Source of the DNA: Elusimicrobiota bacterium
GTDB lineage: Bacteria > Elusimicrobiota > Elusimicrobia > UBA1565 > UBA9628
NCBI GenBank assembly: GCA_026388095.1
Contig: JAPLKL010000013.1
Coordinates: 4,164-67,714 of the forward strand
DNA length: 63,551 nt
Direction: 5' to 3'
Each line of letters starts with the position of its first letter. The first letter of the stretch is position 1. The position numbers and the translations under genes are program-made. Of this stretch, positions 1 to 63,551 are shown piece by piece. The notes under the pieces were generated by a model, which saw nothing but the letters and a program-made list of their open reading frames with translations, did not search any database and had not been told where the DNA came from.

Positions 1-1530
1 CGTTGGTCGCGTTCAGCCCGCCGCTCGATAAGGAGACGTACGGCGTCGCCGCGAGGGTGTTGGCATCCGACCAATAGGCAAGGTAATTCGCCGTGCCGGT
101 CATGGCAGAGGGCGCGCCGGCGCCGTTGCCCTTGAGCACGCCGGTCAGGGCCGAGGTGGCTACGACGCTGGAGCCGGCCATGTAGAACAAGGCCCCCGGG
201 GCCGCGCCGGCGTTGGTCGTGTTCATCCCGCCGCTCGACAAGGAGACGTACGGCGTCGCCGCGAGGGTGTTGGCATCCGACCAATAGGCGATCTGGTTCG
301 CCGTGCCGGTCATGGCAGAGGGCGCACTGGTGTTGTTGCCCTTGAGCACGCCGGTCAGGGGCGAGCTGGCTACGAGGCTGGAGGCGGCCATGTAGAACAC
401 GCCCCCCTGGCCCGCGCCGGAGTTGTCCGCGTTCGTCCCGCCGTTCAATAAGGAGACCTTCGTCGTCGGCGTCGCCGCGAGGGTGTTGGCATCCGCCCAA
501 TAGGCAAGGTAATTCGGCGTCCCGGTCATGGCGGAGGGCGCGCCGGTGTTGTTGCCCTTGAGCACGCCGGTGAGGGCCGAGGTGGCTACGATGCTGGAGC
601 CGGCCATGTAGAACAAGGCCCCCGTGGCCGCGACGGAGTTGTCCGCGTTCAGCCCGCCGCTCGATATGGAGACGTACCGCGTCGCCGCGATGGTGCTGTT
701 GGTCACCCAATAGGCGATGTAGTTTGCCGTCCCGGTGTTGGCTGTCGGGCCGTTGGAGTCGGACCGGAGAATGCCGGTCGGAGCTGTGAGGCCTGCGAGG
801 CTCGTCGCGTCCTTTTTGTAGATCAAGCCTCCTATGTCCGCGTTGGAGAGGTCCGCGCCCGTTCCGCCGCTCGATATGGAGACGTACCGCGTCGCCGCGA
901 TGGTGCTGTTGGTCACCCAATACGTGATGTACCCTGCCGTCCCGGTGTTGGCTGTCGGGCCGTTGGAGTCCGCCCGGAGAACGCCGGTCAGAGCTCCGGT
1001 GCCGGCGAGGCTCGTCGCGTCCTTTTTGTAGATCAGTCCCCCTATGCCCCCAGGACCGGAGAGGTCAGCGCCCGTCCCGCCGCTCGATATGGAGATGACC
1101 GATACCCCGCCGATGGTGTTGGCATCCAGCCAATAGGCGATCTGACCCTGGGACCCGCTCATGGTCGAGGGAGTGTTGCTGCCGTTGCCCTTGAGCACGC
1201 CGGTCAGGGCCGAGGTGGCCACGATGCTGGAGCCGGCCATGTAGAACAGGGCCCCCGTGGCCGCGGCGGAGTTGTCCGCGCCCGTTCCGCCGCTCGATAT
1301 GGAGACGGACGGCGTCGCCGCGATGGTGCTGGCGGTCAACCAATAGACGATCTGCCCGGGCGCCCCGGTCATGGGTGTGGGCGGGTTGCTGCCGTTGCCC
1401 CTGAGCACGCCGGTCAGGGTCCCGGTGTTCGCGAGCGTCGAGGCATCGACCTTATAGATCAGGCCCCCTATGCCCCCAGGACCGGAGAGGTCCGCGTTCG
1501 TCCCGCCGCTCGATATGGCGATGTACGGCA
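1..1530 (-). repeat. In-frame tandem repeats of 70-72 codons
   Basis: A conserved anchor (GGAGAC/T on the plus strand) recurs at about 33, 243, 453, 669, 879, 1092, 1302 and 1518, giving spacings of 210, 210, 216, 210, 213, 210 and 216 bp, all multiples of three. Each unit encodes a phrase like YVSLSSGG...TN...GALFYMAGSSVVATSALTG, then VLKGNG and YWSDANTLAATP. The array continues past the left edge. Confidence 0.9.
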
Positions 1531-3631
1531 CTCCTGCGATGGTGGAGGCATCCGACCAATAGGCGACGTAGCCTGGCGTGCTGGTTATGACCGTGGGCGC
1601 GCTGGCGCCGTTGCCCTTGATAACGCCGGTCAGAGCGGCGCCTCCGAGGCTGGTCGCGTCCTTCTTGTAGATCAAGCTCCCTATGGCGACACCATCGAAG
1701 AGATTCGTGTTCGTGCCGCCGTCCGCGAACGGCACCGTAGTCCCGCCGACGCGATAGATGTAGCTGCCGCCGATGGTGACGTCGGCAGGGATGTTCCTCC
1801 CGATCGATGGCACCGAGGAGATGTCGGTCACCAGGATGCCGTCGCTGATGCTCCCCAGTCCGGTCACCGTGTCATCCGTGATGGAATATAGTATCTGGTT
1901 CTTGCTGGTCGAGCCCGGATAGGTGGCCATGGTCCAGGCCGGGTTTACGGCCATCGTGAGCAATTGGCCGGCGGCAGTGCCCGAATCCAGCATCATCGTG
2001 GTGTCCATCGCGGATTGATAGGGCAGCGAGCCCTGCTTTCCGCCGACCAGGTTTATGGCTCGGTAAATGGTCGTCCCGTCGGCAAGATTCTTCCAGAAGG
2101 GATTTGCGCCAGCCCCGGCGGTCGTCAAGAACCATCCCGCGGTCGCGGTGCTTAGCGCGACCATCATGTGGTTGTTGTTGAAATATGGGATGAAGCCCTG
2201 ACTGGCTCCGCTCAGGTCCGCGCCCGTGCCGCCGCTGGAGACGGATAGGGTGTTCTTCACCCCATTGGCCAAGTCCACCTGGTCCCATGCCGGGATGGTG
2301 CCTGCCCCGCCGGTGTTGGCCAGATATCGTGTGGGCGTGTTGACAAAGGAGAGCGTAGACACGATAGTGTCCAAGGAGCCGTAGAGGAGGTCTCCCTTAT
2401 ACACCGCATCCGGGTACTTCGCGCTGGTCCAGGCTGGGACCTTGCCGTCGGAGCGCAGGAGGCTGCCTGCCCCGCCGATGGTCATCGTGGAGACAATGTT
2501 GGCCGCGGAGCCGTAGAGGAGGTCTCCCTTGAACACCACACCGGGGTAGCTCGCGCTGGTCCAGGCCGGGACCGTGCCGCCGCTGACCGTCCAACTGGAT
2601 TGCAAAAGGCTGCCCGGCACGCCGACGGACATCGTGGAGACGACGTTGTCCGCGGAGCCGTAGAGGAGGTCTCCCCTATACACCAGACTCGGGTAGCTCG
2701 CGGTGCTCCAGGCCGGTATCGATCCGTTGGAGGTCAGGAGGCTGCCTGGCCCGCCGATGCTGACCGAGGATATCTTTACCACCGGACTGCCGTCGAAATA
2801 TAGGATGCTGCCCTTCGCCGCGTCGTGGAAATTCTGGCCCGTGCCGCCGTACTTCAGATCCAGGGGGGCGTTCAATTGCAGCGCACCGTCCGCGGTGAAG
2901 CCCGACGTGCTGTTCGCGTTGCCGAACGTCGCGGACGCCTGGACAACGAGGCTGGCCCCGGTGCCGTCGATGAGCATCAGTCCCGAGTCCAGATGCAGGC
3001 CGGCGCCGGCGCCGTCGATGGTCAGGGTGCCCCCGCTCACATTGAACAGGGTGGAGGGGTGCGAGGTCCCGATGCCGATGAAGGCCGTGCCGGAGGAGAC
3101 GTAGAACGCCGCGTTGCTGCTGGCGGCGGGCGCGTTGATGACGAACCCTCCGGTGGAGATGTCGATGGTCCCCTCGATGGTCTTGGCCACGAGCGCGTAA
3201 GGCATGGAGTAGAGCTGCTCCCGCGGCTTCATTTTTATGCCGCCTCCCGCACCGAGGCCTCCCTTGAATATCTCCATTTCCAGCCAGCGCTGCCCGCCGC
3301 CCACCAAGGTGTTGGTCGTCACCGGAATGTTGACGCTGAACAGCCCTGAGACGATGTCGACGGATGCCGGCATGTCCGCCCCTATCTGCGTCTCGGTGGG
3401 GCAGGATGCGGATACCGCTGGATCCGGCCCGCAGTTGTAGATGCGGAAGACGATATCCCATTTGGCGGTCACGGGGACCCCGTTCTGCTGCAGCTGCCCT
3501 TGGTAGTTGATGCCTCCCGGCACGCTGCCTGGAGCCGCCGTGCCCTGCGGGCGGAATGTGGCGCCGCGCGCCGGCGCGGCGCACCACGCGCCCGCCAGCA
3601 ACGCCAGCAGAAGGAAGGGGGATTTCTTCAT
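1..3631 (-). CDS. Giant secreted tail-fibre-like repeat protein (3' end beyond window)
   Basis: Reading leftwards from an ATG at 3631 the frame stays open to the window edge, so at least 1,210 residues are encoded and the C-terminus is missing. Residues 1-24 form a signal peptide (MKKSPFLLLALLAGAWCAAP...). Next comes a domain starting GGINYQGQLQQNGVPVTAKW, typical of large secreted proteins whose first domain resembles INYQGRL-type modules, then a phrase FIGIGTSHPS like the VGIGTxxP signature of phage tail-fibre and bacterial surface-fibre proteins. The rest is glycine/serine/threonine-rich and made of two classes of tandem repeat. It lies 25 bp downstream of a PorV-like gene, probably in the same operon. 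I infer an extracellular fibre or adhesin; such proteins often end in a peptidase S74 chaperone domain, which cannot be seen here. Confidence 0.8.
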   Translation of the reverse strand, partial: MKKSPFLLLALLAGAWCAAPARGATFRPQGTAAPGSVPGGINYQGQLQQNGVPVTAKWDIVFRIYNCGPDPAVSASCPTETQIGADMPASVDIVSGLFSVNIPVTTNTLVGGGQRWLEMEIFKGGLGAGGGIKMKPREQLYSMPYALVAKTIEGTIDISTGGFVINAPAASSNAAFYVSSGTAFIGIGTSHPSTLFNVSGGTLTIDGAGAGLHLDSGLMLIDGTGASLVVQASATFGNANSTSGFTADGALQLNAPLDLKYGGTGQNFHDAAKGSILYFDGSPVVKISSVSIGGPGSLLTSNGSIPAWSTASYPSLVYRGDLLYGSADNVVSTMSVGVPGSLLQSSWTVSGGTVPAWTSASYPGVVFKGDLLYGSAANIVSTMTIGGAGSLLRSDGKVPAWTSAKYPDAVYKGDLLYGSLDTIVSTLSFVNTPTRYLANTGGAGTIPAWDQVDLANGVKNTLSVSSGGTGADLSGASQGFIPYFNNNHMMVALSTATAGWFLTTAGAGANPFWKNLADGTTIYRAINLVGGKQGSLPYQSAMDTTMMLDSGTAAGQLLTMAVNPAWTMATYPGSTSKNQILYSITDDTVTGLGSISDGILVTDISSVPSIGRNIPADVTIGGSYIYRVGGTTVPFADGGTNTNLFDGVAIGSLIYKKDATSLGGAALTGVIKGNGASAPTVITSTPGYVAYWSDASTIAGVPYIAISSGGTNADLSGPGGIGGLIYKVDASTLANTGTLTGVLRGNGSNPPTPMTGAPGQIVYWLTASTIAATPSVSISSGGTGADNSAAATGALFYMAGSSIVATSALTGVLKGNGSNTPSTMSGSQGQIAYWLDANTIGGVSVISISSGGTGADLSGPGGIGGLIYKKDATSLAGTGALTGVLRADSNGPTANTGTAGYITYWVTNSTIAATRYVSISSGGTGADLSNADIGGLIYKKDATSLAGLTAPTGILRSDSNGPTANTGTANYIAYWVTNSTIAATRYVSISSGGLNADNSVAATGALFYMAGSSIVATSALTGVLKGNNTGAPSAMTGTPNYLAYWADANTLAATPTTKVSLLNGGTNADNSGAGQGGVFYMAASSLVASSPLTGVLKGNNTSAPSAMTGTANQIAYWSDANTLAATPYVSLSSGGMNTTNAGAAPGALFYMAGSSVVATSALTGVLKGNGAGAPSAMTGTANYLAYWSDANTLAATPYVSLSSGGLNATN
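2379..2705 (-). repeat. Second class of in-frame repeats, 44-49 codons
   Basis: The plus-strand string CCGTAGAGGAGGTCTCCC recurs at about 2379, 2511 and 2658. It encodes a unit beginning GDLLYGS and continuing with VSTM, GG(A/P)GSLL and PAWTSASYP. Copies are 132 and 147 bp apart, in frame with the giant protein, and they precede the 70-residue array in the protein. Confidence 0.85.
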
Positions 3632-3656
3632 AAGTTGCCTCGTCGGTCGCTATGGC

Positions 3657-4814
3657 TCATGGGCGGACCCACTTCTTGTAATCGGGGGATAGGATCATCT
3701 CGGAATCCGGCAGCGTCTGCTTCGACTCCGGCTGCGGGGCCCGGGCCGCAGGGGCCTGGCGCGCCCGCTCGAGCTCGCGCTGCCGCAGCGGGCCCGCCTG
3801 GTCCCGGGCGCGGCGCCACTCGATGACCGTGCCGCGGCGCTCCTCGCGCAGGGTCTGGCCGAACTTGAGGACGATGCTGGCCCGGTGCGTCTGCGCGAGG
3901 TTGCCGGAGTCCATGAAGGAGTAGTCGAAGCCCAGCTCGCAGGGCCTGTGCTCGTCGCGGAAGACGTAGAGGCCCATGCCGACCGTGTAGCCGGCGCCCT
4001 CGCCCGGGTCGGTGCGGCCGCCCAGGCGCACGGCCAGGACGCCCTGGTACCACAGCTCGACGCCGCCGGAGACCGCCACCGCCTGGCCTTGGGTCTGGAT
4101 GCCGTCCAAGGCGAGGGTGAAATAGTGCGGGAAGTCCCTCGGGTCGTAGGGCGTCCATGAGGCCCCGACCCGCGCCGTGATGGGCAAGGGGTAGGTCTCG
4201 GAGATGTAGCGCAGGCCGTTGCCGAGGTGGAGCACGGAGGCGCCCAGGCGCACGCCGCGCATCGGGACCCACAGGGTGCCGATGTCCCCCGCCACGGTGG
4301 CGGCGTTGTAGGTGTGGAGCCGCGAGGTGATGTACTTGCCTGAGCCGCCCACGGCCCAGGTGTCCGATATGCGCAGGCCGTAGGAGAGCTGGTAGGCCGC
4401 GTCCAGGGCCGAGGTCTGGCCGGCGGAATCGTCGGTGGCCGAATAGGCTTCGAAAGGCGCGACGCTGAGCGCGTTGATCGCCAGCCCGTAGGTGCCGAAG
4501 CGCAGCGGGTGCACGTAGCCGGTCCACGCGTGGTTGACTCCCGGGGCGTAGGCGTCGAACACCATGCCGACCTCTTGGCGCGCGAGGAAGGCGATCCCCG
4601 CCGGGTTGTAGGCCAGGGCATGGACGTCGTCCGCTAACCCGACGAAGGCATCCGCCAGGCCGGCCGGGCGCGCTCCGACGGGTATGCGCAGGAACTCCGC
4701 GCTCGTGGTGCCCTGGCCGGAACTGGCGAGGCCTCCCGCGCGGGCGGGCAGAGAGCGGCCCAGGCACAGGAGGGCAGCCAAGCAGACTACGCCTTGGACA
4801 TGCTTGCGCACCAT
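3657..4814 (-). CDS. PorV/PorQ-family outer-membrane protein
   Basis: About 385 residues. The N-terminus (MVRKHVQGVVCLAALLCLG...PARA) is a signal peptide, followed by GTTSAEFLRIPVGARPAGLA and ALAYNPAGIAFL, the hallmark opening of the PorV/PorQ (UPF0164-like) beta-barrel family. Alternating hydrophobic strands fill the middle. The C-terminal ~70 residues are charged and proline/glutamine-rich, probably periplasmic. I prefer the ATG at 4814, which gives a clean signal peptide; a TTG at 4841 would add nine residues. The gene for the giant repeat protein follows 25 bp downstream. In other phyla PorV-type barrels help secrete or attach surface proteins; applying that role here is inference. Confidence 0.85.
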   Translation of the reverse strand: MVRKHVQGVVCLAALLCLGRSLPARAGGLASSGQGTTSAEFLRIPVGARPAGLADAFVGLADDVHALAYNPAGIAFLARQEVGMVFDAYAPGVNHAWTGYVHPLRFGTYGLAINALSVAPFEAYSATDDSAGQTSALDAAYQLSYGLRISDTWAVGGSGKYITSRLHTYNAATVAGDIGTLWVPMRGVRLGASVLHLGNGLRYISETYPLPITARVGASWTPYDPRDFPHYFTLALDGIQTQGQAVAVSGGVELWYQGVLAVRLGGRTDPGEGAGYTVGMGLYVFRDEHRPCELGFDYSFMDSGNLAQTHRASIVLKFGQTLREERRGTVIEWRRARDQAGPLRQRELERARQAPAARAPQPESKQTLPDSEMILSPDYKKWVRP

Positions 4815-4871
4815 CAGGAGTATGCAAGAAGGTATTTGCAAGAATATTACAGGAAAAACGCCTTTGTGAAG

Positions 4872-5204
4872 CTATTGCGAAATCTGACCGGACTGCTGGG
4901 CTGGCTGGGGGAGGCTCTGTTTGGCCAGATATGCGCCCAAAAAGGCCATGATGAGGATGACGCAAGCGGCGACAACGGACCATGCCGCATAGCGCAGCCA
5001 TGGGGGGGCGGCGGGGATCTTGCCGCCGGTGTCGAGGGCGAGGAACTCGGGGGGTATCCCCGTCTTTGGCTCCCCGGCCGGAGCGGGGTTGGCGGCCGGC
5101 GCGGCCGCCGGGCGCCCCCGGCGGAAAGGCTCCTTGCAGAGGTCGCACCACTGCGCCGAATCCGGGGACTCGCAGCCGCAGGCCGGGCATCTAACCACGG
5201 CCAT
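4872..5204 (-). CDS. Zinc-ribbon single-pass membrane protein
   Basis: 110 residues. Two CxxC pairs near the N-terminus (CPACGCE and CDLC, residues 6-23) make a small zinc ribbon. A proline/alanine-rich linker follows, then one transmembrane helix at about residues 70-95 (WLRYAAWSVVAACVILIMAF), leaving the ribbon on the cytoplasmic side. The start overlaps the end of the FAH-family gene by 14 bp, so the two are co-transcribed. The family is unknown to me; ribbon-plus-helix proteins of this kind are common in GC-rich genomes and mostly uncharacterised. Confidence 0.75.
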   Translation of the reverse strand: MAVVRCPACGCESPDSAQWCDLCKEPFRRGRPAAAPAANPAPAGEPKTGIPPEFLALDTGGKIPAAPPWLRYAAWSVVAACVILIMAFLGAYLAKQSLPQPAQQSGQISQ

Positions 5205-6210
5205 ATTTCAGCCTCGTCTGAGATTTGGGCTTGCCGATCCTGTGGCGCAGGCTGCCCAGCTTGTCCACGCGCAGCTCCACCTCGTCTCCTGGCTTCACCC
5301 AGCGCTCCAGGTCCAGGCCGCAGCCCCGGAAGAAGGTGCCTGAGCCCAGCACGTCCCCCGGCTGGAGGGTCTCCTCCTGGGAGACGTGCGAGAGCATCAG
5401 CCCCCAGCTCCAGTAGCGGTCCGCGGTGCGGCCTTGGCTCCAGAGCTCGCCGTTGACCCGCACCTGGATCTCCAGATCCTCCTCGGGCCCCACCTCGTCC
5501 GCCGTCACCAGGCACGGGCCCAGACCATAGGCGAAGTCCTTGCCCTTGGCCGGCCCCATGCCGCAGGCGAACTCCGACTTCATGACGTCGCGGGCCGAGA
5601 AATCGTCGAGGATGGTGAAGCCCGCGATGCGGGCCGGGGCGTCTTCGGGGGAGAGGTCGCGGCCGGGCGCCCCCACCACGCAGGCCACCTCCGCTTCGAA
5701 GTCGAAGCGCCGGGTGTAGCTCGGCCAGGGGACCTCCTGGTCCGGGCCGTAGATCTCGCGGGCGTTGCCCTTGAAATAGACCGGATGCTCGTACCAGGCC
5801 GCGGGCAGGGGCGCGCCGGCCCGACTCCAGGCCTTCAGGGCGTGGTCCTCGTAGGCGAAGAAGTCGCGCAGGGAGCGGGGCTGCAGGGGCGCGAGCAGGC
5901 GCACGTCGCCGAGCTGGTGGACGACGCGCTCGCCCCGGGGCCCGGCCGGGGTCCTGTGCTTCTCGGTCTCGCCGGCGGCGAAATCCAGGGCCTGACGGGC
6001 CTCGGCCAGGGCGTCTTGGCCCCGGTCGAGGAAGGCGAGCATGTCGGCAGGCAGCAGCGCGTCGGCCAGACGGCGGGGCTGGGACCGGCCGAGCCGGCCC
6101 AGGCGGGCCGCGGCCGCGAGGTTGAGGTCCACCACCTGCTCGCGCCAGAGCGCGCCCAGGCGGGTGAAGGGCCCCAGCAGGGTCGCGACTTCGAAAGAGA
6201 CGAGCTTCAT
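5191..6210 (-). CDS. Fumarylacetoacetate hydrolase (FAH) family protein
   Basis: 339 residues. The FAH fold is recognisable from VYFKGNAREIYGPDQEVPWP, the metal-binding acidic stretch FDFEAEVACVVG, and FTILDDFSARDVMKSE, with GKDFAYGLGPCLVTADE after it. The C-terminus (GDVLGSGTFFRGCG...GDEVELRV) is the usual end of the family. Members hydrolyse or decarboxylate 2-oxo acids with Mg2+; the exact substrate cannot be read from sequence. The next upstream gene ends only 1 bp away, so this belongs to a minus-strand operon. Confidence 0.88.
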   Translation of the reverse strand: MKLVSFEVATLLGPFTRLGALWREQVVDLNLAAAARLGRLGRSQPRRLADALLPADMLAFLDRGQDALAEARQALDFAAGETEKHRTPAGPRGERVVHQLGDVRLLAPLQPRSLRDFFAYEDHALKAWSRAGAPLPAAWYEHPVYFKGNAREIYGPDQEVPWPSYTRRFDFEAEVACVVGAPGRDLSPEDAPARIAGFTILDDFSARDVMKSEFACGMGPAKGKDFAYGLGPCLVTADEVGPEEDLEIQVRVNGELWSQGRTADRYWSWGLMLSHVSQEETLQPGDVLGSGTFFRGCGLDLERWVKPGDEVELRVDKLGSLRHRIGKPKSQTRLKYGRG

Positions 6211-6211
6211 A

Positions 6212-7360
6212 TCAATAGATGGGCACGAAGCGCTTCTGCTTGGCGTCGGCCCTGGTCATGGTGATGACGCTTTTGAGGGTGTCGCCTTTGGCGTCGAACA
6301 CGATGGTGCCGAGCATGCCGGAGTGCCGGCTGTTCCGGATGCAGTCGAGCACCGCCGGGCGGTCGGAGCCGTGGTGGCGCAGGCATTCCACGGCGATGAG
6401 TCCGGCCTCGTAGGCGTAGTGGTCGAAGACCCGCGGCATGCCGCCGTAGCGCTTGCGGTAGTTCTCCACGAAGTCCGCCGCGCTGGGGATGTCCTCCACG
6501 GGCACGCCGCTGACCGCGAGGTAGGCCCCGTCGGCGGCCGGGCCGGCGACGGCGAAGAGCTCCGGAGCCTTGGCCCCGTCTCCCCCCAGGAAAGGCCATG
6601 GCACGCCCAGCCCCCGCGCCGCCTTGAGCAGCTGCCCGAACTCCGTGTAGATCCCGCCGAAGAAGAGCCCGTCCGGCCGCAGGGCTTGCAGCTCGGAGAG
6701 GAGCGCCGTGAAGTCCCTCTGGCCGCGGGAGACGCTGCGGGAGGGCACGGTCACGCCGCCCTTGGCCTCGAAGCGCCGGCGGAACGCCGCGGTCAGGTCG
6801 CGGCCATAGGGAGTCCCGTCTTCGACGACGGCCATGCGGCGCAGATCGAACCGGTCGTAGGCGTAGTCGGCCGCGTAGGCGCCCAGGACCGCGTCGGAGG
6901 CCGGTATGCGCAGCGCCACCCGGGGATCGGTCCAGTCCGGGCGGGTCTGCTGCAGGGTCACCTCGGGACTGGTCGCCGACGGGGTGATCATGGTCAGCCC
7001 GGCCGCGGCGTAGACCTTGGCCGCGGCGATGGAGCAGCCGGAGGTGATGTGCCCCACCACCACGGCCACCGCGGGGTCCGCGACGATGCGGCCGGCGACC
7101 AGGGCCGCCGTCTCCGGTTCGGCACGGTCGTCGTAGGGGGCCACTTCGAACCGCCAGAGCGACTCCCCGCCGGCCTCCGAGTCGGCCACCGCCATCTCCA
7201 CCGAGCGCTGCATGCCCAGGCCTTCGGGCGCGAGGTCCCCGGTCAGGGGCCCGGTCACGGCGATGCGCACGATGGGCTTGACGCGGTTGCAGGCCGAGGG
7301 CCCGGCCCAGGCCAGCACGCCCAGGGCCGCGGCCAGAGCGAGAGAGAGGCGGGACCGCAT
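6212..7360 (-). CDS. Branched-chain amino-acid-type ABC transporter substrate-binding protein
   Basis: 382 residues of the Peripla_BP_6/LivK class. A signal peptide ends near Cys24 (GPSACN), perhaps a lipoprotein site although the residue at -3 is atypical. Family phrases include VRIAVTGPLTGDLAPEG, VVGHITSGCSIAAAKVY and MITPSATSPE, followed by the receptor-ligand-binding fold to the C-terminus. No permease or ATPase genes are nearby, so either the transporter is encoded elsewhere or the protein is a sensor-type orphan. A TATCCT hexamer lies 6 bases before the ATG, suggesting a very short or absent 5' leader. Confidence 0.88.
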   Translation of the reverse strand: MRSRLSLALAAALGVLAWAGPSACNRVKPIVRIAVTGPLTGDLAPEGLGMQRSVEMAVADSEAGGESLWRFEVAPYDDRAEPETAALVAGRIVADPAVAVVVGHITSGCSIAAAKVYAAAGLTMITPSATSPEVTLQQTRPDWTDPRVALRIPASDAVLGAYAADYAYDRFDLRRMAVVEDGTPYGRDLTAAFRRRFEAKGGVTVPSRSVSRGQRDFTALLSELQALRPDGLFFGGIYTEFGQLLKAARGLGVPWPFLGGDGAKAPELFAVAGPAADGAYLAVSGVPVEDIPSAADFVENYRKRYGGMPRVFDHYAYEAGLIAVECLRHHGSDRPAVLDCIRNSRHSGMLGTIVFDAKGDTLKSVITMTRADAKQKRFVPIY

Positions 7361-7391
7361 CCCTTTAGGATAGAAAGAAACGGGCGGCGAT

Positions 7392-8393
7392 TCAATCTTG
7401 AATCAGCTTGAGCCAGAGCGAGGAGATCAGGAAGTCCTTGAGGCGCGCGCGTTCCACCCAGCGCGCCTGCGGCGGCCTCGGCCCCAGCAGACGCGCCCGG
7501 CGCAGGCAGAGCGCCAGGCGGTAGCGGGTGATGGGATGGCGCAGGGTCTTCAGCCGGGCTCCGACCCGGGCTGGAAAACGTCCCGCCTCGGGCAAGCCCC
7601 AGTGGCCCTTGAGCAGGAGTTCCTTCCGGCCGCGCTTCCAGAGCAGGACGCGGCCGCGGCGTTCGATCCATAGGCAGGTCCAGCTCAGGTCTTGCGGCGC
7701 GGCCCGCGGGCCGAGGACCGGCAGCCGCGACTGGAGGCCTGCCTTCCGGGCCGCGCACAGCCCGCGCCAAGGGCAGGCTCCGCAGGCGGGGCTCTTCGGA
7801 GTGCAGACGACCTCGCCCAATTCCATGACGGCCTGATTCCAATCCCCCGGCCGGCGGGGGTCGAGCAGGCCTTGCGCCAGCGCCGCCAGTCGTGTCCGCG
7901 TGGCGGGTCGGCGCGCGTCGGACCGGATCGCGAAGAGCCGGCACAGCACTCTGGCCACATTCCCGTCCAGGACCGCGTGGGCGCGGCCGAAGGCTATGGA
8001 GGACACCGCGGCCGCCGTATAGCGGCCGACGCCGGGCAAGGCGAGCCAGGCGTCGTGGTCGCGCGGGAAGTCCCCGCCGGGCCGGGCCGCGATGCGGCGG
8101 GCGGCGGCGTGCAGGTTCCGCGCCCGGGCGTAGTAGCCCAGGCCCGCCCAGGCGCGCAGGACGTGGGCTTGGCGGGCGCGGGCCAGGGCGCGCACGTCAG
8201 GGAAACGCCGCAGGAAATCCTCATAGCGGGGCTCGACCGCGGCCATGGTGGTCTGCTGGAGCATGGTCTCCGCCACCCAGACGCGGAAGGGGTCGGCGTC
8301 GCGGCGCCAAGGCAGGGGCCGGGCCGAGCGCTCGTACCAAGCCAGCAGGCGCCGCCGTACGGTCGCCGCGGCCGGGGGCCGGGTCAGGCTCAC
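7392..8393 (-). CDS. mutY: A/G-specific adenine glycosylase MutY
   Basis: 333 residues from a GTG at 8393 that overlaps the upstream stop (GTGA). It removes adenine mispaired with 8-oxoguanine. The helix-hairpin-helix LPGVGRYTAAAV is followed by FGRAHAVLDGNVARV, which carries the catalytic Asp; the catalytic Glu is in AETMLQQTT. The [4Fe-4S] loop is intact with spacing C-x6-C-x2-C-x5-C (CTPKSPACGACPWRGLC). A NUDIX-like C-terminal domain (WIERRGRVLLWKRG...GHWGLPE) recognises 8-oxoG. The frame stays open upstream to 8933, but that extension reads through the BON lipoprotein gene in another frame and is not coding. Confidence 0.95.
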   Translation of the reverse strand: MSLTRPPAAATVRRRLLAWYERSARPLPWRRDADPFRVWVAETMLQQTTMAAVEPRYEDFLRRFPDVRALARARQAHVLRAWAGLGYYARARNLHAAARRIAARPGGDFPRDHDAWLALPGVGRYTAAAVSSIAFGRAHAVLDGNVARVLCRLFAIRSDARRPATRTRLAALAQGLLDPRRPGDWNQAVMELGEVVCTPKSPACGACPWRGLCAARKAGLQSRLPVLGPRAAPQDLSWTCLWIERRGRVLLWKRGRKELLLKGHWGLPEAGRFPARVGARLKTLRHPITRYRLALCLRRARLLGPRPPQARWVERARLKDFLISSLWLKLIQD

Positions 8394-8686
8394 TCGGGGA
8401 TGAAGACGTTGACGAGGACCTGGTCCACGCCCTTGGTCCGGCGCGCCAGGCGCGTGACGAGGTCCTGCTCGCGCCGGTCCTTGAGCACGCCGGATAGGGT
8501 CACGACCCCGGTGTCGACGTCGATGGTCAGGTAGCGCAGGTCGAGATTGGGCTGGCTGCGCAAGGCGGTCTCGATGCGGGCCTTGATGGCCGCGTCGCTG
8601 AGGTCCACCGGCTCCACGTTGCGCATGCAGCCGCTCAGGGCTGCGGCCAGGACCGCCGCGGTCAGGAGCCGCATCCAAGCCTTCAT
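8390..8686 (-). CDS. BON-domain lipoprotein (OsmY-like)
   Basis: 98 residues. The signal peptide ends in a good lipobox, LSGC with Cys20. One BON domain follows (AAIKARIETALRSQP...LTIDVDTGVVTLSGVLKDR...GVDQVLVNV), a fold that binds membranes or polymers in the periplasm. I chose the ATG at 8686; a TTG 15 bp upstream only adds residues before a normal n-region. A TACATT hexamer sits 6 bases before the ATG with no ribosome-binding site, suggesting leaderless transcription. The stop overlaps the mutY start, so translation is probably coupled. Confidence 0.85.
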   Translation of the reverse strand: MKAWMRLLTAAVLAAALSGCMRNVEPVDLSDAAIKARIETALRSQPNLDLRYLTIDVDTGVVTLSGVLKDRREQDLVTRLARRTKGVDQVLVNVFIPE

Positions 8687-8724
8687 GGCAATAATGTACA
8701 ATTTTATCGACGTAGCGGCAATGA

Positions 8725-11046
8725 ATGATGGAAATCCTCCTCGCGACCCGCAACCGGCACAAGGTCACCGAGATCTCGAGCCTTCTGGGAGGAGGACTGC
8801 GCGTCCTCTCCCTCGACGAGCGGCCCGACGCTCCCTCCGTCGAGGAGGACGCTCCCACCTTGGAGGGCAACGCGCGCAAGAAGGCGGCCGCGACCGCGGC
8901 CGCGACCGGGCTTTGGTGCCTCGCCGACGACACGGGCCTGGAGGTCGCGGCCCTGGGCGGCGCGCCGGGGGTGCTCTCCGCGCGCTACGCCGGAGCCGAC
9001 TGCGATTACGCGGCCAACAACCGCAAGCTCCTGGAGGCCCTGCGGGACGTGCCTCCGGGGCGGCGCCGGGCCGCCTTCCGTACGGTCATGGCCCTCTGCG
9101 ACCCCGGCGGCGGGAAAGTCGTCCTGGAAGAGGGGCGGCTCGACGGCGTCATCGCCGCCGAGCCGGCGGGGAGCAACGGCTTCGGCTATGATCCGCTGTT
9201 CATCGTGCCGTCCCGGGGCCTGACCCTCGCCCAACTGAGCCTGGAGGAGAAGAACACCTTGAGCCACCGGGCCGCGGCGCTGACGCGCATGCTGCCCCAC
9301 CTGCGGCGTTTGGCCGCGCTGGCGGTCCTGCTGGCCTGCCTATGGGCGCCCGCGCGGGCCGGCCGGACGGAGCCGGCCGGGCAGACCATCTGGGACCAGA
9401 TCATGGCCGACCAGGCCGACCGGGGCCTGCGCCAGGGCGCCCGGTATCTCGACCAAAAGCAGTACGACCAGGCGCTCCGCGAGTTCCAGCGCGCGGTGCA
9501 GGCCAATCCCAGCGAACCGACCACGCACACCATGCTGGGCGTGGGGTACTACTGGACCGGCCAAGTGGATCGCTCCTTGGAGGAGTACCGCAAGGCCCTG
9601 GAGCAGGACCCGCGCAGCGCCCAGGTCTGGCTCCTCATCGGCATCTCCTTGGCCTGGAAGGGGGAGGACAAGGGCGCCTACGAGGCGTTCAAGAAGGCGG
9701 CCGAGCTCGACGGCCAGCGCGCGGATGTCCAGATGAATCTCGGCTCCATCGAGGAGTCCCTGGGCCTGATGGAGGAGGCGCTGGAGCATACCCGCAGGGC
9801 CGTCGTACTCGACGGCAAGAACCCGCTCTATCACTACCAGCTCGCGCTGCTCTACCGGAGGCTCGGCCGCGACTCGGACTGCATCGACTCCCTGCACCGG
9901 GCGCTGGGCTTCTTCCCCGATTTCGAGGACGCGGTCCTGGAACTGGGCGCCGCCGAGGAGCGCACCGGTGACCGCAAGTCCGCCCAGCGCAGCTTCCGCA
10001 AGGCCGTGGACCTCAAGGCGCGCGACGCGGTGGCGCGCTTCCGCCTGGCCCGCCTGATGCTTCAGGGCGACGACTCCCGGCGCGCCCGCGCCATGATGAG
10101 CGAGGCCTTCCACCTCACTCCCGAGGAGGGCGGCGGGGGGCTGCGGCTGTCCGTCTCCTACGCCGGCGGCCACAAGGCCGCCTCGGGTCCCGGCGCGGCG
10201 GGCCAGCCCGAGACGCCGGCGAGCCCGCCCCCCCCGGATAACGACGCCAACGACCCCCTCTCGGTCTTCACCCGCAACCTGGAGCGCATCCCGCTCGATC
10301 AGAGCGCGATCATGGAGGTCGACGTGGTCTTCGTGCCCAAGCCCAGGCTGGTCAAGGCCCCTGTCGAGAGCGCCTCGTCTTTGCGCAAGGCCCTGTCCCA
10401 GCGGCTCTCGGACACCGACGGCACGCCCAAGGCGACGCGGCGGCAGTATCAACTGCGCGCCGCCAAGCCCGAGGAGCGCGCCGCGCAGGTCCGCCAGGTC
10501 ATGGAGGACCTCAGAGCGCTGCTCAAGACAGCGCCCGAGGGGGCCGACACGCGCCTGGGGATGAACCTGACCTTCACCCGCCTCGCCGACGCGGGACCCT
10601 CCCGCAGCGACGCGGAGAACCCTCCCAAGGTCTCCTACGAGCCCAGGCAGGTGGGCAACGACCTGGGCCTCTGGGTGATCGGCACCGGCTGGATGGGATT
10701 GGTGGAGGAGGTCCTGCCGGAGGCCGGGGAGTCCCCGCCCCAGCCGGACCAGAGCGATTGGTGGGTGGCCACGGGACTGGGCTACGCCATCCTGGGAGAC
10801 GGCCAAAGGGCCCTGTCCGCCTTCGTGCGCGCGGGGCAGCTCGATGCCGCGAGCGTGCCCGCCCAACTCGGCCGCAGCGTGGCCTCGGTCATGACCGGCG
10901 ACGAGGCCGGCGCCATCAAGGCTCTCCTCGAGGCGCGCCGCATCGACCCCGGCAACCGCGCGGCCAAGGAAGGCCTCAAGTGGCTCAACCGCCAGGCCGC
11001 GCCCAAGCAATCGCCGCAGGGGGCCGGGACCAAGGGGAAAAGCTGA
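8725..11046 (+). CDS. rdgB: RdgB/HAM1 NTP pyrophosphatase fused to a membrane-anchored TPR protein
   Basis: 773 residues in one uninterrupted frame. Residues 1-190 are a complete RdgB (MEILLATRNRHKV, LADDTGLEV with the catalytic Asp, SNGFGYDPLF, SHRAAAL), which removes dITP/XTP from the nucleotide pool. A hydrophobic segment follows at about 195-212 (LAALAVLLACLWAPARAG), then six or seven TPR repeats at about 225-440, a proline-rich linker, and a second TPR-like region near the C-terminus. An internal ATG at 9289 would give a normal signal peptide (MLPHLRRLAALAVLLACLW), so this may be two genes whose stop was lost, or one gene with internal initiation. The stop overlaps the murC start (ATGA). 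Confidence 0.85.
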   Translation: MMEILLATRNRHKVTEISSLLGGGLRVLSLDERPDAPSVEEDAPTLEGNARKKAAATAAATGLWCLADDTGLEVAALGGAPGVLSARYAGADCDYAANNRKLLEALRDVPPGRRRAAFRTVMALCDPGGGKVVLEEGRLDGVIAAEPAGSNGFGYDPLFIVPSRGLTLAQLSLEEKNTLSHRAAALTRMLPHLRRLAALAVLLACLWAPARAGRTEPAGQTIWDQIMADQADRGLRQGARYLDQKQYDQALREFQRAVQANPSEPTTHTMLGVGYYWTGQVDRSLEEYRKALEQDPRSAQVWLLIGISLAWKGEDKGAYEAFKKAAELDGQRADVQMNLGSIEESLGLMEEALEHTRRAVVLDGKNPLYHYQLALLYRRLGRDSDCIDSLHRALGFFPDFEDAVLELGAAEERTGDRKSAQRSFRKAVDLKARDAVARFRLARLMLQGDDSRRARAMMSEAFHLTPEEGGGGLRLSVSYAGGHKAASGPGAAGQPETPASPPPPDNDANDPLSVFTRNLERIPLDQSAIMEVDVVFVPKPRLVKAPVESASSLRKALSQRLSDTDGTPKATRRQYQLRAAKPEERAAQVRQVMEDLRALLKTAPEGADTRLGMNLTFTRLADAGPSRSDAENPPKVSYEPRQVGNDLGLWVIGTGWMGLVEEVLPEAGESPPQPDQSDWWVATGLGYAILGDGQRALSAFVRAGQLDAASVPAQLGRSVASVMTGDEAGAIKALLEARRIDPGNRAAKEGLKWLNRQAAPKQSPQGAGTKGKS

Positions 11047-12443
11047 TGTCCCTCGACCTCGGTCACATGCGCGCCTTCGTCCGGCGCGTGCATTTCGTCG
11101 GCGTCGGCGGCGTGGGCATGAGCGGCATCGCCGAGGTCCTCGTCAATCTCGGCTACCGGGTCTCTGGGTCCGACCTCAAGGCGAGCGCGATCACCCGGCG
11201 CCTCAAGGCCGCGGGCGTGCGCGTGTCCGTGGGCCATGCCGCCGCCAATGTCGGCGACGCGCAGGTCGTGGTGGTGAGCTCCGCCGTGCGGCCCGACAAC
11301 CCCGAGGTCCGGGCCGCCCGGCGCGCGGGAGTGCCGGTCGTGCTGCGCGCGCAGATGCTCGCGGAGCTGGGGCGCATGAAGAAGACCGTGACCGTGGCCG
11401 GCTCGCACGGCAAGACCACGACCACGGCCATGGCGGCCATGGCCCTGGCCGCGGCCGGGGCCGAGCCCACCATGATCGTGGGCGGGCAGATCAAGAACAT
11501 CGATTCCAACGCCCGCCTGGGCCTGGGCGACTATCTGGTGACCGAGGCCGACGAATCGGACGGCTCGTTCGTGCACCTGGCGCCCCTGGTGGCCGTGGTC
11601 ACCAACATCGACAACGACCACCTCGACCACCACAAGACCATGGCCAATCTGCGGGCCGCGTTCGTGGACCATCTCTCGCGCCTGCCTTTCTACGGCGCCG
11701 CCGTGCTCTGCGCCGACGACCCGGAGCTGGCCCGTCTGCGCCCCTGCCTGCGCGCGCGGGTCATCTCCTACGGGATATCGCGGCGGGCCGACTGGCAAGC
11801 GCGCGGGCTCCGGTTGGACAAGGACGGTTCGAGCTACGAGGCCTTTCATCTCGGCCGGCGCGCGGCCCGCATCCGTCTGCGGGTCCCCGGCCGGCACAAC
11901 GTGCTCAACTCGCTGGCGGCCCTCGCCGCGGGGCGATTCCTGGGTTTTCCTCTGAGCGGACTGGGACGCGGGTTGGCGGCGTTCCGGGGCGTGGGACGCC
12001 GGCTCGACCGTCTGGGCGCGGCCCGCGGAGTCGAGTTCGTAGACGACTACGGCCATCACCCCACCGAGGTCCGGGCTGCGGTGGAGGCGGTGGCGACGCT
12101 GTGGGGAGGCCGGCGGACGATGGTCGTCTTCCAGCCGCATCGCTATTCCCGGACCAAGCTCCTGGCCCGCGAGTTCGGCCCCGCCTTCGCGCGCGCCGAC
12201 CAAGTCTTCGTCATGCCCATCTACCCCGCGGGGGAGGCGCCGCTGCCGGGCGTGAGTTCCGCGCTGATCCTGGATTCCCTGCGCCGCTCCGGGGTCGCCT
12301 GCGCTCCTTTCAGCGGCAGCCTGGACGTGCTGCGCCAGCTGCGCCCCGGCGACGTGGTGCTGACCTTGGGCGCGGGCGACGTCTGGAAGACGGGCATGGA
12401 CCTCATGCGCCGGTTGGCCGCCGATCTGGCGAGCCCGGTCTGA
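11046..12443 (+). CDS. murC: UDP-N-acetylmuramate--L-alanine ligase MurC
   Basis: 465 residues, standard length. MurC adds L-Ala to UDP-MurNAc in the cytoplasm, the first peptide step of peptidoglycan synthesis. Visible signatures are the N-terminal Rossmann loop FVGVGGVGMSGIAEVL, the ATP P-loop GSHGKTTTTA, the Mg/substrate stretch TEADESDGSF and TNIDNDHLDHH, and the C-terminal DDYGHHPTEV. The ATG overlaps the stop of the RdgB-TPR gene and its own stop overlaps the rsmA start, so three genes are translationally coupled. No other mur genes are adjacent. Confidence 0.96.
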   Translation: MSLDLGHMRAFVRRVHFVGVGGVGMSGIAEVLVNLGYRVSGSDLKASAITRRLKAAGVRVSVGHAAANVGDAQVVVVSSAVRPDNPEVRAARRAGVPVVLRAQMLAELGRMKKTVTVAGSHGKTTTTAMAAMALAAAGAEPTMIVGGQIKNIDSNARLGLGDYLVTEADESDGSFVHLAPLVAVVTNIDNDHLDHHKTMANLRAAFVDHLSRLPFYGAAVLCADDPELARLRPCLRARVISYGISRRADWQARGLRLDKDGSSYEAFHLGRRAARIRLRVPGRHNVLNSLAALAAGRFLGFPLSGLGRGLAAFRGVGRRLDRLGAARGVEFVDDYGHHPTEVRAAVEAVATLWGGRRTMVVFQPHRYSRTKLLAREFGPAFARADQVFVMPIYPAGEAPLPGVSSALILDSLRRSGVACAPFSGSLDVLRQLRPGDVVLTLGAGDVWKTGMDLMRRLAADLASPV

Positions 12444-13255
12444 TGGGCGCGCGTCTCGATCAGCACTATCTCGTGGACACCGCGGTGCGCGACGCCATCG
12501 CGGCCGCCGCTGAGATCGCGCCCGGCGACAGCGTTCTTGAGATCGGCCCGGGGCGCGGCATCCTCACTGCCGCGCTCCTGCCCCGCGCGCGCACGGTCGT
12601 GGCCGTGGAGCTCGACGAGCTGCTGGCGGCGCAGCTCGCCGCCGCCCTGGACCGTCCTGCCAATCTGCGCGTGGTCAACGCGGATTTTTTGGAGTTCGAA
12701 CTGGGGTCGCTCGGGCCGGGGCCCTGGAAGGTCGCGGCCAATCTCCCTTACGCGGTGGCCACGCCGATCCTCCAGCGCCTCCTGCCCTGGCCGCATTGGA
12801 GCACCGCCGTGCTCATGTTCCAGAAGGAGGTGGCCGAGCGCATCGCGGCGGGGCCGGGCGGCGCGGATTACGGCTTGCTGACCCTCTCCGTGGCGATCCA
12901 CGCTTCGGCCGAGCTCCTGCTCGAGGCGTCGCGTGATTGCTTCCGACCGCGGCCCAAGGTGGCCTCGGCCGTGGTGCTGCTTCGGCGTCGTCCCGAACCC
13001 TTGGTGCCCGCCTCCGAGGAGGCGGCCTTCTTCCGCGTGGCCAAGATCGCCTTCGGCCAACGGCGCAAGATGGCTCTGGGTGTGCTGGCCCGGGGCCTGA
13101 GCCTCGACCGGGAGAAGGTGGCCGCAGCCTTCGCGGAGCTCGGGATCGCTCCTGCCGCGCGGGCCGAAGAGATCCCGTTCGCGCTCTGGCGCGGCCTGGC
13201 CCGGAGTTTGGGGACACAATACTTATCTCCCGCTCCGTCAGACGAGAAAGCCTGA
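12443..13255 (+). CDS. rsmA: 16S rRNA (adenine1518/1519-N6) dimethyltransferase RsmA/KsgA
   Basis: 270 residues. It dimethylates two adjacent adenines in helix 45 of 16S rRNA. The SAM-binding motif VLEIGPGRGILTAALL, the acidic motif VVAVELDELL and the catalytic NLPYAVATPIL are all present, with FRPRPKVASAVV near the end of the catalytic domain. The start overlaps the murC stop (ATGA). The last ~14 residues (GTQYLSPAPSDEKA) go past the usual end of the family and are encoded by one arm of an inverted repeat, see 13210-13308. Confidence 0.95.
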   Translation: MGARLDQHYLVDTAVRDAIAAAAEIAPGDSVLEIGPGRGILTAALLPRARTVVAVELDELLAAQLAAALDRPANLRVVNADFLEFELGSLGPGPWKVAANLPYAVATPILQRLLPWPHWSTAVLMFQKEVAERIAAGPGGADYGLLTLSVAIHASAELLLEASRDCFRPRPKVASAVVLLRRRPEPLVPASEEAAFFRVAKIAFGQRRKMALGVLARGLSLDREKVAAAFAELGIAPAARAEEIPFALWRGLARSLGTQYLSPAPSDEKA

Positions 13256-13308
13256 TCCAGCATGGTGTCCTCGAAACGGCGTAAGCCTGAATTAAGTATT
13301 GTGTCCCC
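13210..13308. repeat. 99-bp element bounded by a perfect 16-bp inverted repeat
   Basis: GGGGACACAATACTTA at 13210-13225 is exactly repeated in inverse orientation (TAAGTATTGTGTCCCC) at 13293-13308, with 67 bp between the arms. The left arm codes for the C-terminal tail of RsmA, and the right arm for the N-terminus of the next protein (ELSIVSP). The size and geometry suit a REP/MITE-like palindromic element inserted at a gene junction. It is not a normal terminator: there is no U tract and the spacer is long. Confidence 0.7.
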
Positions 13309-14830
13309 GAATCTGGCGCGGGCGGGCTGCCTAGCGGGCCTGGCGCTGCTCTACCTGCTCTGTTTGCGGGCCTATTATGTGGGCTTCTTCAACGACGACG
13401 CCTTCTATCTCCTAGGCGCGCGTTCCTTGCTGTCCGGCGGCTTCCGGGAACTGAGCGCTCCTGGGGCTCCGCCCATGACCATCTACATGCCCGGCTATCC
13501 GCTGGTCCTGGCCCAGTGGAGCTGGCTGGCGGGCTCTTCGCCGCTGGCGGCGCAGCTGCTCTCCGTGGCGCTGACCACGGCGGCCATGGGCCTGATGTGG
13601 GCGTGCTTCGCCTCCGAGTTGCCGCCCGCCGCGGCTTTCGCCGCCGTCGCGGTGACGGCCTTCAACCCGCTCACGGCGAGCATCTCGGGGACCGTGCTCT
13701 CGGATATCCCGTTCTTGGTCATGACGCTGCTGGTCTTCCTGGCGGCGCGGCCGATCTGGGAGAAGGGGTCGGACCGGGCCTGGGCCGGCCTGGGCGCCAT
13801 GACCGGGGCCGCCTTCCTCATCCGGCCCACAGGCGCGGCCCTCACCCTGGCTTTGGTCCTGTCCTTGCTGGGGGAGAGGCGTTGGGGGCGGGCGGCTTGG
13901 GCCGCGGCCGGGGCCGCTCTGGTCGCGGCGCCCTGGCTGGGGCGCAACGCCCTGATCGGCGGCTCGGCTTTGCCCTACGCTGCGCAGCTGGCCGCGCCTT
14001 GGAGCGCCTCGTCGGCCTTCAGCGACTTCCTGATCCGGCTGGCCCGCAACGCCGGGTTCTATGGTCCCGAGCTCTTCGGACGGACCTGGTTCCGTTGGCC
14101 GGCAGCGCCGGGCCTCCAGGCCTTGCGCTGGGCCACCGTCCTGCTGGGCTTGGCCGCGCTGGCCGTCGGCCTGCGCGAGTGGGGAGGCCGGGGTTGGCGC
14201 AAGCTTCTGAGCGTGTATCTGCTGCTCTATGCGGCGCTGCACCTGGGACTCCACCTCCAGTCAGGCCGTTATATTTTCACCGCCTTGCCCATGGCCGCCC
14301 CCCTGTTCTTCCTGGGCCTGTCCGCGGTCGACCGGAGGCTGCGCATGCGGGACAGACTGGTCTTAGGCGCGGCGGCCTTGAGCTTGGCCTTGAGCCTCGC
14401 GCCCGTGGCCAACGTCGTGAGGACTTCGCTTTGGCGGCACACTCCGCTCAACACGCCGCCCCTGAAGACATTGGCCTGGATCCAGGGCGCGACCTCGCCG
14501 GCGGACGTCTTCGCGGCGGATCTTGACGGGAGGTGGTTCTTGCTCACGGGCCGCCAGACGGTGCGCCTGCGCAAGCTCTATGAGCCCGGCGCTTTCGCAG
14601 CCTGGCTCAAGGCCGCGCGCGTGGACTACGTCCTGACCGAGCCCAATGAGCATTTCATGACCACGGCTTCAGGCGGGACCACGCATGACCCCATGCCTCT
14701 GGACCGACTGCGGGACCTGCTCTCCGGCGGCCGGCGCGTCTTCGCCGACGCGGAGGAAAGGACCGAGATCTACCGGGTCGGTTCGGCGGCCGACGAGATG
14801 GTCCCCGCGCCGACGACGACCTCTCCCTGA
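13262..14830 (+). CDS. Polytopic GT-C-type glycosyltransferase (ArnT/PMT-like)
   Basis: 522 residues with about ten transmembrane helices between residues 20 and 370. The acidic pair in the first extracytoplasmic loop (GFFNDDAFYLLGARSLLSGG) and the helix pattern match lipid-linked-sugar glycosyltransferases of the dolichyl-phosphate-mannose/ArnT type. The C-terminal soluble part (LTGRQTVRL...VDYVLTEPNEHF) resembles the usual periplasmic domain. The first ~18 residues come from the inverted-repeat element. The 3' end overlaps mnmA on the opposite strand by 61 bp. Acceptor and donor are unknown. Confidence 0.75.
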   Translation: MVSSKRRKPELSIVSPNLARAGCLAGLALLYLLCLRAYYVGFFNDDAFYLLGARSLLSGGFRELSAPGAPPMTIYMPGYPLVLAQWSWLAGSSPLAAQLLSVALTTAAMGLMWACFASELPPAAAFAAVAVTAFNPLTASISGTVLSDIPFLVMTLLVFLAARPIWEKGSDRAWAGLGAMTGAAFLIRPTGAALTLALVLSLLGERRWGRAAWAAAGAALVAAPWLGRNALIGGSALPYAAQLAAPWSASSAFSDFLIRLARNAGFYGPELFGRTWFRWPAAPGLQALRWATVLLGLAALAVGLREWGGRGWRKLLSVYLLLYAALHLGLHLQSGRYIFTALPMAAPLFFLGLSAVDRRLRMRDRLVLGAAALSLALSLAPVANVVRTSLWRHTPLNTPPLKTLAWIQGATSPADVFAADLDGRWFLLTGRQTVRLRKLYEPGAFAAWLKAARVDYVLTEPNEHFMTTASGGTTHDPMPLDRLRDLLSGGRRVFADAEERTEIYRVGSAADEMVPAPTTTSP

Positions 14831-15885
14831 TAGAAGACCGCGGTCTGTCCGGGCGTCACCGAGAGCTGGGGCTCGGCGCAATCGACTTGGATCGTGCCCG
14901 GCTCATCGCCTGGCGAGACCTCGGCGACGGCCGGCCGGTGCTGCTGGCGGACTTGGACTTCGACTTGGACGGGCTGCGCCGGGGGGCCGCTGAGGCTGAT
15001 CCAAGTGGCTTCGCGCACCGTGAAGCGCGCGCAGTACAAGGCTTCCTTGGGCCCGACGATGACCGTGCGGGAGGCGGCGTCGATGCGTGCCACGTAGAGC
15101 GGCCGGCCCGCTCCGCTCAAACCGACGCCTTTGCGCTGGCCCACGGTGTAGTGGACGATGCCTTTGTGCCGGGCGATGACCCGGCCGGAGAGGTCCTGGA
15201 TGGGCCCCGGACGGGAATCGGACTCGTCGAAGAGCACGCCGTAATCGGGGCTTTCGATGAAGTCCTGACTCTCGGACTTGTCCGCGACGTCGTGCCAGCC
15301 GAGGCCTCGGGCCAGTTCCTTGACCCGGGCCTTGGTCAATGCGCCCAGCGGCAGGACCAGCGCCGCCAACTGCTCTTGGCTCAGGCGCGCCAGGAAATAG
15401 GACTGGTCTTTGCGGCGGTCCGCGCCGCGCTTCAAGAGGATGCGTCCGTCCGCGGTCCGGGCCTCGACGCGCGCGTAATGGCCGGTGGCGAAGCCGGAGA
15501 AGCGGATGCCGGATTCGCGGGCTTTCTTGAGGAGCAGACCGAACTTGATGGCCTGGTTGCAGCGCACGCAGGGGTTGGGCGTGCGGCCGCAACGGTACTC
15601 CCCGCGGAAATAATCCAGGACCAGGGTCTTGAACTCCGCCGCCAGGGGGATGGTGTGATGGGGGATCCCCAGGCGCCGGGCCACTTCGCGGGCGGCCGCC
15701 AGATCGCGAGCCTCGCCGGGGCCGTAGCAGCCGGAGCGGCCGCGGTCCGGGATGGGCAGGGACCCGTCCCAGGTCTGCATGGTCAGGCCCACGACCGCGA
15801 AACCTCGCTCCTGGAGGATGCGCGCCGCGACGGCGGAGTCCACCCCGCCGCTCAAGCCCACGGCGACCGTTTTCCCGTTGGCCAT
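14770..15885 (-). CDS. mnmA: tRNA-specific 2-thiouridylase MnmA
   Basis: 371 residues. It thiolates U34 of Lys, Glu and Gln tRNAs. The PP-loop KTVAVGLSGGVDSAVAA opens the protein; the first catalytic Cys lies in TPNPCVRCNQAIKF and the second in EALYCARFTV; FATGHYARV and RKDQSYFLARL are further signatures. The start at 15885 is fixed by the PP-loop; the longer frame upstream runs antisense through efp. A TACAAT hexamer (15893-15898) sits 7 bases before the ATG with no ribosome-binding site. The gene is divergent from efp and overlaps the preceding plus-strand gene tail to tail. Confidence 0.95.
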   Translation of the reverse strand: MANGKTVAVGLSGGVDSAVAARILQERGFAVVGLTMQTWDGSLPIPDRGRSGCYGPGEARDLAAAREVARRLGIPHHTIPLAAEFKTLVLDYFRGEYRCGRTPNPCVRCNQAIKFGLLLKKARESGIRFSGFATGHYARVEARTADGRILLKRGADRRKDQSYFLARLSQEQLAALVLPLGALTKARVKELARGLGWHDVADKSESQDFIESPDYGVLFDESDSRPGPIQDLSGRVIARHKGIVHYTVGQRKGVGLSGAGRPLYVARIDAASRTVIVGPKEALYCARFTVREATWISLSGPPAQPVQVEVQVRQQHRPAVAEVSPGDEPGTIQVDCAEPQLSVTPGQTAVFYQGEVVVGAGTISSAAEPTR

Positions 15886-15918
15886 CGAGAATATTGTAAC
15901 ATTATCAACCGATAGCAT

Positions 15919-15924
15919 TAGGAG
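15919..15924 (+). promoter_or_regulatory. Strong ribosome-binding site of efp
   Basis: A near-perfect Shine-Dalgarno (TAGGAGGTG) lies about 6-7 bases before the ATG at 15931. This decides the efp start against a GTG at 15925, which is inside the ribosome-binding site. It also shows that this organism does use Shine-Dalgarno initiation for some genes. Confidence 0.85.
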
Positions 15925-15930
15925 GTGCGC

Positions 15931-16494
15931 ATGATCAGCACTGCTGATTTCCACAATGGCCTGGTCTTCGAGGACGAGGGACAGTTCTGGGAGATCCTCA
16001 GCTACCAGCATCATCGCAAGTCCCAGTCCGCGGCCGTCTACCGCACCACCTTGCGTTCCCTGTCCACGGGCTCCGTCTGCGAGCGGTCCTACTCCTCGGG
16101 CAGCAAGTTCCGCGAGGTCCCGGTGACCAAGCGCGAGAAGCATTACAGCTACGACGAGGGCGACATGGCCGTGTTCATCGACTCGGAGACCTACGAGCAG
16201 GTCTCCTTCCCTAAGGCCAAGCTCGGGCCGCAGGCCAGGTTCCTGTGCGAGAACATGGAGGTCCTGGCGGTCTACGTCGACGACAAGCTGACCAACATCG
16301 AGCTGCCGCCCAACGTGGTGCTCACCGTCTCCTCGACCGTCCCCGGAGTCAAGGGCGACTCGGTCTCCAACATGGTCAAGCCCGCCACCTTGGAGACGGG
16401 CCTGGAGATCTCGGTGCCGCTCTTCATCAAGGAGGGCGACAAGATCCGGGTGGACACCCGCACCTGCGGCTACGTGGAGCGGGTCAAGGAATAG
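15931..16494 (+). CDS. efp: Elongation factor P
   Basis: 187 residues with the three-domain EF-P layout: N-terminal KOW-like domain, OB domain and C-terminal domain ending GDKIRVDTRTCGYVERV, the PROSITE-like EF-P signature. EF-P relieves ribosome stalling at polyproline. The tip loop of domain I normally reads PGKG or PGRG around the modified Lys/Arg; here the aligned stretch is SYQHHRKSQSAAV, with neither the proline nor the glycines. So either the modification differs or the basic residue is used unmodified. The start is set by a strong Shine-Dalgarno. Confidence 0.93.
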   Translation: MISTADFHNGLVFEDEGQFWEILSYQHHRKSQSAAVYRTTLRSLSTGSVCERSYSSGSKFREVPVTKREKHYSYDEGDMAVFIDSETYEQVSFPKAKLGPQARFLCENMEVLAVYVDDKLTNIELPPNVVLTVSSTVPGVKGDSVSNMVKPATLETGLEISVPLFIKEGDKIRVDTRTCGYVERVKE

Positions 16495-16508
16495 CCGGCG
16501 GGCGCGGC

Positions 16509-17195
16509 ATGATCAGGGCGGTCATCTTCGACGTCGACAACACCCTCACCGACTTCATGAAGATGAAGCGGGCGGCGGTGGACTCGGCCGTGGAGAGCAT
16601 GATCGACGCGGGCCTCCAGGTGCGCAAGGAGGCCATGGTCGAGAAGATCTTCGAGACCTACTGGAAAGAGGGCGTGGAGGACCAGAAGATCTTCGACAAG
16701 GTGCTCAAGGCGGAGTTCGGCGGCGTCGACTACAAGCTGCTGGCCGCGGGCATCGTGGGCTACCGCCGCTCCAAAGCCGGGACCATGGCGCTCTATCCGC
16801 ACGTGCACCTGACCCTTTTGGAGCTCATGCGGCTCGGCGTCAAGAGCGCGGCCCTCTCCGACGCCCCGAAGCTCGAGGTGTGGCTGCGCATCGTGGGCCT
16901 GGGCCTGCATCACTACTTCGACCACGTCGTGACTTCGGCGGACCTCGGGGTGCATAAGCCCGCGCCGGAGCCCTTCCGCAAGGCGCTGGAGGTCCTGGGC
17001 ACCAAGCCCGGGGAGACGGTCATGGTGGGCGACTGGGCCGAGCGGGACGTCGCGGGAGCCAAGAACCTGGGCATCCGCACCGCCTGGGCCAAGTACGGCG
17101 ACACGCACGAGACCAAGGACTCGGGCGCCGAGTTCGTGCTGACGGATATCTCCGAGCTGGTGGATATCATCCGCAAGGAGAACGGGATCCCATGA
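16509..17195 (+). CDS. HAD-superfamily hydrolase (phosphatase)
   Basis: 228 residues. HAD motif I is VIFDVDNTLTD (nucleophile and acid Asp), motif II is the Ser in AALSDAPK, motif III Lys in LGVHKPAPEPF and motif IV MVGDWAERDVAGAKN. An alpha-helical C1 cap lies between residues 15 and 90. It probably dephosphorylates a small metabolite; the substrate cannot be assigned. It starts 14 bp after efp and its stop overlaps the ATG of the subtilase gene (ATGA). Confidence 0.88.
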   Translation: MIRAVIFDVDNTLTDFMKMKRAAVDSAVESMIDAGLQVRKEAMVEKIFETYWKEGVEDQKIFDKVLKAEFGGVDYKLLAAGIVGYRRSKAGTMALYPHVHLTLLELMRLGVKSAALSDAPKLEVWLRIVGLGLHHYFDHVVTSADLGVHKPAPEPFRKALEVLGTKPGETVMVGDWAERDVAGAKNLGIRTAWAKYGDTHETKDSGAEFVLTDISELVDIIRKENGIP

Positions 17196-18775
17196 AGAGG
17201 GCGGCGTGCCTCGCCGCGCTGTTGGCCCTGTCCCGAGGGGGCTTGGCGGCCTCGTTCGCCGACAGGGTGAAGGTCCTCGATGCGAAGGGCGCGGTCCGAG
17301 GCGAGGCGCTGTCGGACCGTCTCATTGTCCGGTTTCGGGAGGGCTTGGACGCCGCGCAGAGGAATTCCGTGCATCAGGCCGTGGGGACGACGGAACTGCG
17401 CAGTCTGGGAGCCCCGGGCCTCTTCGAAGTCTCGGTTGGCATCGGAGCGGATGTGCGGCAGGTCCTCCGCCTCATCCAGGCCCGACCGGAGGTTTCCCAG
17501 GCGGATTACGTCTTTTCTCACCATCTGGACCTGACCTCCAACGACCCCCTGGCGCCACAGCAATACTCCTTGTCCCAGATGGATGCGTTCGGCGCATGGG
17601 AATTCGAGGTCGGTACATCCAACAACGTCACCATCGCCGTCTTGGACAGCGGCGTGGACGACTCGCATCCTGATTTCGCCGGCAAGATCGACACCGCCAA
17701 CCGCAAGGATTTCTGCCCGCCGGCCCAGCCCGGCTGCTCCGGCGTGTGCGGGGCTGCTTTCTCGGACGATTTCGGGCATGGCACCAGGGTCGCTGGGGTC
17801 GCCGCCGCTTCGGGAAACAACGGCCTGGGCATTGCGGGTATCTCTTGGGGTGCCCGTATCCTCCCGATCAAGGTCATCGACAACACGGGTTGCAGCGATG
17901 ATGCGACTCTGGTCGCTGCTCTGAATTACGTGGCCGGCCTCGAACCCGGTCTGGGCAAAGCGGTCATCAATATGAGTCTGGGTGGAGTCGAGTCCCCCTG
18001 CAATGCGGCGTTGATCACCGCGGTCGACAACGCCTTGGCTAAAGACGTAGTCGTGGTCGCCGCGGCCGGCAACTATGATTTCCTGGATAATCCGGGCAAG
18101 GTCGTTGAGTGTCCGGCCAAGATCCCCGGTGTCATTGCGGCCGGGGCTACGGATTCGAGCAACAATATCGCGGTATTCTCCGCGGTCGGGCCCGAGATGG
18201 CCACCAACGGCGTCGTGGCTCCGGGGGTCGATATCCTCAGCACGATGATCGGCGGCGGCTATGGGACGGAGAGCGGGACATCCTTCTCGGCTCCCAATGT
18301 TTCTGGAGTGGCCGCTCTGGTACGAGCGGCCAAGCCCGCGAAGACCCCGACAGACGTCTTTAACATCATCCGCGGAAGCGCCGACTCTATCGGTGTGGCT
18401 TCAGCGGGCGCAGGCGCGGGATTGCGGCCGGCTGGAAGCAGCTCCGGCGCCGGTCGCGTCAACGCCTTTCGCGCCATGCGCCTGGCCGTCAACGGGACTG
18501 CCGCTTTCGACGGCGACCAGAAGGCCATCGCTTATCCTAACCCCTTCCGCACCTCTCAGACGGGCGCCGTCTCCTTCTCGATCCCGACCAGCCTGCAGGG
18601 CGCCAATGCCGCCATCAAGATCTACACGATCGGCGGCGAGTACGTGCGGACGGTCACGGGCCTGACCTGGGACGGCCGCAACGCCGCCGGCAGCCCCGTG
18701 GTTACCGGCACCTACATCTTCGTCGTCTCCACCGACAACGGCACCACGCGGGGCCGTGTGGCGGTCATCCGTTGA
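17192..18775 (+). CDS. Secreted subtilisin-like serine protease with FlgD-like C-terminal domain
   Basis: 527 residues: signal peptide 1-19, an inhibitor-I9-like propeptide (LIVRFREGLDAAQ...YVFSHH), then a peptidase S8 domain with the triad Asp (IAVLDSGVDDSHPDF), His (DFGHGTRVAGVAAA) and Ser (ESGTSFSAPNVSGVAAL). The C-terminal ~90 residues (AYPNPFR, then IYTIGGEYVRT, WDGRNAAGSPVVTGTYIF) form the FlgD-Ig-like domain that ends many exported proteins of this phylum and of other lineages with surface secretion systems. A run of cysteines (CPPAQPGCSGVCG) near the His suggests disulphides. The protease is probably released or anchored outside the cell. Confidence 0.92.
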   Translation: MKRAACLAALLALSRGGLAASFADRVKVLDAKGAVRGEALSDRLIVRFREGLDAAQRNSVHQAVGTTELRSLGAPGLFEVSVGIGADVRQVLRLIQARPEVSQADYVFSHHLDLTSNDPLAPQQYSLSQMDAFGAWEFEVGTSNNVTIAVLDSGVDDSHPDFAGKIDTANRKDFCPPAQPGCSGVCGAAFSDDFGHGTRVAGVAAASGNNGLGIAGISWGARILPIKVIDNTGCSDDATLVAALNYVAGLEPGLGKAVINMSLGGVESPCNAALITAVDNALAKDVVVVAAAGNYDFLDNPGKVVECPAKIPGVIAAGATDSSNNIAVFSAVGPEMATNGVVAPGVDILSTMIGGGYGTESGTSFSAPNVSGVAALVRAAKPAKTPTDVFNIIRGSADSIGVASAGAGAGLRPAGSSSGAGRVNAFRAMRLAVNGTAAFDGDQKAIAYPNPFRTSQTGAVSFSIPTSLQGANAAIKIYTIGGEYVRTVTGLTWDGRNAAGSPVVTGTYIFVVSTDNGTTRGRVAVIR

Positions 18776-19129
18776 ATGGCAGAGCGTATTTTAGTAGCGT
18801 TTAACCGTACGCGCGAGCGCGAGATAGCCTCCCGCGTCGCCGTCGCAGACGATTCCGTGTCGCGTTCGCGCGGCCTGCTCGGCCGGACCGCGCTGGCGCC
18901 GGAGGAAGGCCTTTGGATCGTGCCGTGCCCGATGATCCACACCTTTTTCATGAAGTTCGTCATTGACGTCGTGTTCCTGGACCGGCAGCTGCGCGTCGTG
19001 CGCGTTCTGGAAAGGCTCAAACCCTGGCGCCTCTCGCCGTGGGTCTTCGGGGCGCACAGCGTCCTGGAACTTGCCGGAGGCAGGCTCCAGGGTTCGGTCC
19101 GGGTCGGCGACTGTCTGGAATTGCGTTAA
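18776..19129 (+). CDS. DUF192-family protein
   Basis: 117 residues. The DUF192 pattern is clear: SRGLLGRTALAPEEGLWIV, then TFFMKFVIDVVFLD and VRVLERLKPW, with a short C-terminal strand pair. The family is a small beta-fold of unknown function, often secreted; here there is no signal peptide. The ATG abuts the subtilase stop (TGAATG), so it is translated from the same message. Confidence 0.85.
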   Translation: MAERILVAFNRTREREIASRVAVADDSVSRSRGLLGRTALAPEEGLWIVPCPMIHTFFMKFVIDVVFLDRQLRVVRVLERLKPWRLSPWVFGAHSVLELAGGRLQGSVRVGDCLELR

Positions 19130-19141
19130 GCGGAGAAGATC

Positions 19142-20944
19142 ATGGCTCTCAAAGGTCTGCAGCGGCGCAAGACGGTGACGGAGATCCTCGGCGAAAGCAA
19201 GCTCTTGAGCGAAGAGCAGCTCAAGACCGCCGAGGCCGACGCCAAGAAGAACAACAAGATCCTCCAGCAGTCCATCATCGACCTCAAGCTCATGAGCAAC
19301 GGACAGCTCCTCAAGTGCCTTTCCGGGGAATGGCAAGTCAAAGCCGTGGACTTAGGGCAGATCGGTATCGACAATGAGATCGCCAAGATCATCCCCGAGG
19401 CCGTGTCCCGGCGCCACCATGCCATCCCTTTCGCCAAGGAGGAGAGCGCCCTCTTCGTGGCCATGGCCGACCCGCGGGACTTCTTCGTCGTTGAAGACAT
19501 CCAGCTGCGCACGGGGATGGCGGTCGAGCCCTACCTGGCCATGCCCCAGGACATCATGGCGGCCTTGGACAACGCCTACGGCAAGGGCGAGGGCGCGGTC
19601 ATGAACCGGCTCGTCGCGGACATGGCCAAGAAGGAGGCCGAGGGGACCCAGGTGGGCGAAGGCATGCAAGTGGTCAAGGACGAGGCCAAGTCCGACATCG
19701 CCGAGGTCGACGCCTCCGCCCCCGAGGTCGAGAAGCTCGTCAACGCCATCATCCTGGGCGCCCTGAGCATGAAGGCCTCGGACATCCACATCGAGCCCTT
19801 CGAGGACGCCACGGGCAAGAACTCCAAGCTCCTGCTGCGCTACCGCGTCGACGGGCGCCTGCTGCCCGGTCCCTTCATCGTGCCCTGGGGCTACCGGGCC
19901 GCGGTCGCGGCCAAGATCAAGATCATGACCGGCTCCATGAACATCACGGAGCGGCGCATCCCCCAGTCCGGCCGCATCCAGATCCTGGCCGGAGGCAACC
20001 CCATCGAGTTCCGCGTGGAGATGGTCCCCACGGTCTACGGCGAGTCCTGCGTCATGCGTATCCTGGACCGCAAGTCCGTGCAGGTGGACATCATGAAGAT
20101 GGGCTTCATGCCCGACACCTTGGACAAGTTCCTGGGGCTCCTCAAGGGCATCGGCGGCAAGAAGAACTTCGGCCTCATCGTGGTCTGCGGCCCCACGGGC
20201 TCGGGCAAATCCACCACTCTCTACGCCGCCTTGAACCACGTCAACCGCCCGGACATCAAGATCCTCACCGCCGAGAACCCGGTCGAGTACAACCTCGAGG
20301 GCATCGTCCAGGTGCCCGTCAACCCGGACTTGAAGCTCGGCGAGAACAAGAAGTTCGATTTCGCCACGGCCCTGCGTTCCTTCCTGCGCCTCGACCCAGA
20401 CGTCATCATGGTCGGTGAGATCCGCGACGAGGAGACCGCGCACATCGCCATGGAGGCCGCCATGACCGGCCATCTGGTGTTCTCCACAATCCACACCAAC
20501 GACGCTTCTTCCACCATCTCGCGCCTGACCGACATGGGCCTGCCCTCGTTCATGGTGGCCGGCACGATCAAGGCGATCCTGGCCCAGCGCCTCTCGCGCC
20601 GGCTGTGCTCCGAATGCAAGGCCCCCCACGACCCCACGCCGGAGGAAGTGAAAATTTTCCAAGAGAACGCGGTGGACCTGCCCGCGGGCACCAAGCTCTG
20701 CGGCCCTCCGCCGGGCGGCGGGTGCGACACCTGCAAGAACCTCGGCTACAAGGGCCGCGTCGGCATGCACGAATTGCTCGTGATGACCGACACCCTGCGC
20801 ACCTTTTGCCTGAAGGATGTCGCCGCCGATCCGGTGAAGCGCGAGGCCATGAAGGAAGGTATGCGCCTCATCGTGCAGGACGGCCTGGAGAAGGTCAAGA
20901 TGGGGTTGACCACGGTCCGGGAAGTCCTGGGAGGAACGGAGTGA
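19142..20944 (+). CDS. Type II secretion / type IV pilus assembly ATPase (GspE/PulE/PilB family)
   Basis: 600 residues. An N-terminal MshEN-like domain (residues 1-140) precedes the motor. Walker A is GPTGSGKSTT (about 350), the Asp box and Walker B lie in RLDPDVIMVGEIRDEE (about 418), and a His box follows (GHLVFSTIHTNDA). A tetracysteine zinc site (CSECKAP...CDTCKNLGYKGR, about 489-530) is characteristic of PilB/GspE assembly motors rather than PilT retraction motors. The MshEN type domain in related proteins binds c-di-GMP, and the next gene is a c-di-GMP phosphodiesterase-like protein. It powers pilus or pseudopilus assembly at the inner membrane. Confidence 0.94.
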   Translation: MALKGLQRRKTVTEILGESKLLSEEQLKTAEADAKKNNKILQQSIIDLKLMSNGQLLKCLSGEWQVKAVDLGQIGIDNEIAKIIPEAVSRRHHAIPFAKEESALFVAMADPRDFFVVEDIQLRTGMAVEPYLAMPQDIMAALDNAYGKGEGAVMNRLVADMAKKEAEGTQVGEGMQVVKDEAKSDIAEVDASAPEVEKLVNAIILGALSMKASDIHIEPFEDATGKNSKLLLRYRVDGRLLPGPFIVPWGYRAAVAAKIKIMTGSMNITERRIPQSGRIQILAGGNPIEFRVEMVPTVYGESCVMRILDRKSVQVDIMKMGFMPDTLDKFLGLLKGIGGKKNFGLIVVCGPTGSGKSTTLYAALNHVNRPDIKILTAENPVEYNLEGIVQVPVNPDLKLGENKKFDFATALRSFLRLDPDVIMVGEIRDEETAHIAMEAAMTGHLVFSTIHTNDASSTISRLTDMGLPSFMVAGTIKAILAQRLSRRLCSECKAPHDPTPEEVKIFQENAVDLPAGTKLCGPPPGGGCDTCKNLGYKGRVGMHELLVMTDTLRTFCLKDVAADPVKREAMKEGMRLIVQDGLEKVKMGLTTVREVLGGTE

Positions 20945-20947
20945 GCC

Positions 20948-22060
20948 ATGGCTGACAACGACAAGACCACTTTGGCCGCGGGAACGGCCGCCGGCATGGA
21001 CGTCAACACCGCCCTGGAGCTCTTCTCCATCGCGGGCAGCCTCAATTCCACCATCGACCTGGACTTCCTCCTGCAGAAGATCGGCGCCGCGGCCGAGCGT
21101 CTGCTCGATTCCGAGGCCAGCGCCATCATGCTGGTGACCGACGACCGCAAACAACTCTACTTCAAGGTGGCTTCCGGGGAGAAGGCGCAGACCCTGAAGA
21201 CCATGACTTTGCCTGTCGGCCAGGGCATCGGCGGCTGGGTGGCGCTGCACCGCAAGCCCGTGGTGGTCAATGACACCCGAACGGATCCCCGTTTCGCCGG
21301 CAAGTTCGACAAGGCCTCCGGCTTCGTGACCAACTCGCTCTTGTGCGTGCCCATGGAGTACCGGAGCGAACTCGTGGGCGTCGTGGAGGTGCTCAACAAG
21401 CGCTCCGGGGGCTACTCCCAGGAGCACATCGGACTGCTCTCCAGCCTGGCCAGCCTGGCCTCGGTGGCCATCACCAACGCCAAGGTCATCTCCGAGCAGA
21501 AGAACTTCTTCTCTCACGTCATGGAGCTGCTGGTGGGAGTCATCGAGACGACCAAGCCCAATATGACCGAGCATCCCGTACGCTCGGCCCAGCTCGCCTG
21601 CGCCATCGGCCGGGCCCTGGGCGTCGAAGACTACGAGTACCGCATGCTCTACTACGCCGGCATCCTGCATGACATGGGCTATGTGGCTTTTAAGAACCAG
21701 CGCCTGCTCGCGGACCTGGGGATCACGAGCGCTTCAGAGGAGATGCACCCCATGCTCTCGGTCAAGATGCTCGAGGGCATCAAGATGGTGGAAGGCGCGC
21801 TGCCTTTCATCGGGCACCACCATGAGCGCTATGACGGCACCGGCTATCCGGGCAAGCTGAAGGGCGAGGCCATACCGCTGGGCGCGCGCATCCTGGGCCT
21901 GGTCGAGTCCATGGAGGAGCTTCGCCTCATCGGCCTGCACGGAGAGGAGCTCGAGAAGCGCGCACTGCAGGAAGCCGCGGAGGGCAAGGGCACGCGCTTC
22001 GACCCCGCGGTCGTGGAGGCCTTCGTCGCGGTGCTCTCCGCCAAGGGCGGGCCCTGGTAG
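20948..22060 (+). CDS. GAF-domain HD-GYP phosphodiesterase-like signalling protein
   Basis: 370 residues. Residues ~20-175 form a GAF sensor (VGQGIGGWVALHRKPVVVND, SLLCVPMEYRSELVGVVEV). Residues ~200-365 are an HD-GYP domain: HPVRSAQLA, the HD pair in AGILHDMGYVAF, and the signature HHHERYDGTGYPGKLKGE, all metal ligands present. HD-GYP enzymes degrade cyclic di-GMP. The gene starts 3 bp after the PulE/PilB ATPase gene, so pilus assembly and c-di-GMP turnover are encoded on one message. The GAF ligand is unknown. Confidence 0.92.
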   Translation: MADNDKTTLAAGTAAGMDVNTALELFSIAGSLNSTIDLDFLLQKIGAAAERLLDSEASAIMLVTDDRKQLYFKVASGEKAQTLKTMTLPVGQGIGGWVALHRKPVVVNDTRTDPRFAGKFDKASGFVTNSLLCVPMEYRSELVGVVEVLNKRSGGYSQEHIGLLSSLASLASVAITNAKVISEQKNFFSHVMELLVGVIETTKPNMTEHPVRSAQLACAIGRALGVEDYEYRMLYYAGILHDMGYVAFKNQRLLADLGITSASEEMHPMLSVKMLEGIKMVEGALPFIGHHHERYDGTGYPGKLKGEAIPLGARILGLVESMEELRLIGLHGEELEKRALQEAAEGKGTRFDPAVVEAFVAVLSAKGGPW

Positions 22061-22061
22061 C

Positions 22062-23624
22062 ATGAGCGAGACCAAGAGGCCCAAGCACCAGCACCCGCCC
22101 ACGGGCAAGCTCGAGGAGATGCGGGCGCGGGCGCAGAGCGCCCGGGCCGGGGGCGGTCCCGAGGCCGCGGCGCGCCAGCACGCCGCCGGCAAGCTCACGG
22201 CGCGCGAAAGGCTCGACCTCCTCCTCGACGAGGACAGCTTCGAGGAGACCGACCTCCTGGTCCACGGACGGGAGGGGGGGAGATTCGCCGGCGACGGGGT
22301 CGTGGCCGGGTTCGGCCGCGTGGCCGGCCGGCCCCTGTGCGTCTATGCCCACGACTACACGGTGTGGAGCGGGACCATGGGCCAGGCCCAGTCCCGCAAG
22401 ATCTGCAAGGTGCTTGACCTGGCCTTCGAGTCCGGCATCCCGGTGGTGGCCCTGTGCGACTCGGCTGGCGCTCGCCTCGAGGAAGGGGTGGATTCGCTGG
22501 GCGGCTACGGGGAGATATTCCAGCGGCATGTGGCCGCCTCCGGCTACGTGCCCCAGATCACCGCCATCCTCGGGCCCTGCGCGGGCGGGGCGGTCTACGC
22601 CCCGGCGCTGACCGACTTCGTCTTCATGGTGGACGGCACCAGCCACATGTACCTGACCGCGCCGGAGCTGGTGGCCGGGATCGGAGGGGAGGCCTGCGAC
22701 CCCGAGTCGCTCGGGGGGGCGCACCTGCACAGCAGCCGTTCGGGGGTCTGCCATTTCCTGGCCCGCTCCGAGCCGGACTGCTTCCGCCAGATGCGCGAAC
22801 TCCTGGACTACCTGCCGCAGAACTGGCGCGAGCGCGCCAAGCCCGTCATGCCTTCCGACGACCCTCGGCGCACCAGCGAGGTCCTGGGCGCGGTCGCCGA
22901 TATGGATACGAAGAAACCCTATCGGATCCATGAGGTCATCTGGGAGATCGCCGACGGCCATCAATTCCTGGAGGTCCACAAGGAGTTCGCGCGCAACATC
23001 GTGACGGGCTTCGTCCGGCTCAACGGCGAGAGCGTGGGGGTCGTGGCCAACAATCCCGCCTATCTATCCGGGGCGCTCGACATCAGCGCCAGCGAGAAGG
23101 CCGCCCGGTTCGTGCGCTTCTGCGATTGCTTCAACATCCCCCTGCTGACCTTGGTCGACGTCCCCGGCTACTGGCCGGGCCTGGAACAGGAGTTCAACGG
23201 GCTCATCCGTAAGGGCGCCAAACTGGTCTACGCCTACTGCCAGGCCAGCGTCCCCAAGGTGACGGTGGTCCTGCGCAAGGCCTACGGCGGGGCCTACGAG
23301 GTGATGGGCTCCAAGCATATCCGCGGGGACGTCAACTTCGCGTGGCCCAGCGCGGAGATCGCGGTGATGGGCCCGGCCCGGGCCGTGGACATCCTCTACG
23401 CGGACCGCCTGCAGGCCTCGGCCGACCGGGAGGCGGACCGCCAGGCGCTCATCGGCGACTACGTGCGGGATTGCGCGTCTCCCTACCAGGCCGCGCGGCA
23501 CGGCTACATCGACGAGGTCATCGACGCGCGCGAGACCCGGCCCAAGGTCATCCGCGCCCTGCAGTTCCTGCGCCACAAGAGGACGGAGCGCATCCCCAAG
23601 AAGCACGGCAACATCCCCTTCTGA
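22062..23624 (+). CDS. Acyl-CoA carboxylase beta subunit (propionyl/methylmalonyl-CoA type carboxyltransferase)
   Basis: 520 residues, full length for PccB/MmdA proteins. Opening GKLTARERLDLLLDEDSFEE and the two crotonase-like carboxyltransferase halves are clear: DSAGARLEEGVDSLGGYGEIF, ITAILGPCAGGAVYAPALTD, then VDVPGYWPGLEQEFNGLIRKGAK, RKAYGGAYEVMGSKH and the end RHKRTERIPKKHGNIPF. It transfers carboxyl from biotin to an acyl-CoA. No biotin carboxylase or BCCP gene is nearby. It starts 1 bp after the HD-GYP gene, and its stop overlaps the next ATG. Confidence 0.92.
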   Translation: MSETKRPKHQHPPTGKLEEMRARAQSARAGGGPEAAARQHAAGKLTARERLDLLLDEDSFEETDLLVHGREGGRFAGDGVVAGFGRVAGRPLCVYAHDYTVWSGTMGQAQSRKICKVLDLAFESGIPVVALCDSAGARLEEGVDSLGGYGEIFQRHVAASGYVPQITAILGPCAGGAVYAPALTDFVFMVDGTSHMYLTAPELVAGIGGEACDPESLGGAHLHSSRSGVCHFLARSEPDCFRQMRELLDYLPQNWRERAKPVMPSDDPRRTSEVLGAVADMDTKKPYRIHEVIWEIADGHQFLEVHKEFARNIVTGFVRLNGESVGVVANNPAYLSGALDISASEKAARFVRFCDCFNIPLLTLVDVPGYWPGLEQEFNGLIRKGAKLVYAYCQASVPKVTVVLRKAYGGAYEVMGSKHIRGDVNFAWPSAEIAVMGPARAVDILYADRLQASADREADRQALIGDYVRDCASPYQAARHGYIDEVIDARETRPKVIRALQFLRHKRTERIPKKHGNIPF

Positions 23625-24415
23625 TGCCCAAGAGAGTGGTCGTCTTGGCCGTAGCACGGGCGCCGGCGCTGCGGCTGGCCGGAGTCGAGGTCACGCTCAT
23701 CGACCCCAGCCGGGCCGACGCCCTGCCGCCCTGTGACGTCCTGGTCCTGCTGGGCGACCCGGCGGCCCAAGGGGGACATGAGGATCTGCTGCGTCGCAAC
23801 GTCGACTGGGTCCGAGCCGCAGCTGCCGCCGCGGCTCGGCGCTGTCCGGGCTGCGCGCTGGTGGTCGCGGTCAGGCCCGTCCATCTCCTGGCCTTGGCCG
23901 CCTTGCGCGCTGCGGGCCTGCCGCGCACTCGCGTCCTGGGGGTGGCGGGACTGACGGACGAGCGGCGCCTGGCTCGCCTCATCGGGGGAGCCCTCGGCGT
24001 GGGATCTTCTGACGTGCGGGCCGCGGTCCTGGGCGGCTGCGGCGAGTCCTTGGTCGCCCTGCCGCGCCTGTGGTCCGTGGGGGGGATCCCGGCCGAGGAG
24101 CTGTTCTCCCGCCAGGACCTCGACCGCCTGGCGGCGGGGGCGTGCACGGCGTCCGCGCCCGAGGAGCTCGTCGGCGCCGCGGCGGAACTGGCCGGGGCGC
24201 TGCTGGACGGCGGCCGGAGGCTGTGCCCCTGTTCGGTCCTTCTGGACGGGGAGTACGGCGTGCAGGGGATATTCCTCACGGTCCCGGTCGTGCTGGGGCC
24301 GGCCGGGCTGGAGCGCATCGTGCAGTTGAATCTCAAGATCGAAGAACGCATGGCATTGCAGAAGGCGGCGGCCGTCGGCCGCGCGTTGCGCGCGAATCTA
24401 GAGGTGGTCCAATGA
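23624..24415 (+). CDS. Malate/lactate-dehydrogenase-fold protein lacking catalytic residues (pseudoenzyme)
   Basis: 263 residues against about 310 for the family. The C-terminal half is plainly malate dehydrogenase: VGGIPAEELF, then RLCPCSVLLDGEYGVQGIF and VPVVLGPAGLERIVQLNL. But the N-terminal Rossmann GxGxxG is absent (MPKRVVVLAVARAPALRLAG). The substrate loop reads GDPAAQGGHEDLLRRN, without both substrate arginines. The normal NP of VTNPVD is RP. The active-site GGHGD is GGCGE (about 137-141), so the catalytic His is Cys. The Asp and Arg of the LDSAR motif survive (LTDERR). It overlaps its neighbours by 1-4 bp and is translated with the carboxylase subunit. Loss of NAD and substrate binding argues for a structural or regulatory role. 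Confidence 0.8.
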   Translation: MPKRVVVLAVARAPALRLAGVEVTLIDPSRADALPPCDVLVLLGDPAAQGGHEDLLRRNVDWVRAAAAAAARRCPGCALVVAVRPVHLLALAALRAAGLPRTRVLGVAGLTDERRLARLIGGALGVGSSDVRAAVLGGCGESLVALPRLWSVGGIPAEELFSRQDLDRLAAGACTASAPEELVGAAAELAGALLDGGRRLCPCSVLLDGEYGVQGIFLTVPVVLGPAGLERIVQLNLKIEERMALQKAAAVGRALRANLEVVQ

Positions 24416-25185
24416 AAAGGCTGGTTCTCTGCGTGTTGGCGATGCTCGCGGCCGCTCCCGTCCGGGCGGACATCTATGACGGGTTCGAGAGGTTCGCGGA
24501 TTCAGGTTCCCTCAAGCCCTTCGCTCGCGACTTGGGCGGCATCCTGGGCTCGGCCACCTTCCACAGCGCCCGGCCTCTGGGGTTCTCCGGCTTCGACGTG
24601 GGCGGGCACGCCGGGGCGCAGTTCTATCCGTCCCGGGGCGACACGATCCTGCGCAACAAGGGGGTGCGGGCTTTCGGCCTGCCCTGGATACAGGCCGAGA
24701 TCGGCATGCCCTACCGCATCGACGGCTTCATCCGCGGCATGAGCTACGAGGGCCTCACCGTCGCCGGAGGCGGCCTGCGCTACGGCCTGCTCAAGACTTC
24801 GGACAAGCCCTGGGCGCCGCAATTGCTGGTCTGCGGCGTGGCCCATGCCGTGGTGTATCAGTCCTTCTCGGCCAGCCACGCCGGGGGTAGCCTGGTCTTC
24901 TCCATGGGCAACTCCGTCTTCAATCCGTATCTGGGCGCGGGCTTGGACCATGTGCGCCTGGTCGTTCGTTCCGCTCCTTTGGCCCCGACCCTCAATGGCA
25001 CCGCCTTCAACACCGTGGAGAGCCGGTTCACCGCCGGCGTCCAGCTGCGGCCGTGGAACTACAGCGTCGCGGGCGCGGGCGAGAGCGTCCGGACGCGGCC
25101 CTTGTCCTTCGTCTACCTCAACGCCGCCTACATCCTGGTCCACGGCCAGAGCGGCGCCGAGGCCGGTCTGGGCATGCGGTTCTGA
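24412..25185 (+). CDS. Secreted beta-rich protein, probable outer-membrane barrel
   Basis: 257 residues. Signal peptide MKRLVLCVLAMLAAAPVRA, cleaved before DIYDGF. The rest alternates hydrophobic and polar residues with many glycines and aromatic residues (GFDVGGHAGAQFYPS, GGLRYGLLKTSDKPW, AGLDHVRLVVRS), ending in SGAEAGLGMRF with a terminal Phe, as barrel proteins do. I do not recognise the family. The ATG overlaps the preceding stop, so it is coupled to the pseudoenzyme gene. Confidence 0.7.
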   Translation: MKRLVLCVLAMLAAAPVRADIYDGFERFADSGSLKPFARDLGGILGSATFHSARPLGFSGFDVGGHAGAQFYPSRGDTILRNKGVRAFGLPWIQAEIGMPYRIDGFIRGMSYEGLTVAGGGLRYGLLKTSDKPWAPQLLVCGVAHAVVYQSFSASHAGGSLVFSMGNSVFNPYLGAGLDHVRLVVRSAPLAPTLNGTAFNTVESRFTAGVQLRPWNYSVAGAGESVRTRPLSFVYLNAAYILVHGQSGAEAGLGMRF

Positions 25186-25201
25186 CCGTGGCGGGGGCCT
25201 T

Positions 25202-25690
25202 ATGACCGGCGCAAAGACCCTGCCTTGGACGCGGGCCTGCTTCGTCTGCGGGCAGGACAACCCCCACGGCCTGCGCCTGCGCTGCCGGCTTGAGGCCGGC
25301 CTTGCCGTCTTGGAGCACACGGCGCGCGAGGCGGACCTGGGCTGGAAGACCTTCGTCCACGGCGGCATCACCATGGCCTTGATGGACGAGGTCATGGCTT
25401 GGGCGGCCATGGTCTCGGCCCGGAGGCCCTGCGTCACGGCGGAGATGACCACGCGGCTGCGCCGGCCGGCCCGGCTAGGGATGCGGCTGCGCGCCGAGGG
25501 GCAGGTCAACGAGACGAAGGCCAGGATGGTCCTCACCGCGGCGCGGGTGATCGACGAGCAGGGCCAGGAGCTCGCCACGGCCTCGGGCAAATTCGTGCCC
25601 ATGAATCCCGAGTCGGCCGGGGCTTGGCTGGAGGATCTGATCTTTGAAGGCGGGACCCTCCGGCCCGACGAATTGTTTGCCATCAAGTAA
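25202..25690 (+). CDS. Hotdog-fold thioesterase (PaaI-like)
   Basis: 162 residues. The opening CFVCGQDNPHGLRLR is the hallmark of one PaaI-type thioesterase subgroup, followed by the central helix LGWKTFVHGGITMALMDEVM with the catalytic-region HGG and Asp/Glu. It probably hydrolyses a CoA thioester in the cytoplasm. It lies 16 bp after the barrel gene in the same run of plus-strand genes, close to the acyl-CoA carboxylase subunit. The next gene begins inside its last 47 bases. Confidence 0.85.
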   Translation: MTGAKTLPWTRACFVCGQDNPHGLRLRCRLEAGLAVLEHTAREADLGWKTFVHGGITMALMDEVMAWAAMVSARRPCVTAEMTTRLRRPARLGMRLRAEGQVNETKARMVLTAARVIDEQGQELATASGKFVPMNPESAGAWLEDLIFEGGTLRPDELFAIK

Positions 25691-27332
25691 ACGACTTCCT
25701 TCCGGTACTGCGTGGGCCGCCCTGCTGGTCGCCTCGGCGACCCTTCTGGCATTCCTGCCCGCGCTCGGCAACGGCTGGGTCAATTGGGACGACGGCGTCT
25801 TCCTGCTCGATAACCCTCACTTCCGAGGGCTGACCCCCAGCCACCTGCGCTGGATGTTCACGGCCTGCTTGTCGGGCATCTATCAACCCCTCACCTGGAT
25901 GACTTACGCAGCAGACTACTGGCTGTGGGGGCTCGCTCCCGCCGGCTACCACTTTACGAGCCTGCTCATCCATGCCGCCAACGCCGTGCTCTTTTTCCTG
26001 GTGGCGCGGCTGATCTTCTCGCTGTGCCGGACGCCGGCCGCCCCTTCCCAATCGTTCTCCCTGGAAGCCGCGGCGGCGGCGGCGGCCCTGGCCTTCGCCG
26101 TACATCCCCTGCGCGTCGAATCCGTGGCTTGGGCCACCGAACGCAGGGATGTGGTGTGCGGGGCGTTCTTCCTGGGAGCGGTCCTTTCTTACCTGCGCGC
26201 GCATAGCGAGGGCCGCCGCCCGGTCGCGTCCTTGGCATTGTTCATCGGCGCGCTGCTCTCTAAAGGCCTGGCCGTCACCTTGCCCCTGGTCCTGCTCATC
26301 CTCGATGCCTATCCCCTGCGGCGGCTGCCCTGCGATCCGCGACGCTGGCTCGAGCCTCAAGCCCGATCCGTCTGGCTTGAGAAGATTCCCTATTTCCTGT
26401 TGGCCGCCGGCATAGGTCTTTTCACCTTGACCATCGTGGTGCAAAGCCGTGGGCTCGGGAACATGGTCCAGTATGGGCTGGGCAACTGTCTCAGGAAAGG
26501 TGCTTATGGCGCGATCTTCTATCTCTCCAAGACCGTCCTTCCCATCGGCCTATCCCCGAGCTATGACTCGCCTGCCGATCTGGGCGCCCTGGGAGCCATC
26601 CCCTGGCTGGCAGCAGGCGGGATCGCGTTGATCACCATTCTGGCTTGGAGACTCCGACGCGACTGCCCTGGCCTGAGCGCCTCCTGGCTGGCCTATCTGG
26701 CGATCCTCGCGCCCGTTTCAGGCATACTCGGTTCCGGAGTGGTGCTCGTGGCCGACCGCTACAGCTACCTCTCCTGCCTGAGTTGGGCCTTGCTCGCCGG
26801 CGCCTGCCTGCGGCGCGGACTCGAGAGCGGCTTGCGCAGGCCTGCGGCGGCGACGACCGCGGCTGTGCTGCTGGTCTTGGGGGGCCTTTCGTGGCGCCAG
26901 ACCGGCGTCTGGAAGGATTCCTTGACCCTTTGGGCGCACGCGCTCAAGCTCGATCCCCAGAGCGCGATCGCCAATGAGAGCATGGGCTCCGCGCTGGCCC
27001 AAGCTGGCCGGACCGCCGAGGCGGCGGATTGTTTCGCGCGGGCTCTGAGCGCCAATCCCGCCTGTATCCCGGCCGAGGACGCGCTCATGCGGGCCGCCAT
27101 GGCCAACGAAGTCCCCGCAGACGCCTCCCGCCTCCGGAGCATCATCGAAACCAATCCCGTCTGCCGGAAAGCCCGCGCGGACTGGTTCACGGCCCGGGCC
27201 GCCCTGGGCGACGAGCGCGGCGCCATCGCGTACTTCGAGGGGCTTGCCCGCTTGCAGCTGCTCGATGCGGGCGGGCGGGCCAACCTCGCGCGCGCGCGCC
27301 GCCAAGCCAGAGCGCGCGCTCGCCGGGGCTAG
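25644..27332 (+). CDS. TMTC-like membrane protein: GT-C-type helices plus C-terminal TPR
   Basis: About 562 residues. Around ten transmembrane helices occupy residues 20-420, with the acidic pair WVNWDDGVFLLDNPHFRGL after helix 1, then HPLRVESVAWATERRDVV and a DUF1736-like middle. The C-terminal ~120 residues are TPR-like (ANESMGSALAQAGRTAEAAD). In animals TMTC proteins O-mannosylate cadherins; bacterial versions are uncharacterised. The start is uncertain: I chose TTG at 25644 because GGAGGA (25630-25635) is well spaced; TTG at 25677 is the alternative. The stop overlaps the convergent smpB by 4 bp. Confidence 0.75.
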   Translation: MKAGPSGPTNCLPSSKRLPSGTAWAALLVASATLLAFLPALGNGWVNWDDGVFLLDNPHFRGLTPSHLRWMFTACLSGIYQPLTWMTYAADYWLWGLAPAGYHFTSLLIHAANAVLFFLVARLIFSLCRTPAAPSQSFSLEAAAAAAALAFAVHPLRVESVAWATERRDVVCGAFFLGAVLSYLRAHSEGRRPVASLALFIGALLSKGLAVTLPLVLLILDAYPLRRLPCDPRRWLEPQARSVWLEKIPYFLLAAGIGLFTLTIVVQSRGLGNMVQYGLGNCLRKGAYGAIFYLSKTVLPIGLSPSYDSPADLGALGAIPWLAAGGIALITILAWRLRRDCPGLSASWLAYLAILAPVSGILGSGVVLVADRYSYLSCLSWALLAGACLRRGLESGLRRPAAATTAAVLLVLGGLSWRQTGVWKDSLTLWAHALKLDPQSAIANESMGSALAQAGRTAEAADCFARALSANPACIPAEDALMRAAMANEVPADASRLRSIIETNPVCRKARADWFTARAALGDERGAIAYFEGLARLQLLDAGGRANLARARRQARARARRG

Positions 27333-27817
27333 CCCCGGTACTTGCCCTTGAATGACTTCTGCGCTTCCCGCATGACCGCTTTCTTCTTCAAGTCATCGCG
27401 GCGATCCGGGCTCTTCTTGCCGCGCGCCAGGGCCAGGGCCACCTTGGCCCACCCTCGGCGGAAATAGACTTCGAGCGGGACCATGGTGAGGCCCTTGGTC
27501 TGGAGGCTGCGGGCGATGCGGTCTATCTGGGCTCGGCTCATGAGCAGCTTGCGGGTGCGGCGCGAGTCCAAGGGCAGGGAGGCGGTGTTGAATCTGTAGG
27601 GGGGGATGTAGAAATTGAAGAGGAACAGCTCCCGCCCTTCGTGCCGGCCGAAGCAGCCGTCCAAAGAGGCCCGTCCGTCGCGCAGGGACTTAACTTCCGG
27701 TCCGGTCAGGCAGAGCCCGGCCTCGAAGACCTCCAAGACCTCGTAGAAGTGCCGGGCCTTGCGGTTCGTGGCGACGGTCTGCTTGGCCTCGGCTTCTTTT
27801 TTATCGCTCTTGCCCAT
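27329..27817 (-). CDS. smpB: SsrA-binding protein SmpB
   Basis: 162 residues. It binds tmRNA for trans-translation. Signatures: TNRKARHFYEVLEVFEAGL, then LTGPEVKSLRDGRASLDG, IPPYRF, RKLLMSRAQIDRIA and GWAKVALALARGKK, with the basic tail KSPDRRDDLKKKAVMREAQK. Length and domain order are normal. The tmRNA gene is not in the window. The gene is convergent with the TMTC-like gene. Confidence 0.96.
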   Translation of the reverse strand: MGKSDKKEAEAKQTVATNRKARHFYEVLEVFEAGLCLTGPEVKSLRDGRASLDGCFGRHEGRELFLFNFYIPPYRFNTASLPLDSRRTRKLLMSRAQIDRIARSLQTKGLTMVPLEVYFRRGWAKVALALARGKKSPDRRDDLKKKAVMREAQKSFKGKYRG

Positions 27818-27877
27818 GTCGCTATTTTTGCTAGAATGCTGATCGTATCACTGGCTCCTTGAGTTTACCATAATGAC

Positions 27878-27964
27878 GCGCAGGTGGCGGAACTGGCAGA
27901 CGCGTACGGCTCAGGACCGTATGGCCGCAAGGCCTTGGGGGTTCAAGTCCCCCCCTGCGCACCA
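27878..27964 (+). tRNA. tRNA-Leu (anticodon CAG)
   Basis: The acceptor arms GCGCAGG (27878-27884) and CCTGCGC pair fully and CCA is encoded after the discriminator A. The anticodon stem TACGG/CCGTA encloses loop CTCAGGA, anticodon CAG, reading leucine CUG. A long variable arm confirms a class II tRNA, and the T arm contains GGTTCAAGTCC. Confidence 0.96.
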
Positions 27965-27999
27965 TTTTAGAATGTGCCTAAGGTCACACCTTTTACCTG

Positions 28000-28028
28000 T
28001 TGACAAAGACGGGCGCATGCCATATACT
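28000..28028 (+). promoter_or_regulatory. Consensus sigma-70-type promoter of the pilin gene
   Basis: TTGACA at 28000-28005 and TATACT at 28023-28028 are separated by exactly 17 bp. Transcription would begin near 28035, giving a leader of about 80 bases before the pilin ATG. This is the best promoter match I saw in the window, in line with a highly expressed gene. Confidence 0.85.
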
Positions 28029-28114
28029 ATGTCTGAAGTTCATGGCTATATTGACACTGCCGATACCAATTATTTACCCTTATCATAATCCTAACGGCAG
28101 TAAGGGGGTATAGC

Positions 28115-28552
28115 ATGAACAAGACGAAAAGATGGGGCGCTTCGGGCTTCACGCTCATCGAGTTGATGATCGTGGTTGCTATCATTGGTATATTGGCGGC
28201 TATCGCCATACCGAAGTTCGCCTCGCTCATCCGTAAGTCAAGTGAAGGTGCGTCCAAGGGCAACCTGGGTGCGATCCGCTCCGCGCTGAGCATCTACTAC
28301 GGCGACATGGAGGGGCAGTACCCGTCGTTGCTCGAGTCGTTGACCGTCAACGGCAAGTACCTGTCGGCGATCCCGATGGCCAAGGCTCCGAACTACCATC
28401 CGGATAGTTCGTCGATCACCAACGGGGTCGTCCCTCCCGACACGAACGGGGGGTGGAACTACAACAACTCGGCTACCGACCCGAACCTGGGCACGGTGCT
28501 GGTCAACTGCACGCACACGGACACCAAGGGCTCCATCTGGACGGCTTACTGA
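28115..28552 (+). CDS. Type IV pilin (major pilin candidate)
   Basis: 145 residues. A short leader ends in Gly11 (KRWGASG) and is followed by the prepilin signature FTLIELMIVVAIIGILAAIA, with Glu at mature position 5. The next stretch, KSSEGASKGNLGAIRSALSI, is the form I remember from Elusimicrobiota pilins. The C-terminal domain is Asn/Ser/Thr-rich. The gene has its own strong promoter and its own terminator, so it forms a single-gene unit. A G-rich ribosome-binding site (AGGGGG) lies before the ATG. Its processing enzyme is the next gene. Confidence 0.94.
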   Translation: MNKTKRWGASGFTLIELMIVVAIIGILAAIAIPKFASLIRKSSEGASKGNLGAIRSALSIYYGDMEGQYPSLLESLTVNGKYLSAIPMAKAPNYHPDSSSITNGVVPPDTNGGWNYNNSATDPNLGTVLVNCTHTDTKGSIWTAY

Positions 28553-28577
28553 GCCGCCTAGACTGACGGACGAATAG

Positions 28578-28620
28578 GGAGGCCTTCCCCCGGCTAAGGG
28601 GGGAGGCCTCCTTCTTTTTT
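28578..28620 (+). terminator. Rho-independent terminator after the pilin gene
   Basis: A 14-bp stem (28578-28591 with 28598-28611, one G-T pair) encloses a 6-base loop GGCTAA and is followed by TTCTTTTTT. It ends the pilin transcript only 14 bp before the prepilin peptidase ATG, so that gene needs read-through or its own promoter. Confidence 0.95.
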
Positions 28621-28633
28621 GTATGATGGTGGC

Positions 28634-29416
28634 ATGGCAAGGCTGCTGGCTTTTTGGCTGGGCGCGTGCCTGGGCAGCTTCATCAACGTCGTCGCCTACC
28701 GCCTGCCCCGCGAGGAGTCCTTGGTCCTGCCGGGTTCGCACTGCCCGCGCTGCGGCCGGCCCATCGCGCCCTACGACAACATCCCCATCCTGAGTTGGCT
28801 GCTCCTGCGCGGCCGCTGCCGTCGCTGCGGCAAGTCCATCTCGGCCCGATATCTGCTCGTGGAGCTCCTGATGGCATTCTTGAGCCTGGCGGTCTGGCTG
28901 CGCTGGCAGAGCCATCCGGGATGGGCTGTCCCGGTCGTCCTGGCCGTGGGAGACCTCTTGGCCCTCTCCTTGATAGATTGGGATACCGGGTTCATCCCGG
29001 ACGCGCTCTCCTTCAGCTTGATCGCGGGCGGACTGCTTTGCGCGCCCATCAATCCGCTTCTGACGCGGGCCTCTTGGTACTGGTCCGTCGCCGCCAGCGC
29101 CCAGGGCGCCACGGTGGGATTCCTCATTTGCTGGGGCATCGCGGAGCTGGGCAAGCGTCTCTTCGGCAAGGAGGCCATGGGCTGGGGCGACGTCATCCTG
29201 CTGGCTGGCGTGGGGGCTTGGGCCGGCGGCACCGGCGCCTATGACTGCCTGCTGGTGGGGTCTCTTTTGGGGACGATCTACGGCGTCGGCCGGGTGCTGA
29301 AGGGGGAGCTGCGTATGGCGGACCCCGTCCCGTTCGGCCCCTTCTTGGCGGCAGGAGCGGTGTTCAATTTTTTCTGCCTGCTCCCGCTGGGATTCCCTTT
29401 CATCCCGATCCGATAG
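28634..29416 (+). CDS. pilD: Prepilin peptidase / N-methyltransferase (A24 family, PilD)
   Basis: 260 residues. It cleaves prepilin leaders and methylates the new N-terminus at the inner membrane. The N-terminal methylase part has GSFINVVAYRLP and the zinc site CPRCG...CRRCG. The two catalytic aspartates are in LIDWDTGFIPD and GWGDVILLAGVGAW. About seven transmembrane helices are predicted. The 3' end overlaps the convergent membrane-protein gene by 139 bp. The start is the ATG at 28634; a TTG at 28619 falls in the terminator. Confidence 0.95.
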   Translation: MARLLAFWLGACLGSFINVVAYRLPREESLVLPGSHCPRCGRPIAPYDNIPILSWLLLRGRCRRCGKSISARYLLVELLMAFLSLAVWLRWQSHPGWAVPVVLAVGDLLALSLIDWDTGFIPDALSFSLIAGGLLCAPINPLLTRASWYWSVAASAQGATVGFLICWGIAELGKRLFGKEAMGWGDVILLAGVGAWAGGTGAYDCLLVGSLLGTIYGVGRVLKGELRMADPVPFGPFLAAGAVFNFFCLLPLGFPFIPIR

Positions 29417-30816
29417 ATCCCCGCGCCCGGCGCTCCGGCCTCCTGCAGATCGTAGCCGCGGAAGAAATCCCCCCAGCCGTTCGCGCGCAGGACGGCGTCG
29501 GTGACGAAGACCGGCGAGCCGAGAGCGGACAGCTCCCGCAGCCGCAGCGCCAGGGCCTCGGGCCGTCCCTCGAAATAGCGCAGGTTGAGAGGCTTGCGCC
29601 CGGCGAAGTACGGGATGTAGACCTGGTCCGAGGCCATGACCACCACCCAGGCTGGCTCGGGGGTGTCCCGCGCGATCCGGAGGGCCTCCTGATAGGCAGC
29701 GTTGCGCGCGGGATCGGTCTGGGGCAGGATGAGGAAAATGCCGTTGAACAGGCCCAAGGCCAGGGCGCTGCCGGCAAGGGCTCGCCGCCGCCATGGCGCG
29801 GCCTCGGCCCAGAGCGCGGCGAGCAGCCATAAGGCCATGAGATCCGTGATTCGATAGTATATGCTGTGGGGCTGCCAGGAAAGGAAAAGCAGAGCATAGC
29901 CGCCCAGCCACACCAAGGCCGCCTTGGCGTCGCGCGTCCAGCGCCGCAGGCCGGCCGCCGCCGCCGCCAAGGGCAGCGCGCTAAGGACCCAGCCCAGCCC
30001 GGACCAGGGCCGTGAAAGGCCCACCGGGTCGGCGAAGATGCGCAAAGTCACGCCGAGCCAGGATGCCATGCTCTGCCCGATCCTGGAGTCCGAATGCCAG
30101 GCAAAGGAGCGGTCCGGTGAGAGCACCGCGCTCCCTAGCAGCCAAACGCGCCAATCCTCGACGCTGCGGGGCTGGACGCACCAGAGCGCGGCGGCGGCGT
30201 AGGAGGTCAGGAGGGTGAGGGCGAAAGCGGCGCCACAACTCAGCCAGAGCCGGCGTGTGCGTCCTGGCCGGCGCAGGAGATAGAGCGCGCAGAACAGGAA
30301 CATGGCGTTGCCGACATGGCCCAGGGCCGCCGCCGCGATATAGAATCCGGTCAGTCGGGGTTCCGGCTCCTGGGCCCAAGCCGCATCCGCAGCCAGGGCC
30401 AGGAAGACCGCCCCCAGGATGTAGACCTGGGCTTCCAGACTCCAGAACCACCAGGCATAGGACAGCGCCAGGCCCGCGGATGCCACGACCGCAACGCCGG
30501 GAGATGACTTCAACCGGCGCAGCAGGAAGCGGCAGAAAAGGCCGGCGCCCAAGCCACCCAAGAGGCTGTCCAGGACCTGCAGGCACAGCAGGGCTGGCCC
30601 CGTGAAACCCAGCAGACGCCAGACTTCGGTCCAAGCCCAGCCCAGCAGGCCATAGGCCAGGTGATTGCCGTGGGCCAGATGCCGGAAGTCGCCCAGCTCC
30701 ACCGCGATGGCGCAGGCCACCCCGTCGAAGTTGTAGAACGTGGTGTGGAAGCAGAGGTAAAGGAGGGTGACGCACAGGCCCACGCACCAAGGGACCAGGG
30801 CGGGATGCTTCTTCAT
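29278..30816 (-). CDS. Polytopic GT-C-like membrane protein
   Basis: 512 residues with about ten helices. The opening (FYNFDGVACAIAVELGDFRHLAHGNHLAYG) resembles bacterial DUF2723/GT-C proteins, with an Asp in the first periplasmic loop. After GAGIYRIG, which looks like the natural end, the frame continues ~40 residues of polar sequence antisense to pilD. This suggests loss of an original stop or genuine long overlap. The start overlaps the next upstream gene by 4 bp. The function is probably transfer of a lipid-linked sugar; donor and acceptor unknown. Confidence 0.7.
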   Translation of the reverse strand: MKKHPALVPWCVGLCVTLLYLCFHTTFYNFDGVACAIAVELGDFRHLAHGNHLAYGLLGWAWTEVWRLLGFTGPALLCLQVLDSLLGGLGAGLFCRFLLRRLKSSPGVAVVASAGLALSYAWWFWSLEAQVYILGAVFLALAADAAWAQEPEPRLTGFYIAAAALGHVGNAMFLFCALYLLRRPGRTRRLWLSCGAAFALTLLTSYAAAALWCVQPRSVEDWRVWLLGSAVLSPDRSFAWHSDSRIGQSMASWLGVTLRIFADPVGLSRPWSGLGWVLSALPLAAAAAGLRRWTRDAKAALVWLGGYALLFLSWQPHSIYYRITDLMALWLLAALWAEAAPWRRRALAGSALALGLFNGIFLILPQTDPARNAAYQEALRIARDTPEPAWVVVMASDQVYIPYFAGRKPLNLRYFEGRPEALALRLRELSALGSPVFVTDAVLRANGWGDFFRGYDLQEAGAPGAGIYRIGMKGNPSGSRQKKLNTAPAAKKGPNGTGSAIRSSPFSTRPTP

Positions 30817-32489
30817 GGCGCTGCCAGCGCTCTGGCTTGGGGAGCGTCCGGATCATCGGGTGCCAGCTGCGCGAACCGGGCGAAGAGGGGCCGCGCCAGC
30901 GCCGGGCGGCCGCGCAGCAGCTCCAGTCGCCCCAGGTTGAAGAGGGCTTCCGTGTGCCAGGGCATGGCGGCCAGCACGTTCTCCAGCAGTTGAGCCGCCG
31001 GGGCGAATTGACCTCGCCGCTCCAGGCAGAGGGCGAGCAGGACCTTGGCGTCCGAGGCGGAGGCGTCGAGCTCCAGCGTCCTCTGCGAGAACCGTTGCGC
31101 TCGATCCAAATCGCCGCGCTCCCATGCCAATCGGCCTAGGTTGTAGTAGGACTGCGGCAGGCGCGGGTCCAGAGCCACGGCGGCGAGCAGATCCGCCTCG
31201 CCCTGTTCCAGATCGCCCTTCTCGATCCGGGACGTTCCCAAGGCGGCGCGGGATCTGGCCGAGACGGGATTGCAGCTCACCGCGGCTTGGTAATAGGCCA
31301 GCTCCGAGAGCCAGGCCCGGTTGCGCGCGATCGTGGCGCCCGCGTACCAGAGCGCGGCCATGGCTAGGACCGACTGCCCCAGCAGCGGGCTCCTCTCCTG
31401 CAATCGATGGCAGGCGCCGCCCAGCAGCGCGGCCAAGCCCACGGTGGGCAGGTAGAGCAAGCGTTCTGCGCCCAGCGTGTCGAGGGGGAAGAGGAGGTGG
31501 CAGGTCGGCAGGAGGAAGAGCGCCGGCCCGAGCACCCAGAAGCCCCAGGCCCGGCGCCGCGCCACGGCGCGCGCCGCAGTCGCGCCCAACGCGACCCAGA
31601 CCGCCGGCGCCAGCCACGCGCTCCAGGCCTCGGGCCGGGCGTCCGGCACCAGGGGGCGGCTGAAGTCCGCGCAGAGGCCGGTGCCGCTCAGACTCGGCCA
31701 GAGGTAATGGGCCAAGGCGAAGCGGGAGAAGGTCAGCCAGGCCGTGGTCCGGTCTGGGAAATAGGGCACGCCGCCGTGGAGCGGATGCGAGAGGACGAGC
31801 CGCCGGAGCAGGAGGTAGGCCGCGGCGCAGACGGCCAGAGCGAGGTGGACGCGCAAGCGGCCGGCGCGCCAGGGCGTCTGCCCGTGGAAGGTCCAGTCGC
31901 CGAGCGCCAGGAAGACCGGAAATACGATGGCGTGCTCCTTGCTGAGCAGGCCCACGCAGAAAAGCGCGGTGCCGGCGGCCAGCCTCAGGCCGTGGGTCTC
32001 GCGCTCCAGCAGGAGCCAGGCTCCCAGCACGCAGACGGCCACGAGCAGCTCCGAGCGGCTGGTGATATAGGAAACGACTTCGGCATGGACCGGCATGACG
32101 GCGAAGAGCAGCGCTGCGGCCAAGGCCGCGGCCGCGGTCATGCGGCGGCGCAGGGCCGCCAGGAGCAGACAGCAGGCCGTCGCGTGCAGCAGGATGTTGA
32201 CGGCGTGCATGGGCCAGGGTGTCGCGCCCGTGGTGAGGAAGTGCAGGAGGAAAGTGAGGGTCAGCAGCGGCCGGTACTCCTGGATGGGTGCCTGGGAGCC
32301 CATCACCATCTCGACATAGCCGCTGCTCAGGATATGGGTCACGCCGCCGAGGCCTTGGGACAGGAGGTGATTGCCTGCGATGAGCCAGCGGTCGTCCCGG
32401 ATGAAGCCCTGGGTCCACAGGGTCATGAGGTAGACTCCCGCGGCAGCGGCTGCCACCAGGACCAGATGGCTCCTCCTAACGGAGCTCAT
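30813..32489 (-). CDS. TMTC-like membrane protein with C-terminal TPR
   Basis: 558 residues. About ten helices cover residues 8-390, with the acidic pair in TQGFIRDDRWLIAGN after helix 1 and the motif PVHAEVVSYITSRSELL in the next large loop, as in the other TMTC-like gene of this window (25644-27332). The C-terminal ~150 residues form TPR repeats (SYYNLGRLAWERGDLDRAQR, EALFNLGRLELLRGRPALAR). It overlaps both neighbours (4 bp downstream, 14 bp upstream), so three membrane proteins are made from one minus-strand message. Confidence 0.78.
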   Translation of the reverse strand: MSSVRRSHLVLVAAAAAGVYLMTLWTQGFIRDDRWLIAGNHLLSQGLGGVTHILSSGYVEMVMGSQAPIQEYRPLLTLTFLLHFLTTGATPWPMHAVNILLHATACCLLLAALRRRMTAAAALAAALLFAVMPVHAEVVSYITSRSELLVAVCVLGAWLLLERETHGLRLAAGTALFCVGLLSKEHAIVFPVFLALGDWTFHGQTPWRAGRLRVHLALAVCAAAYLLLRRLVLSHPLHGGVPYFPDRTTAWLTFSRFALAHYLWPSLSGTGLCADFSRPLVPDARPEAWSAWLAPAVWVALGATAARAVARRRAWGFWVLGPALFLLPTCHLLFPLDTLGAERLLYLPTVGLAALLGGACHRLQERSPLLGQSVLAMAALWYAGATIARNRAWLSELAYYQAAVSCNPVSARSRAALGTSRIEKGDLEQGEADLLAAVALDPRLPQSYYNLGRLAWERGDLDRAQRFSQRTLELDASASDAKVLLALCLERRGQFAPAAQLLENVLAAMPWHTEALFNLGRLELLRGRPALARPLFARFAQLAPDDPDAPQARALAAP

Positions 32490-33897
32490 AGACGCGGGCG
32501 CGCTCCTCGGGATTCTCGTAGGCGAGCCGGAAGCGACGGCCGTCCTTCAAATAGGTCCGGACCTGCTCCAGCTTGCGTTCCATGGTGGAGCCTCGGCGGG
32601 CCGAAAGGCCGACATCGATGCCGTCTTGCCATAGGACCCAGCGGACGCGGAAGCGCCGCAGGACCCCGGCGAATCCTTCCGGCTCTTGCGCGTCAGGCAG
32701 AGGCAGGCTGGGGCGCGAGCAGAAGAATCCGTCGCGCACGTTGAGGGCGCTGGCCAGTCCGTCGGCGGCGCCGGCGTGCCCGCGCAGCCAGGCGTAGGTC
32801 TGGAGCAGCTCCGGCTGCCTCCAGGCCTCGACTCCGGCGAGCCAGCGCGCGGAGTGGCAGGTCAATTGCAGCGCCAGCAGGAAGCCGAGCAGCCAGCGGG
32901 CGCGGCGGCCGGCGCCCGCGGCGACCAGCCAGAGCAGCCAGGGCAGCAGGGGGATGAGGTAGCGGTCGTATTGCCAGGGCCAGAAGGCGTGCATGAGAGC
33001 GGCGCCGCAGAGCATCAGGATGGCCGGTCGGGCCTGCTCATCGCTGCGCAGGCGCCAGGCGCCGCGCAGGGCCAGGGCGGCCAGCGCCGCGCCGGCCAGC
33101 CCCGCCGCCCGGCTCCAGCGCAAGGGCAGGAAGCTGCCGCCGCATGAGGCGAGATAATAGCGGCCGTTGTCGAAGGCCACGGCCAGGACCCGGAGCCAGT
33201 GGTGGCCTTGGTAGGAGTCCTTCAGCTCCAGCATGTGGAACTCCCCGGCGCCCCGGGACGCGCTGTGGGACCAAGCGTACCACAGCAGGCCGGCCAGAGC
33301 CGCGGGCAGCGCCGACCAGCAGGCGGCCCGCCAGTCCTTTCGGCGCCAAGGGCCGCAGAGGGCGGCGAGCAGCAAAGAGCAGCCGGCCAGACGCAGCTGG
33401 GTCAGGGCCAGCAGCAGGGCTCCCGCGGCCGGCCAGCGCCGGGACTCGAGCGCGGCCAGGAAGAGCACCGCCAAAGCGGCGTAGGAGCCTTCGCTCATCA
33501 CCGCGCCCGATTGGCACAGGACGAGCGGGCTGGTAGCGAAGAGCAGCGCGATGAGCACGGACTCGAGCTCGCCCAGGCGCCTGCGGCACCACCACCAAAG
33601 CAGCCACGGCAGGCAGGCCAGGATCAAGGCGCAGAAGATCTGGTAGGCCCCGGTCCAGCCCCCGCAGAGCCAGGTCACGGGAAGCAGCAGGATCGGCAGG
33701 CCGGGGACGACCGCGACCATGGGCGGCTGGACGATGCAGGTGGATAGACGGTAGCTCCCTTGGGCCAAGGATTGCGAGCCGATGATGTAAAGGAGGTCGT
33801 CCTGCTGGCGGCCGAGGTACTGGGCGGGAGCCGCGTAAAGGATGGCGGCGCTGGCTGCGGTCAGCGCCGCCAGGACCCAGACTAGGCGGCGGGGCAT
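32476..33897 (-). CDS. Polytopic glycosyltransferase-like membrane protein (GT39/ArnT-like)
   Basis: 473 residues, ten or more helices. The first loop has the acidic pair QYLGRQQDDLLYIIGSQSL, typical of GT-C transferases, and the C-terminal soluble domain follows FRVRWVLWQDGIDVG. It is the first gene of the minus-strand run 33897-29278 and is followed by a tRNA-Ser gene 25 bp upstream of its start. I cannot name the sugar or the acceptor. Confidence 0.72.
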   Translation of the reverse strand: MPRRLVWVLAALTAASAAILYAAPAQYLGRQQDDLLYIIGSQSLAQGSYRLSTCIVQPPMVAVVPGLPILLLPVTWLCGGWTGAYQIFCALILACLPWLLWWWCRRRLGELESVLIALLFATSPLVLCQSGAVMSEGSYAALAVLFLAALESRRWPAAGALLLALTQLRLAGCSLLLAALCGPWRRKDWRAACWSALPAALAGLLWYAWSHSASRGAGEFHMLELKDSYQGHHWLRVLAVAFDNGRYYLASCGGSFLPLRWSRAAGLAGAALAALALRGAWRLRSDEQARPAILMLCGAALMHAFWPWQYDRYLIPLLPWLLWLVAAGAGRRARWLLGFLLALQLTCHSARWLAGVEAWRQPELLQTYAWLRGHAGAADGLASALNVRDGFFCSRPSLPLPDAQEPEGFAGVLRRFRVRWVLWQDGIDVGLSARRGSTMERKLEQVRTYLKDGRRFRLAYENPEERARVYELR

Positions 33898-33922
33898 GGG
33901 CTTTTCTAGGGGGGAAATCGTG

Positions 33923-34009
33923 CGGAAAGGGGGGGATTCGAACCCCCGAGGGCTTTTAGACCCTACACGATTTCCAGTCGTGCGGTTTCAACCGCTCACC
34001 CACCTTTCC
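33923..34009 (-). tRNA. tRNA-Ser (anticodon GGA)
   Basis: On the minus strand the acceptor GGAAAGG pairs with CCTTTCC. The anticodon stem CACGA/TCGTG encloses CTGGAAA, anticodon GGA, reading UCC/UCU. A long variable arm (class II) and the T loop GGTTCGAATCC are present. The discriminator is G and CCA is not encoded, unlike the tRNA-Leu of this window. Confidence 0.95.
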
Positions 34010-34033
34010 AGCAGGGGGCATTATAGCGAATTT

Positions 34034-34315
34034 TCAGGCTTTGGAGTCTTTCTTGATGAGGAAGCGGGGGTCGTTGTACATCTTGAACTGGCGGTAGATC
34101 TTGAGCTTGGTCTTGCCGCTGACCACGTCGGCATACAGGGCGCTGAGCTCCTCGCGGAGGTCGTCGCGCTGCCGGCGCAGGACCTCCAAGCGCCTTTGGC
34201 AGAGCTCCTTATGCTCGGGGCCCACGTCCTTGCGTTCGAGCTGCTCGAGCGTGTGATAGATCTTGAGCTCCGATATGGTGATCTTGTCCACCAGCCAGCC
34301 GACGGTCTCAGCCAT
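34034..34315 (-). CDS. Small coiled-coil protein of a surface-sugar cluster
   Basis: 93 residues, strongly helical and charged: WLVDKITISELKIYHTLEQL, then HKELCQRRLEVLRRQRDDLR and a basic tail. The phrase LVDKITISELK recalls small LPS-cluster proteins (DUF6165), but I am not certain of the family. It follows the DUF4254 gene by 9 bp and ends just before tRNA-Ser. The two short proteins may work as a pair, since both carry the RRQRDDLREE/NQQRNDLIEK type helix. Confidence 0.65.
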   Translation of the reverse strand: MAETVGWLVDKITISELKIYHTLEQLERKDVGPEHKELCQRRLEVLRRQRDDLREELSALYADVVSGKTKLKIYRQFKMYNDPRFLIKKDSKA

Positions 34316-34324
34316 GGCCGGGCC

Positions 34325-34552
34325 TCAGGCGCCCTTGCGGGCCGCGGCTTCCATGGCCCGCAGGGCGGTCTCGTCGATCTTCTCGATGAGGTCGTTGCGC
34401 TGCTGATTGAGCTTGTCGATGCTGCGCTTGGCCTTGACCACCGCGCTGTCGTCCTGCAGGCGCGCGATGTCCTCCTGGTGCCACAGCTCGATGTTGGTGC
34501 GGGCCAGTTCGCTGACGAGGTGGCCCAGGTCGAATGTCGGTTTCTGCGTCAT
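34325..34552 (-). CDS. DUF4254-like small protein
   Basis: 75 residues. The core NIELWHQEDIARLQDDSAVV plus KRSIDKLNQQRNDLIEKIDE is the DUF4254 signature found in lipopolysaccharide gene clusters next to heptosyltransferases. The usual DUF4254 protein is roughly 150-200 residues, so this is a minimal version with only the core helices. The ATG comes 1 bp after the stop of the GT9 gene. Confidence 0.75.
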   Translation of the reverse strand: MTQKPTFDLGHLVSELARTNIELWHQEDIARLQDDSAVVKAKRSIDKLNQQRNDLIEKIDETALRAMEAAARKGA

Positions 34553-34553
34553 A

Positions 34554-35600
34554 TCAAGCTCCTTGCGCTGCTGGTGCCGAGGCCGGGGCCGGGCGGGAGA
34601 GCAGACGCTCGATCTCCCGCAGGACTGAGTCCGGGGTGATGTTCTCCATGCACTCGTGGTGAGAGGGACAGGCGTTGAGCTCGCAGCCGAGGCAGCCCAA
34701 GGACTCGTCTCTGAGCACCACGTGGGACGGGTCGCTCAAGGGGTTGAACGAGCCGGGGTTGTTGGGGCCCACGATGTTGACGGTGGGCACGCCGAGGGCC
34801 ACGGCGAGGTTCTTGGGGCCGTTCTCGACGGTCAAAACCAAGGCGGACGACCGGATGAGCGCGGCCAAGCGCAGCAAGGGCGTGTCGGGTGGGATGACCT
34901 TTCGGCCGGGCCCGGCATCGCCGGCCCGGCGCGCGATGTCTTCGATGTACTCCTTCTCCCCGGGTCCCCAGAGGAATAGCACGTCGCGGCCCCGGCTTAA
35001 CAGGCCTTGGGCGACCTCCGCGAAGCGCGCGGGCAGCCAGCGCCGGGTCTCGCGCCGCGAAGCCGGGGCCAGCGCGACCAAGGCCCGCGCCGAGCCCACG
35101 CTCTGCTCCTTCAGGAAATCCTCCGCCCATTTCGTGTCGGCCGCGGGCAGGCGGATGTCCCAGCCCCAGGAGCCGACCTGGAGGCCGAGGGAGCGCAGGA
35201 TGTCGAGCTTCTGTTCCACGAGGTAGGCGTTGGGCGTGGCGCGGGCCAGGTGGTTGTAGACCAGGCTGCGCCTCCAGGGCCCCGTGAAGGCGGCCTTGCT
35301 CCGGGCGCCGGAGCAGAAGGCGATCGGCCAGGTGCGGCCGTTGGCCAGGAAGTCCAGGACCAGGTCGTAGCGCCGCGCGCGGACCTCGCGCAGCCAATGG
35401 ACGGGGCGCCTCTTGTCGTAGACCAACGTCTCGTTCAAGGCGGGGTCGAGGCGGACGAGCTGGTCCGAGGGCTGCTCCACCAGGAAGTCGATCTGGGCTC
35501 TGGGGAAGTTCTCGCGCAGGACCTTGATGAGGGGGAGGGTGAAGATGACGTCTCCGATGCGGCGCAGCTGGATGATGAGGATGCGCCGCGGATGGGTCAT
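34554..35600 (-). CDS. Glycosyltransferase family 9 (heptosyltransferase-like)
   Basis: 348 residues. GT9 signatures: ILIIQLRRIGDVIFTLPLIK at the N-terminus, LVALAPASRRETRRW in the middle, and the donor-binding stretch TVENGPKNLAVALGVPTVNI plus VGPNNPGSFNPL. Four cysteines near the end (GCLGCELNACPSHHEC) are common in this subgroup. It transfers heptose or a related sugar to LPS core or another surface acceptor at the cytoplasmic face. Its ATG overlaps the gmd stop by 4 bp. Confidence 0.9.
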   Translation of the reverse strand: MTHPRRILIIQLRRIGDVIFTLPLIKVLRENFPRAQIDFLVEQPSDQLVRLDPALNETLVYDKRRPVHWLREVRARRYDLVLDFLANGRTWPIAFCSGARSKAAFTGPWRRSLVYNHLARATPNAYLVEQKLDILRSLGLQVGSWGWDIRLPAADTKWAEDFLKEQSVGSARALVALAPASRRETRRWLPARFAEVAQGLLSRGRDVLFLWGPGEKEYIEDIARRAGDAGPGRKVIPPDTPLLRLAALIRSSALVLTVENGPKNLAVALGVPTVNIVGPNNPGSFNPLSDPSHVVLRDESLGCLGCELNACPSHHECMENITPDSVLREIERLLSRPAPASAPAAQGA

Positions 35601-36595
35601 TTCTGGGCGACGGCAGCGGCCGTGCCGTTGTTCAGGCTCTTGAGGTCGGCGTCGACCATCATCTCCACGAGCTGGCGGAAGCGCACGGTCTCCTCCCAGC
35701 CGAGCACGCGCTTGGCCTTGGCGGCGTCTCCGGTCAAAGTCTGCACCTCGGCGGGGCGGTAGAAGTTCTCGTCGACCTTGACGTAGTCCTTCCACTTGAG
35801 GCCGACGTGGGCGAAGGCGGCGTCGACGAACTCGCGCACGTCGTGGGTCTCGCCCGTGGCCACCACGTAGTCGTCCGGGGCGTCCTGCTGGAGCATGAGC
35901 CACATGGCTCTGACGTAGTCCTTGGCGTAGCCCCAGTCGCGCTTGGCGTCGAGGTTGCCCAGGCGCAGCTCCTTCTCCAGGCCGAGCTTGATGCGGGCCG
36001 CGGCGTTGGTGATCTTGCGGGTGACGAACTCGTAGCCGCGGCGGGGGGATTCGTGGTTGAAGAGGATTCCGCTGGAGGCGTGGAGTCCGTAGGCTTCGCG
36101 GTAGTTGCGGGTGAGGTCGAAGCCGGCGACCTTGGAGATGCCGTAGGGCGAGCGGGGATGGAAGGGGGTCTTCTCGGTCTGGGGGGTCTCGGCCACTTTG
36201 CCGAACATCTCGCTGGAGGCGGCGAAGTAGAAGCGGCACTGGGGGACCACGTGCTTGAGGGCGGAGAGCACGAAGTGGGTCCCGTTGATGTTGGTGTTGA
36301 TGGTGGAGAACTCGTCCTCGAAGGAGTAGCTCACGAAGCTCTGGGCCGCGAGGTGGTAGCATTCGTCGGGCTTGATCTTCTGGAGCACGTCGAAGACGCT
36401 GGCGTAGCTCTCCAAGGAGGCCGAATGCAGATGGAGGTCTTTGACGAGATGGCTGACGCGCATGAGCCGGTGCTGGGGGTCTTCGAGGGCCACGCGGCGG
36501 ACCATGCCGTGGACTTCGTAGCCTTTCTCAAGCAGGAGCTCGGCGAGATAGGAGCCGTCCTGGCCGGTGATGCCGGTGATGAGGGCCCGTTTCAT
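35597..36595 (-). CDS. gmd: GDP-mannose 4,6-dehydratase
   Basis: 332 residues. Extended SDR with GITGQDGSYLAELLLEKGYE as nucleotide-binding start, HLAAQSFVSYSF, the catalytic SSEMFG and SPYGISKVAG (YxxxK), and NHESPRRGYEFVTRKI, all diagnostic of Gmd. It makes GDP-4-keto-6-deoxymannose, the precursor of fucose, rhamnose or perosamine-type sugars. The following step enzyme is not in the window. First of four overlapping or abutting surface-sugar genes on the minus strand. Confidence 0.94.
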   Translation of the reverse strand: MKRALITGITGQDGSYLAELLLEKGYEVHGMVRRVALEDPQHRLMRVSHLVKDLHLHSASLESYASVFDVLQKIKPDECYHLAAQSFVSYSFEDEFSTINTNINGTHFVLSALKHVVPQCRFYFAASSEMFGKVAETPQTEKTPFHPRSPYGISKVAGFDLTRNYREAYGLHASSGILFNHESPRRGYEFVTRKITNAAARIKLGLEKELRLGNLDAKRDWGYAKDYVRAMWLMLQQDAPDDYVVATGETHDVREFVDAAFAHVGLKWKDYVKVDENFYRPAEVQTLTGDAAKAKRVLGWEETVRFRQLVEMMVDADLKSLNNGTAAAVAQK

Positions 36596-36612
36596 GGGTG
36601 GTCTCCTTGGTC

Positions 36613-37200
36613 TCAGCGCTCGTAGATGCCGATGAGCTGGGCCTCGCCGAGGATGTGTCCCTTCATGGCCCTGAGGATGTCGTTCTTGTCGGCCTTGGCG
36701 GGAAGGCCGAGCTTCTGATCGAGGGCGTAGAGCTTGAAGACGTAGCGGTGGGGCTTGCCGGGGGGCGGCATGGGGCCGTAGTAGCCGGCGCGTTCGTAGC
36801 CCATCTTCTCGGTGCCCCAGCATTTGCCGTGCTTGGAGCCGTCGGGGAGGCTTTCCTTCTTGGTCACGCCTTCGGGCAGGCCTTTGAGACCGGCCGGGAT
36901 GTCGAAAAGGACCCAATGGAGCCAGAGTCCGACGGGGGCGTCGGGGTCGTCCATGACGAGGGCGAAGCTCTCGGTCCCCGCCGGGACATCGGCCCAGGCC
37001 AGGGCGGGGGAGGCGTCCTCGCCTTCCCCGGTGTGCTTCTGGGGGATGCGTTCGTTGTTCTTGAAAGCGGGGCTGGTGAGCTCGAAAGCCATCTTCTTGG
37101 TCCTCTCTTTGACGGGTTTGTCTGTTTGCCGGGGGGCGCCATTGGCGAGCGTCGGCACGAGGGCGAGGGCCAGGGGCGCGGCCAGCAAGGTCCGTCTCAT
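36613..37200 (-). CDS. Secreted PEBP-family protein (YbhB/YbcL-like)
   Basis: 195 residues. Signal peptide MRRTLLAAPLALALVPTLANG, then the phosphatidylethanolamine-binding-protein fold: FKNNERIPQKHTGEGEDASP, FALVMDDPDAPVGLWLHWVL and YGPMPPPGKPHRYVFKLYAL. The start at 37200 is set by the signal peptide. A TACAAT hexamer lies 11 bases upstream. The function of bacterial periplasmic PEBP proteins is not established. It ends 17 bp before gmd begins. Confidence 0.9.
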   Translation of the reverse strand: MRRTLLAAPLALALVPTLANGAPRQTDKPVKERTKKMAFELTSPAFKNNERIPQKHTGEGEDASPALAWADVPAGTESFALVMDDPDAPVGLWLHWVLFDIPAGLKGLPEGVTKKESLPDGSKHGKCWGTEKMGYERAGYYGPMPPPGKPHRYVFKLYALDQKLGLPAKADKNDILRAMKGHILGEAQLIGIYER

Positions 37201-37282
37201 GCTGAAGAGTGATTGTAGCAAACAATGGGCGGGTGGGAACTTTTGGCGGGGCATCTCGTATGTTTTGTAGGGAGATATGTGC

Positions 37283-37327
37283 GATGGACACCTTGACACC
37301 TTGTCATCTATAGATTACACTGTCATC
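37283..37327 (+). promoter_or_regulatory. Promoter with overlapping imperfect palindrome for the HTH gene
   Basis: TTGACA (37293-37298), 17 bp, TACACT (37316-37321). GATGGACA (37283-37290) and TGTCATC (37302-37308) form an imperfect inverted repeat that straddles the -35, and TGTCATC recurs at 37321-37327. This arrangement suits autoregulation by the encoded HTH protein. Confidence 0.55.
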
Positions 37328-37376
37328 GTGAGCGTGGGCGGCGATGACGCACTGCTGTTGTTGGGAGGCGACAAGG

Positions 37377-37724
37377 ATGGCCAAGACAGGGATATCGCAC
37401 AAGCGCGCGGAATTCTGGAGAGGGACGGAGGTTCGGCTCAGACCAGGAGCGCGGGTCCGCGTCCATGATCCGACCATCACACTCCGGGACCCGGACTTCA
37501 TCCGGGCGGCGATCTTGGAGGCTTTGGATGAGGGGGATTACGAGGGGGTCATCGAGATTTACCGCGCGCATCTGCGGGTTTTGAACCGGACGCGGACGGC
37601 TGAGGCACTGAAGGTGTCGCGGCAGTATGTACATAAGATGCTCAAGCATTCGTCGAATATCCCGTCCTTGCGGACGTTCACGGCGTTCATGGGGCTGTTG
37701 CGGCAGGAGGCTGCGGCGAGGTGA
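37377..37724 (+). CDS. Antidote-type HTH protein (HigA-like), no toxin partner
   Basis: 115 residues. The motif DPDFIRAAILEALDEGDYEG followed by a helix-turn-helix (RTAEALKVSRQYVHKMLK) matches the probable addiction-module antidote family. In known modules a RelE-like toxin gene precedes it; here only 176 bp separate it from the divergent PEBP gene, with no room for one. The ATG at 37377 has a GGGAGG ribosome-binding site 8 bases upstream; longer starts do not. It is the first gene of the accessory island. Confidence 0.75.
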   Translation: MAKTGISHKRAEFWRGTEVRLRPGARVRVHDPTITLRDPDFIRAAILEALDEGDYEGVIEIYRAHLRVLNRTRTAEALKVSRQYVHKMLKHSSNIPSLRTFTAFMGLLRQEAAAR

Positions 37725-37877
37725 GGGCGGCGGGATAGGCCGACTTGTATGCCGCATATCATGAGACCGGAAATTTTATTGATAAGGGCAGGTGGATGAA
37801 GTAGAATCCGCGTTACAGTATGCCTGTCGACCAAGCTATGCAGTTTCCGTGCAATCTGAGTTAGGCACACTTAGATA

Positions 37878-37911
37878 TTGACAATAGCCAGCATGGGCTG
37901 TACACTGTACA
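37878..37911 (+). promoter_or_regulatory. brnTA promoter with operator palindrome over the -10
   Basis: TTGACA (37878-37883) and TACACT (37901-37906) are 17 bp apart. TGTACACTGTACA (37899-37911) is a symmetric operator candidate that covers the -10 and ends 1 base before the brnT ATG. The predicted start of transcription is at or next to that ATG. Confidence 0.65.
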
Positions 37912-37912
37912 T

Positions 37913-38197
37913 ATGAGCGAATTGCGGTTCGAATGGGACGAAACCAAGAACAGGGAGAACATTAAGAAGCATGGAGTTTCGTTTGAGGAAGCCCACACCG
38001 TTTTCCTCGATGAAAATGCCCTGAGGTTTTTCGACCCGGATCACTCTCAGGACGAGGACCGCTTCATTATGCTTGGCATGAGCGCCAAGCTCCGCATCCT
38101 CGTCGTGTGCCATTGCTTTAGGCTAGACGACACCGCCATTCGAATCATCTCGGCCAGAAAAGCACTCAAACGTGAGTCGAAGAGTTACGGGAGCTAA
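37913..38197 (+). CDS. brnT: BrnT-family ribonuclease toxin
   Basis: 94 residues. The BrnT pattern is complete: FEWDETKNRENIKKHGVSFE, then EDRFIMLGMSAKLRILVV and IRIISARKALKRE. BrnT is a RelE-fold ribonuclease neutralised by BrnA. The ATG at 37913 has no ribosome-binding site, and the -10 ends 6 bases before it, so translation is probably from a leaderless message. brnA follows after 4 bp. The pair would be autoregulated through the palindrome over the promoter. Confidence 0.92.
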   Translation: MSELRFEWDETKNRENIKKHGVSFEEAHTVFLDENALRFFDPDHSQDEDRFIMLGMSAKLRILVVCHCFRLDDTAIRIISARKALKRESKSYGS

Positions 38198-38201
38198 TTC
38201 T

Positions 38202-38423
38202 ATGAGAAAATCATACGACTTCTCCAAAATGAAGAGCCAAAAGAATCCCTACATTGGCATGCTCAAACAGCCGATTACCATCCGGCTGGACCGTGGAACA
38301 GTGACCTATTTCAAGGGTCTGGCAGGTGAAATCGGCATGCCTTATCAGAGCCTGATCAATCTCTACCTTCGGGATTGTGCGATACATCACAAGAAAATCG
38401 CCCTCAGGTGGATGGGTGCCTAG
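38202..38423 (+). CDS. brnA: BrnA-family antitoxin
   Basis: 73 residues. The start MRKSYDFSKMKSQKNPYIGM, then PITIRLDRGTVTYFKGLAGE and PYQSLINLYLRDC, is the ribbon-helix-helix antitoxin of BrnT. It should bind its own operator and the toxin. A moderate GGGAG lies before the ATG. The stop codon TAG is inside the left arm of the attC-like site 38418-38493, as expected for a tightly packed gene cassette. Confidence 0.9.
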   Translation: MRKSYDFSKMKSQKNPYIGMLKQPITIRLDRGTVTYFKGLAGEIGMPYQSLINLYLRDCAIHHKKIALRWMGA

Positions 38424-38493
38424 ACATTCGCACGAGCCGCCCGCTCAAGCGGTCGGCCCATGCGCCCGGCGGCGGCTCAGCGTTTCGTTGGGC
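38418..38493. other. attC-like recombination site candidate
   Basis: The left end GCCTAgACATTCG differs from a canonical attC left core (GCCTAAC) by one inserted G, and the right end is GTTGGGC (38487-38493), a canonical right core. Inside, GAGCCGCC (38434-38441) and GGCGGCTC (38471-38478) pair perfectly, with a smaller hairpin CCGCT/AGCGG between them. Length 76 bp, in the normal attC range. It directly follows the brnTA module and precedes the yefM promoter by 24 bp. No integrase gene is visible. Confidence 0.5.
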
Positions 38494-38517
38494 GCAACCA
38501 GAAACCAAAAATAGCCC

Positions 38518-38547
38518 TTGACAAAGCGTACGACATCCGGTACGCTT
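38518..38547 (+). promoter_or_regulatory. yefM-yoeB promoter with perfect operator palindrome
   Basis: TTGACA (38518-38523) and TACGCT (38541-38546) are 17 bp apart. Between and over them lies AAGCGTAC (38524-38531), 8 bases, GTACGCTT (38540-38547): a perfect 8-bp inverted repeat occupying the promoter spacer, the expected place for a Phd/YefM repressor. Confidence 0.75.
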
Positions 38548-38562
38548 AATAGAGAGGCCCAT

Positions 38563-38805
38563 ATGACCACCATGACTGCAAGCACGGCCAGGGCAAGGCT
38601 TTATAAGCTCTTGGACCAAACCGCCGCATCGCATGACCCAGTCCAAATTACAGGTAAGCGCTCTAGCGCCGTGCTTGTCTCGGAGGAAGACTGGCGCTCC
38701 ATTCAAGAAACGCTATATTTGCTCTCAATCCCGGGAATGCGAGAATCCATTCGGGAAGGCCTAAAGACCCCTGTTGGCAAGTGCGCCAAGAGAATCGCCT
38801 GGTGA
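38563..38805 (+). CDS. YefM/Phd-family antitoxin
   Basis: 80 residues. The family pattern is STARARLYKLLDQTAASHDP, then VQITGKRSSAVLVSEEDWRS and LSIPGMRESIREGLKTP. It neutralises the YoeB-like toxin encoded next and should repress its own promoter. The ATG at 38563 lies 16 bases after the -10, so the leader is about 10 bases. The stop overlaps the toxin start (GTGA). Confidence 0.9.
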   Translation: MTTMTASTARARLYKLLDQTAASHDPVQITGKRSSAVLVSEEDWRSIQETLYLLSIPGMRESIREGLKTPVGKCAKRIAW

Positions 38806-39065
38806 CCTGGCAACTCATCTTCACAAAGCAAGCGCTGAAGGATGCCAAGAAACTAAGCGCCTCAGGCCTCAGGACAAAAGCAGAAACACTTCTAGGAATC
38901 ATCCAAAAGAACCCCTTCCAGAGCCCGCCACCATTTGAAAAATTGGTTGGGGATTTGGCGGGCGCCTACTCGCGGCGAATCAACATCCAGCACCGACTTG
39001 TCTATCAAGTCCTTTCCGACGCCAGGACAGTCAAAGTAATCCGTTTCTGGACCCACTACGAATAG
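38802..39065 (+). CDS. YoeB/Txe-family ribosome-dependent mRNA interferase toxin
   Basis: 87 residues from a GTG at 38802 that overlaps the yefM stop. Signatures are WQLIFTKQALKDAKKL, PPPFEKLVGDLAGAYSRRIN, QHRLVYQV and the C-terminal VIRFWTHYE, which holds the catalytic His-Tyr pair; the Glu and Arg catalytic positions are also present. A GTG at 38781 would add seven residues but is not typical of the family. An attC-like structured sequence starts 8 bp after the stop. Confidence 0.92.
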   Translation: MTWQLIFTKQALKDAKKLSASGLRTKAETLLGIIQKNPFQSPPPFEKLVGDLAGAYSRRINIQHRLVYQVLSDARTVKVIRFWTHYE

Positions 39066-39073
39066 AGAGGTGC

Positions 39074-39177
39074 GTCTAACATCGGGTTCTATCGGCGCGC
39101 TTTCAGGCCGATGGAACTGGGCCATGGGTCCACCGCCGCCGCGCGCTGCCGCGCGCGCGGTAGACCCATGCGTTGAC
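39074..39177. other. Highly structured attC-like site candidate after yoeB
   Basis: The left core GTCTAAC (39074-39080) fits the attC consensus RYYYAAC; the right end GTTGAC (39172-39177) pairs with it if one T is bulged. Two strong hairpins lie inside: 39085-39096 with 39107-39118 (12 bp with wobble pairs) and CATGGGTC/GACCCATG (39123-39130 with 39163-39170), extended by a GC-rich inner stem. A single hairpin would be more usual for attC, so support is weaker than for 38418-38493. Length 104 bp. Confidence 0.35.
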
Positions 39178-39328
39178 AATATGGGAATAGGGGCAAGAGC
39201 AATGCGCCACAAGCGTTGTCATCGACTCCCACTCATCACACAAATTCGCAATCGCAGGCCGAGTGCTCCTGGCCTGCGGACAGAGCTCTTGGGAATCTGA
39301 TGAAATCCTCCTCCATGGGAGTTCGAAA

Positions 39329-39769
39329 ATGAAAGTCACGATGCTGCTCGCTGATTTCGCCCAAGCCGTGAACGGGAAGCTCTATATCATGGGCGGTGGC
39401 TGGTCTCTCACCGGGCCGGTGCCAAATCCATCCGCCATCGCCATCAAGATCGAAGTCCCATGGAATGAGACGAATCGAAAGCACGCCTTGAAGCTGGAAT
39501 TGGTCGATTCCGATTATCATCCGGTGATGGTTGCGACGCCCGCTGGGAATGCCCCCCTGGCCATCACCGCCGACTTCGAGGTCGGCCGCCCCGCAGGGAT
39601 GATTCAAGGCACTCCGATCGACGTGCCCATCGCCTTCAATCTGGCACCTATCCCCCTGGAGCCAGGGAAGCGGTTCGTCTGGAAATTGTCGATAGACGGC
39701 AAAGCCGAAGACGGATGGCAGGTGGCATTCTCGACCAGGCAGGCCGGCCAAACCCCTCCGAGCCCATAG
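39329..39769 (+). CDS. DUF6941-like small protein
   Basis: 146 residues. The opening MKVTMLLADFAQAVNGKLYI plus GGGWSLTGPVPNPSAIA recalls a family of uncharacterised proteins (DUF6941 from memory), all-beta, with a middle DVPIAFNLAPIPLEPGKRF. No signal peptide. The start at 39329 is set by this conserved opening; no clear ribosome-binding site. It lies between the toxin-antitoxin cassettes and a secreted NTF2-like protein. The stretch 39233-39328 before it holds only a CGCAGGCC/GGCCTGCG hairpin. Confidence 0.75.
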   Translation: MKVTMLLADFAQAVNGKLYIMGGGWSLTGPVPNPSAIAIKIEVPWNETNRKHALKLELVDSDYHPVMVATPAGNAPLAITADFEVGRPAGMIQGTPIDVPIAFNLAPIPLEPGKRFVWKLSIDGKAEDGWQVAFSTRQAGQTPPSP

Positions 39770-39813
39770 GCGATGCCTTCGCTTATGCAGCAAGCATCTG
39801 AGGTGACCAGCAC

Positions 39814-40746
39814 ATGAAAATGGTGGCAATCGGACTTTTGAGCACGCTCTTGGGAGGATTCGCCCTGCGCTGCGACGCCGGCGGCGCCGCCGCTGTCCCG
39901 CCGGACTACCTTGCCGCGGTCCACCGCCAGCAGGAGAACAGGTTCGGCGAGAACGACATCAAGAGCTTCGTCCATCATGTGTTCGCTCTATATGACAAGC
40001 ATGTCGAAGTCGGCAAGCTCCTCCCGCTGCTTGCGGACGAAGGACTGGAGATGAGATTCCCGGATGCCACGCTCCGCTCGCACCAGGATTTCAAGCGCTG
40101 GTACGCGGCGATCGGGGAGAATATCAGATCCAACACGCATCAAGTCGAGCGAATAGACGTCAATTCCCTAGGCCAGGGCAAATATCAAGCCGACCTGATC
40201 GTCTTCTGGCAAGCTGTGACCAAGGAGAATCAATTCATCTCCATGCGCGCGCACCAGGTGTGGACCTTGGACGACCGGAAGAAGGGCACGTGGCCGCGGA
40301 TACTCTCCTACGTCGTGCAGGAAGCGCCCCAGGCCGCGCGCTCAGAGGCCTGCAGAGCGACCGATGAGCGGGAGATCGCGGCCCTGTTCGACCGCTGGGA
40401 TCGCTCGCTGCAGACCGGCGACCCGCACCAAGTCGCCGCCAACTACGCGCAGGGCTCCATCCTCCTGCCCACCTTGTCGAACCAGCCGCGATTGACGCAG
40501 GCCGAGAAGGAGGACTACTTCCAGCACTTCCTGCAGAACAAGCCCAAGGGCAAGATCGACCTGAGGACCATAGAGATCGGCTGCAACACCGCGGTGGATT
40601 CCGGGCTCTATACGTTCACCTACGGCACCACGGGCGCTCAGGTCAAAGCCCGCTACACGTACACCTACAAGTGGGACGGGAAACAGTGGCTGATCACCAG
40701 CCACCATTCTTCAGCGCTGCCGGAGAAGAACGATGGACAACGATAA
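39814..40746 (+). CDS. Secreted protein with two NTF2-like domains (second CaMKII-association type)
   Basis: 310 residues. Signal peptide MKMVAIGLLSTLLGGFALRC, possibly a lipoprotein at Cys20. Domain 1 (about 45-170) is SnoaL/NTF2-like, with LLADEGLEMRFPDATLRSHQ and DLIVFWQAVTKENQFISMRA. Domain 2 (about 185-305) has IAALFDRWDRSLQTGDPHQV and YTFTYGTTGAQVKARYTYTY plus WLITSHHSSALPE, the bacterial CaMKII-association-domain pattern. These domains often form oligomeric rings or bind small ligands; there is no evidence for which here. The next gene starts 14 bp inside its 3' end. Confidence 0.8.
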   Translation: MKMVAIGLLSTLLGGFALRCDAGGAAAVPPDYLAAVHRQQENRFGENDIKSFVHHVFALYDKHVEVGKLLPLLADEGLEMRFPDATLRSHQDFKRWYAAIGENIRSNTHQVERIDVNSLGQGKYQADLIVFWQAVTKENQFISMRAHQVWTLDDRKKGTWPRILSYVVQEAPQAARSEACRATDEREIAALFDRWDRSLQTGDPHQVAANYAQGSILLPTLSNQPRLTQAEKEDYFQHFLQNKPKGKIDLRTIEIGCNTAVDSGLYTFTYGTTGAQVKARYTYTYKWDGKQWLITSHHSSALPEKNDGQR

Positions 40747-41137
40747 GCCGACCTTCGACCTCCAAGACGCCATCATCCTTTACGCCGCCATCAGCGCGGG
40801 CGAGAAAGGCATCACCAGCCAAGGCCTCGTGCTCTTGAGCGACTACGTGGGAGGCGCCCGCGCCACCGACCAGGAGATCGACAGGAGCCTGGACCGCCTC
40901 CAGGAGACCGGCCAGCTCAGACGCCGCGGCCAGGCCTACTTCGCCTCACGCACCGCGGCCGAGGACTGCGGGCCCAAGATCGCCCAGCAGCCGGACCATC
41001 GCGCCGCGATCGCCGAGGTCCTCAAGTACCTCTTGGCCCAAGGGCCGCTTACGGCCGACGCTTGGCGTCGAACTCGGCCAGCTCGCGTTCATGGCGCTCG
41101 TCTTCCTTGGCGAGGGCCGAAGCCGGGACTTCCTTGA
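40733..41137 (+). CDS. Small hypothetical protein with winged-helix-like core
   Basis: 134 residues. Residues 5-70 (TFDLQDAIILYAAISAGEKG, DQEIDRSLDRLQETGQLRRR) look like a small DNA-binding winged helix. The last ~30 residues are Arg/Pro-rich and run antisense to the end of the next gene (overlap 89 bp), so the original C-terminus may have been lost by rearrangement. It starts inside the NTF2-like gene. Function unknown. Confidence 0.55.
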   Translation: MDNDKPTFDLQDAIILYAAISAGEKGITSQGLVLLSDYVGGARATDQEIDRSLDRLQETGQLRRRGQAYFASRTAAEDCGPKIAQQPDHRAAIAEVLKYLLAQGPLTADAWRRTRPARVHGARLPWRGPKPGLP

Positions 41138-42647
41138 GCCGGAGCGCCTCCAGCAGCGCGGCGCCGTCGTTCGGCCGCGCATAGCGATACTCGTGGGCGG
41201 CCAGCCACCCCGAGGGCACCGCCTGGCGGTCCACGAAGAGCAGCGCCTTGGGGTCCCAGTACACCAAAGCCCAGCGCTCCCGCGGGAAATAGAAGACATA
41301 CCAAGGCCGCGGAAAATCCTTGAGCGAGCCGTCAGGGGAGAGCTTGCGCGCCGGCGTCATCCGGGGCAGGTTCAGCATCACCGCCCCGTCCGCGCGCCCC
41401 GCGGCCAGGAAGCGCTGCCAATCCTCCGGCCCCCGGATGGCCCGGTCCGCCGCGGCCAGCTCCCCCTGGAAGATGTAGCGCCCGTCCCAGAAGACCCGGT
41501 ACCAAGGGCGCAGACGCCAGCCCAGATAGCCGCCCCATTCCCACTGGTTGTAGAGCCGCAGAGGCTCCAGCACCCCGCGCTGCCCGGCCATGAACTCGGC
41601 CGCGGCGCGGGGCACGAACTTGTAGTTGAAGCGCGCGGTCCAGGCCACCCGCGGCGCCAGCCAGCCCAGGAAAAGGAGGCACGCCGCGGCCCAGACCGCC
41701 GCGGTCCGCCTCACCCAGACCGAATCCTCCAGGCCCAGGTCTTTGGCCAGGAGCGGCAGCCAAGCCGCCGCGCACGCCGTGAAATACGGACAGAGACGCT
41801 CGTGGCGCAAAGTGGCCAGACCCAAGACCACGGTGGCCGCCAGCAGCGGCCAGGAAGTCCGGCGTCTCGCCGAGACCAGACCGGCCACCGCCGCCGCGGT
41901 CAGGCCGAGCAGGCCCCATACGGGCCAGTACATCGGATTGGAGAAGCCCAGAGCCTTCCATTCCAGGATGACGCGGGACAAGTCGCGGCTCTGGCTGGAA
42001 TGCAGCAGCACCACGCGCCAGGGGCCGGTCCCGTAGGGATTGAGCAAAGTGGCCGGCACCGAGGAGCCTCCAGCGACCGCGTAGCAGAAGAGTAGGAACC
42101 AGCCCAGGGGGAAGCCCCCGTGCAGGTCGGGCCATAAGGCGAAGAGCGCGGCGACAACCGCGAGGACCCCGGGGGAAGGCTTGCGCAGCCAGCCGCCCTC
42201 CCCGGCGTAGACCAAAGCGCCGACGAACAGCAGGGAGAACAGGTCGGGCCGGATGTCCGAGTCGGTGAGCATTCCCGCCGACCACAGGGCCAGGGCCGCG
42301 GCCCTCAGCGCCGGGCCGCAGCCGCGCCGGGCCAAAGTGCGCTCCAGCAGGGCGCCGGACCCGGCCAGCAGCAGGGCCTTGCACAGCCACAGCGCGGTCA
42401 TGCCCCCGAGCGCGTGCGCGGCCGCGAAGAGCAGCTGGCTGAGCCACTCGAAGTCCACCCACGGCCTTCCCGCCGCGGTGAAGGAGAGGAAGTCCGCCCG
42501 CGGCAGGGCGCGGTGCTCCAGGATCCAGCGGCCGGCGCTCAGGTGCCAGAACAGGTCCGGGTTGACGATCGGCCAGAGCAGAGGCGCGGCGGCCAGCAGA
42601 GCCGCCGCCGCCCAGGACGCCGCGAGGCCGAGCCGGGGGGGACGCAA
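41049..42647 (-). CDS. Polytopic membrane protein, GT-C-like
   Basis: 532 residues, about ten helices. The first loop PIVNPDLFWHLSAGRWILEH and WVDFEWLSQLLFAAAH are typical of an uncharacterised bacterial membrane family that I associate with GT-C-like proteins. The soluble C-terminal ~170 residues hold RLYNQWEWGGYLGWRLRPWY and FWDGRY, again a recurrent phrase of that family. Its start is 1 bp after the REC-MBL gene stop, so both are in one unit. No substrate can be named. Confidence 0.72.
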   Translation of the reverse strand: MRPPRLGLAASWAAAALLAAAPLLWPIVNPDLFWHLSAGRWILEHRALPRADFLSFTAAGRPWVDFEWLSQLLFAAAHALGGMTALWLCKALLLAGSGALLERTLARRGCGPALRAAALALWSAGMLTDSDIRPDLFSLLFVGALVYAGEGGWLRKPSPGVLAVVAALFALWPDLHGGFPLGWFLLFCYAVAGGSSVPATLLNPYGTGPWRVVLLHSSQSRDLSRVILEWKALGFSNPMYWPVWGLLGLTAAAVAGLVSARRRTSWPLLAATVVLGLATLRHERLCPYFTACAAAWLPLLAKDLGLEDSVWVRRTAAVWAAACLLFLGWLAPRVAWTARFNYKFVPRAAAEFMAGQRGVLEPLRLYNQWEWGGYLGWRLRPWYRVFWDGRYIFQGELAAADRAIRGPEDWQRFLAAGRADGAVMLNLPRMTPARKLSPDGSLKDFPRPWYVFYFPRERWALVYWDPKALLFVDRQAVPSGWLAAHEYRYARPNDGAALLEALRLKEVPASALAKEDERHERELAEFDAKRRP

Positions 42648-42648
42648 G

Positions 42649-43878
42649 TCAGAAGTGCAGGGCCATGCCTTCCTGGGCCCCGAAGCAGTCGAGCCGATAG
42701 CCCCGGCTGCGGATGAGCTCTTGGCAGCCGGCCACGAAACCGTCCATCATCTCGTCGGTGTGCTCCGGGTCGTGGTGGAACAGGGCCAACTGCTTGACCT
42801 CGGCCTTGGCGGCCAGTCCGATGACGTCGGCGAAGGTGGAGTGCCCCCAGCTCCGCTTGGTCTTGTACTCCTCGTCCGTGTACTGGGCCTCGCAGATGAG
42901 CAGGGACGCGCCACGCACGAAGCCCGCCACCGCGTCGTCCTCCTTGGCGCTGAACTCGCCCTTGGCGTTGAGCCGGCCGTAGGGCTCGTGGTCGCTCAAG
43001 TAGCAGACCGTCGCGGCCGGCGTCTCGACGCGGAAGCCCACGGCGATGCCCGGGTGGTTGAGGTAGTGGTAGTAGACCTTGGCCTCGCCCAACTGCACCG
43101 GCCCGTCGAGCTCCACGATGGACGGGTTGGAGCCCATGGCCTTCATGTCCACCGGGAAGTACTGGTGGCTCATCTGGCCGCGCAGCACGTCCGCGAAGCC
43201 TTGCGTGGTCCCGTGGACTCCGTGGATGGTGAAACGGTTCTGCGGCAGGTAGATGGGCGTGAAGAAGGGCAGGCCCTGGATGTGGTCCCAGTGGGTGTGG
43301 CTGATGAAGAGGTCGGCCGAGATGGGCTTGGCCTGGAACTCCTTGAGCAGCGCCCGGCCCAGCTCCCGGATGCCGGAGCCGGCGTCTATGATGAGGAGCC
43401 GGCCGCCCACGCGCAGCTCCACGCAAGGGGTGTTGCCCCCATAGCGCTCGGTGCGCGGGCCCGGGGTGGGGATGGAGCCGCGCGTGCCCCAGAAACGCAA
43501 AGAGACGGGGGACTTGGCTTCGCCCACGAGGTCCTGGATCTTCCCCAGCAGGGCCCCGACATCGTAGGGCTTGGTGATGTAATCATCGGCGCCGGCCTGG
43601 CGCGCGGTGGTCTGGTCGGCCGCGTAGGATTTCGAGGAGCAGATGAGCACCTTGAGGTCCCGCAGCCCCTCGTCCTGGCGGATGCGCTGGATGACCTCGT
43701 AGCCGTGCATCCGGGGCATGAGCAGGTCCAGGATGACGAGGTCCGGCCTCTCGGCCTTGGCCGCCGCCAGCCCGGCCACGCCGTCCTCGGCCGTGCGCAC
43801 ATCGAAGTCGGGGCGCAGGAGGTCTTCCAGGAGCTGGCGCACCTCGGGATCGTCATCGACGACCAGGATCTTCTTCAT
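42649..43878 (-). CDS. Response regulator receiver fused to a metallo-beta-lactamase-fold hydrolase
   Basis: 409 residues. Residues 1-120 are a complete CheY-like receiver: DDD at 8-10, phosphorylated Asp51 in VILDLLMP, Lys103 in ITKPYD. Residues ~135-409 are a metallo-beta-lactamase domain with RFWGTRGSIPTPGPRTERYG, GGNTPCVELRV, the metal-binding HTHWDH, a later His (HHYLNHPG analogue), SDHEPYG and FHHDPEHTDE. This is the PhnP/RNase-Z-like or cNMP-phosphodiesterase-like branch. A phosphorylated receiver may gate hydrolysis of a nucleotide second messenger; this is inference. The ATG at 43914 is possible but adds 12 residues not seen in receivers. Confidence 0.88.
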   Translation of the reverse strand: MKKILVVDDDPEVRQLLEDLLRPDFDVRTAEDGVAGLAAAKAERPDLVILDLLMPRMHGYEVIQRIRQDEGLRDLKVLICSSKSYAADQTTARQAGADDYITKPYDVGALLGKIQDLVGEAKSPVSLRFWGTRGSIPTPGPRTERYGGNTPCVELRVGGRLLIIDAGSGIRELGRALLKEFQAKPISADLFISHTHWDHIQGLPFFTPIYLPQNRFTIHGVHGTTQGFADVLRGQMSHQYFPVDMKAMGSNPSIVELDGPVQLGEAKVYYHYLNHPGIAVGFRVETPAATVCYLSDHEPYGRLNAKGEFSAKEDDAVAGFVRGASLLICEAQYTDEEYKTKRSWGHSTFADVIGLAAKAEVKQLALFHHDPEHTDEMMDGFVAGCQELIRSRGYRLDCFGAQEGMALHF

Positions 43879-43966
43879 CAGGTCCGGCGCCGGCCGGGAA
43901 GGTAGTTGTACCATGGCTGGGGGGGTTCGTCAATACCCCCTTCGGGGCCATGTCGGCAGGCTAACT

Positions 43967-43975
43967 TGATATAAT
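43967..43975 (+). promoter_or_regulatory. Extended -10 element before the flippase-like gene
   Basis: TGATATAAT (43967-43975) is a perfect extended -10. Its end is 8 bases before the ATG at 43984 and no Shine-Dalgarno is present, so the message should be leaderless or nearly so. No -35 match is seen. Confidence 0.65.
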
Positions 43976-43983
43976 ACCCGCTC

Positions 43984-45102
43984 ATGACCCGCCGCTTCGT
44001 CATCGCCGGGGGCTTCCTGGCCTCGCTGGGCCTGCTGGCCTACCTTATCGGGGGCCATATCACCGCCCTGCTGCGCATCGGCACGCAACTGGAATGGTCG
44101 TACGTGGCCGCGGCGGTGCTCTGCGCGCTGGCCAGCTATCTCATGGTGGGGCTGGCCCTGCGCGAGGTCCTGGCCTTGCTCGGGCACTCCCTGTCTTTCC
44201 CCGTGCTGCTGGGCATCGCCTTGGTCTCCACCTCGGTCAACTACCTCGTCTCCAGCGCCGGGGTCAGCGGCTTCGCGCTCAAGGCGCACTTGCTGCGCAA
44301 AAGGCAGGTCCCCTACGCCACCACCGTGATGGCGGCCGTGGTCAGCTCGGCCATCCTCTACTTCGTCCTGGCGGTCATCCTGGGCCAGGGGCTGGTCTAC
44401 TTGGTCATGCACCTGCGGGGCGCGCGCATCGCCATCATGGAAGGGGCCGTGGGCCTGGGACTATTGCTGGCGACCTCGGTGGTCCTCATGATCTTCGCCT
44501 TCAACCACAAGCTGCGCGGCCGCCTGACGCGCGCGGCCTTCCACCGCTTCAACCGGGTGGTCTTCTCCTTCTCCAAGCGGGAGATCCCCCGCGAGGAGTT
44601 CGAGGAGTTCGAGCATCAGCTGGCCGCGGGACTGGGCACCATCCACCACCACAAAGGCCGGCTCACCAAGACCATCGCCTACACCGGGCTCGACTGGGTC
44701 ATGGCCATGCTCACGCTGAATTTCTGCCTGCGCGCGGTGGGAGTGACGCATCTGCCCATCGGCCACCTCATCGCGGGCTTCACCGCCGGCCAGGCCACGA
44801 CCCTCATCCCGGCCCTGCCCGGCGGCCTGGGCGCCATGGAAGGCTCCATGGCCGCGACCTTCAGCGGCCTCGGACTGGTGGATTGGGACGACGCGCTCAT
44901 GGCCGTCCTGCTCTACCGCGTCGCCTACTACCTCATCCCCGGCATCCTGAGCATCTTCGTGCTCTGGGGCTTGAAGATGTCCGAGCCGGACCTCATGGCC
45001 CAGACGGCGCTGGAGGCCATCCCGGAGGAGCTCAAGCGCAAGGCGCGGGAGCTCGAGCACAGCCACCCCTGGCCGCACGCGCATCAGGCGGGGGGGAAAT
45101 GA
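43984..45102 (+). CDS. Flippase-like membrane protein (LPG-synthase TM region family)
   Basis: 372 residues with about eight helices. It matches the lysylphosphatidylglycerol-synthase transmembrane/UPF0104 family: LVSTSVNYLVSSAGVSGFAL near residue 85 and AGFTAGQATTLIPALPGGLG plus GAMEGSMAATF near residue 265. Members move lipids or lipid-linked sugars across the membrane, which fits the surface-glycosylation gene content. A charged central loop (REEFEEFEHQL) and a basic, His-rich tail are cytoplasmic. It is followed by the exporter operon after 4 bp. Confidence 0.88.
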   Translation: MTRRFVIAGGFLASLGLLAYLIGGHITALLRIGTQLEWSYVAAAVLCALASYLMVGLALREVLALLGHSLSFPVLLGIALVSTSVNYLVSSAGVSGFALKAHLLRKRQVPYATTVMAAVVSSAILYFVLAVILGQGLVYLVMHLRGARIAIMEGAVGLGLLLATSVVLMIFAFNHKLRGRLTRAAFHRFNRVVFSFSKREIPREEFEEFEHQLAAGLGTIHHHKGRLTKTIAYTGLDWVMAMLTLNFCLRAVGVTHLPIGHLIAGFTAGQATTLIPALPGGLGAMEGSMAATFSGLGLVDWDDALMAVLLYRVAYYLIPGILSIFVLWGLKMSEPDLMAQTALEAIPEELKRKARELEHSHPWPHAHQAGGK

Positions 45103-45106
45103 GCGC

Positions 45107-46411
45107 ATGAAGCGCTGGGCATTCCTGCTGCTGCTGGGAGCGGCCGCCGCGCCGGCCGCGGCGGTGGACGTTTCCACCTTCACGGCCCAAGGCTACGTCC
45201 AGTCCGTCCTCGCCGCCGCCCCCGAGGTGCAGCAGGCGGCCGCGCAATTCGCCGCGGCGCGCGCGGCCTGGAAGTCCCAGACCGCGTCGGCCTGGCTGCC
45301 CACGGTCGGCTTCACCGGCTTGGCCTACCCGTACGGACACGATATCAACGAGTCCTATCGCTTCCAGCACTGGAACCTGGCCCGCGCCGACACGAGCCTG
45401 GCCACGACCGTCAACCTCAACCTGTTCAACAGCTTCTCCGACTACTTCAAGGTGCGCCAGGCCGCCCTGTCCCGGGACTCCGCGGAGCAGGGCCTGGCCC
45501 TCTCGCAGCAGGCCCGGGCCTTCGCGGCGGCGCAGGCCTTCTACGACCTGGGGCTCAAGGAGCGCCTGGTGGCCGTGTCCTCGGAGAACCTGAAGATCCA
45601 GAAGGACAACTACGACCTGACCCGCGACCATTACCAGAACGGGATGAGGAGCCTCGCGGACCTGCTCAAGAGCGAGACGGACTGGCATTCCAGCGAGCTC
45701 AACATCACCCAGGCCGAGGCCAACCGCAAGCAGTCCCTGCTCCAGTTCAACCTGCTCGTGGGCCGGCCGGCCGACGCGCCGGCGGCCCTGGCCGACGAGC
45801 TCGACGCCGGCACCACGTCCTTGCCTGGGCTGGCCGCCGACCTCGACGCCGCTCTGAGCCGCCGGCCCGCGATGGTCTCGGCGCGCCTGGCCCTGGAGGC
45901 CAGCGAGGTGGCGGCGAGCCAGGCCGTGCGCGACGGGGCGCCGCAGCTGAGCCTCGACGCCTCCTACAACCGCACCGACAACGGCCGCAACATCGGAAAC
46001 GTCAGCCCCGACCCCAACTACCAGCTGGCCTTGTCGCTGTCCTTGCCCTCCGGCTTCAACGGCGCCTCCCAGTGGCTCAGCGTCTCAGCGGCGCGGGCCC
46101 GGGCCGCGGCCTCCCGGCAGAGCCTCGCGGTGGCGACCCGGCAGGTGCGCAGCGACGTCCATTCCGCCTACATCGCGCTGGAGTCGGCGCTGGCCACCTA
46201 CCGCATCGCGTCCATCACGGAGGACATCGCGCGGCGCAGCTTCGAGCTGGTCAACGAGCAGTACAAGCAGAACTCGGCCGACGCCATCCGTCTGTCCCAG
46301 GCCCAGCTCGACTTCCTGACCGCGCGCACCTCGCGGGCCCAGGCCCTCTTCGGAGCCCTGTTGATCCGCTACCAGTACCGCTTGGCTATAGGAGAACCCT
46401 TATGGAAGTGA
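45107..46411 (+). CDS. TolC-family outer-membrane efflux protein
   Basis: 434 residues. Signal peptide MKRWAFLLLLGAAAAPAAA. Two tandem coiled-coil halves of the outer-membrane efflux protein family are visible: LAAAPEVQQAAAQFAAARAA ... DLTRDHYQNGMRSLADLLKS, and ARLALEASEVAASQAV ... SFELVNEQYKQNSADAIRLS. These build the trimeric channel and periplasmic barrel. It opens the exporter operon: adaptor, ATPase and two permeases follow with overlaps, so the set should form one tripartite pump. Confidence 0.92.
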   Translation: MKRWAFLLLLGAAAAPAAAVDVSTFTAQGYVQSVLAAAPEVQQAAAQFAAARAAWKSQTASAWLPTVGFTGLAYPYGHDINESYRFQHWNLARADTSLATTVNLNLFNSFSDYFKVRQAALSRDSAEQGLALSQQARAFAAAQAFYDLGLKERLVAVSSENLKIQKDNYDLTRDHYQNGMRSLADLLKSETDWHSSELNITQAEANRKQSLLQFNLLVGRPADAPAALADELDAGTTSLPGLAADLDAALSRRPAMVSARLALEASEVAASQAVRDGAPQLSLDASYNRTDNGRNIGNVSPDPNYQLALSLSLPSGFNGASQWLSVSAARARAAASRQSLAVATRQVRSDVHSAYIALESALATYRIASITEDIARRSFELVNEQYKQNSADAIRLSQAQLDFLTARTSRAQALFGALLIRYQYRLAIGEPLWK

Positions 46412-47348
46412 GACGCTTCTTCACCTGGCGCCGCGCCGTGGTCGCGGCCCTGATCCTGGCGGCCGGAGGCGGCGGCGTTTGGGCCTATCGGCGGCACAAG
46501 AGAGCCCAGGCCAAGCCCGAAGCCGCGGCCGACACGGCCAAGGTCTCCCGCGGGGACCTGGAGCTGCATTTCTCGGACTCCGGGGAGCTCGCCCCCAAGA
46601 ATTACGTGGACGTGGCCTCCAAGGTGAGCGGCCGGGTCACCGAGCTGCTGGTGGTCGAGGGCCGCCGCGTGGCCAAGGGCGACAAGATCGCGGTCATCCA
46701 GCCCGGACGCACCGAGGCGGAGCGCTATCTGCCTTTCACGGTGACGTCGCCTATCGGCGGGATCGTGATGCGCTACCAGAAGCAGGGCAGCTACCAGGAG
46801 GAGAGCCGCATCGTGCGCCTGGGCGACTACGTGACGGGCCTCATCGACTCCGTCACCCCGACCTACCTCATGACCATCGCGGACCTCTCCACCTTGGTGG
46901 TGAAGATGAAGATCAGCGAGATGGACATCCTCAAGCTCAAGCAGGGCATGGACGTGAAGGTCACCATCGACGCCCTGCCCGGCATGAGCATCCCCTCGCG
47001 GGTCTCCTTGGTGTCGCCCCAGGCGGACAAGGACAACAACAACCTCAAGACCTTCAAGGTCGAGGTGACCTTGGGCAAGACCGACTCGCGCCTCAAGCCT
47101 GGCATGACCGCGCGCGTTGACGGCCTGCTGGACTCCCACAAGAACGTGCTCAAGATCCCGCTGGCCGCGGTGTTCGAGGAGGCGGGCGCGGAATACGCCT
47201 ACATCAAGGCCAAGGAGAAGAAAGCCAAGCCCGGCCACGTCAAGCTCAAATTGGGGCTGCGCAACGAGACGGACGTGGAGGTGGTCGAGGGGGTCAAGGA
47301 GGGCGACGAGCTCCTGACCGAGAAGCCTCCGGCCGAGGAGAAGAAGGG

Positions 47349-47352
<4 letters not shown>
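46402..47352 (+). CDS. Periplasmic adaptor (HlyD/MacA family) without coiled-coil hairpin
   Basis: 316 residues. N-terminal anchor helix (RAVVAALILAAGGGGVWAY), then a lipoyl half VASKVSGRVTELLVVEGRRV, directly followed by the second half FTVTSPIGGIVMRYQKQGSY, a beta-barrel domain (LVVKMKISEMDILKLKQGMD) and a membrane-proximal domain. Between the lipoyl halves only about a dozen residues occur, where MacA-type adaptors have a long alpha-hairpin that contacts TolC. The ATG has a GGAGA ribosome-binding site and overlaps the TolC-family stop by 10 bp. Confidence 0.9.
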
Positions 47353-48007
<655 letters not shown>

Positions 48008-48011
<4 letters not shown>

Positions 48012-49282
48012 AGCTCGCCGAAGCGTTCCGCACCGGCGCGCGCGAGATCCGGCTGCACAAGGCGCGCTCGGCCTTGAGCTTCTCCGCGGTGGCCATCGGC
48101 GTGGCTTCCTTGCTCTACACCTTCGCCCAGACCCACGGCATGAGCGAGCAGGAGGCCAAGTCCATCGCGCTCATCGGCCCGGGGCGCATGAGCATCGAGG
48201 CCAAGAACGACTATGTGTCCAAGGGGCTGTCCCCGGGCCTGACCTCGGACGACGCCGAGGACATCCGCCGGGACATGCCCGAGCTCTTCATGGTCTACCC
48301 CAAGGCCGGGCGCTGGGGCCAGAGGATGCGGGCGGGCGGCCTGAAGTTCGACAACGTCTACGTCTTCGGCACCACGCCGGAGATGTCCCAGCGCGACTGG
48401 GTCTACACCCGCCGGGGCCGCTGGCTGACCGACGAGGACCTGCGCCAGTCGGCCCGGGTCTGCGTGCTGGTCGAGCCCGGGGGCTGGGTCGAGAAGCCGC
48501 CCTGGGCCAGCTTCTGGGGGGAGAACCCCTTCGAGCTCTACGTGATGCGCCACGACCTGCTGGGCCAGGACGTCCTGCTCGGGGACCATTCCTTCCGGGT
48601 GGTGGGGGTCATCCGCGAGCCGGCCCGGGACAAGGACCCGCGCTGGAACCGGCCCTTCTGGGGCGACGGCGTGGTCATCGTGCCCCTGACCACGGTGCAG
48701 GCGGTCATGCCCGGCAACGGGGACAACCCCCGCTCCGTTGACACCATCGAGGTGGACACGGGCGACGAGAAGTCCCTGCCTGCGGCCAAGCGCCGCATCG
48801 AGGCCATCCTCAAGCGCCGCCACAAGGGCGAAGCGGACTACGAGATCAAGGACATGCGCGAGGAGATCGAAGGCGAGCTCAAGGAGACGGCCAAGTACAC
48901 TTTGGCCGCCACGGTCATGGGCGCGGTGGCCATGCTCGCGGGCGGCATCGGCATCCTCAACGTGACCTTGGCCGCGCTCTTCGCTCGCGTCAAGGAGATC
49001 GGCATCCGCCGCGCCGTGGGCGCGACGCGCATGGACATCCTCTCCCAGTTCGTGGCCGAGGCCGTGCTGCTGGGCCTCTGCGGCGGGGTGGCCGGCATCG
49101 CCCTGGGCCTGGGCGGCATCGACTACCTCAAGAGCCACACGGACCGCGACCTGGCCTCCTTGACCTGGTACCATTTCGTGGCCACGCTGGCCATCGCCGG
49201 GGGCACCGGGCTGCTCTTCTCCCTCTACCCGGCCTGGAAGGCCGCGACCTTGGACCCGGTCGACGCCCTGCGCAGCGAATGA
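48008..49282 (+). CDS. MacB/FtsX-type ABC permease, copy 1
   Basis: 424 residues. One N-terminal helix (LSFSAVAIGVASLLYTF), a large periplasmic MacB-PCD-like domain (about 45-270), and three C-terminal helices with VKEIGIRRAVGATRMDILSQ, the FtsX-family coupling region. It ends DPVDALRSE. It shares long stretches with the next gene (GPGRMSIEAKNDYVSKGLSP against GPGRLEIERKEGYVSKGLSR), so the two arose by tandem duplication. Confidence 0.93.
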
Positions 49283-49286
49283 GCCT

Positions 49287-50570
49287 ATGAGAGTCGCGGA
49301 GGCCATGCGCACGGGCTGGCTCGAGATCGCCTCGCACAAGGTGCGCTCGGCCTTGACCTGCCTGGCCACCGCCATCGGCGTGGCGGCCATGGTCTACACC
49401 TTCTCGCAGATCGCGGGCCTGCAGGAGCGCTTCCGCAAGGCCATCGAGCTCGCCGGGCCCGGGCGTCTGGAGATCGAGCGCAAGGAGGGCTACGTCTCCA
49501 AGGGGCTGTCCCGGGGCCTGACCTGGCAGGACGCGGAGCATATCCGCCGGGCCTTCCCCGAGCTCTACATGGTCTATCCCATCGCGCGCCGCGGCGGGGC
49601 GCGCATGCGCTTCGACGAGTTCAAGAACGACAACATCGGTGTGCGCGGGACCACGCCGGAATGGCGGCGCCGGGACTGGGTCTACAAGCTGCGCGGCCGC
49701 TTCCTCAACGACGAGGACCTGCGCACCGCCGCCCGGGTCTGCGTTCTGGACCAGCCGGGGGGCTGGGTCAAGAAGCCCTTCTGGGCGCGCTGGTTCCCGG
49801 AGCAGGCCATGGAGAAGGTGCTCAAGCACAGAGACCTCCTGGACCGGCAGATCAGGCTCGACGAGCATCTCTTCACCGTCGTGGGCATCCTGCAGGAGCC
49901 GCCGCGCGACCGCGACCCGCGCTGGTTCCGGCGGGAATGGGGCGGCGGGGGCGGCATCCTGTTCGTGCCCATCAACACCTACCGGCAGACCCTGCTGCGT
50001 TCCTGGAGCAAATCGAATCCCGACCAGGTGGACGGCATCGAGGTGGACACGGGCGACGGGGAGACCGCCTCGCGTTACAAGAAGCGCATCACCCTCCTGC
50101 TCAAGAATCTGCACCGCGGCGAGGAGGACTTCAAGGTCCGCGACTACCGGGAGATCATCCAGGGAATCGTCTCGCGCATCAAGGAGTACGCCATCGCCAT
50201 CGCGATCATCGGCATCGTGGCCATCCTGGCCGGCGGCATCGGCATCATGAACGTGACCTTGGCCACCATCTTCTCGCGCATCCGCGAGATCGGCATCCGG
50301 CGCGCTTTGGGCGCGACCCGGACCGACATCGTGACCCAGTTCCTAGTCGAGGCCACGATGCTCGGGAGTCTCGGCGGAGTGGCCGGGGCCGGCCTGGGCA
50401 TCGCGGCCGTGACGTATCTCGCGCCGCGCGAGGACCGCATGCAGCAGATATCTTCGGTGCACGTGGCCGCGGCCATGGGCATCGCCGCGCTGGTGGCCTT
50501 CTTCTTCGCGCTCTATCCCGCCTACCAGGCCGCGAAGCTCGACCCGATCGAGTCCCTGCACTACGAGTGA
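49287..50570 (+). CDS. MacB/FtsX-type ABC permease, copy 2
   Basis: 427 residues, the same architecture as copy 1: helix, periplasmic domain, three C-terminal helices with IREIGIRRALGATRTDIVTQ, and an end DPIESLHYE. It starts 4 bp after copy 1. Two non-identical permeases with a single ATPase suggest a heterodimer, as in LolC/LolE, rather than the MacB homodimer. It closes the operon. The cargo is unknown; lipoproteins, lipids or peptides are possible. Confidence 0.93.
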   Translation: MRVAEAMRTGWLEIASHKVRSALTCLATAIGVAAMVYTFSQIAGLQERFRKAIELAGPGRLEIERKEGYVSKGLSRGLTWQDAEHIRRAFPELYMVYPIARRGGARMRFDEFKNDNIGVRGTTPEWRRRDWVYKLRGRFLNDEDLRTAARVCVLDQPGGWVKKPFWARWFPEQAMEKVLKHRDLLDRQIRLDEHLFTVVGILQEPPRDRDPRWFRREWGGGGGILFVPINTYRQTLLRSWSKSNPDQVDGIEVDTGDGETASRYKKRITLLLKNLHRGEEDFKVRDYREIIQGIVSRIKEYAIAIAIIGIVAILAGGIGIMNVTLATIFSRIREIGIRRALGATRTDIVTQFLVEATMLGSLGGVAGAGLGIAAVTYLAPREDRMQQISSVHVAAAMGIAALVAFFFALYPAYQAAKLDPIESLHYE

Positions 50571-51041
50571 GGCGCTTCGGGAGGGGGGACCGGCCGAACC
50601 TCGCGGCTTCTCTCCACTCTCTGCCTCTACCGCAAGGGCTACGACTTCAAGCGCCTCTTCACGATCAGCGAATACTACGACCGCGACCGGACCTCTTTCT
50701 ACAAGGCCATCCAGGCCGTCCGGGAAAAGGGCATGGACATGACCGGCTGGCTGGAGTACTTCACAGACGGCTTGGCCACCCAGATGCGGGAGGTCCAGGA
50801 GCATGGCGAGCGGATTATCAAGGCCGACCTGTTGACGCGCCAGCATGACCTCAATGTCCGGCAGCGAGTGGCGCTCCAGCAAGTCATGGAGAAGGGTAGC
50901 CTCACCATCCATGAACTCGAAGGCATGTGCAAAGGAGTGACTCGCCGGACGCTGCAGAGGGAACTCAAGGAGCTTGTAACCGCTGGCCTATTGGTTCCGG
51001 AAGGCGCCACCAATCAACTTAAGTATCTGTTTAAAAAATAA
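50571..51041 (+). pseudogene. 3' remnant of a Fic-family protein gene
   Basis: Reading in frame from 50571, the sequence gives [20 protein letters not shown], then [40 protein letters not shown] and a C-terminal winged helix ([20 protein letters not shown]). This is the second half of a Fic AMP-transferase, beginning inside the catalytic HPFxDGNGR motif: only the GR-T portion is left and the His-Pro-Phe is missing. The fragment abuts the permease stop, so the 5' half was deleted. The only ATG in the fragment is at 50733, which would yield a 102-residue winged-helix protein. Confidence 0.75.
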
Positions 51042-51047
51042 TGCTAA

Positions 51048-51103
51048 ACTCGCGACAAACTTGCGACACAACTTGCGACAATCTCGCGCCAGAACTTGCG
51101 CCA
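51048..51103 (+). repeat. Five direct decamer repeats at 11-12 bp spacing
   Basis: ACTCGCGACA (51048), ACTTGCGACA (51059), ACTTGCGACA (51071), TCTCGCGCCA (51082) and ACTTGCGCCA (51094) lie 11, 12, 11 and 12 bp apart, about one helical turn. They sit directly after the Fic remnant and before the orphan gene at 51172. Confidence 0.75.
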
Positions 51104-51117
51104 TCGGACCGCTTGTC

Positions 51118-51151
51118 GCTGTGACATGCTCGGACATCAGCTGTGACATGC
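51118..51151 (+). repeat. Direct repeat GCTGTGACATGC, two copies
   Basis: The dodecamer occurs at 51118-51129 and 51140-51151, start-to-start 22 bp, two helical turns. It lies 21-54 bp upstream of the ATG at 51172 and could be a regulator-binding site for that gene. Confidence 0.6.
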
Positions 51152-51171
51152 GGCTGGAAGCCTAGCGCGCT

Positions 51172-51849
51172 ATGCGACGCCATCAGCCCCCAAAGAAAAC
51201 CTTGCTGGCGGAACTCGTAGACTTGATTTCGACTCCCGGCTTCATGCGTCTGCCCGCGACCGAACAGGACCGCCTCTTCCATGCGCATCTGGGACAGGAT
51301 CGCCCGCGCATCGCCCCGAAGGACGAGCCGGAATTGCGCCGTAAATTATTCGAGCCTGTCACAGGACCAGGCGCTCAACTCTCAGCGACTATCACCGATT
51401 GCCTTTTTGCCTTGCAGGTCGAAGGCGTATTGAGCAAGCCTGCCGGGAAATGTCGCCTCTTGCGCAAGGGGAGGCCATGCGAGTGGGGCTCGAATGGACG
51501 GCCCACCATATGCATCATGGCGGACTTCGGCATGGGGCCATATGGCTGGCTGCGGAAAACCGGTGAACCGCCCCCGGCCGTCGGCCCTAATATCGCGGAT
51601 TCGGTCGGCGGATTCCCGGCTGAATTCCTGGTGCCCAAAGAGCTGGATGCTGATTTCGCCAAATGGGCGGCAGCGTTCGAGTCCGGTTACGACAAGGACG
51701 CATTCGACTGGCTCAAATGGAACGCTCAGGGGATTGAACTCGCGGCCAGGCTCAAGCGGGTCGTCGGTGAGCGCTATGGCGTCGAGTACCACTATCCCTA
51801 TGAAGATCCCAGGAAAGAATTGCAAGACACCATCCTGGTCATCGACTGA
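51172..51849 (+). CDS. Hypothetical protein, orphan
   Basis: 225 residues, soluble, no signal peptide. The middle contains CRLLRKGRPCEWGSNGRPTI and IMADFGMGPYGWLRKTGEPP; the C-terminal part has FESGYDKDAFDWLKWNAQGI. I do not recognise the family. Codon usage and base composition are less GC-biased than in neighbouring core genes, and it lies next to a decayed Fic gene and repeats, so it is probably acquired. The start is the ATG at 51172, without a clear ribosome-binding site. Confidence 0.6.
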   Translation: MRRHQPPKKTLLAELVDLISTPGFMRLPATEQDRLFHAHLGQDRPRIAPKDEPELRRKLFEPVTGPGAQLSATITDCLFALQVEGVLSKPAGKCRLLRKGRPCEWGSNGRPTICIMADFGMGPYGWLRKTGEPPPAVGPNIADSVGGFPAEFLVPKELDADFAKWAAAFESGYDKDAFDWLKWNAQGIELAARLKRVVGERYGVEYHYPYEDPRKELQDTILVID

Positions 51850-51899
51850 GCCGTCCGTACCCTATCGAGTCACTGCGCTACGAATAGGTCCGCGGCCGG

Positions 51900-53147
51900 T
51901 CAGGGCGCGGCGGGCTCGGCTGGGATCTCGGCCGGAGGCACAGGCAGGCCGGTCTTCTCGTCTATCGGTCCGTAGCGATCCAGTATCTCCAAGGTGTTGT
52001 GAGCCTGCTCATAGGCCTTGACCACCTTGTCCTTCCAGGTCGGGGCGTAGCCGCTGAACTCCAGTGCCGCCTTAAGGAGTTTGTCCGCCTGGGCGCGGTC
52101 ATGGCCTCCCGCGGCCTGCTGGGCCTGTTCCAACAGCCCCGGGATGAATTGCCGGGCCAACAGTTGGGCTCCGCCCAAGAGCTGCTCGAGGAAGCGCGAG
52201 CCGTCTTGATAGTTCAGCCGCTTGCGGGCCTCCTGGCGGGCCTGATCGATCCTCTTAAGGGCCAGGAACGGGTCCTCTTCGCGCATCGCGTCGCGCAGCA
52301 GCCGCTCCATGTAGGCGCGCGGCTGGCGCACCGGGTCAGGCATGGGCTCGGAAGGCTTTGTGGTCTCGGCCTTCGGCTGCGCCGGGACCTCGACCGCGAT
52401 GGCCGGCAGCTTGGCCATCAATTCCGCCATGCGCATGTTGATGCCGCCCTCTGAACGGTCCAGAGCCTTGGCCTGCTCCAGGCGCTTGGCCAGGATCCCC
52501 GCCTGGGGCGAGGAGGGCTTCGACACGAAATCCCCGGAGAGAGGAACCACGACGGGCGCAGCTGTCGCGTCGTTGGCGCAGAGCACGGTCAGGCTGGCCG
52601 CGTCCTTCATCACGATGACCGGCCCCTTCTCCAAAGCCGGAAGGGCGGCCAAGAGGATGTTGGCCTGGGCTTGCGGCGAGGAGACTTCGGCCTGCTTGGA
52701 CAGCCAGCTGTAGAAACCGTAGGCCCCGTTGATCATCTCCACAGCGCCGCCGCTCAGGCCCGGCATGTCCGCGGGCGCGGCAAGACCGTCGAAGACTCTT
52801 CCTAGGGCGGCAGACTGCTCCGCCAAGGGGGCCCTGGGATCGATGGCCGCGGCCAAGGACTTCTCGTTGAGGATGGGGCGCAGCAAGCCCGGGACTGCCG
52901 GGGCGGCTGCCAAGACCGCGGGTTGGACCACGGGTACGGCCGGTGCCGCGGGAGTCAGGGCCAAGAGTCGGGGGGCCAGGAGCCCGGCGGCAGGAAGCAG
53001 GCTGGCCCGCAGAGGGGCCGCGTTGAGCGCCGGAGCCAGGCGGATGACCGGGACGGCTGTCCCCGCCTGCGTGCTGAGCCTGAACTGGGCGCAGGCCGGG
53101 CCGGCCAGGGCCGCGGACAAGGACAAAGCCAGGAAAGCGGTTTTCAT
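51900..53147 (-). CDS. Secreted Ala/Pro-rich protein of unknown function
   Basis: 415 residues. Signal peptide MKTAFLALSLSAALAGPACA. Residues 20-115 are low-complexity Ala/Pro/Leu/Val (VIRLAPALNAAPLRASLLPA). Then a helical globular domain (GAYGFYSWLSKQAEVSSPQA, RQPRAYMERLLRDAMREEDP, AAGGHDRAQADKLLKAALEF) and a Pro-rich end. A TATGAT hexamer (53154-53159) is 6 bases before the ATG and no ribosome-binding site is seen. It is divergent from the next secreted-protein gene. Family not recognised. Confidence 0.75.
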   Translation of the reverse strand: MKTAFLALSLSAALAGPACAQFRLSTQAGTAVPVIRLAPALNAAPLRASLLPAAGLLAPRLLALTPAAPAVPVVQPAVLAAAPAVPGLLRPILNEKSLAAAIDPRAPLAEQSAALGRVFDGLAAPADMPGLSGGAVEMINGAYGFYSWLSKQAEVSSPQAQANILLAALPALEKGPVIVMKDAASLTVLCANDATAAPVVVPLSGDFVSKPSSPQAGILAKRLEQAKALDRSEGGINMRMAELMAKLPAIAVEVPAQPKAETTKPSEPMPDPVRQPRAYMERLLRDAMREEDPFLALKRIDQARQEARKRLNYQDGSRFLEQLLGGAQLLARQFIPGLLEQAQQAAGGHDRAQADKLLKAALEFSGYAPTWKDKVVKAYEQAHNTLEILDRYGPIDEKTGLPVPPAEIPAEPAAP

Positions 53148-53275
53148 GAAGATATCATAGCCAGGGGGCCTCGGCTCGGCCTCGGTCCCATGGGGCAAGT
53201 CCGGCCCGCATTCCGGCCCATCCCCGCACAGGTCTTTCGGACCACCATCCGGCCTCGGTTTGATATCATGGCAGG

Positions 53276-53989
53276 ATGGCGGCCAGGGTCTGCGGGACCG
53301 CGGCGCTGCTGCTGGGCCTGATTTCCGCTCAGGCCTCGGCGGCCCCGTCCGAGCCTCAAGTCGCGGCCTCGACGAGCACGCGCGCGCCGCGCCGGGAGAT
53401 CCCTTTGTCTCTGACCTTCATCCAGAATAGGCAGGACCGGCGACTGGAGCTCGGCTACAGCCTGCGGTGGGACTTCGACGACCTCAAGGACGCCGGCCCC
53501 GGGATGCTCCGCACGCTGCTCGATCCGGGCGCTTTCTGGGAGGGTCAGACCTGGGACTTCAGGGACCGCACCCGCTTCATCCTATACGGAGTGAGGGTCG
53601 ATCCCTGGAAGGCATTCTTCGAGCCGGCTGCGCCGGTCGCGGTCACGGCCAGCAGCGGGACCTCGGCCGGCGCTGCGCGAAGAGCGCCGCAGCGTCGGCG
53701 CTGGCGCCCCTCGGTCTGGCCGGTCATCAAGGACATCAACGATCACATCGAGAGCGATATCCGCAACGAAGTGCTGCGCGAGTCGCTGCGCCGGCTTCCT
53801 GCCGAAGCGCAGAAGAGGACGGTCGAGGATGAGAGGGAACTCCTGCGCGATCTCGTGCGGTGGCAGCGGGAGGTGGAGACCCCGGGTCTGGCCGGAGCCG
53901 CAGACGGGATCGATTACCTTGTCCCGCAGCGCAAGCGCGACGGCGCTTGGCACGAGGGCATCCACCTCTCCACCGCGAGCGCGCGCTGA
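53276..53989 (+). CDS. Secreted protein of unknown function
   Basis: 237 residues. Signal peptide MAARVCGTAALLLGLISAQA. The mature part has LTFIQNRQDRRLELGYSLRW, a predicted beta segment, then an Arg-rich linker and helices with HIESDIRNEVLRESLRRLPA. An extended -10 (TG-n-TATCAT, 53261-53269) ends 6 bases before the ATG, again predicting a leaderless message. No family recognised. Confidence 0.7.
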   Translation: MAARVCGTAALLLGLISAQASAAPSEPQVAASTSTRAPRREIPLSLTFIQNRQDRRLELGYSLRWDFDDLKDAGPGMLRTLLDPGAFWEGQTWDFRDRTRFILYGVRVDPWKAFFEPAAPVAVTASSGTSAGAARRAPQRRRWRPSVWPVIKDINDHIESDIRNEVLRESLRRLPAEAQKRTVEDERELLRDLVRWQREVETPGLAGAADGIDYLVPQRKRDGAWHEGIHLSTASAR

Positions 53990-53994
53990 GCGGG

Positions 53995-54318
53995 TCAGTC
54001 GACTTCGCAGGTCGTCTCGGTGTGGCCCCAGCCGTTGTCGACGCGGTTGCGGACCACGATGTGATGGGCGCCCGGCGCCGGGCGCCAGTCGTACCAGAAG
54101 TACCCCGCGTCGCGCCGGCAGCTGTGCCAGCCGCCTCCGTCGATGGCGACATGGCATTCCCCGGCGGGTGCGGAGATGCGGACGGCGTAGTGGCCGCGCT
54201 GCACCTTCTCGCCCGATCGCGGATAGTCGATGCGCGGGATCTTGTCGCCCGGGCTGGTCTGCGCGACGAGTCTCCTGAGGTTGGGCAGCACCGTCGAGAG
54301 CAGGCTTTTTCCTCGCAC
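53995..54318 (-). CDS. Small beta-sandwich-like hypothetical protein
   Basis: 107 residues from a GTG at 54318 with a good ribosome-binding site (GGGAGG). The central part PRSGEKVQRGHYAVRISAPA, then CHVAIDGGGWHSCRRDAGYF and WYDWRPAPGAHHIVVRNRVD resembles an Ig-like or carbohydrate-binding domain that presents aromatic residues. Two or three Cys could form a disulphide. There is no obvious signal peptide. A TATAAT lies about 40 bases upstream. It is convergent with the preceding gene, 5 bp apart. Confidence 0.65.
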   Translation of the reverse strand: MRGKSLLSTVLPNLRRLVAQTSPGDKIPRIDYPRSGEKVQRGHYAVRISAPAGECHVAIDGGGWHSCRRDAGYFWYDWRPAPGAHHIVVRNRVDNGWGHTETTCEVD

Positions 54319-54409
54319 GAATCCTCCCTGCGGAGATACTGGATGAACCGGTACTGCTATTATAGGAAGCTTCCCGCGATTGTCAACTGATTTTTCCGGT
54401 CTCCAGCGG

Positions 54410-55312
54410 CTAAAGCGGGCCGGTGCGATAGGTCCGCACCCGCGCGCGCCAGCCGGACAGCCAGCGCTCCTCGTGGCGTTCGGGAGGCGCGTTGGCCACG
54501 CGCCGGGTGAGGACCCGGTCCGCGGAGAGGCTGTATTCGTCGAGCGCGTCCTGGCCCGGAGCCGTGCCGCTCATCCCCTGCAGGACCTGCAGCAGGCCCC
54601 AGCCTTCGCCTTTATAGCGTTCGCTGGTCGAGATGCCTTCACCCTTGAAGTTCACGTAATCCACCAGGCCATAGACTCCCAAGGGCTCGGCCGCGGCCCG
54701 GTAGAACTGCCGGCGCACGGGCTCTTGCTCGGCCGGCGGCAGGGACGCCAGGATCTTGGGCAGGGCCGCTTCCATGCGGTCCACGATGAAGCGCGTCTGC
54801 AGGGCCACGGTCGCGGCCAGCAGGTCCCGCAGCTGTCTCATGCGCGGGGACTCGATGTCTTTAAGGAAAGCCTCCCGGTCCGGCCATGGACAGACGGGCC
54901 GGCCGGCGAGCCAGTCCGGCAAGGCCACGCCGTTCTTGGAGAGGAACTCCAGCAGCGGGGGGAAGCTTTCCTGGAAAGGCCCCGGCGGGCCGGCCGGGTA
55001 CCAGATGAAATGGCCGATGCCCAGGGAGGCGAAAGCCTCGCCCTGGTTCCAGGAGGTCAGCCCGGCCACGGTCCCTCCGCATTCGTTCTGCCAGATGCGG
55101 CGGCCGATGCGCTGCACGTCGTCGGCCGGGATGTCGATGGCCGCGATGACGAACGGCGGGGGGGCCAGCCTGGGCGCGAGCTTGGGCAACAGCGGCAGGA
55201 ACTGGCCGACCGGGTCGCGGTTCCAATCCAGGGGTGCCGGGCTCGCCGCCCCGGACGGCGGGGGAACCCAGAGCATGAGCGCGAGCGCCAGCCCGCCCTG
55301 CCGAAGGTCCAT
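54410..55312 (-). CDS. Secreted protein with conserved NECGG/GIGHFIWYP signature
   Basis: 300 residues. Signal peptide MDLRQGGLALALMLWVPPPSGA. The conserved core is IGRRIWQNECGGTVAGLTSW followed by FASLGIGHFIWYPAGPPGPF and PLLEFLSKNGVALPDWL; I remember this combination from many unannotated bacterial proteins, without a proven function. Glu in NECGG, followed by GIGHF, is reminiscent of lysozyme-like active sites, a weak inference. I chose the ATG at 55312: TATAAT (55320-55325) ends 7 bases before it. A GTG six bases upstream is the alternative. Confidence 0.78.
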   Translation of the reverse strand: MDLRQGGLALALMLWVPPPSGAASPAPLDWNRDPVGQFLPLLPKLAPRLAPPPFVIAAIDIPADDVQRIGRRIWQNECGGTVAGLTSWNQGEAFASLGIGHFIWYPAGPPGPFQESFPPLLEFLSKNGVALPDWLAGRPVCPWPDREAFLKDIESPRMRQLRDLLAATVALQTRFIVDRMEAALPKILASLPPAEQEPVRRQFYRAAAEPLGVYGLVDYVNFKGEGISTSERYKGEGWGLLQVLQGMSGTAPGQDALDEYSLSADRVLTRRVANAPPERHEERWLSGWRARVRTYRTGPL

Positions 55313-55477
55313 AGGCACGATTATAGCCCATGCCGGCCGCCGGCGACTAGGCCTTTGGGCCCAGCTCAGTATAGGCCTTTGGCCTCTTTCCGCATAGGCC
55401 CCGGGGCCCTATGATATTGCCCGATGGTCCCAGATCCGCGCCGAGCCTTTCTCAATCCAAACCCTGGAGGTACGCCG

Positions 55478-56476
55478 ATGCGCCGTCTCTTCGGTCTATG
55501 CTGTGCCGCACTGCTGTGCAGTCTTCTCGTCGCTGCCCGTCCGCACCGGATCCTCACCGTGTGCCCGGGCTTTTTGCCTGAGAACGATATGAAGATCCCC
55601 GTGGGCATCAGATCCGTCGGGGGAATCTCTCAGGCGCAGTACAACCAAGTCATGGACCGCCTGCAGGCGATCTATGGCCCTATCGTCCAGGCCAAGGGCG
55701 GGGTGCTCCAGATCAACCGCCTCTGGGAGGACGCCACGGTCAATTCCTCGGCCCAGCGCCAGGGGAACAAATACATCCTCAACATGTACGGCGGACTGGC
55801 CCGGCATCCCTCCATCACCCAGGACGGCGAGACCTTGGTCGCCTGCCACGAGCTGAGCCATCATCTGGGCGGAGCGCCCAAGAGCTCGGGCTGGTTCGGC
55901 TCCTGGGCCAGCAACGAGGGGCAGTCCGACTATGCCGCGAACCTCAAGTGCATGCGCCGCATGTTCTCCGATGCGGGCAGCGCACAGTTCACGCGCATGG
56001 CGGCCGCGGACCCGGTGGCGCAGAAGGCCTGCAAGCAGGCCTATAAGGATTCGCGGCAGGCGGCCCTGTGCCTGCGCGTCGCGACCGCGGGACTCTCGGT
56101 CACGGGCCTGTTCAAGGCCATGCACCACGAGACCAAGGACCCGGCCTTCGACACGCCGGACCCCGCTGTCGTAGCCGAAACCAACGACGACCATCCCGCC
56201 ACGCAGTGCCGGCTGGACACTTACCTCCGGGGCGCTCTGTGCACCAAGTCCGTCTCGGAGGCGCTCGACGACGATGACCCGATCCCGGGCACCTGCACTT
56301 TGGCGCAAGGCTTCCAGGTCGGCCTGCGGCCGCTGTGCTGGTACAAGCCGACGCCCGCTGAGGGGGCCGCGCAGCTCCTGAGCCGCGCCTCGGTGGCGCC
56401 GCAGCTGAGCGAAGCCGTCTCCAAGAGCCCGGCGCTCTCCGCCCTGCAAGGCGCGGCCCTCTGGCAGGGACTCTAG
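55478..56476 (+). CDS. Secreted HExxH metalloprotease-like protein
   Basis: 332 residues. Signal peptide MRRLFGLCCAALLCSLLVAA. The zinc motif is VACHELSHHLGG (HExxHxxG), and about 30 residues later comes WASNEGQSDYAANLKCM, whose Glu or Asp is the likely third ligand. Eight or more Cys suggest disulphides. The ATG at 55478 has a TGGAGG ribosome-binding site 7 bases upstream; a frame from 55424 would add 18 residues before the signal peptide. I recall the NEGQ(S/A)DY type from predatory and host-associated bacteria, but no substrate is known. Confidence 0.8.
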   Translation: MRRLFGLCCAALLCSLLVAARPHRILTVCPGFLPENDMKIPVGIRSVGGISQAQYNQVMDRLQAIYGPIVQAKGGVLQINRLWEDATVNSSAQRQGNKYILNMYGGLARHPSITQDGETLVACHELSHHLGGAPKSSGWFGSWASNEGQSDYAANLKCMRRMFSDAGSAQFTRMAAADPVAQKACKQAYKDSRQAALCLRVATAGLSVTGLFKAMHHETKDPAFDTPDPAVVAETNDDHPATQCRLDTYLRGALCTKSVSEALDDDDPIPGTCTLAQGFQVGLRPLCWYKPTPAEGAAQLLSRASVAPQLSEAVSKSPALSALQGAALWQGL

Positions 56477-56491
56477 TCTCCCTGGGTCCAA

Positions 56492-56524
56492 GGCCCCGGA
56501 TTTCCTAGGCCGAAATCCGGGGCC
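56492..56524 (+). terminator. Perfect 13-bp hairpin without U tract
   Basis: GGCCCCGGATTTC (56492-56504) and GAAATCCGGGGCC (56512-56524) pair perfectly around CTAGGCC. It starts 16 bp after the metalloprotease stop. No T run follows, but a second hairpin GCCTAAG-TG-CTTAGGC comes at about 56533-56548. It may act as a transcript-end or RNA-stability structure. Confidence 0.5.
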
Positions 56525-56579
56525 GCATCCCGGCCTAAGTGCTTAGGCGGCCGGCGCGCGCGCGCGGTACAATCTCTCC

Positions 56580-57410
56580 GTGCTACCGGCGCTCCTTGCC
56601 GCCTTCCTGGCCGCAGAGTGCCTGGCTGCGCCTGGAGACCGGCTCCCGAGCCTCGTTCAGATCATCCCGCAGGACCTGCAGAGCGCGTTCGCTGTTCCCG
56701 CCACAGCCGGCTCCATCCCGACAGTCCCCGGGGTACCCCTGGGCGCCATCATGCGGCTGGCGGACCCGGCTCCGATGCGGGGCTCCCAGGTGGTCAAGGT
56801 GGACCTGCAGTCCCTGTTCAACCGCCATCTCAAGAACGCGGAATCATTCAGCCCGGGCCAGGACGCCTACACCCTGAGCACGCAGGTCGACCTCAAGGGA
56901 GACGCCTACCTCTCCCTCCAGGGCCGGGACTGGGCCTATCCCTATTTCTTCGAGTTCAAGGCCGGCATGCACGCCCGATGGCGGTCGGCCGACGGCAAGG
57001 TCTACGACGCCTCCATCGACGGCAGCATCTTCCGCCGCAAGTTCAACAACCCGCTGGTGATCCACGAAGAGAGCACGGGACGCGAAGTGTACTCCCGCAA
57101 GCTCACGGACTTCTTCAACGCCGCCGCGGTCCAGGGCGAGACCGTGGCCATCGGGGGGAACACCTACAAGGCGTTCTATTCCTATGCCCTGGACACCTCG
57201 CGCTACCCGGCGGTCTTCGACCAGACCGCCTACGGCCTTTGCCTGCTCTACGACGAATCCGACGATCCTGGCTATCACGACTTCAAGAACTACCCTATCC
57301 CCTTCGACGCCGTGAAGGGCGACCAGCCCGCGGCCTACCGCCTCCACAACGGGCAGGTGCTGTACTTCAAGCTCGCCGAAGACCAGAAGACCCTCGTCAT
57401 CTCCGACTGA
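56580..57410 (+). CDS. Secreted protein of unknown function
   Basis: 276 residues from a GTG. Signal peptide MLPALLAAFLAAECLA. The body is beta-rich: YTLSTQVDLKGDAYLSLQGR, YFFEFKAGMHARWRSADGKV and FYSYALDTSRYPAVFDQTAY. TACAAT (56568-56573) ends 6 bases before the GTG, so transcription is predicted to begin at the start codon itself. No family recognised. The moxR operon begins 38 bp downstream with its own -10. Confidence 0.72.
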   Translation: MLPALLAAFLAAECLAAPGDRLPSLVQIIPQDLQSAFAVPATAGSIPTVPGVPLGAIMRLADPAPMRGSQVVKVDLQSLFNRHLKNAESFSPGQDAYTLSTQVDLKGDAYLSLQGRDWAYPYFFEFKAGMHARWRSADGKVYDASIDGSIFRRKFNNPLVIHEESTGREVYSRKLTDFFNAAAVQGETVAIGGNTYKAFYSYALDTSRYPAVFDQTAYGLCLLYDESDDPGYHDFKNYPIPFDAVKGDQPAAYRLHNGQVLYFKLAEDQKTLVISD

Positions 57411-57436
57411 GGGGTCCGCTCCGGCCCGGAGCTGTG

Positions 57437-57442
57437 TATAAT
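57437..57442 (+). promoter_or_regulatory. -10 element of the moxR operon
   Basis: TATAAT at 57437-57442 is followed by 6 bases and the moxR ATG. The predicted transcription start coincides with the ATG, and no ribosome-binding site is present. Confidence 0.6.
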
Positions 57443-57448
57443 AGCACC

Positions 57449-58390
57449 ATGCCCACTGATCCGGCGCAGGAGACTTTCCGCAAGATCCGCGACAACATCT
57501 CACGGGTGATGCTCGGCCAGTCCGCGGCCGTGCGCAAGCTCCTGGCCGCCTTCGCCGCCGGCGGCCACGTCCTGCTCGAGGACTTCCCCGGGACCGGCAA
57601 GACCACCTTGGCCAAGGCCCTGGCCAGGTCCATCGGCGCCAAGTTCAACCGCGTCCAGTTCACCCCGGACCTGCTTCCTTCCGATATCCTGGGCGTCTCC
57701 ATCTACGAGCCGAAGGACCAGACCTTCCGCTTCCATGAAGGCCCGGTCTTCACCAACATCCTGCTGGCCGACGAGATCAACCGCGCCTCGCCCCGAACCC
57801 AGTCCGCCCTGCTGGAGGCCATGGGCGAGGGGCAGGTCAGCGTCGACGGCAGGACCTACCGGCTCATGGAGCTCTTCTTCGTCATCGCGACCCAGAACCC
57901 GGTCGAGTTCCACGGCACCTATCCCCTGCCCGAGGCGCAGATGGACCGCTTCATGATGCAGTTCTGCCCCGGCTACGTGGCGCCGGAGGAGGAGGTGGCG
58001 GTCCTCTCCGCGCAAGAGAAAAGCCATCCCCTGGAGGGCATCACGGCCTGCGTCACCACCGAGGAGGTCCTGGACCTGCGCCGCCGCGTCAAGGAGGTCC
58101 GCATCGCGCCGGAGCTCAAGCGCTATATCGTGGAGCTCGTCGGCGCGACCCGGACCGCCGCCAACGTCCGGCTGGGGGCCAGCCCCCGGGCTTCGCTCTC
58201 GCTCATGCGGGCCGCCCAAGCCGCGGCCCTCATGGACGGGGCCGAGTTCGTGTCGCCCGAGCAGGTCCAGGAGCTGGCCGTCCCGGTCATCGCCCATCGC
58301 CTCATGCTCGACCCGCAGGCGCGCTTCTCCGGGCTCACCGCCCGGGCCGTCGTCGAGGACCAACTCAAGGCCATCCCGGTTCCGGCCTAG
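57449..58390 (+). CDS. MoxR-family AAA+ ATPase
   Basis: 313 residues. Walker A EDFPGTGKTTLAKALA (about 45-58), Walker B NILLADEINRASPRTQSALL, sensor 1 VIATQNPVEFHGTYPLPEAQ, sensor 2 in GASPRASLSLMRA, with the lid domain at the C-terminus. MoxR ATPases act as chaperones for protein complexes and are typically encoded with DUF58 and transglutaminase proteins, as here. The start is fixed by the family's N-terminal helix and the -10 just upstream. Confidence 0.95.
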   Translation: MPTDPAQETFRKIRDNISRVMLGQSAAVRKLLAAFAAGGHVLLEDFPGTGKTTLAKALARSIGAKFNRVQFTPDLLPSDILGVSIYEPKDQTFRFHEGPVFTNILLADEINRASPRTQSALLEAMGEGQVSVDGRTYRLMELFFVIATQNPVEFHGTYPLPEAQMDRFMMQFCPGYVAPEEEVAVLSAQEKSHPLEGITACVTTEEVLDLRRRVKEVRIAPELKRYIVELVGATRTAANVRLGASPRASLSLMRAAQAAALMDGAEFVSPEQVQELAVPVIAHRLMLDPQARFSGLTARAVVEDQLKAIPVPA

Positions 58391-58392
58391 CG

Positions 58393-59721
58393 ATGGACCG
58401 CCTGCGCTACTCGGCCCTGCGGCTGGGCTCCGGGCTGGCGCGCCGGCTCGGGCGGCGGTTGACGCCGGCGGGCTGGCTGGCCTGCTCCGGGCTCATCGCC
58501 TCCGCGGCTTTGGGCATCGACACCAACGCGACCACCGCCTATCAGGCGTTCACCTTCCTGCTGGCGCTCCTGGTCCTGGCGTCCCTGTCGGGCCTCCTCT
58601 TCCGCCCGCGCCTGCGCCTGCGCCGGAGCCTGCCGCCTTTCGGCACCGTGGGCCAGCCCCTGCCCTATTCGGTCCGGGTCGAGAACCTCGGCGGCGCCGC
58701 GCTGCGCGGCCTCGTCGTCGGCGAGGACCCTCCCGATCCGCGGCCCGCTTACGCCGAGTTCCAGCGGGCCCGGGCTCCGGCCGGCGCGCGCTGGTTCGGC
58801 CGCCTCTGCGGCTATAGCCGCTGGCTGGGGCTCATCGCGGACCGGCGGACGGCCGTGGTCGCGCAGGCGCCCTTGCCCGACCTGCCGCCGGGAGGCCGCT
58901 GCGAAGCCTCCCTTAGGCTCGAGCCCCTGCGGCGCGGCCTGCTCAAGCTCCCCGGCCTCGCGGCGGCCCGGCCGGACTGCCTGGGCCTGTGGCGGGCTTC
59001 CTGCCCCCGGACCGAGCCGGGGGCGGTCTTGATCCTGCCCCGCCGCTACCCCGCGCCCGGACTGGCCCTGGCGGGCTCGCGCCGATACCAGCAGGGCGGG
59101 GTGGCGCTGTCCTCTTCGGTGGGCGAGTCCCAGGAGTTCATCTCCCTGCGCGACTACCGGCCGGGAGACCCGCTGCGCCGCATCCACTGGAAGAGCCTGG
59201 CCAGGACCGGCAGGCTCATCGTCAAGGAATACCAGGACGAGTACTTCGTCAGGCACGCCTTGGTGCTCGACACCTTCGCCGAGCCGGGCGCCACTTTCGA
59301 GGCGGGCGTCAGCGTCGCCGCCTCGCTGGCCTGCTCGGTCCTGACCCAGGAGTCGCTGCTGGACCTGCTCTTCGTCGGCGACGCGGCCTATTGCGTGACC
59401 GCGGGCCGCAGCCTCGGCGGAGAGCAGCGCCTGCTCGAGCTCCTGGCCTGCGTCGGCCCCTGCCGGGACAAGCCCTTCTCCGTGCTCGAGAACGCCGTGC
59501 TGCTCCGCCGCAGCGGCGTGAGCGCCTGCCTCTGCGTCCTGCTGGGCTGGGATGAGCCGCGGCGCTCGCTCGTGCGCCGGCTGCGGGCGCAGGGGCTGCA
59601 GACCGTGGCGCTGGTGGTCACGGACCCCGGCGACGCTTCCCCGCTGGAGGCCGCGGGCGGCCCGCTCCAGCGCATAGCCGCAGACCGGGTCGCCGAGGGC
59701 CTCGCCGCGGTCCGGCTATGA
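58393..59721 (+). CDS. DUF58-domain protein
   Basis: 442 residues. Two N-terminal helices (about 30-70), an immunoglobulin-like extracytoplasmic part, and the DUF58 signature ESQEFISLRDYRPGDPLRRI plus HWKSLARTGRLIVKEYQDEY near residue 240, followed by a von-Willebrand-A-like tail. It starts 2 bp after moxR and overlaps the transglutaminase gene by 4 bp. DUF58 proteins are partners of MoxR; the process served is not established. Confidence 0.92.
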   Translation: MDRLRYSALRLGSGLARRLGRRLTPAGWLACSGLIASAALGIDTNATTAYQAFTFLLALLVLASLSGLLFRPRLRLRRSLPPFGTVGQPLPYSVRVENLGGAALRGLVVGEDPPDPRPAYAEFQRARAPAGARWFGRLCGYSRWLGLIADRRTAVVAQAPLPDLPPGGRCEASLRLEPLRRGLLKLPGLAAARPDCLGLWRASCPRTEPGAVLILPRRYPAPGLALAGSRRYQQGGVALSSSVGESQEFISLRDYRPGDPLRRIHWKSLARTGRLIVKEYQDEYFVRHALVLDTFAEPGATFEAGVSVAASLACSVLTQESLLDLLFVGDAAYCVTAGRSLGGEQRLLELLACVGPCRDKPFSVLENAVLLRRSGVSACLCVLLGWDEPRRSLVRRLRAQGLQTVALVVTDPGDASPLEAAGGPLQRIAADRVAEGLAAVRL

Positions 59722-61670
59722 ACACGCCGCCCCTGCTGTTGGCCGCGTCTTTGCTGTTCTGGGGCTGGCAGACCGGACTGCTCTGGGCCGCCGTCCCGCT
59801 GGCCCTGGCGCTGGAGGCCGGCCGCTGGTCGCCTTGGCGCTGGGAGATCTCCCGCGACGGCTTCAGCCGCATCGTGGACCTCTGCGGCTGGGGCTTCGTC
59901 GGCCTGGTCGTCTACCTGTACCTCACGCGCGAAAGGGCCGCCGCCGGCATGCTGGACATCCAGTGCATCCCCCTGTGCTACGGCCCTTTGCTCGCGGCCC
60001 AGGCCTACAGCGCCCAAGGCCGGATAGCGGTGGGATCCCTCTTCCTGTTCCTGCGCCAGCCGCCGCGCGACGCGGCCGAGCGGTCCGTGGACCTGTCCTA
60101 CCCCTATTTCGCCGTCTGCTTGTTCTCCGCCAGCGCCGCGAACGTGCGCACGCCCGCGTTCTATCTGGGCACGCTCGTCCTGACGGGCTGGGCCTTGTGG
60201 CCGCTGCGCCCCGCACGGACCGCGCGGGCGGGCTGGGCGGCGGCCCTGGCTTCGGCCGCCCTCCTGGGCTATGGCGGGCATGTGGCCCTCCACGGCCTGC
60301 AGGCAACAGTGGAGAGGAAGGCCCAGGAATGGTTCTTCGGCAGGGCGGGGTCCGGCACCGACCCCGCGCGCAGCCGTACGGCCATAGGGCGGATCGGCGA
60401 GCTGCAGCAGTCATCCGGCGTGCGGCTGCGCGTGCGGCCGGCGGCCGGGAAGAAGCCCCCGGAGCTCCTGCGCGAGGCCAGCTACGACCTCTACCGCGGC
60501 CGAGAATGGTCCGCACGGAGCAACGATTTCCATCCGGTCCCGGCCTTGCCGGACGGCGCCTGGGCGCTGGGCCCGGGGGCGGCGCCGCCGGAAGAGGTCT
60601 CGATCTCCGCGGCTCTGCCCCAGGGCCAAGGCCTGCTGGCCTTGCCGGACGGCACCTTCCGCGTGGAAGGTCTCCCGGCGGCGGGGCTCAGCCGCGGCGG
60701 CTTGGGCGCGGTCAAGGTGACGCAGGGCCCCGGGCTGGCGGAGTATCGGGCGCTCTTCGACCCGGCCGCCGATCGGGATACGCCCCCGCGCCGCGAGGAC
60801 CTGGATGTCCCGCAGTCGGAGAAGCCGGCGCTCGCGCAGACCGCGGCCGCGCTGGGGCTCGAACGGATGCCGGCCGCGGCGGCCTTGGCCGCCGTAGGCC
60901 GGTTCTTCCAGGAGGGCTTCTCCTACTCCACCTATCAAAGCGGCCGCGGCGCCAGGCCGCTGGCGGACTTCCTGCTGCGCACGCGCCGCGGCCATTGCGA
61001 ATATTTCGCGACGGCCACGGTCCTCCTGCTTCGGACCGCCGGCATCCCGGCCCGCTACGCGGTCGGCTGGTCGGTCCAGGAATTCAGCCGCCTGGAAGGC
61101 GCCTACGTGGTCAGGCAGCGGCATGCCCACGCCTGGACCTTGGCTTATGTCCAGGGCCGCTGGCTCGTCCTCGATACGACGCCCGCCTCCTGGTCCGCCG
61201 CGGAGGCCGGCCGGGCCTCTTGGTGGGAGAAGGGCGGCGACCTCTGGGACTGGTGCTCCTACCGGTTCTCCCGCTGGCGCTGGTCCAAGCCCGGCGCGCC
61301 GGCCGGCCCGCGTCTGCGCTGGCTGCTCTTGCCCCTGCTGGCGCTGTTGGCCTGGCGCCTGAGGGGCGCCGCCGAGGCTGTCCGCGCGCGAGTCCGGTCC
61401 ATCTCAGGCTCGCGGGTCTTGGCCCCGGGCCGGGACTCCGAGCTCTACGGCATCGAGCGCGTCTTCGCCGGGCAAGGGCTGGGCCGGTATCCGTGGGAGG
61501 CTTGGCCGGCCTGGATCGACCGTATAGCCCCGCTGCAGGAGCCTTCCCAACTGCGGCGCCTGCGCGCCCTCGTCGCCCTGCATTGCCGCTACCGCTTCGA
61601 CCCCAAGGGGCTGGCCGCCGAGGAACGGCGGGAGTTGGCGGCGGGGGCCAAGGAGTTGGTCCCTAGATAA
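59718..61670 (+). CDS. Transglutaminase-like membrane protein (TgpA-type)
   Basis: 650 residues. Five or six N-terminal helices (residues 1-200), a periplasmic transglutaminase-like domain and one C-terminal helix (LRWLLLPLLALLAWRL). The catalytic Cys is in RRGHCEYFATATVLLLRTAG (about 426), the His in RQRHAHAWTLAYV (about 470), the Asp in WLVLDTTPASW (about 484). A soluble C-terminal stretch with ELYGIERVFAGQGLG faces the cytoplasm. With MoxR and DUF58 it forms a conserved three-gene module. Confidence 0.93.
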   Translation: MNTPPLLLAASLLFWGWQTGLLWAAVPLALALEAGRWSPWRWEISRDGFSRIVDLCGWGFVGLVVYLYLTRERAAAGMLDIQCIPLCYGPLLAAQAYSAQGRIAVGSLFLFLRQPPRDAAERSVDLSYPYFAVCLFSASAANVRTPAFYLGTLVLTGWALWPLRPARTARAGWAAALASAALLGYGGHVALHGLQATVERKAQEWFFGRAGSGTDPARSRTAIGRIGELQQSSGVRLRVRPAAGKKPPELLREASYDLYRGREWSARSNDFHPVPALPDGAWALGPGAAPPEEVSISAALPQGQGLLALPDGTFRVEGLPAAGLSRGGLGAVKVTQGPGLAEYRALFDPAADRDTPPRREDLDVPQSEKPALAQTAAALGLERMPAAAALAAVGRFFQEGFSYSTYQSGRGARPLADFLLRTRRGHCEYFATATVLLLRTAGIPARYAVGWSVQEFSRLEGAYVVRQRHAHAWTLAYVQGRWLVLDTTPASWSAAEAGRASWWEKGGDLWDWCSYRFSRWRWSKPGAPAGPRLRWLLLPLLALLAWRLRGAAEAVRARVRSISGSRVLAPGRDSELYGIERVFAGQGLGRYPWEAWPAWIDRIAPLQEPSQLRRLRALVALHCRYRFDPKGLAAEERRELAAGAKELVPR

Positions 61671-61763
61671 ACGGAAAGGCGCCGGCCGGATGGAATCTGC
61701 CTCACGCCCGGAATCATTGCCTCGGCGCCTCCATATAGAATAAAATAGCGGCCTTCCTGACCC

Positions 61764-62258
61764 ATGAGTCATTGGCTCGTGCCGTTCGCCGGGGCGGCCG
61801 CGGTCGCCTGCGCTGCGCTGATGCTGGCGCAGCGATCCCTCTACGCCGCCGCCATCTGCTTCCTGGCCGTGGTGCTCCAGGCCGGCGTCCTGCTCTACGC
61901 CTCGGGCGCGAGACTGCTGGCCATGCTCCTGCTGCTCATCTACGCCGGGGCCGTCGCGGTCCTCATCGTGGTCTCGATCCAGGCCAGCGGCGGTGATCGG
62001 CAGGCAGACTCGCTTCGCAGCCCCTGGAGCCGGCTGGGACTGCCCTGGCCATTGCTCGGGGCGGGCTTGCTTCTGCCGGTGCTCGACCTCGTTCTGCTCG
62101 GCGCCCGGGCCGTGGGCGCGCCCGACTCCGGCACGGCCGGCGACCTGGTGCTGGGCCAGGCCCTGTTCGGGCCCTATGCCGTGGCCGCCGAGGCCGTGGC
62201 GCTGCTGATGCTTTTCGCGGCCCTGGCCGTGATCAAGAGCCCGGAGGAGAAGGGATGA
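61764..62258 (+). CDS. nuoJ: NADH-quinone oxidoreductase subunit J
   Basis: 164 residues, five helices. FAGAAAVACAALMLAQRSLY, LLIYAGAVAVLIVVSIQA and the final AVAAEAVALLMLFAALAVI show the NuoJ pattern. It belongs to the membrane arm of complex I. It opens a new unit 93 bp after the transglutaminase gene; the gap has an AGGCGCC/GGCGCCT inverted repeat and a TAAAAT-type hexamer. nuoH and nuoI do not precede it as they normally would. Confidence 0.9.
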   Translation: MSHWLVPFAGAAAVACAALMLAQRSLYAAAICFLAVVLQAGVLLYASGARLLAMLLLLIYAGAVAVLIVVSIQASGGDRQADSLRSPWSRLGLPWPLLGAGLLLPVLDLVLLGARAVGAPDSGTAGDLVLGQALFGPYAVAAEAVALLMLFAALAVIKSPEEKG

Positions 62259-62551
62259 GCGCGGCGGTCTGGGCCGTGAGCGGCAGCCTGTTCCTGCTGG
62301 GCTTGGCCACGGTGGTGCTGCGCCGGCAGCTGCTGGCGATGTTCCTGGGCCTCGAACTCATGATCGTGGCCGCGGTCTTGGCCCTGGGCTGCGAGGCCGG
62401 GCGCGCCGGGCTGACCGAAGGGCTGGTGGCGGCGCTGCTGGCGCTGGCCGTGGCCGCGGCCGAGGCCGTGGTCGGCCTGACCTTGGTGCTGCGGGTCCAT
62501 TGGTCGGGACGCCGGACCGAGGCCGATGCCCTGGAGGAACTCCGGGGATGA
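62255..62551 (+). CDS. nuoK: NADH-quinone oxidoreductase subunit K
   Basis: 98 residues, three helices. RRQLLAMFLGLELMIVAAVL contains the conserved Glu of the proton channel, and the second conserved Glu is in VAAAEAVVGLTLVLRVH. The length is standard. The start overlaps the nuoJ stop and the stop overlaps the nuoL start (ATGA at both junctions). Confidence 0.93.
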   Translation: MSAAVWAVSGSLFLLGLATVVLRRQLLAMFLGLELMIVAAVLALGCEAGRAGLTEGLVAALLALAVAAAEAVVGLTLVLRVHWSGRRTEADALEELRG

Positions 62552-63551
62552 TCCATATCCCTTTGGCGGTCTACCTGCTCTTCGCCGCGCCCCTGACCGC
62601 CCTGGCCGTGGGCTTCTTCGTGTTCCTGCCGCGCAAGCCCGAGTGGACGCATATCCCGATCCTCCTGTCCTGCGCGGTCGTGACCGCGGCCGCGGCCTAT
62701 CTGGCCGCCAGGGTCTATGCCGGCTGGGGCATCGACGGGACCATGTTCCAGTGGATGGTGGCCGGGGACTGGGACGTGCCCTTCGGCGTGCGCATCGACG
62801 GCATCGGCGTCTCGGTGCTGGCCATGGTCTCTCTGGTGGGCGCCCTCATCCACGTCTACGCGGCGGGCTACATGAAGGGCGAGCCGGGATTCGCGCGCTT
62901 CTTCTTGGTCTTCCACCTCTTCTACCTGTCCATGATCGGCCTTCTGGTCTCCAACAACTACGTGCAGTTCTATCTGTTCTGGGAGCTGGTGGGCATGTGC
63001 TCCTATTTCCTCATCGGCTACTGGATGCAGAAGGAGTCCGCGCGCCGCGCCGCCCTGCAGGCCTTCATGACCTTGCGCGTCGCGGATTTCGGCCTCATGG
63101 TGGCCGTGCTCCTGCTCATGGGGTTCTACCGCCACTCGCGCTTCGCCGTGCTCTACATGATGGTCCCCGGCATCCCCCCCGGCCTCTTGGCCCTGCTGGG
63201 CGTGCTCTTCGTCTGGGCCGCGGCCGGCAAGTCCGCCCTGTTCCCGCTCTATTTCTGGCTGCCCGACGCCATGGAGGGCCCCACCCCGGTCTCGGCGCTG
63301 ATGCATTCCTCCTGGTGCGCTCCTGGCCCCTCATCCACGCGGTGCCCGGCCTGCCCGAGGCCATCGCCGTGGTGGGCGCCTTCACCGCGGTCTTCGCGGC
63401 CCTGCTCGCCGCCACCCAGACCGACCTCAAGCGCATCCTGGCCTATTCCACCGTGAGCCACCTGGGCCTGATGGCCTTCGGCCTCGGCCTGGGCCAGGTC
63501 ACGGCCGGGGTCTTCCACCTGGTGACGCACGGCTTCTTCAAGGCCGTGCTC
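62548..63551 (+). CDS. nuoL: NADH-quinone oxidoreductase subunit L, frame disrupted and cut by the window edge
   Basis: The first frame (62548-63311) encodes a normal NuoL N-terminus: GVRIDGIGVSVLAMVSLVGA, NNYVQFYLFWELVGMCSYFL and LPDAMEGPTPVSALMHS. There, inside the strongly conserved H-A-A-T-M-V-x-A-G helix, the sequence jumps directly to LVRSWPLIHAVPGLPEAIAV in another frame (63312-63551), which stays open to the edge through LKRILAYSTVSHLGLM and HLVTHGFFKAVL. About 28 bases are missing relative to the family. The gene is either mutated or misassembled at this point. The first frame alone would end at 63456 with unrelated sequence. Confidence 0.85.

Follow-up and report, generated by a model that had tools for sequence, protein, structure and literature searches.

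The analysed window, a stretch of 63,551 nucleotides from an Elusimicrobiota genome (G000; 4.6 Mb, 97.6% complete), contains a gene for a protein related to malate dehydrogenase (MDH), situated between a carboxyltransferase gene and a DUF6588-like gene (Table 1). In a previous sequence-only reading, this frame had been described as intact, as overlapping both neighbours and as linked to an acyl-CoA carboxylase beta gene. All three statements hold: the frame is open over its whole length, it shares 1 base with the upstream gene (TGATG) and 4 bases with the downstream gene (ATGA), and the same upstream neighbour and TGATG overlap accompany every orthologue. A long ORF was also detected on the minus strand opposite this gene (23548-24351).

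Table 1. Genes and sequence features at the locus (positions in the window).
Feature	Position	Strand	Evidence
Acyl-CoA carboxylase beta/carboxyltransferase subunit (propionyl-CoA carboxylase-like), 520 aa	22062..23624	+	Pfam Carboxyl_trans 540 bits; nearest solved structures are propionyl-CoA carboxylase beta subunits
Carboxyltransferase Glu413, at the PccB D422 specificity position	23298..23300	+	Slot homologues outside the genus all have Asp
TGATG stop/start overlap of carboxyltransferase and putative pseudoenzyme genes	23622..23626	+	Identical in 5/5 genomes
MDH-like putative pseudoenzyme, 263 aa	23624..24415	+	Profile and PDB matches; omega about 0.1
Residues 47-52, sites of two lost substrate arginines (R84 to A47, R90 to H52)	23762..23779	+	
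Residues 84-87, former SNPLD N and D, now R84 and H87	23873..23884	+	
Residues 112-115, kept dyad Asp D112 (4/5) and substrate Arg R115 (5/5)	23957..23968	+	
Residues 126-160 around Cys139, most constrained stretch	23999..24103	+	omega 0.02
Cys139, in place of the catalytic His	24038..24040	+	5/5 orthologues
DUF6588-like protein, conserved downstream neighbour, ATGA overlap	24412..25185	+	Weak Pfam match, E=0.0075

The proposed homology to MDH was borne out by matches of the 263-aa protein to the PDB structure 7aob (E=4.9e-38) and to the NCBIfam model TIGR01763 (E=2.6e-36), although the score with the latter (125.4 bits) lies below the cut-off of 351.85; the MDH encoded at the equivalent slot in G008 reaches 455.9 bits. 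Among Pfam domains, Ldh_1_C passed its cut-off (40.8 bits against 22.6) and Ldh_1_N failed (23.2 against 27). When an AlphaFold2 model (mean pLDDT 62, C-terminal half weak) was submitted to Foldseek, the top matches were MDHs, with TM about 0.5-0.58 and rmsd about 10. The comparison with MDH that had been suggested on the basis of a predicted structure thus supports the general fold, but not the geometry of the pocket.

The roles of the residues for NAD binding, of the substrate arginines and of the catalytic His are well established in the LDH/MDH family. With 23 intact MDHs as reference and residue numbers taken from the intact G008 enzyme, all five orthologues of the protein were found to have lost 38 of the 82 columns that are invariant in MDH, including G11, G14, D33, R84, R90, N122, D125, H177 and the GGAEIV...SAYYAP helix. 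Retained are another 26 columns, many of them glycines or prolines, along with R153, and four orthologues also keep D150. At the NAD site, the disappearance of GxGxxG noted earlier is seen in the five proteins, which lack G11 and G14 together with the acidic D33. Likewise, the two substrate arginines first reported as replaced are lost in all of them (R84 to A and R90 to H in the protein of the window), but a third one, R153, survives as R115 in each. The change of the Asn in the NP(V/L)D motif to Arg was also found (N122 to R in SNPLD), accompanied by that of D125 to His. Regarding the catalytic His-Asp dyad, conversion of GGHGD into GGCGE does remove the His (H177 to Cys139, five of five), whereas the Asp (D150) is retained as D112 in four species, the exception being G004, where it is Gln and the flanking GESL reads AQAP. 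The pocket helix is deleted. A deficit of about 45 residues had been assigned to the N-terminus; its size is correct, as the intact G008 MDH is 46 aa longer, but its location is only partly so, with around 32 aa missing from the Rossmann half and around 12 aa from the C-terminal half (GGAEIVKLLKTGSAYYAP region). As judged from its sequence, the assignment of the protein as an MDH pseudoenzyme that has lost its catalytic equipment is well supported.

Besides that of the window, orthologues were identified in G003 (85% identity), G001 (77%, on two contigs), G006 (66%) and G004 (57%), all belonging to a single Elusimicrobiota genus. Apart from these five, no degenerate form was found among 341 genomes of the phylum (E<=1e-43), the next-best matches being MDHs of G009 and G025, 39-42% identical, in which the His and the NAD motif are kept. 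The upstream carboxylase neighbour, Cys139 and the losses listed above are common to all five orthologues; the His and NAD motif persist only in the intact MDHs that occupy the slot in other genera, which represent the ancestral state. Phylogenetically, the five proteins form a single clade (100/100) with a stem of approximately 2 changes per site, which the tree does not place among the intact MDHs. Because of these long branches the attachment point is unreliable, and the argument on origin is therefore based on synteny and on a C-terminal signature. Neither the pseudoenzyme nor the carboxyltransferase gave a match in G005. In G002, the carboxyltransferase is present without the pseudoenzyme and is followed by a short gap and the DUF6588-like gene; since this species appears to be the first branch of the genus in the carboxyltransferase tree (90/86), it may have lost an intact MDH rather than the pseudoenzyme. 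Several genomes of the genus are incomplete, so that single absences may be gaps and it is the genus-wide pattern that counts.

The earlier proposal that the gene is maintained agrees with codon-model comparisons, in which pairwise dN/dS was 0.05-0.12 wherever dS was usable, far from 1; pairs with saturated dS, namely the majority of those involving G004 and some of those involving G006, are not to be read. The values were 0.106 for G000/G003 (dS 0.82), 0.080 for G000/G001 (dS 1.63) and 0.102 for G003/G001 (dS 1.39), with 2dlnL against omega=1 of 108-124 for these three pairs. The carboxyltransferase is more constrained (omega about 0.02-0.04 in unsaturated pairs). As a frame control, the other two sense frames of G000/G003 gave omega 0.96 and 9.3. 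One antisense frame gave 0.15, without stops in G000 but with 2 stops in the 85% identical G003, in which the antisense ORF is thus not conserved. The lowest omega was found in the stretch surrounding Cys139. Of its 30 residues that do not vary among four species, 19 have undergone synonymous codon changes, which indicates that the constraint acts on the protein. Openness of the frame is weak evidence here, because in a neutral stop-codon simulation at the observed third-position GC content the ORF stayed open with P about 0.27. A scan of viral_contigs for alignment depth returned four loci and was of little use.

These results bear on the idea that the gene is a decaying MDH relic. Displacement of the MDH function in the genus, discussed below, and the absence of the gene from G002 and G005 would fit such decay, but omega of 0.08-0.11 with 2dlnL >100, five species without a stop, and identical losses in all five, as left by one ancestral change followed by conservation, speak against it. 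Considering the dN/dS values together with the frame controls, decay is rejected as very improbable.

In the other genera of the family, the typical slot order (read from loci L051-L056, with coaX and smpB named by inspection) is a pilB-like ATPase, GAF-HD-GYP, B12-binding mutase subunit, MeaB, methylmalonyl-CoA epimerase, carboxyltransferase and intact MDH, beyond which come, often after a coaX-like gene, a DUF6588-like gene and smpB, with variation among genera. In the pseudoenzyme genus, the carboxyltransferase, DUF6588-like and smpB genes are kept, and the pilB-like and GAF-HD-GYP genes mostly so; the slot no longer contains genes for the mutase subunit, MeaB and epimerase, and the pseudoenzyme stands at the MDH position. 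Moreover, the C-terminal signature QLNL..EER..LQK is shared by the pseudoenzyme and the slot MDHs and is missing from the TCA-operon MDHs of G006 and G016, so that descent from a TCA-operon MDH (L047, L087) is disfavoured by both signature and context. The G004 pseudoenzyme, which belongs to the species that diverges first among the five according to the carboxyltransferase tree, begins with VIVVGAG, an intermediate, partly degraded state. Sequence comparison, codon models and synteny together make it very probable that the pseudoenzyme is under selection and was derived in place from the MDH of a methylmalonyl-CoA cluster.

Two further observations concern MDH genes elsewhere in the family. 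In L086, L087 and L088 (G016, G022, genus g11), the slot carboxyltransferase is not followed by an MDH and an intact MDH lies elsewhere (in G016, within a TCA-type gene group); the family thus appears to have seen a second loss of the slot MDH. In another genus, a second MDH/LDH-like gene (L057:9306-10075, G009:C40), adjoining another DUF6588-like gene, is split by an in-frame TAG and is apparently a real pseudogene.

No intact Ldh_1 MDH was found in the members of the genus searched, except in G006, which has a second, intact MDH. On the other hand, Ldh_2 (PF02615), a family non-homologous to Ldh_1 MDH, is present in six of seven genus members (not in G006), versus 2 of 36 other genomes. The nearest solved structures of the Ldh_2 protein are the malate dehydrogenases 3i0p and 1v9n, although no NCBIfam model passes its cut-off, so that malate is its putative substrate. 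We infer that Ldh_2 took over malate oxidation from the slot MDH, and that this displacement would have preceded the loss of MDH function. G000 also carries a malate:quinone oxidoreductase. Methylmalonyl-CoA mutase was not found in G001-G005; G000 and G006 have one elsewhere. As a separate observation, a long frame (G000:C18:43410-45086 and G006:C41; >1100 aa in G000), which matches mutase in two pieces, resembles a fused acyl-CoA mutase, and a second, separate mutase gene exists apart from it. In G007 (genus g2, 99% complete), neither an Ldh_1 MDH nor an Ldh_2 match was found.

That the protein might still be a working dehydrogenase with unusual residues would be in line with its recognisable MDH fold and Foldseek matches, and with most members of the genus having no other Ldh_1 MDH. 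Nevertheless, the protein has neither the NAD motif nor the His for hydride transfer, it lacks the pocket helix as well as two arginines, and Ldh_2 is present instead, which makes this reading scarcely credible; the role of the inactive protein is probably new and other than that of a dehydrogenase.

Several features point to the carboxyltransferase as the partner in such a role. Whereas intact slot MDHs with clear starts begin about 40-75 nt downstream of the carboxyltransferase, the two genes overlap in all five pseudoenzyme loci, and the pseudoenzyme was never seen without the carboxyltransferase (co-occurrence in five of five). In addition, the Asp to Glu change at the specificity position of the carboxyltransferase occurs in all six genus members that encode it, G002 included; since G002 has this Glu carboxyltransferase without the pseudoenzyme, the change probably came before or with the conversion of the MDH, and the pseudoenzyme is not indispensable to the carboxylase. 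Coupling and co-occurrence make joint function with the carboxylase the preferred interpretation, to which we would give an even chance. Against it, overlapping genes are frequent in operons and need not reflect a physical interaction of their products.

Alternatively, the pseudoenzyme may be maintained for a role unrelated to the carboxylase, as a stand-alone sensor of carboxylate, CoA or redox state, or as a scaffold, with the two genes adjacent by ancestry only. Purifying selection is on the protein itself, its gene occupies the place of the ancestral intact MDH, and G002 manages with the carboxyltransferase alone, all of which this alternative accommodates; the tightening of the overlap to TGATG in all five species and the strict co-occurrence of both genes do not favour it, and we regard it as unlikely, though by no means negligible. 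Less probable still is a new NAD-independent activity through Cys139, with Asp112 and Arg115, as might be suggested by the invariance of this Cys in five species within the most constrained stretch and by the retention of R115 in five and D112 in four. Beyond conservation of the Cys, this activity has no positive evidence; the Gln and AQAP of G004, the loss of the pocket helix and of both loop arginines, and neighbours that suggest no known reaction weigh against it.

Returning to the partnership with the carboxylase, the best explanation of the data, to which we attach a probability of about one half, is that gene displacement relieved the MDH of its original task, and that the resulting pseudoenzyme has been retained, without catalytic activity, as a partner of an altered carboxylase or as its regulator. 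The starting point was very probably the functional MDH of a methylmalonyl-CoA gene cluster, standing where the pseudoenzyme now stands. The genus has an Ldh_2-type dehydrogenase, which would have assumed malate oxidation (one species has a second intact MDH instead), and the mutase, MeaB and epimerase genes left the slot. The slot MDH lost NAD binding, substrate arginines, the pocket helix and the catalytic His and became a fixed and selected pseudoenzyme, presumably co-translated with the carboxyltransferase and acting as its non-catalytic subunit or regulator; it may possibly sense a carboxylate by means of R115, which it has kept, and of the remodelled pocket around C139.

Bacterial NAD-dependent MDHs (TIGR01763; LDH-like MDHs 7aob and 1guy) are homologous to the pseudoenzyme over most of its length and occupy the same slot in sister genera; with them it shares structural glycines and prolines and one substrate Arg, but not the NAD motif, the catalytic His, the pocket helix or two of the three substrate arginines. 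The plastidial NAD-MDH keeps its catalytic residues, which the pseudoenzyme described here has lost. Like the pseudoenzyme it has the MDH fold, and it was found in a complex outside central metabolism, together with FtsH12-FtsHi (PMC8042743). Conservation of the fold after loss of catalytic residues is also a feature of other selected pseudoenzymes, such as bacterial pseudokinases (PMC12599244), whose fold is different. Searches of open-access literature returned no described LDH/MDH pseudoenzyme, an absence that is weak evidence.

Selected pseudoenzymes in bacterial central metabolism have been little described. Here, the MDH fold might have given rise to a non-catalytic subunit dedicated to an acyl-CoA carboxylase with an altered specificity residue, whose activity or substrate it would set, or else to a NAD-independent Cys-Asp-Arg enzyme, a proposal we advance tentatively and at somewhat less than even probability. 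With an intact ancestor in the slot of sister genera, an intermediate in G004, a candidate displacing enzyme and an altered specificity residue in the neighbouring enzyme of the same genus, the locus lends itself to testing how gene displacement may free a metabolic enzyme, which is then retained for a non-catalytic job.
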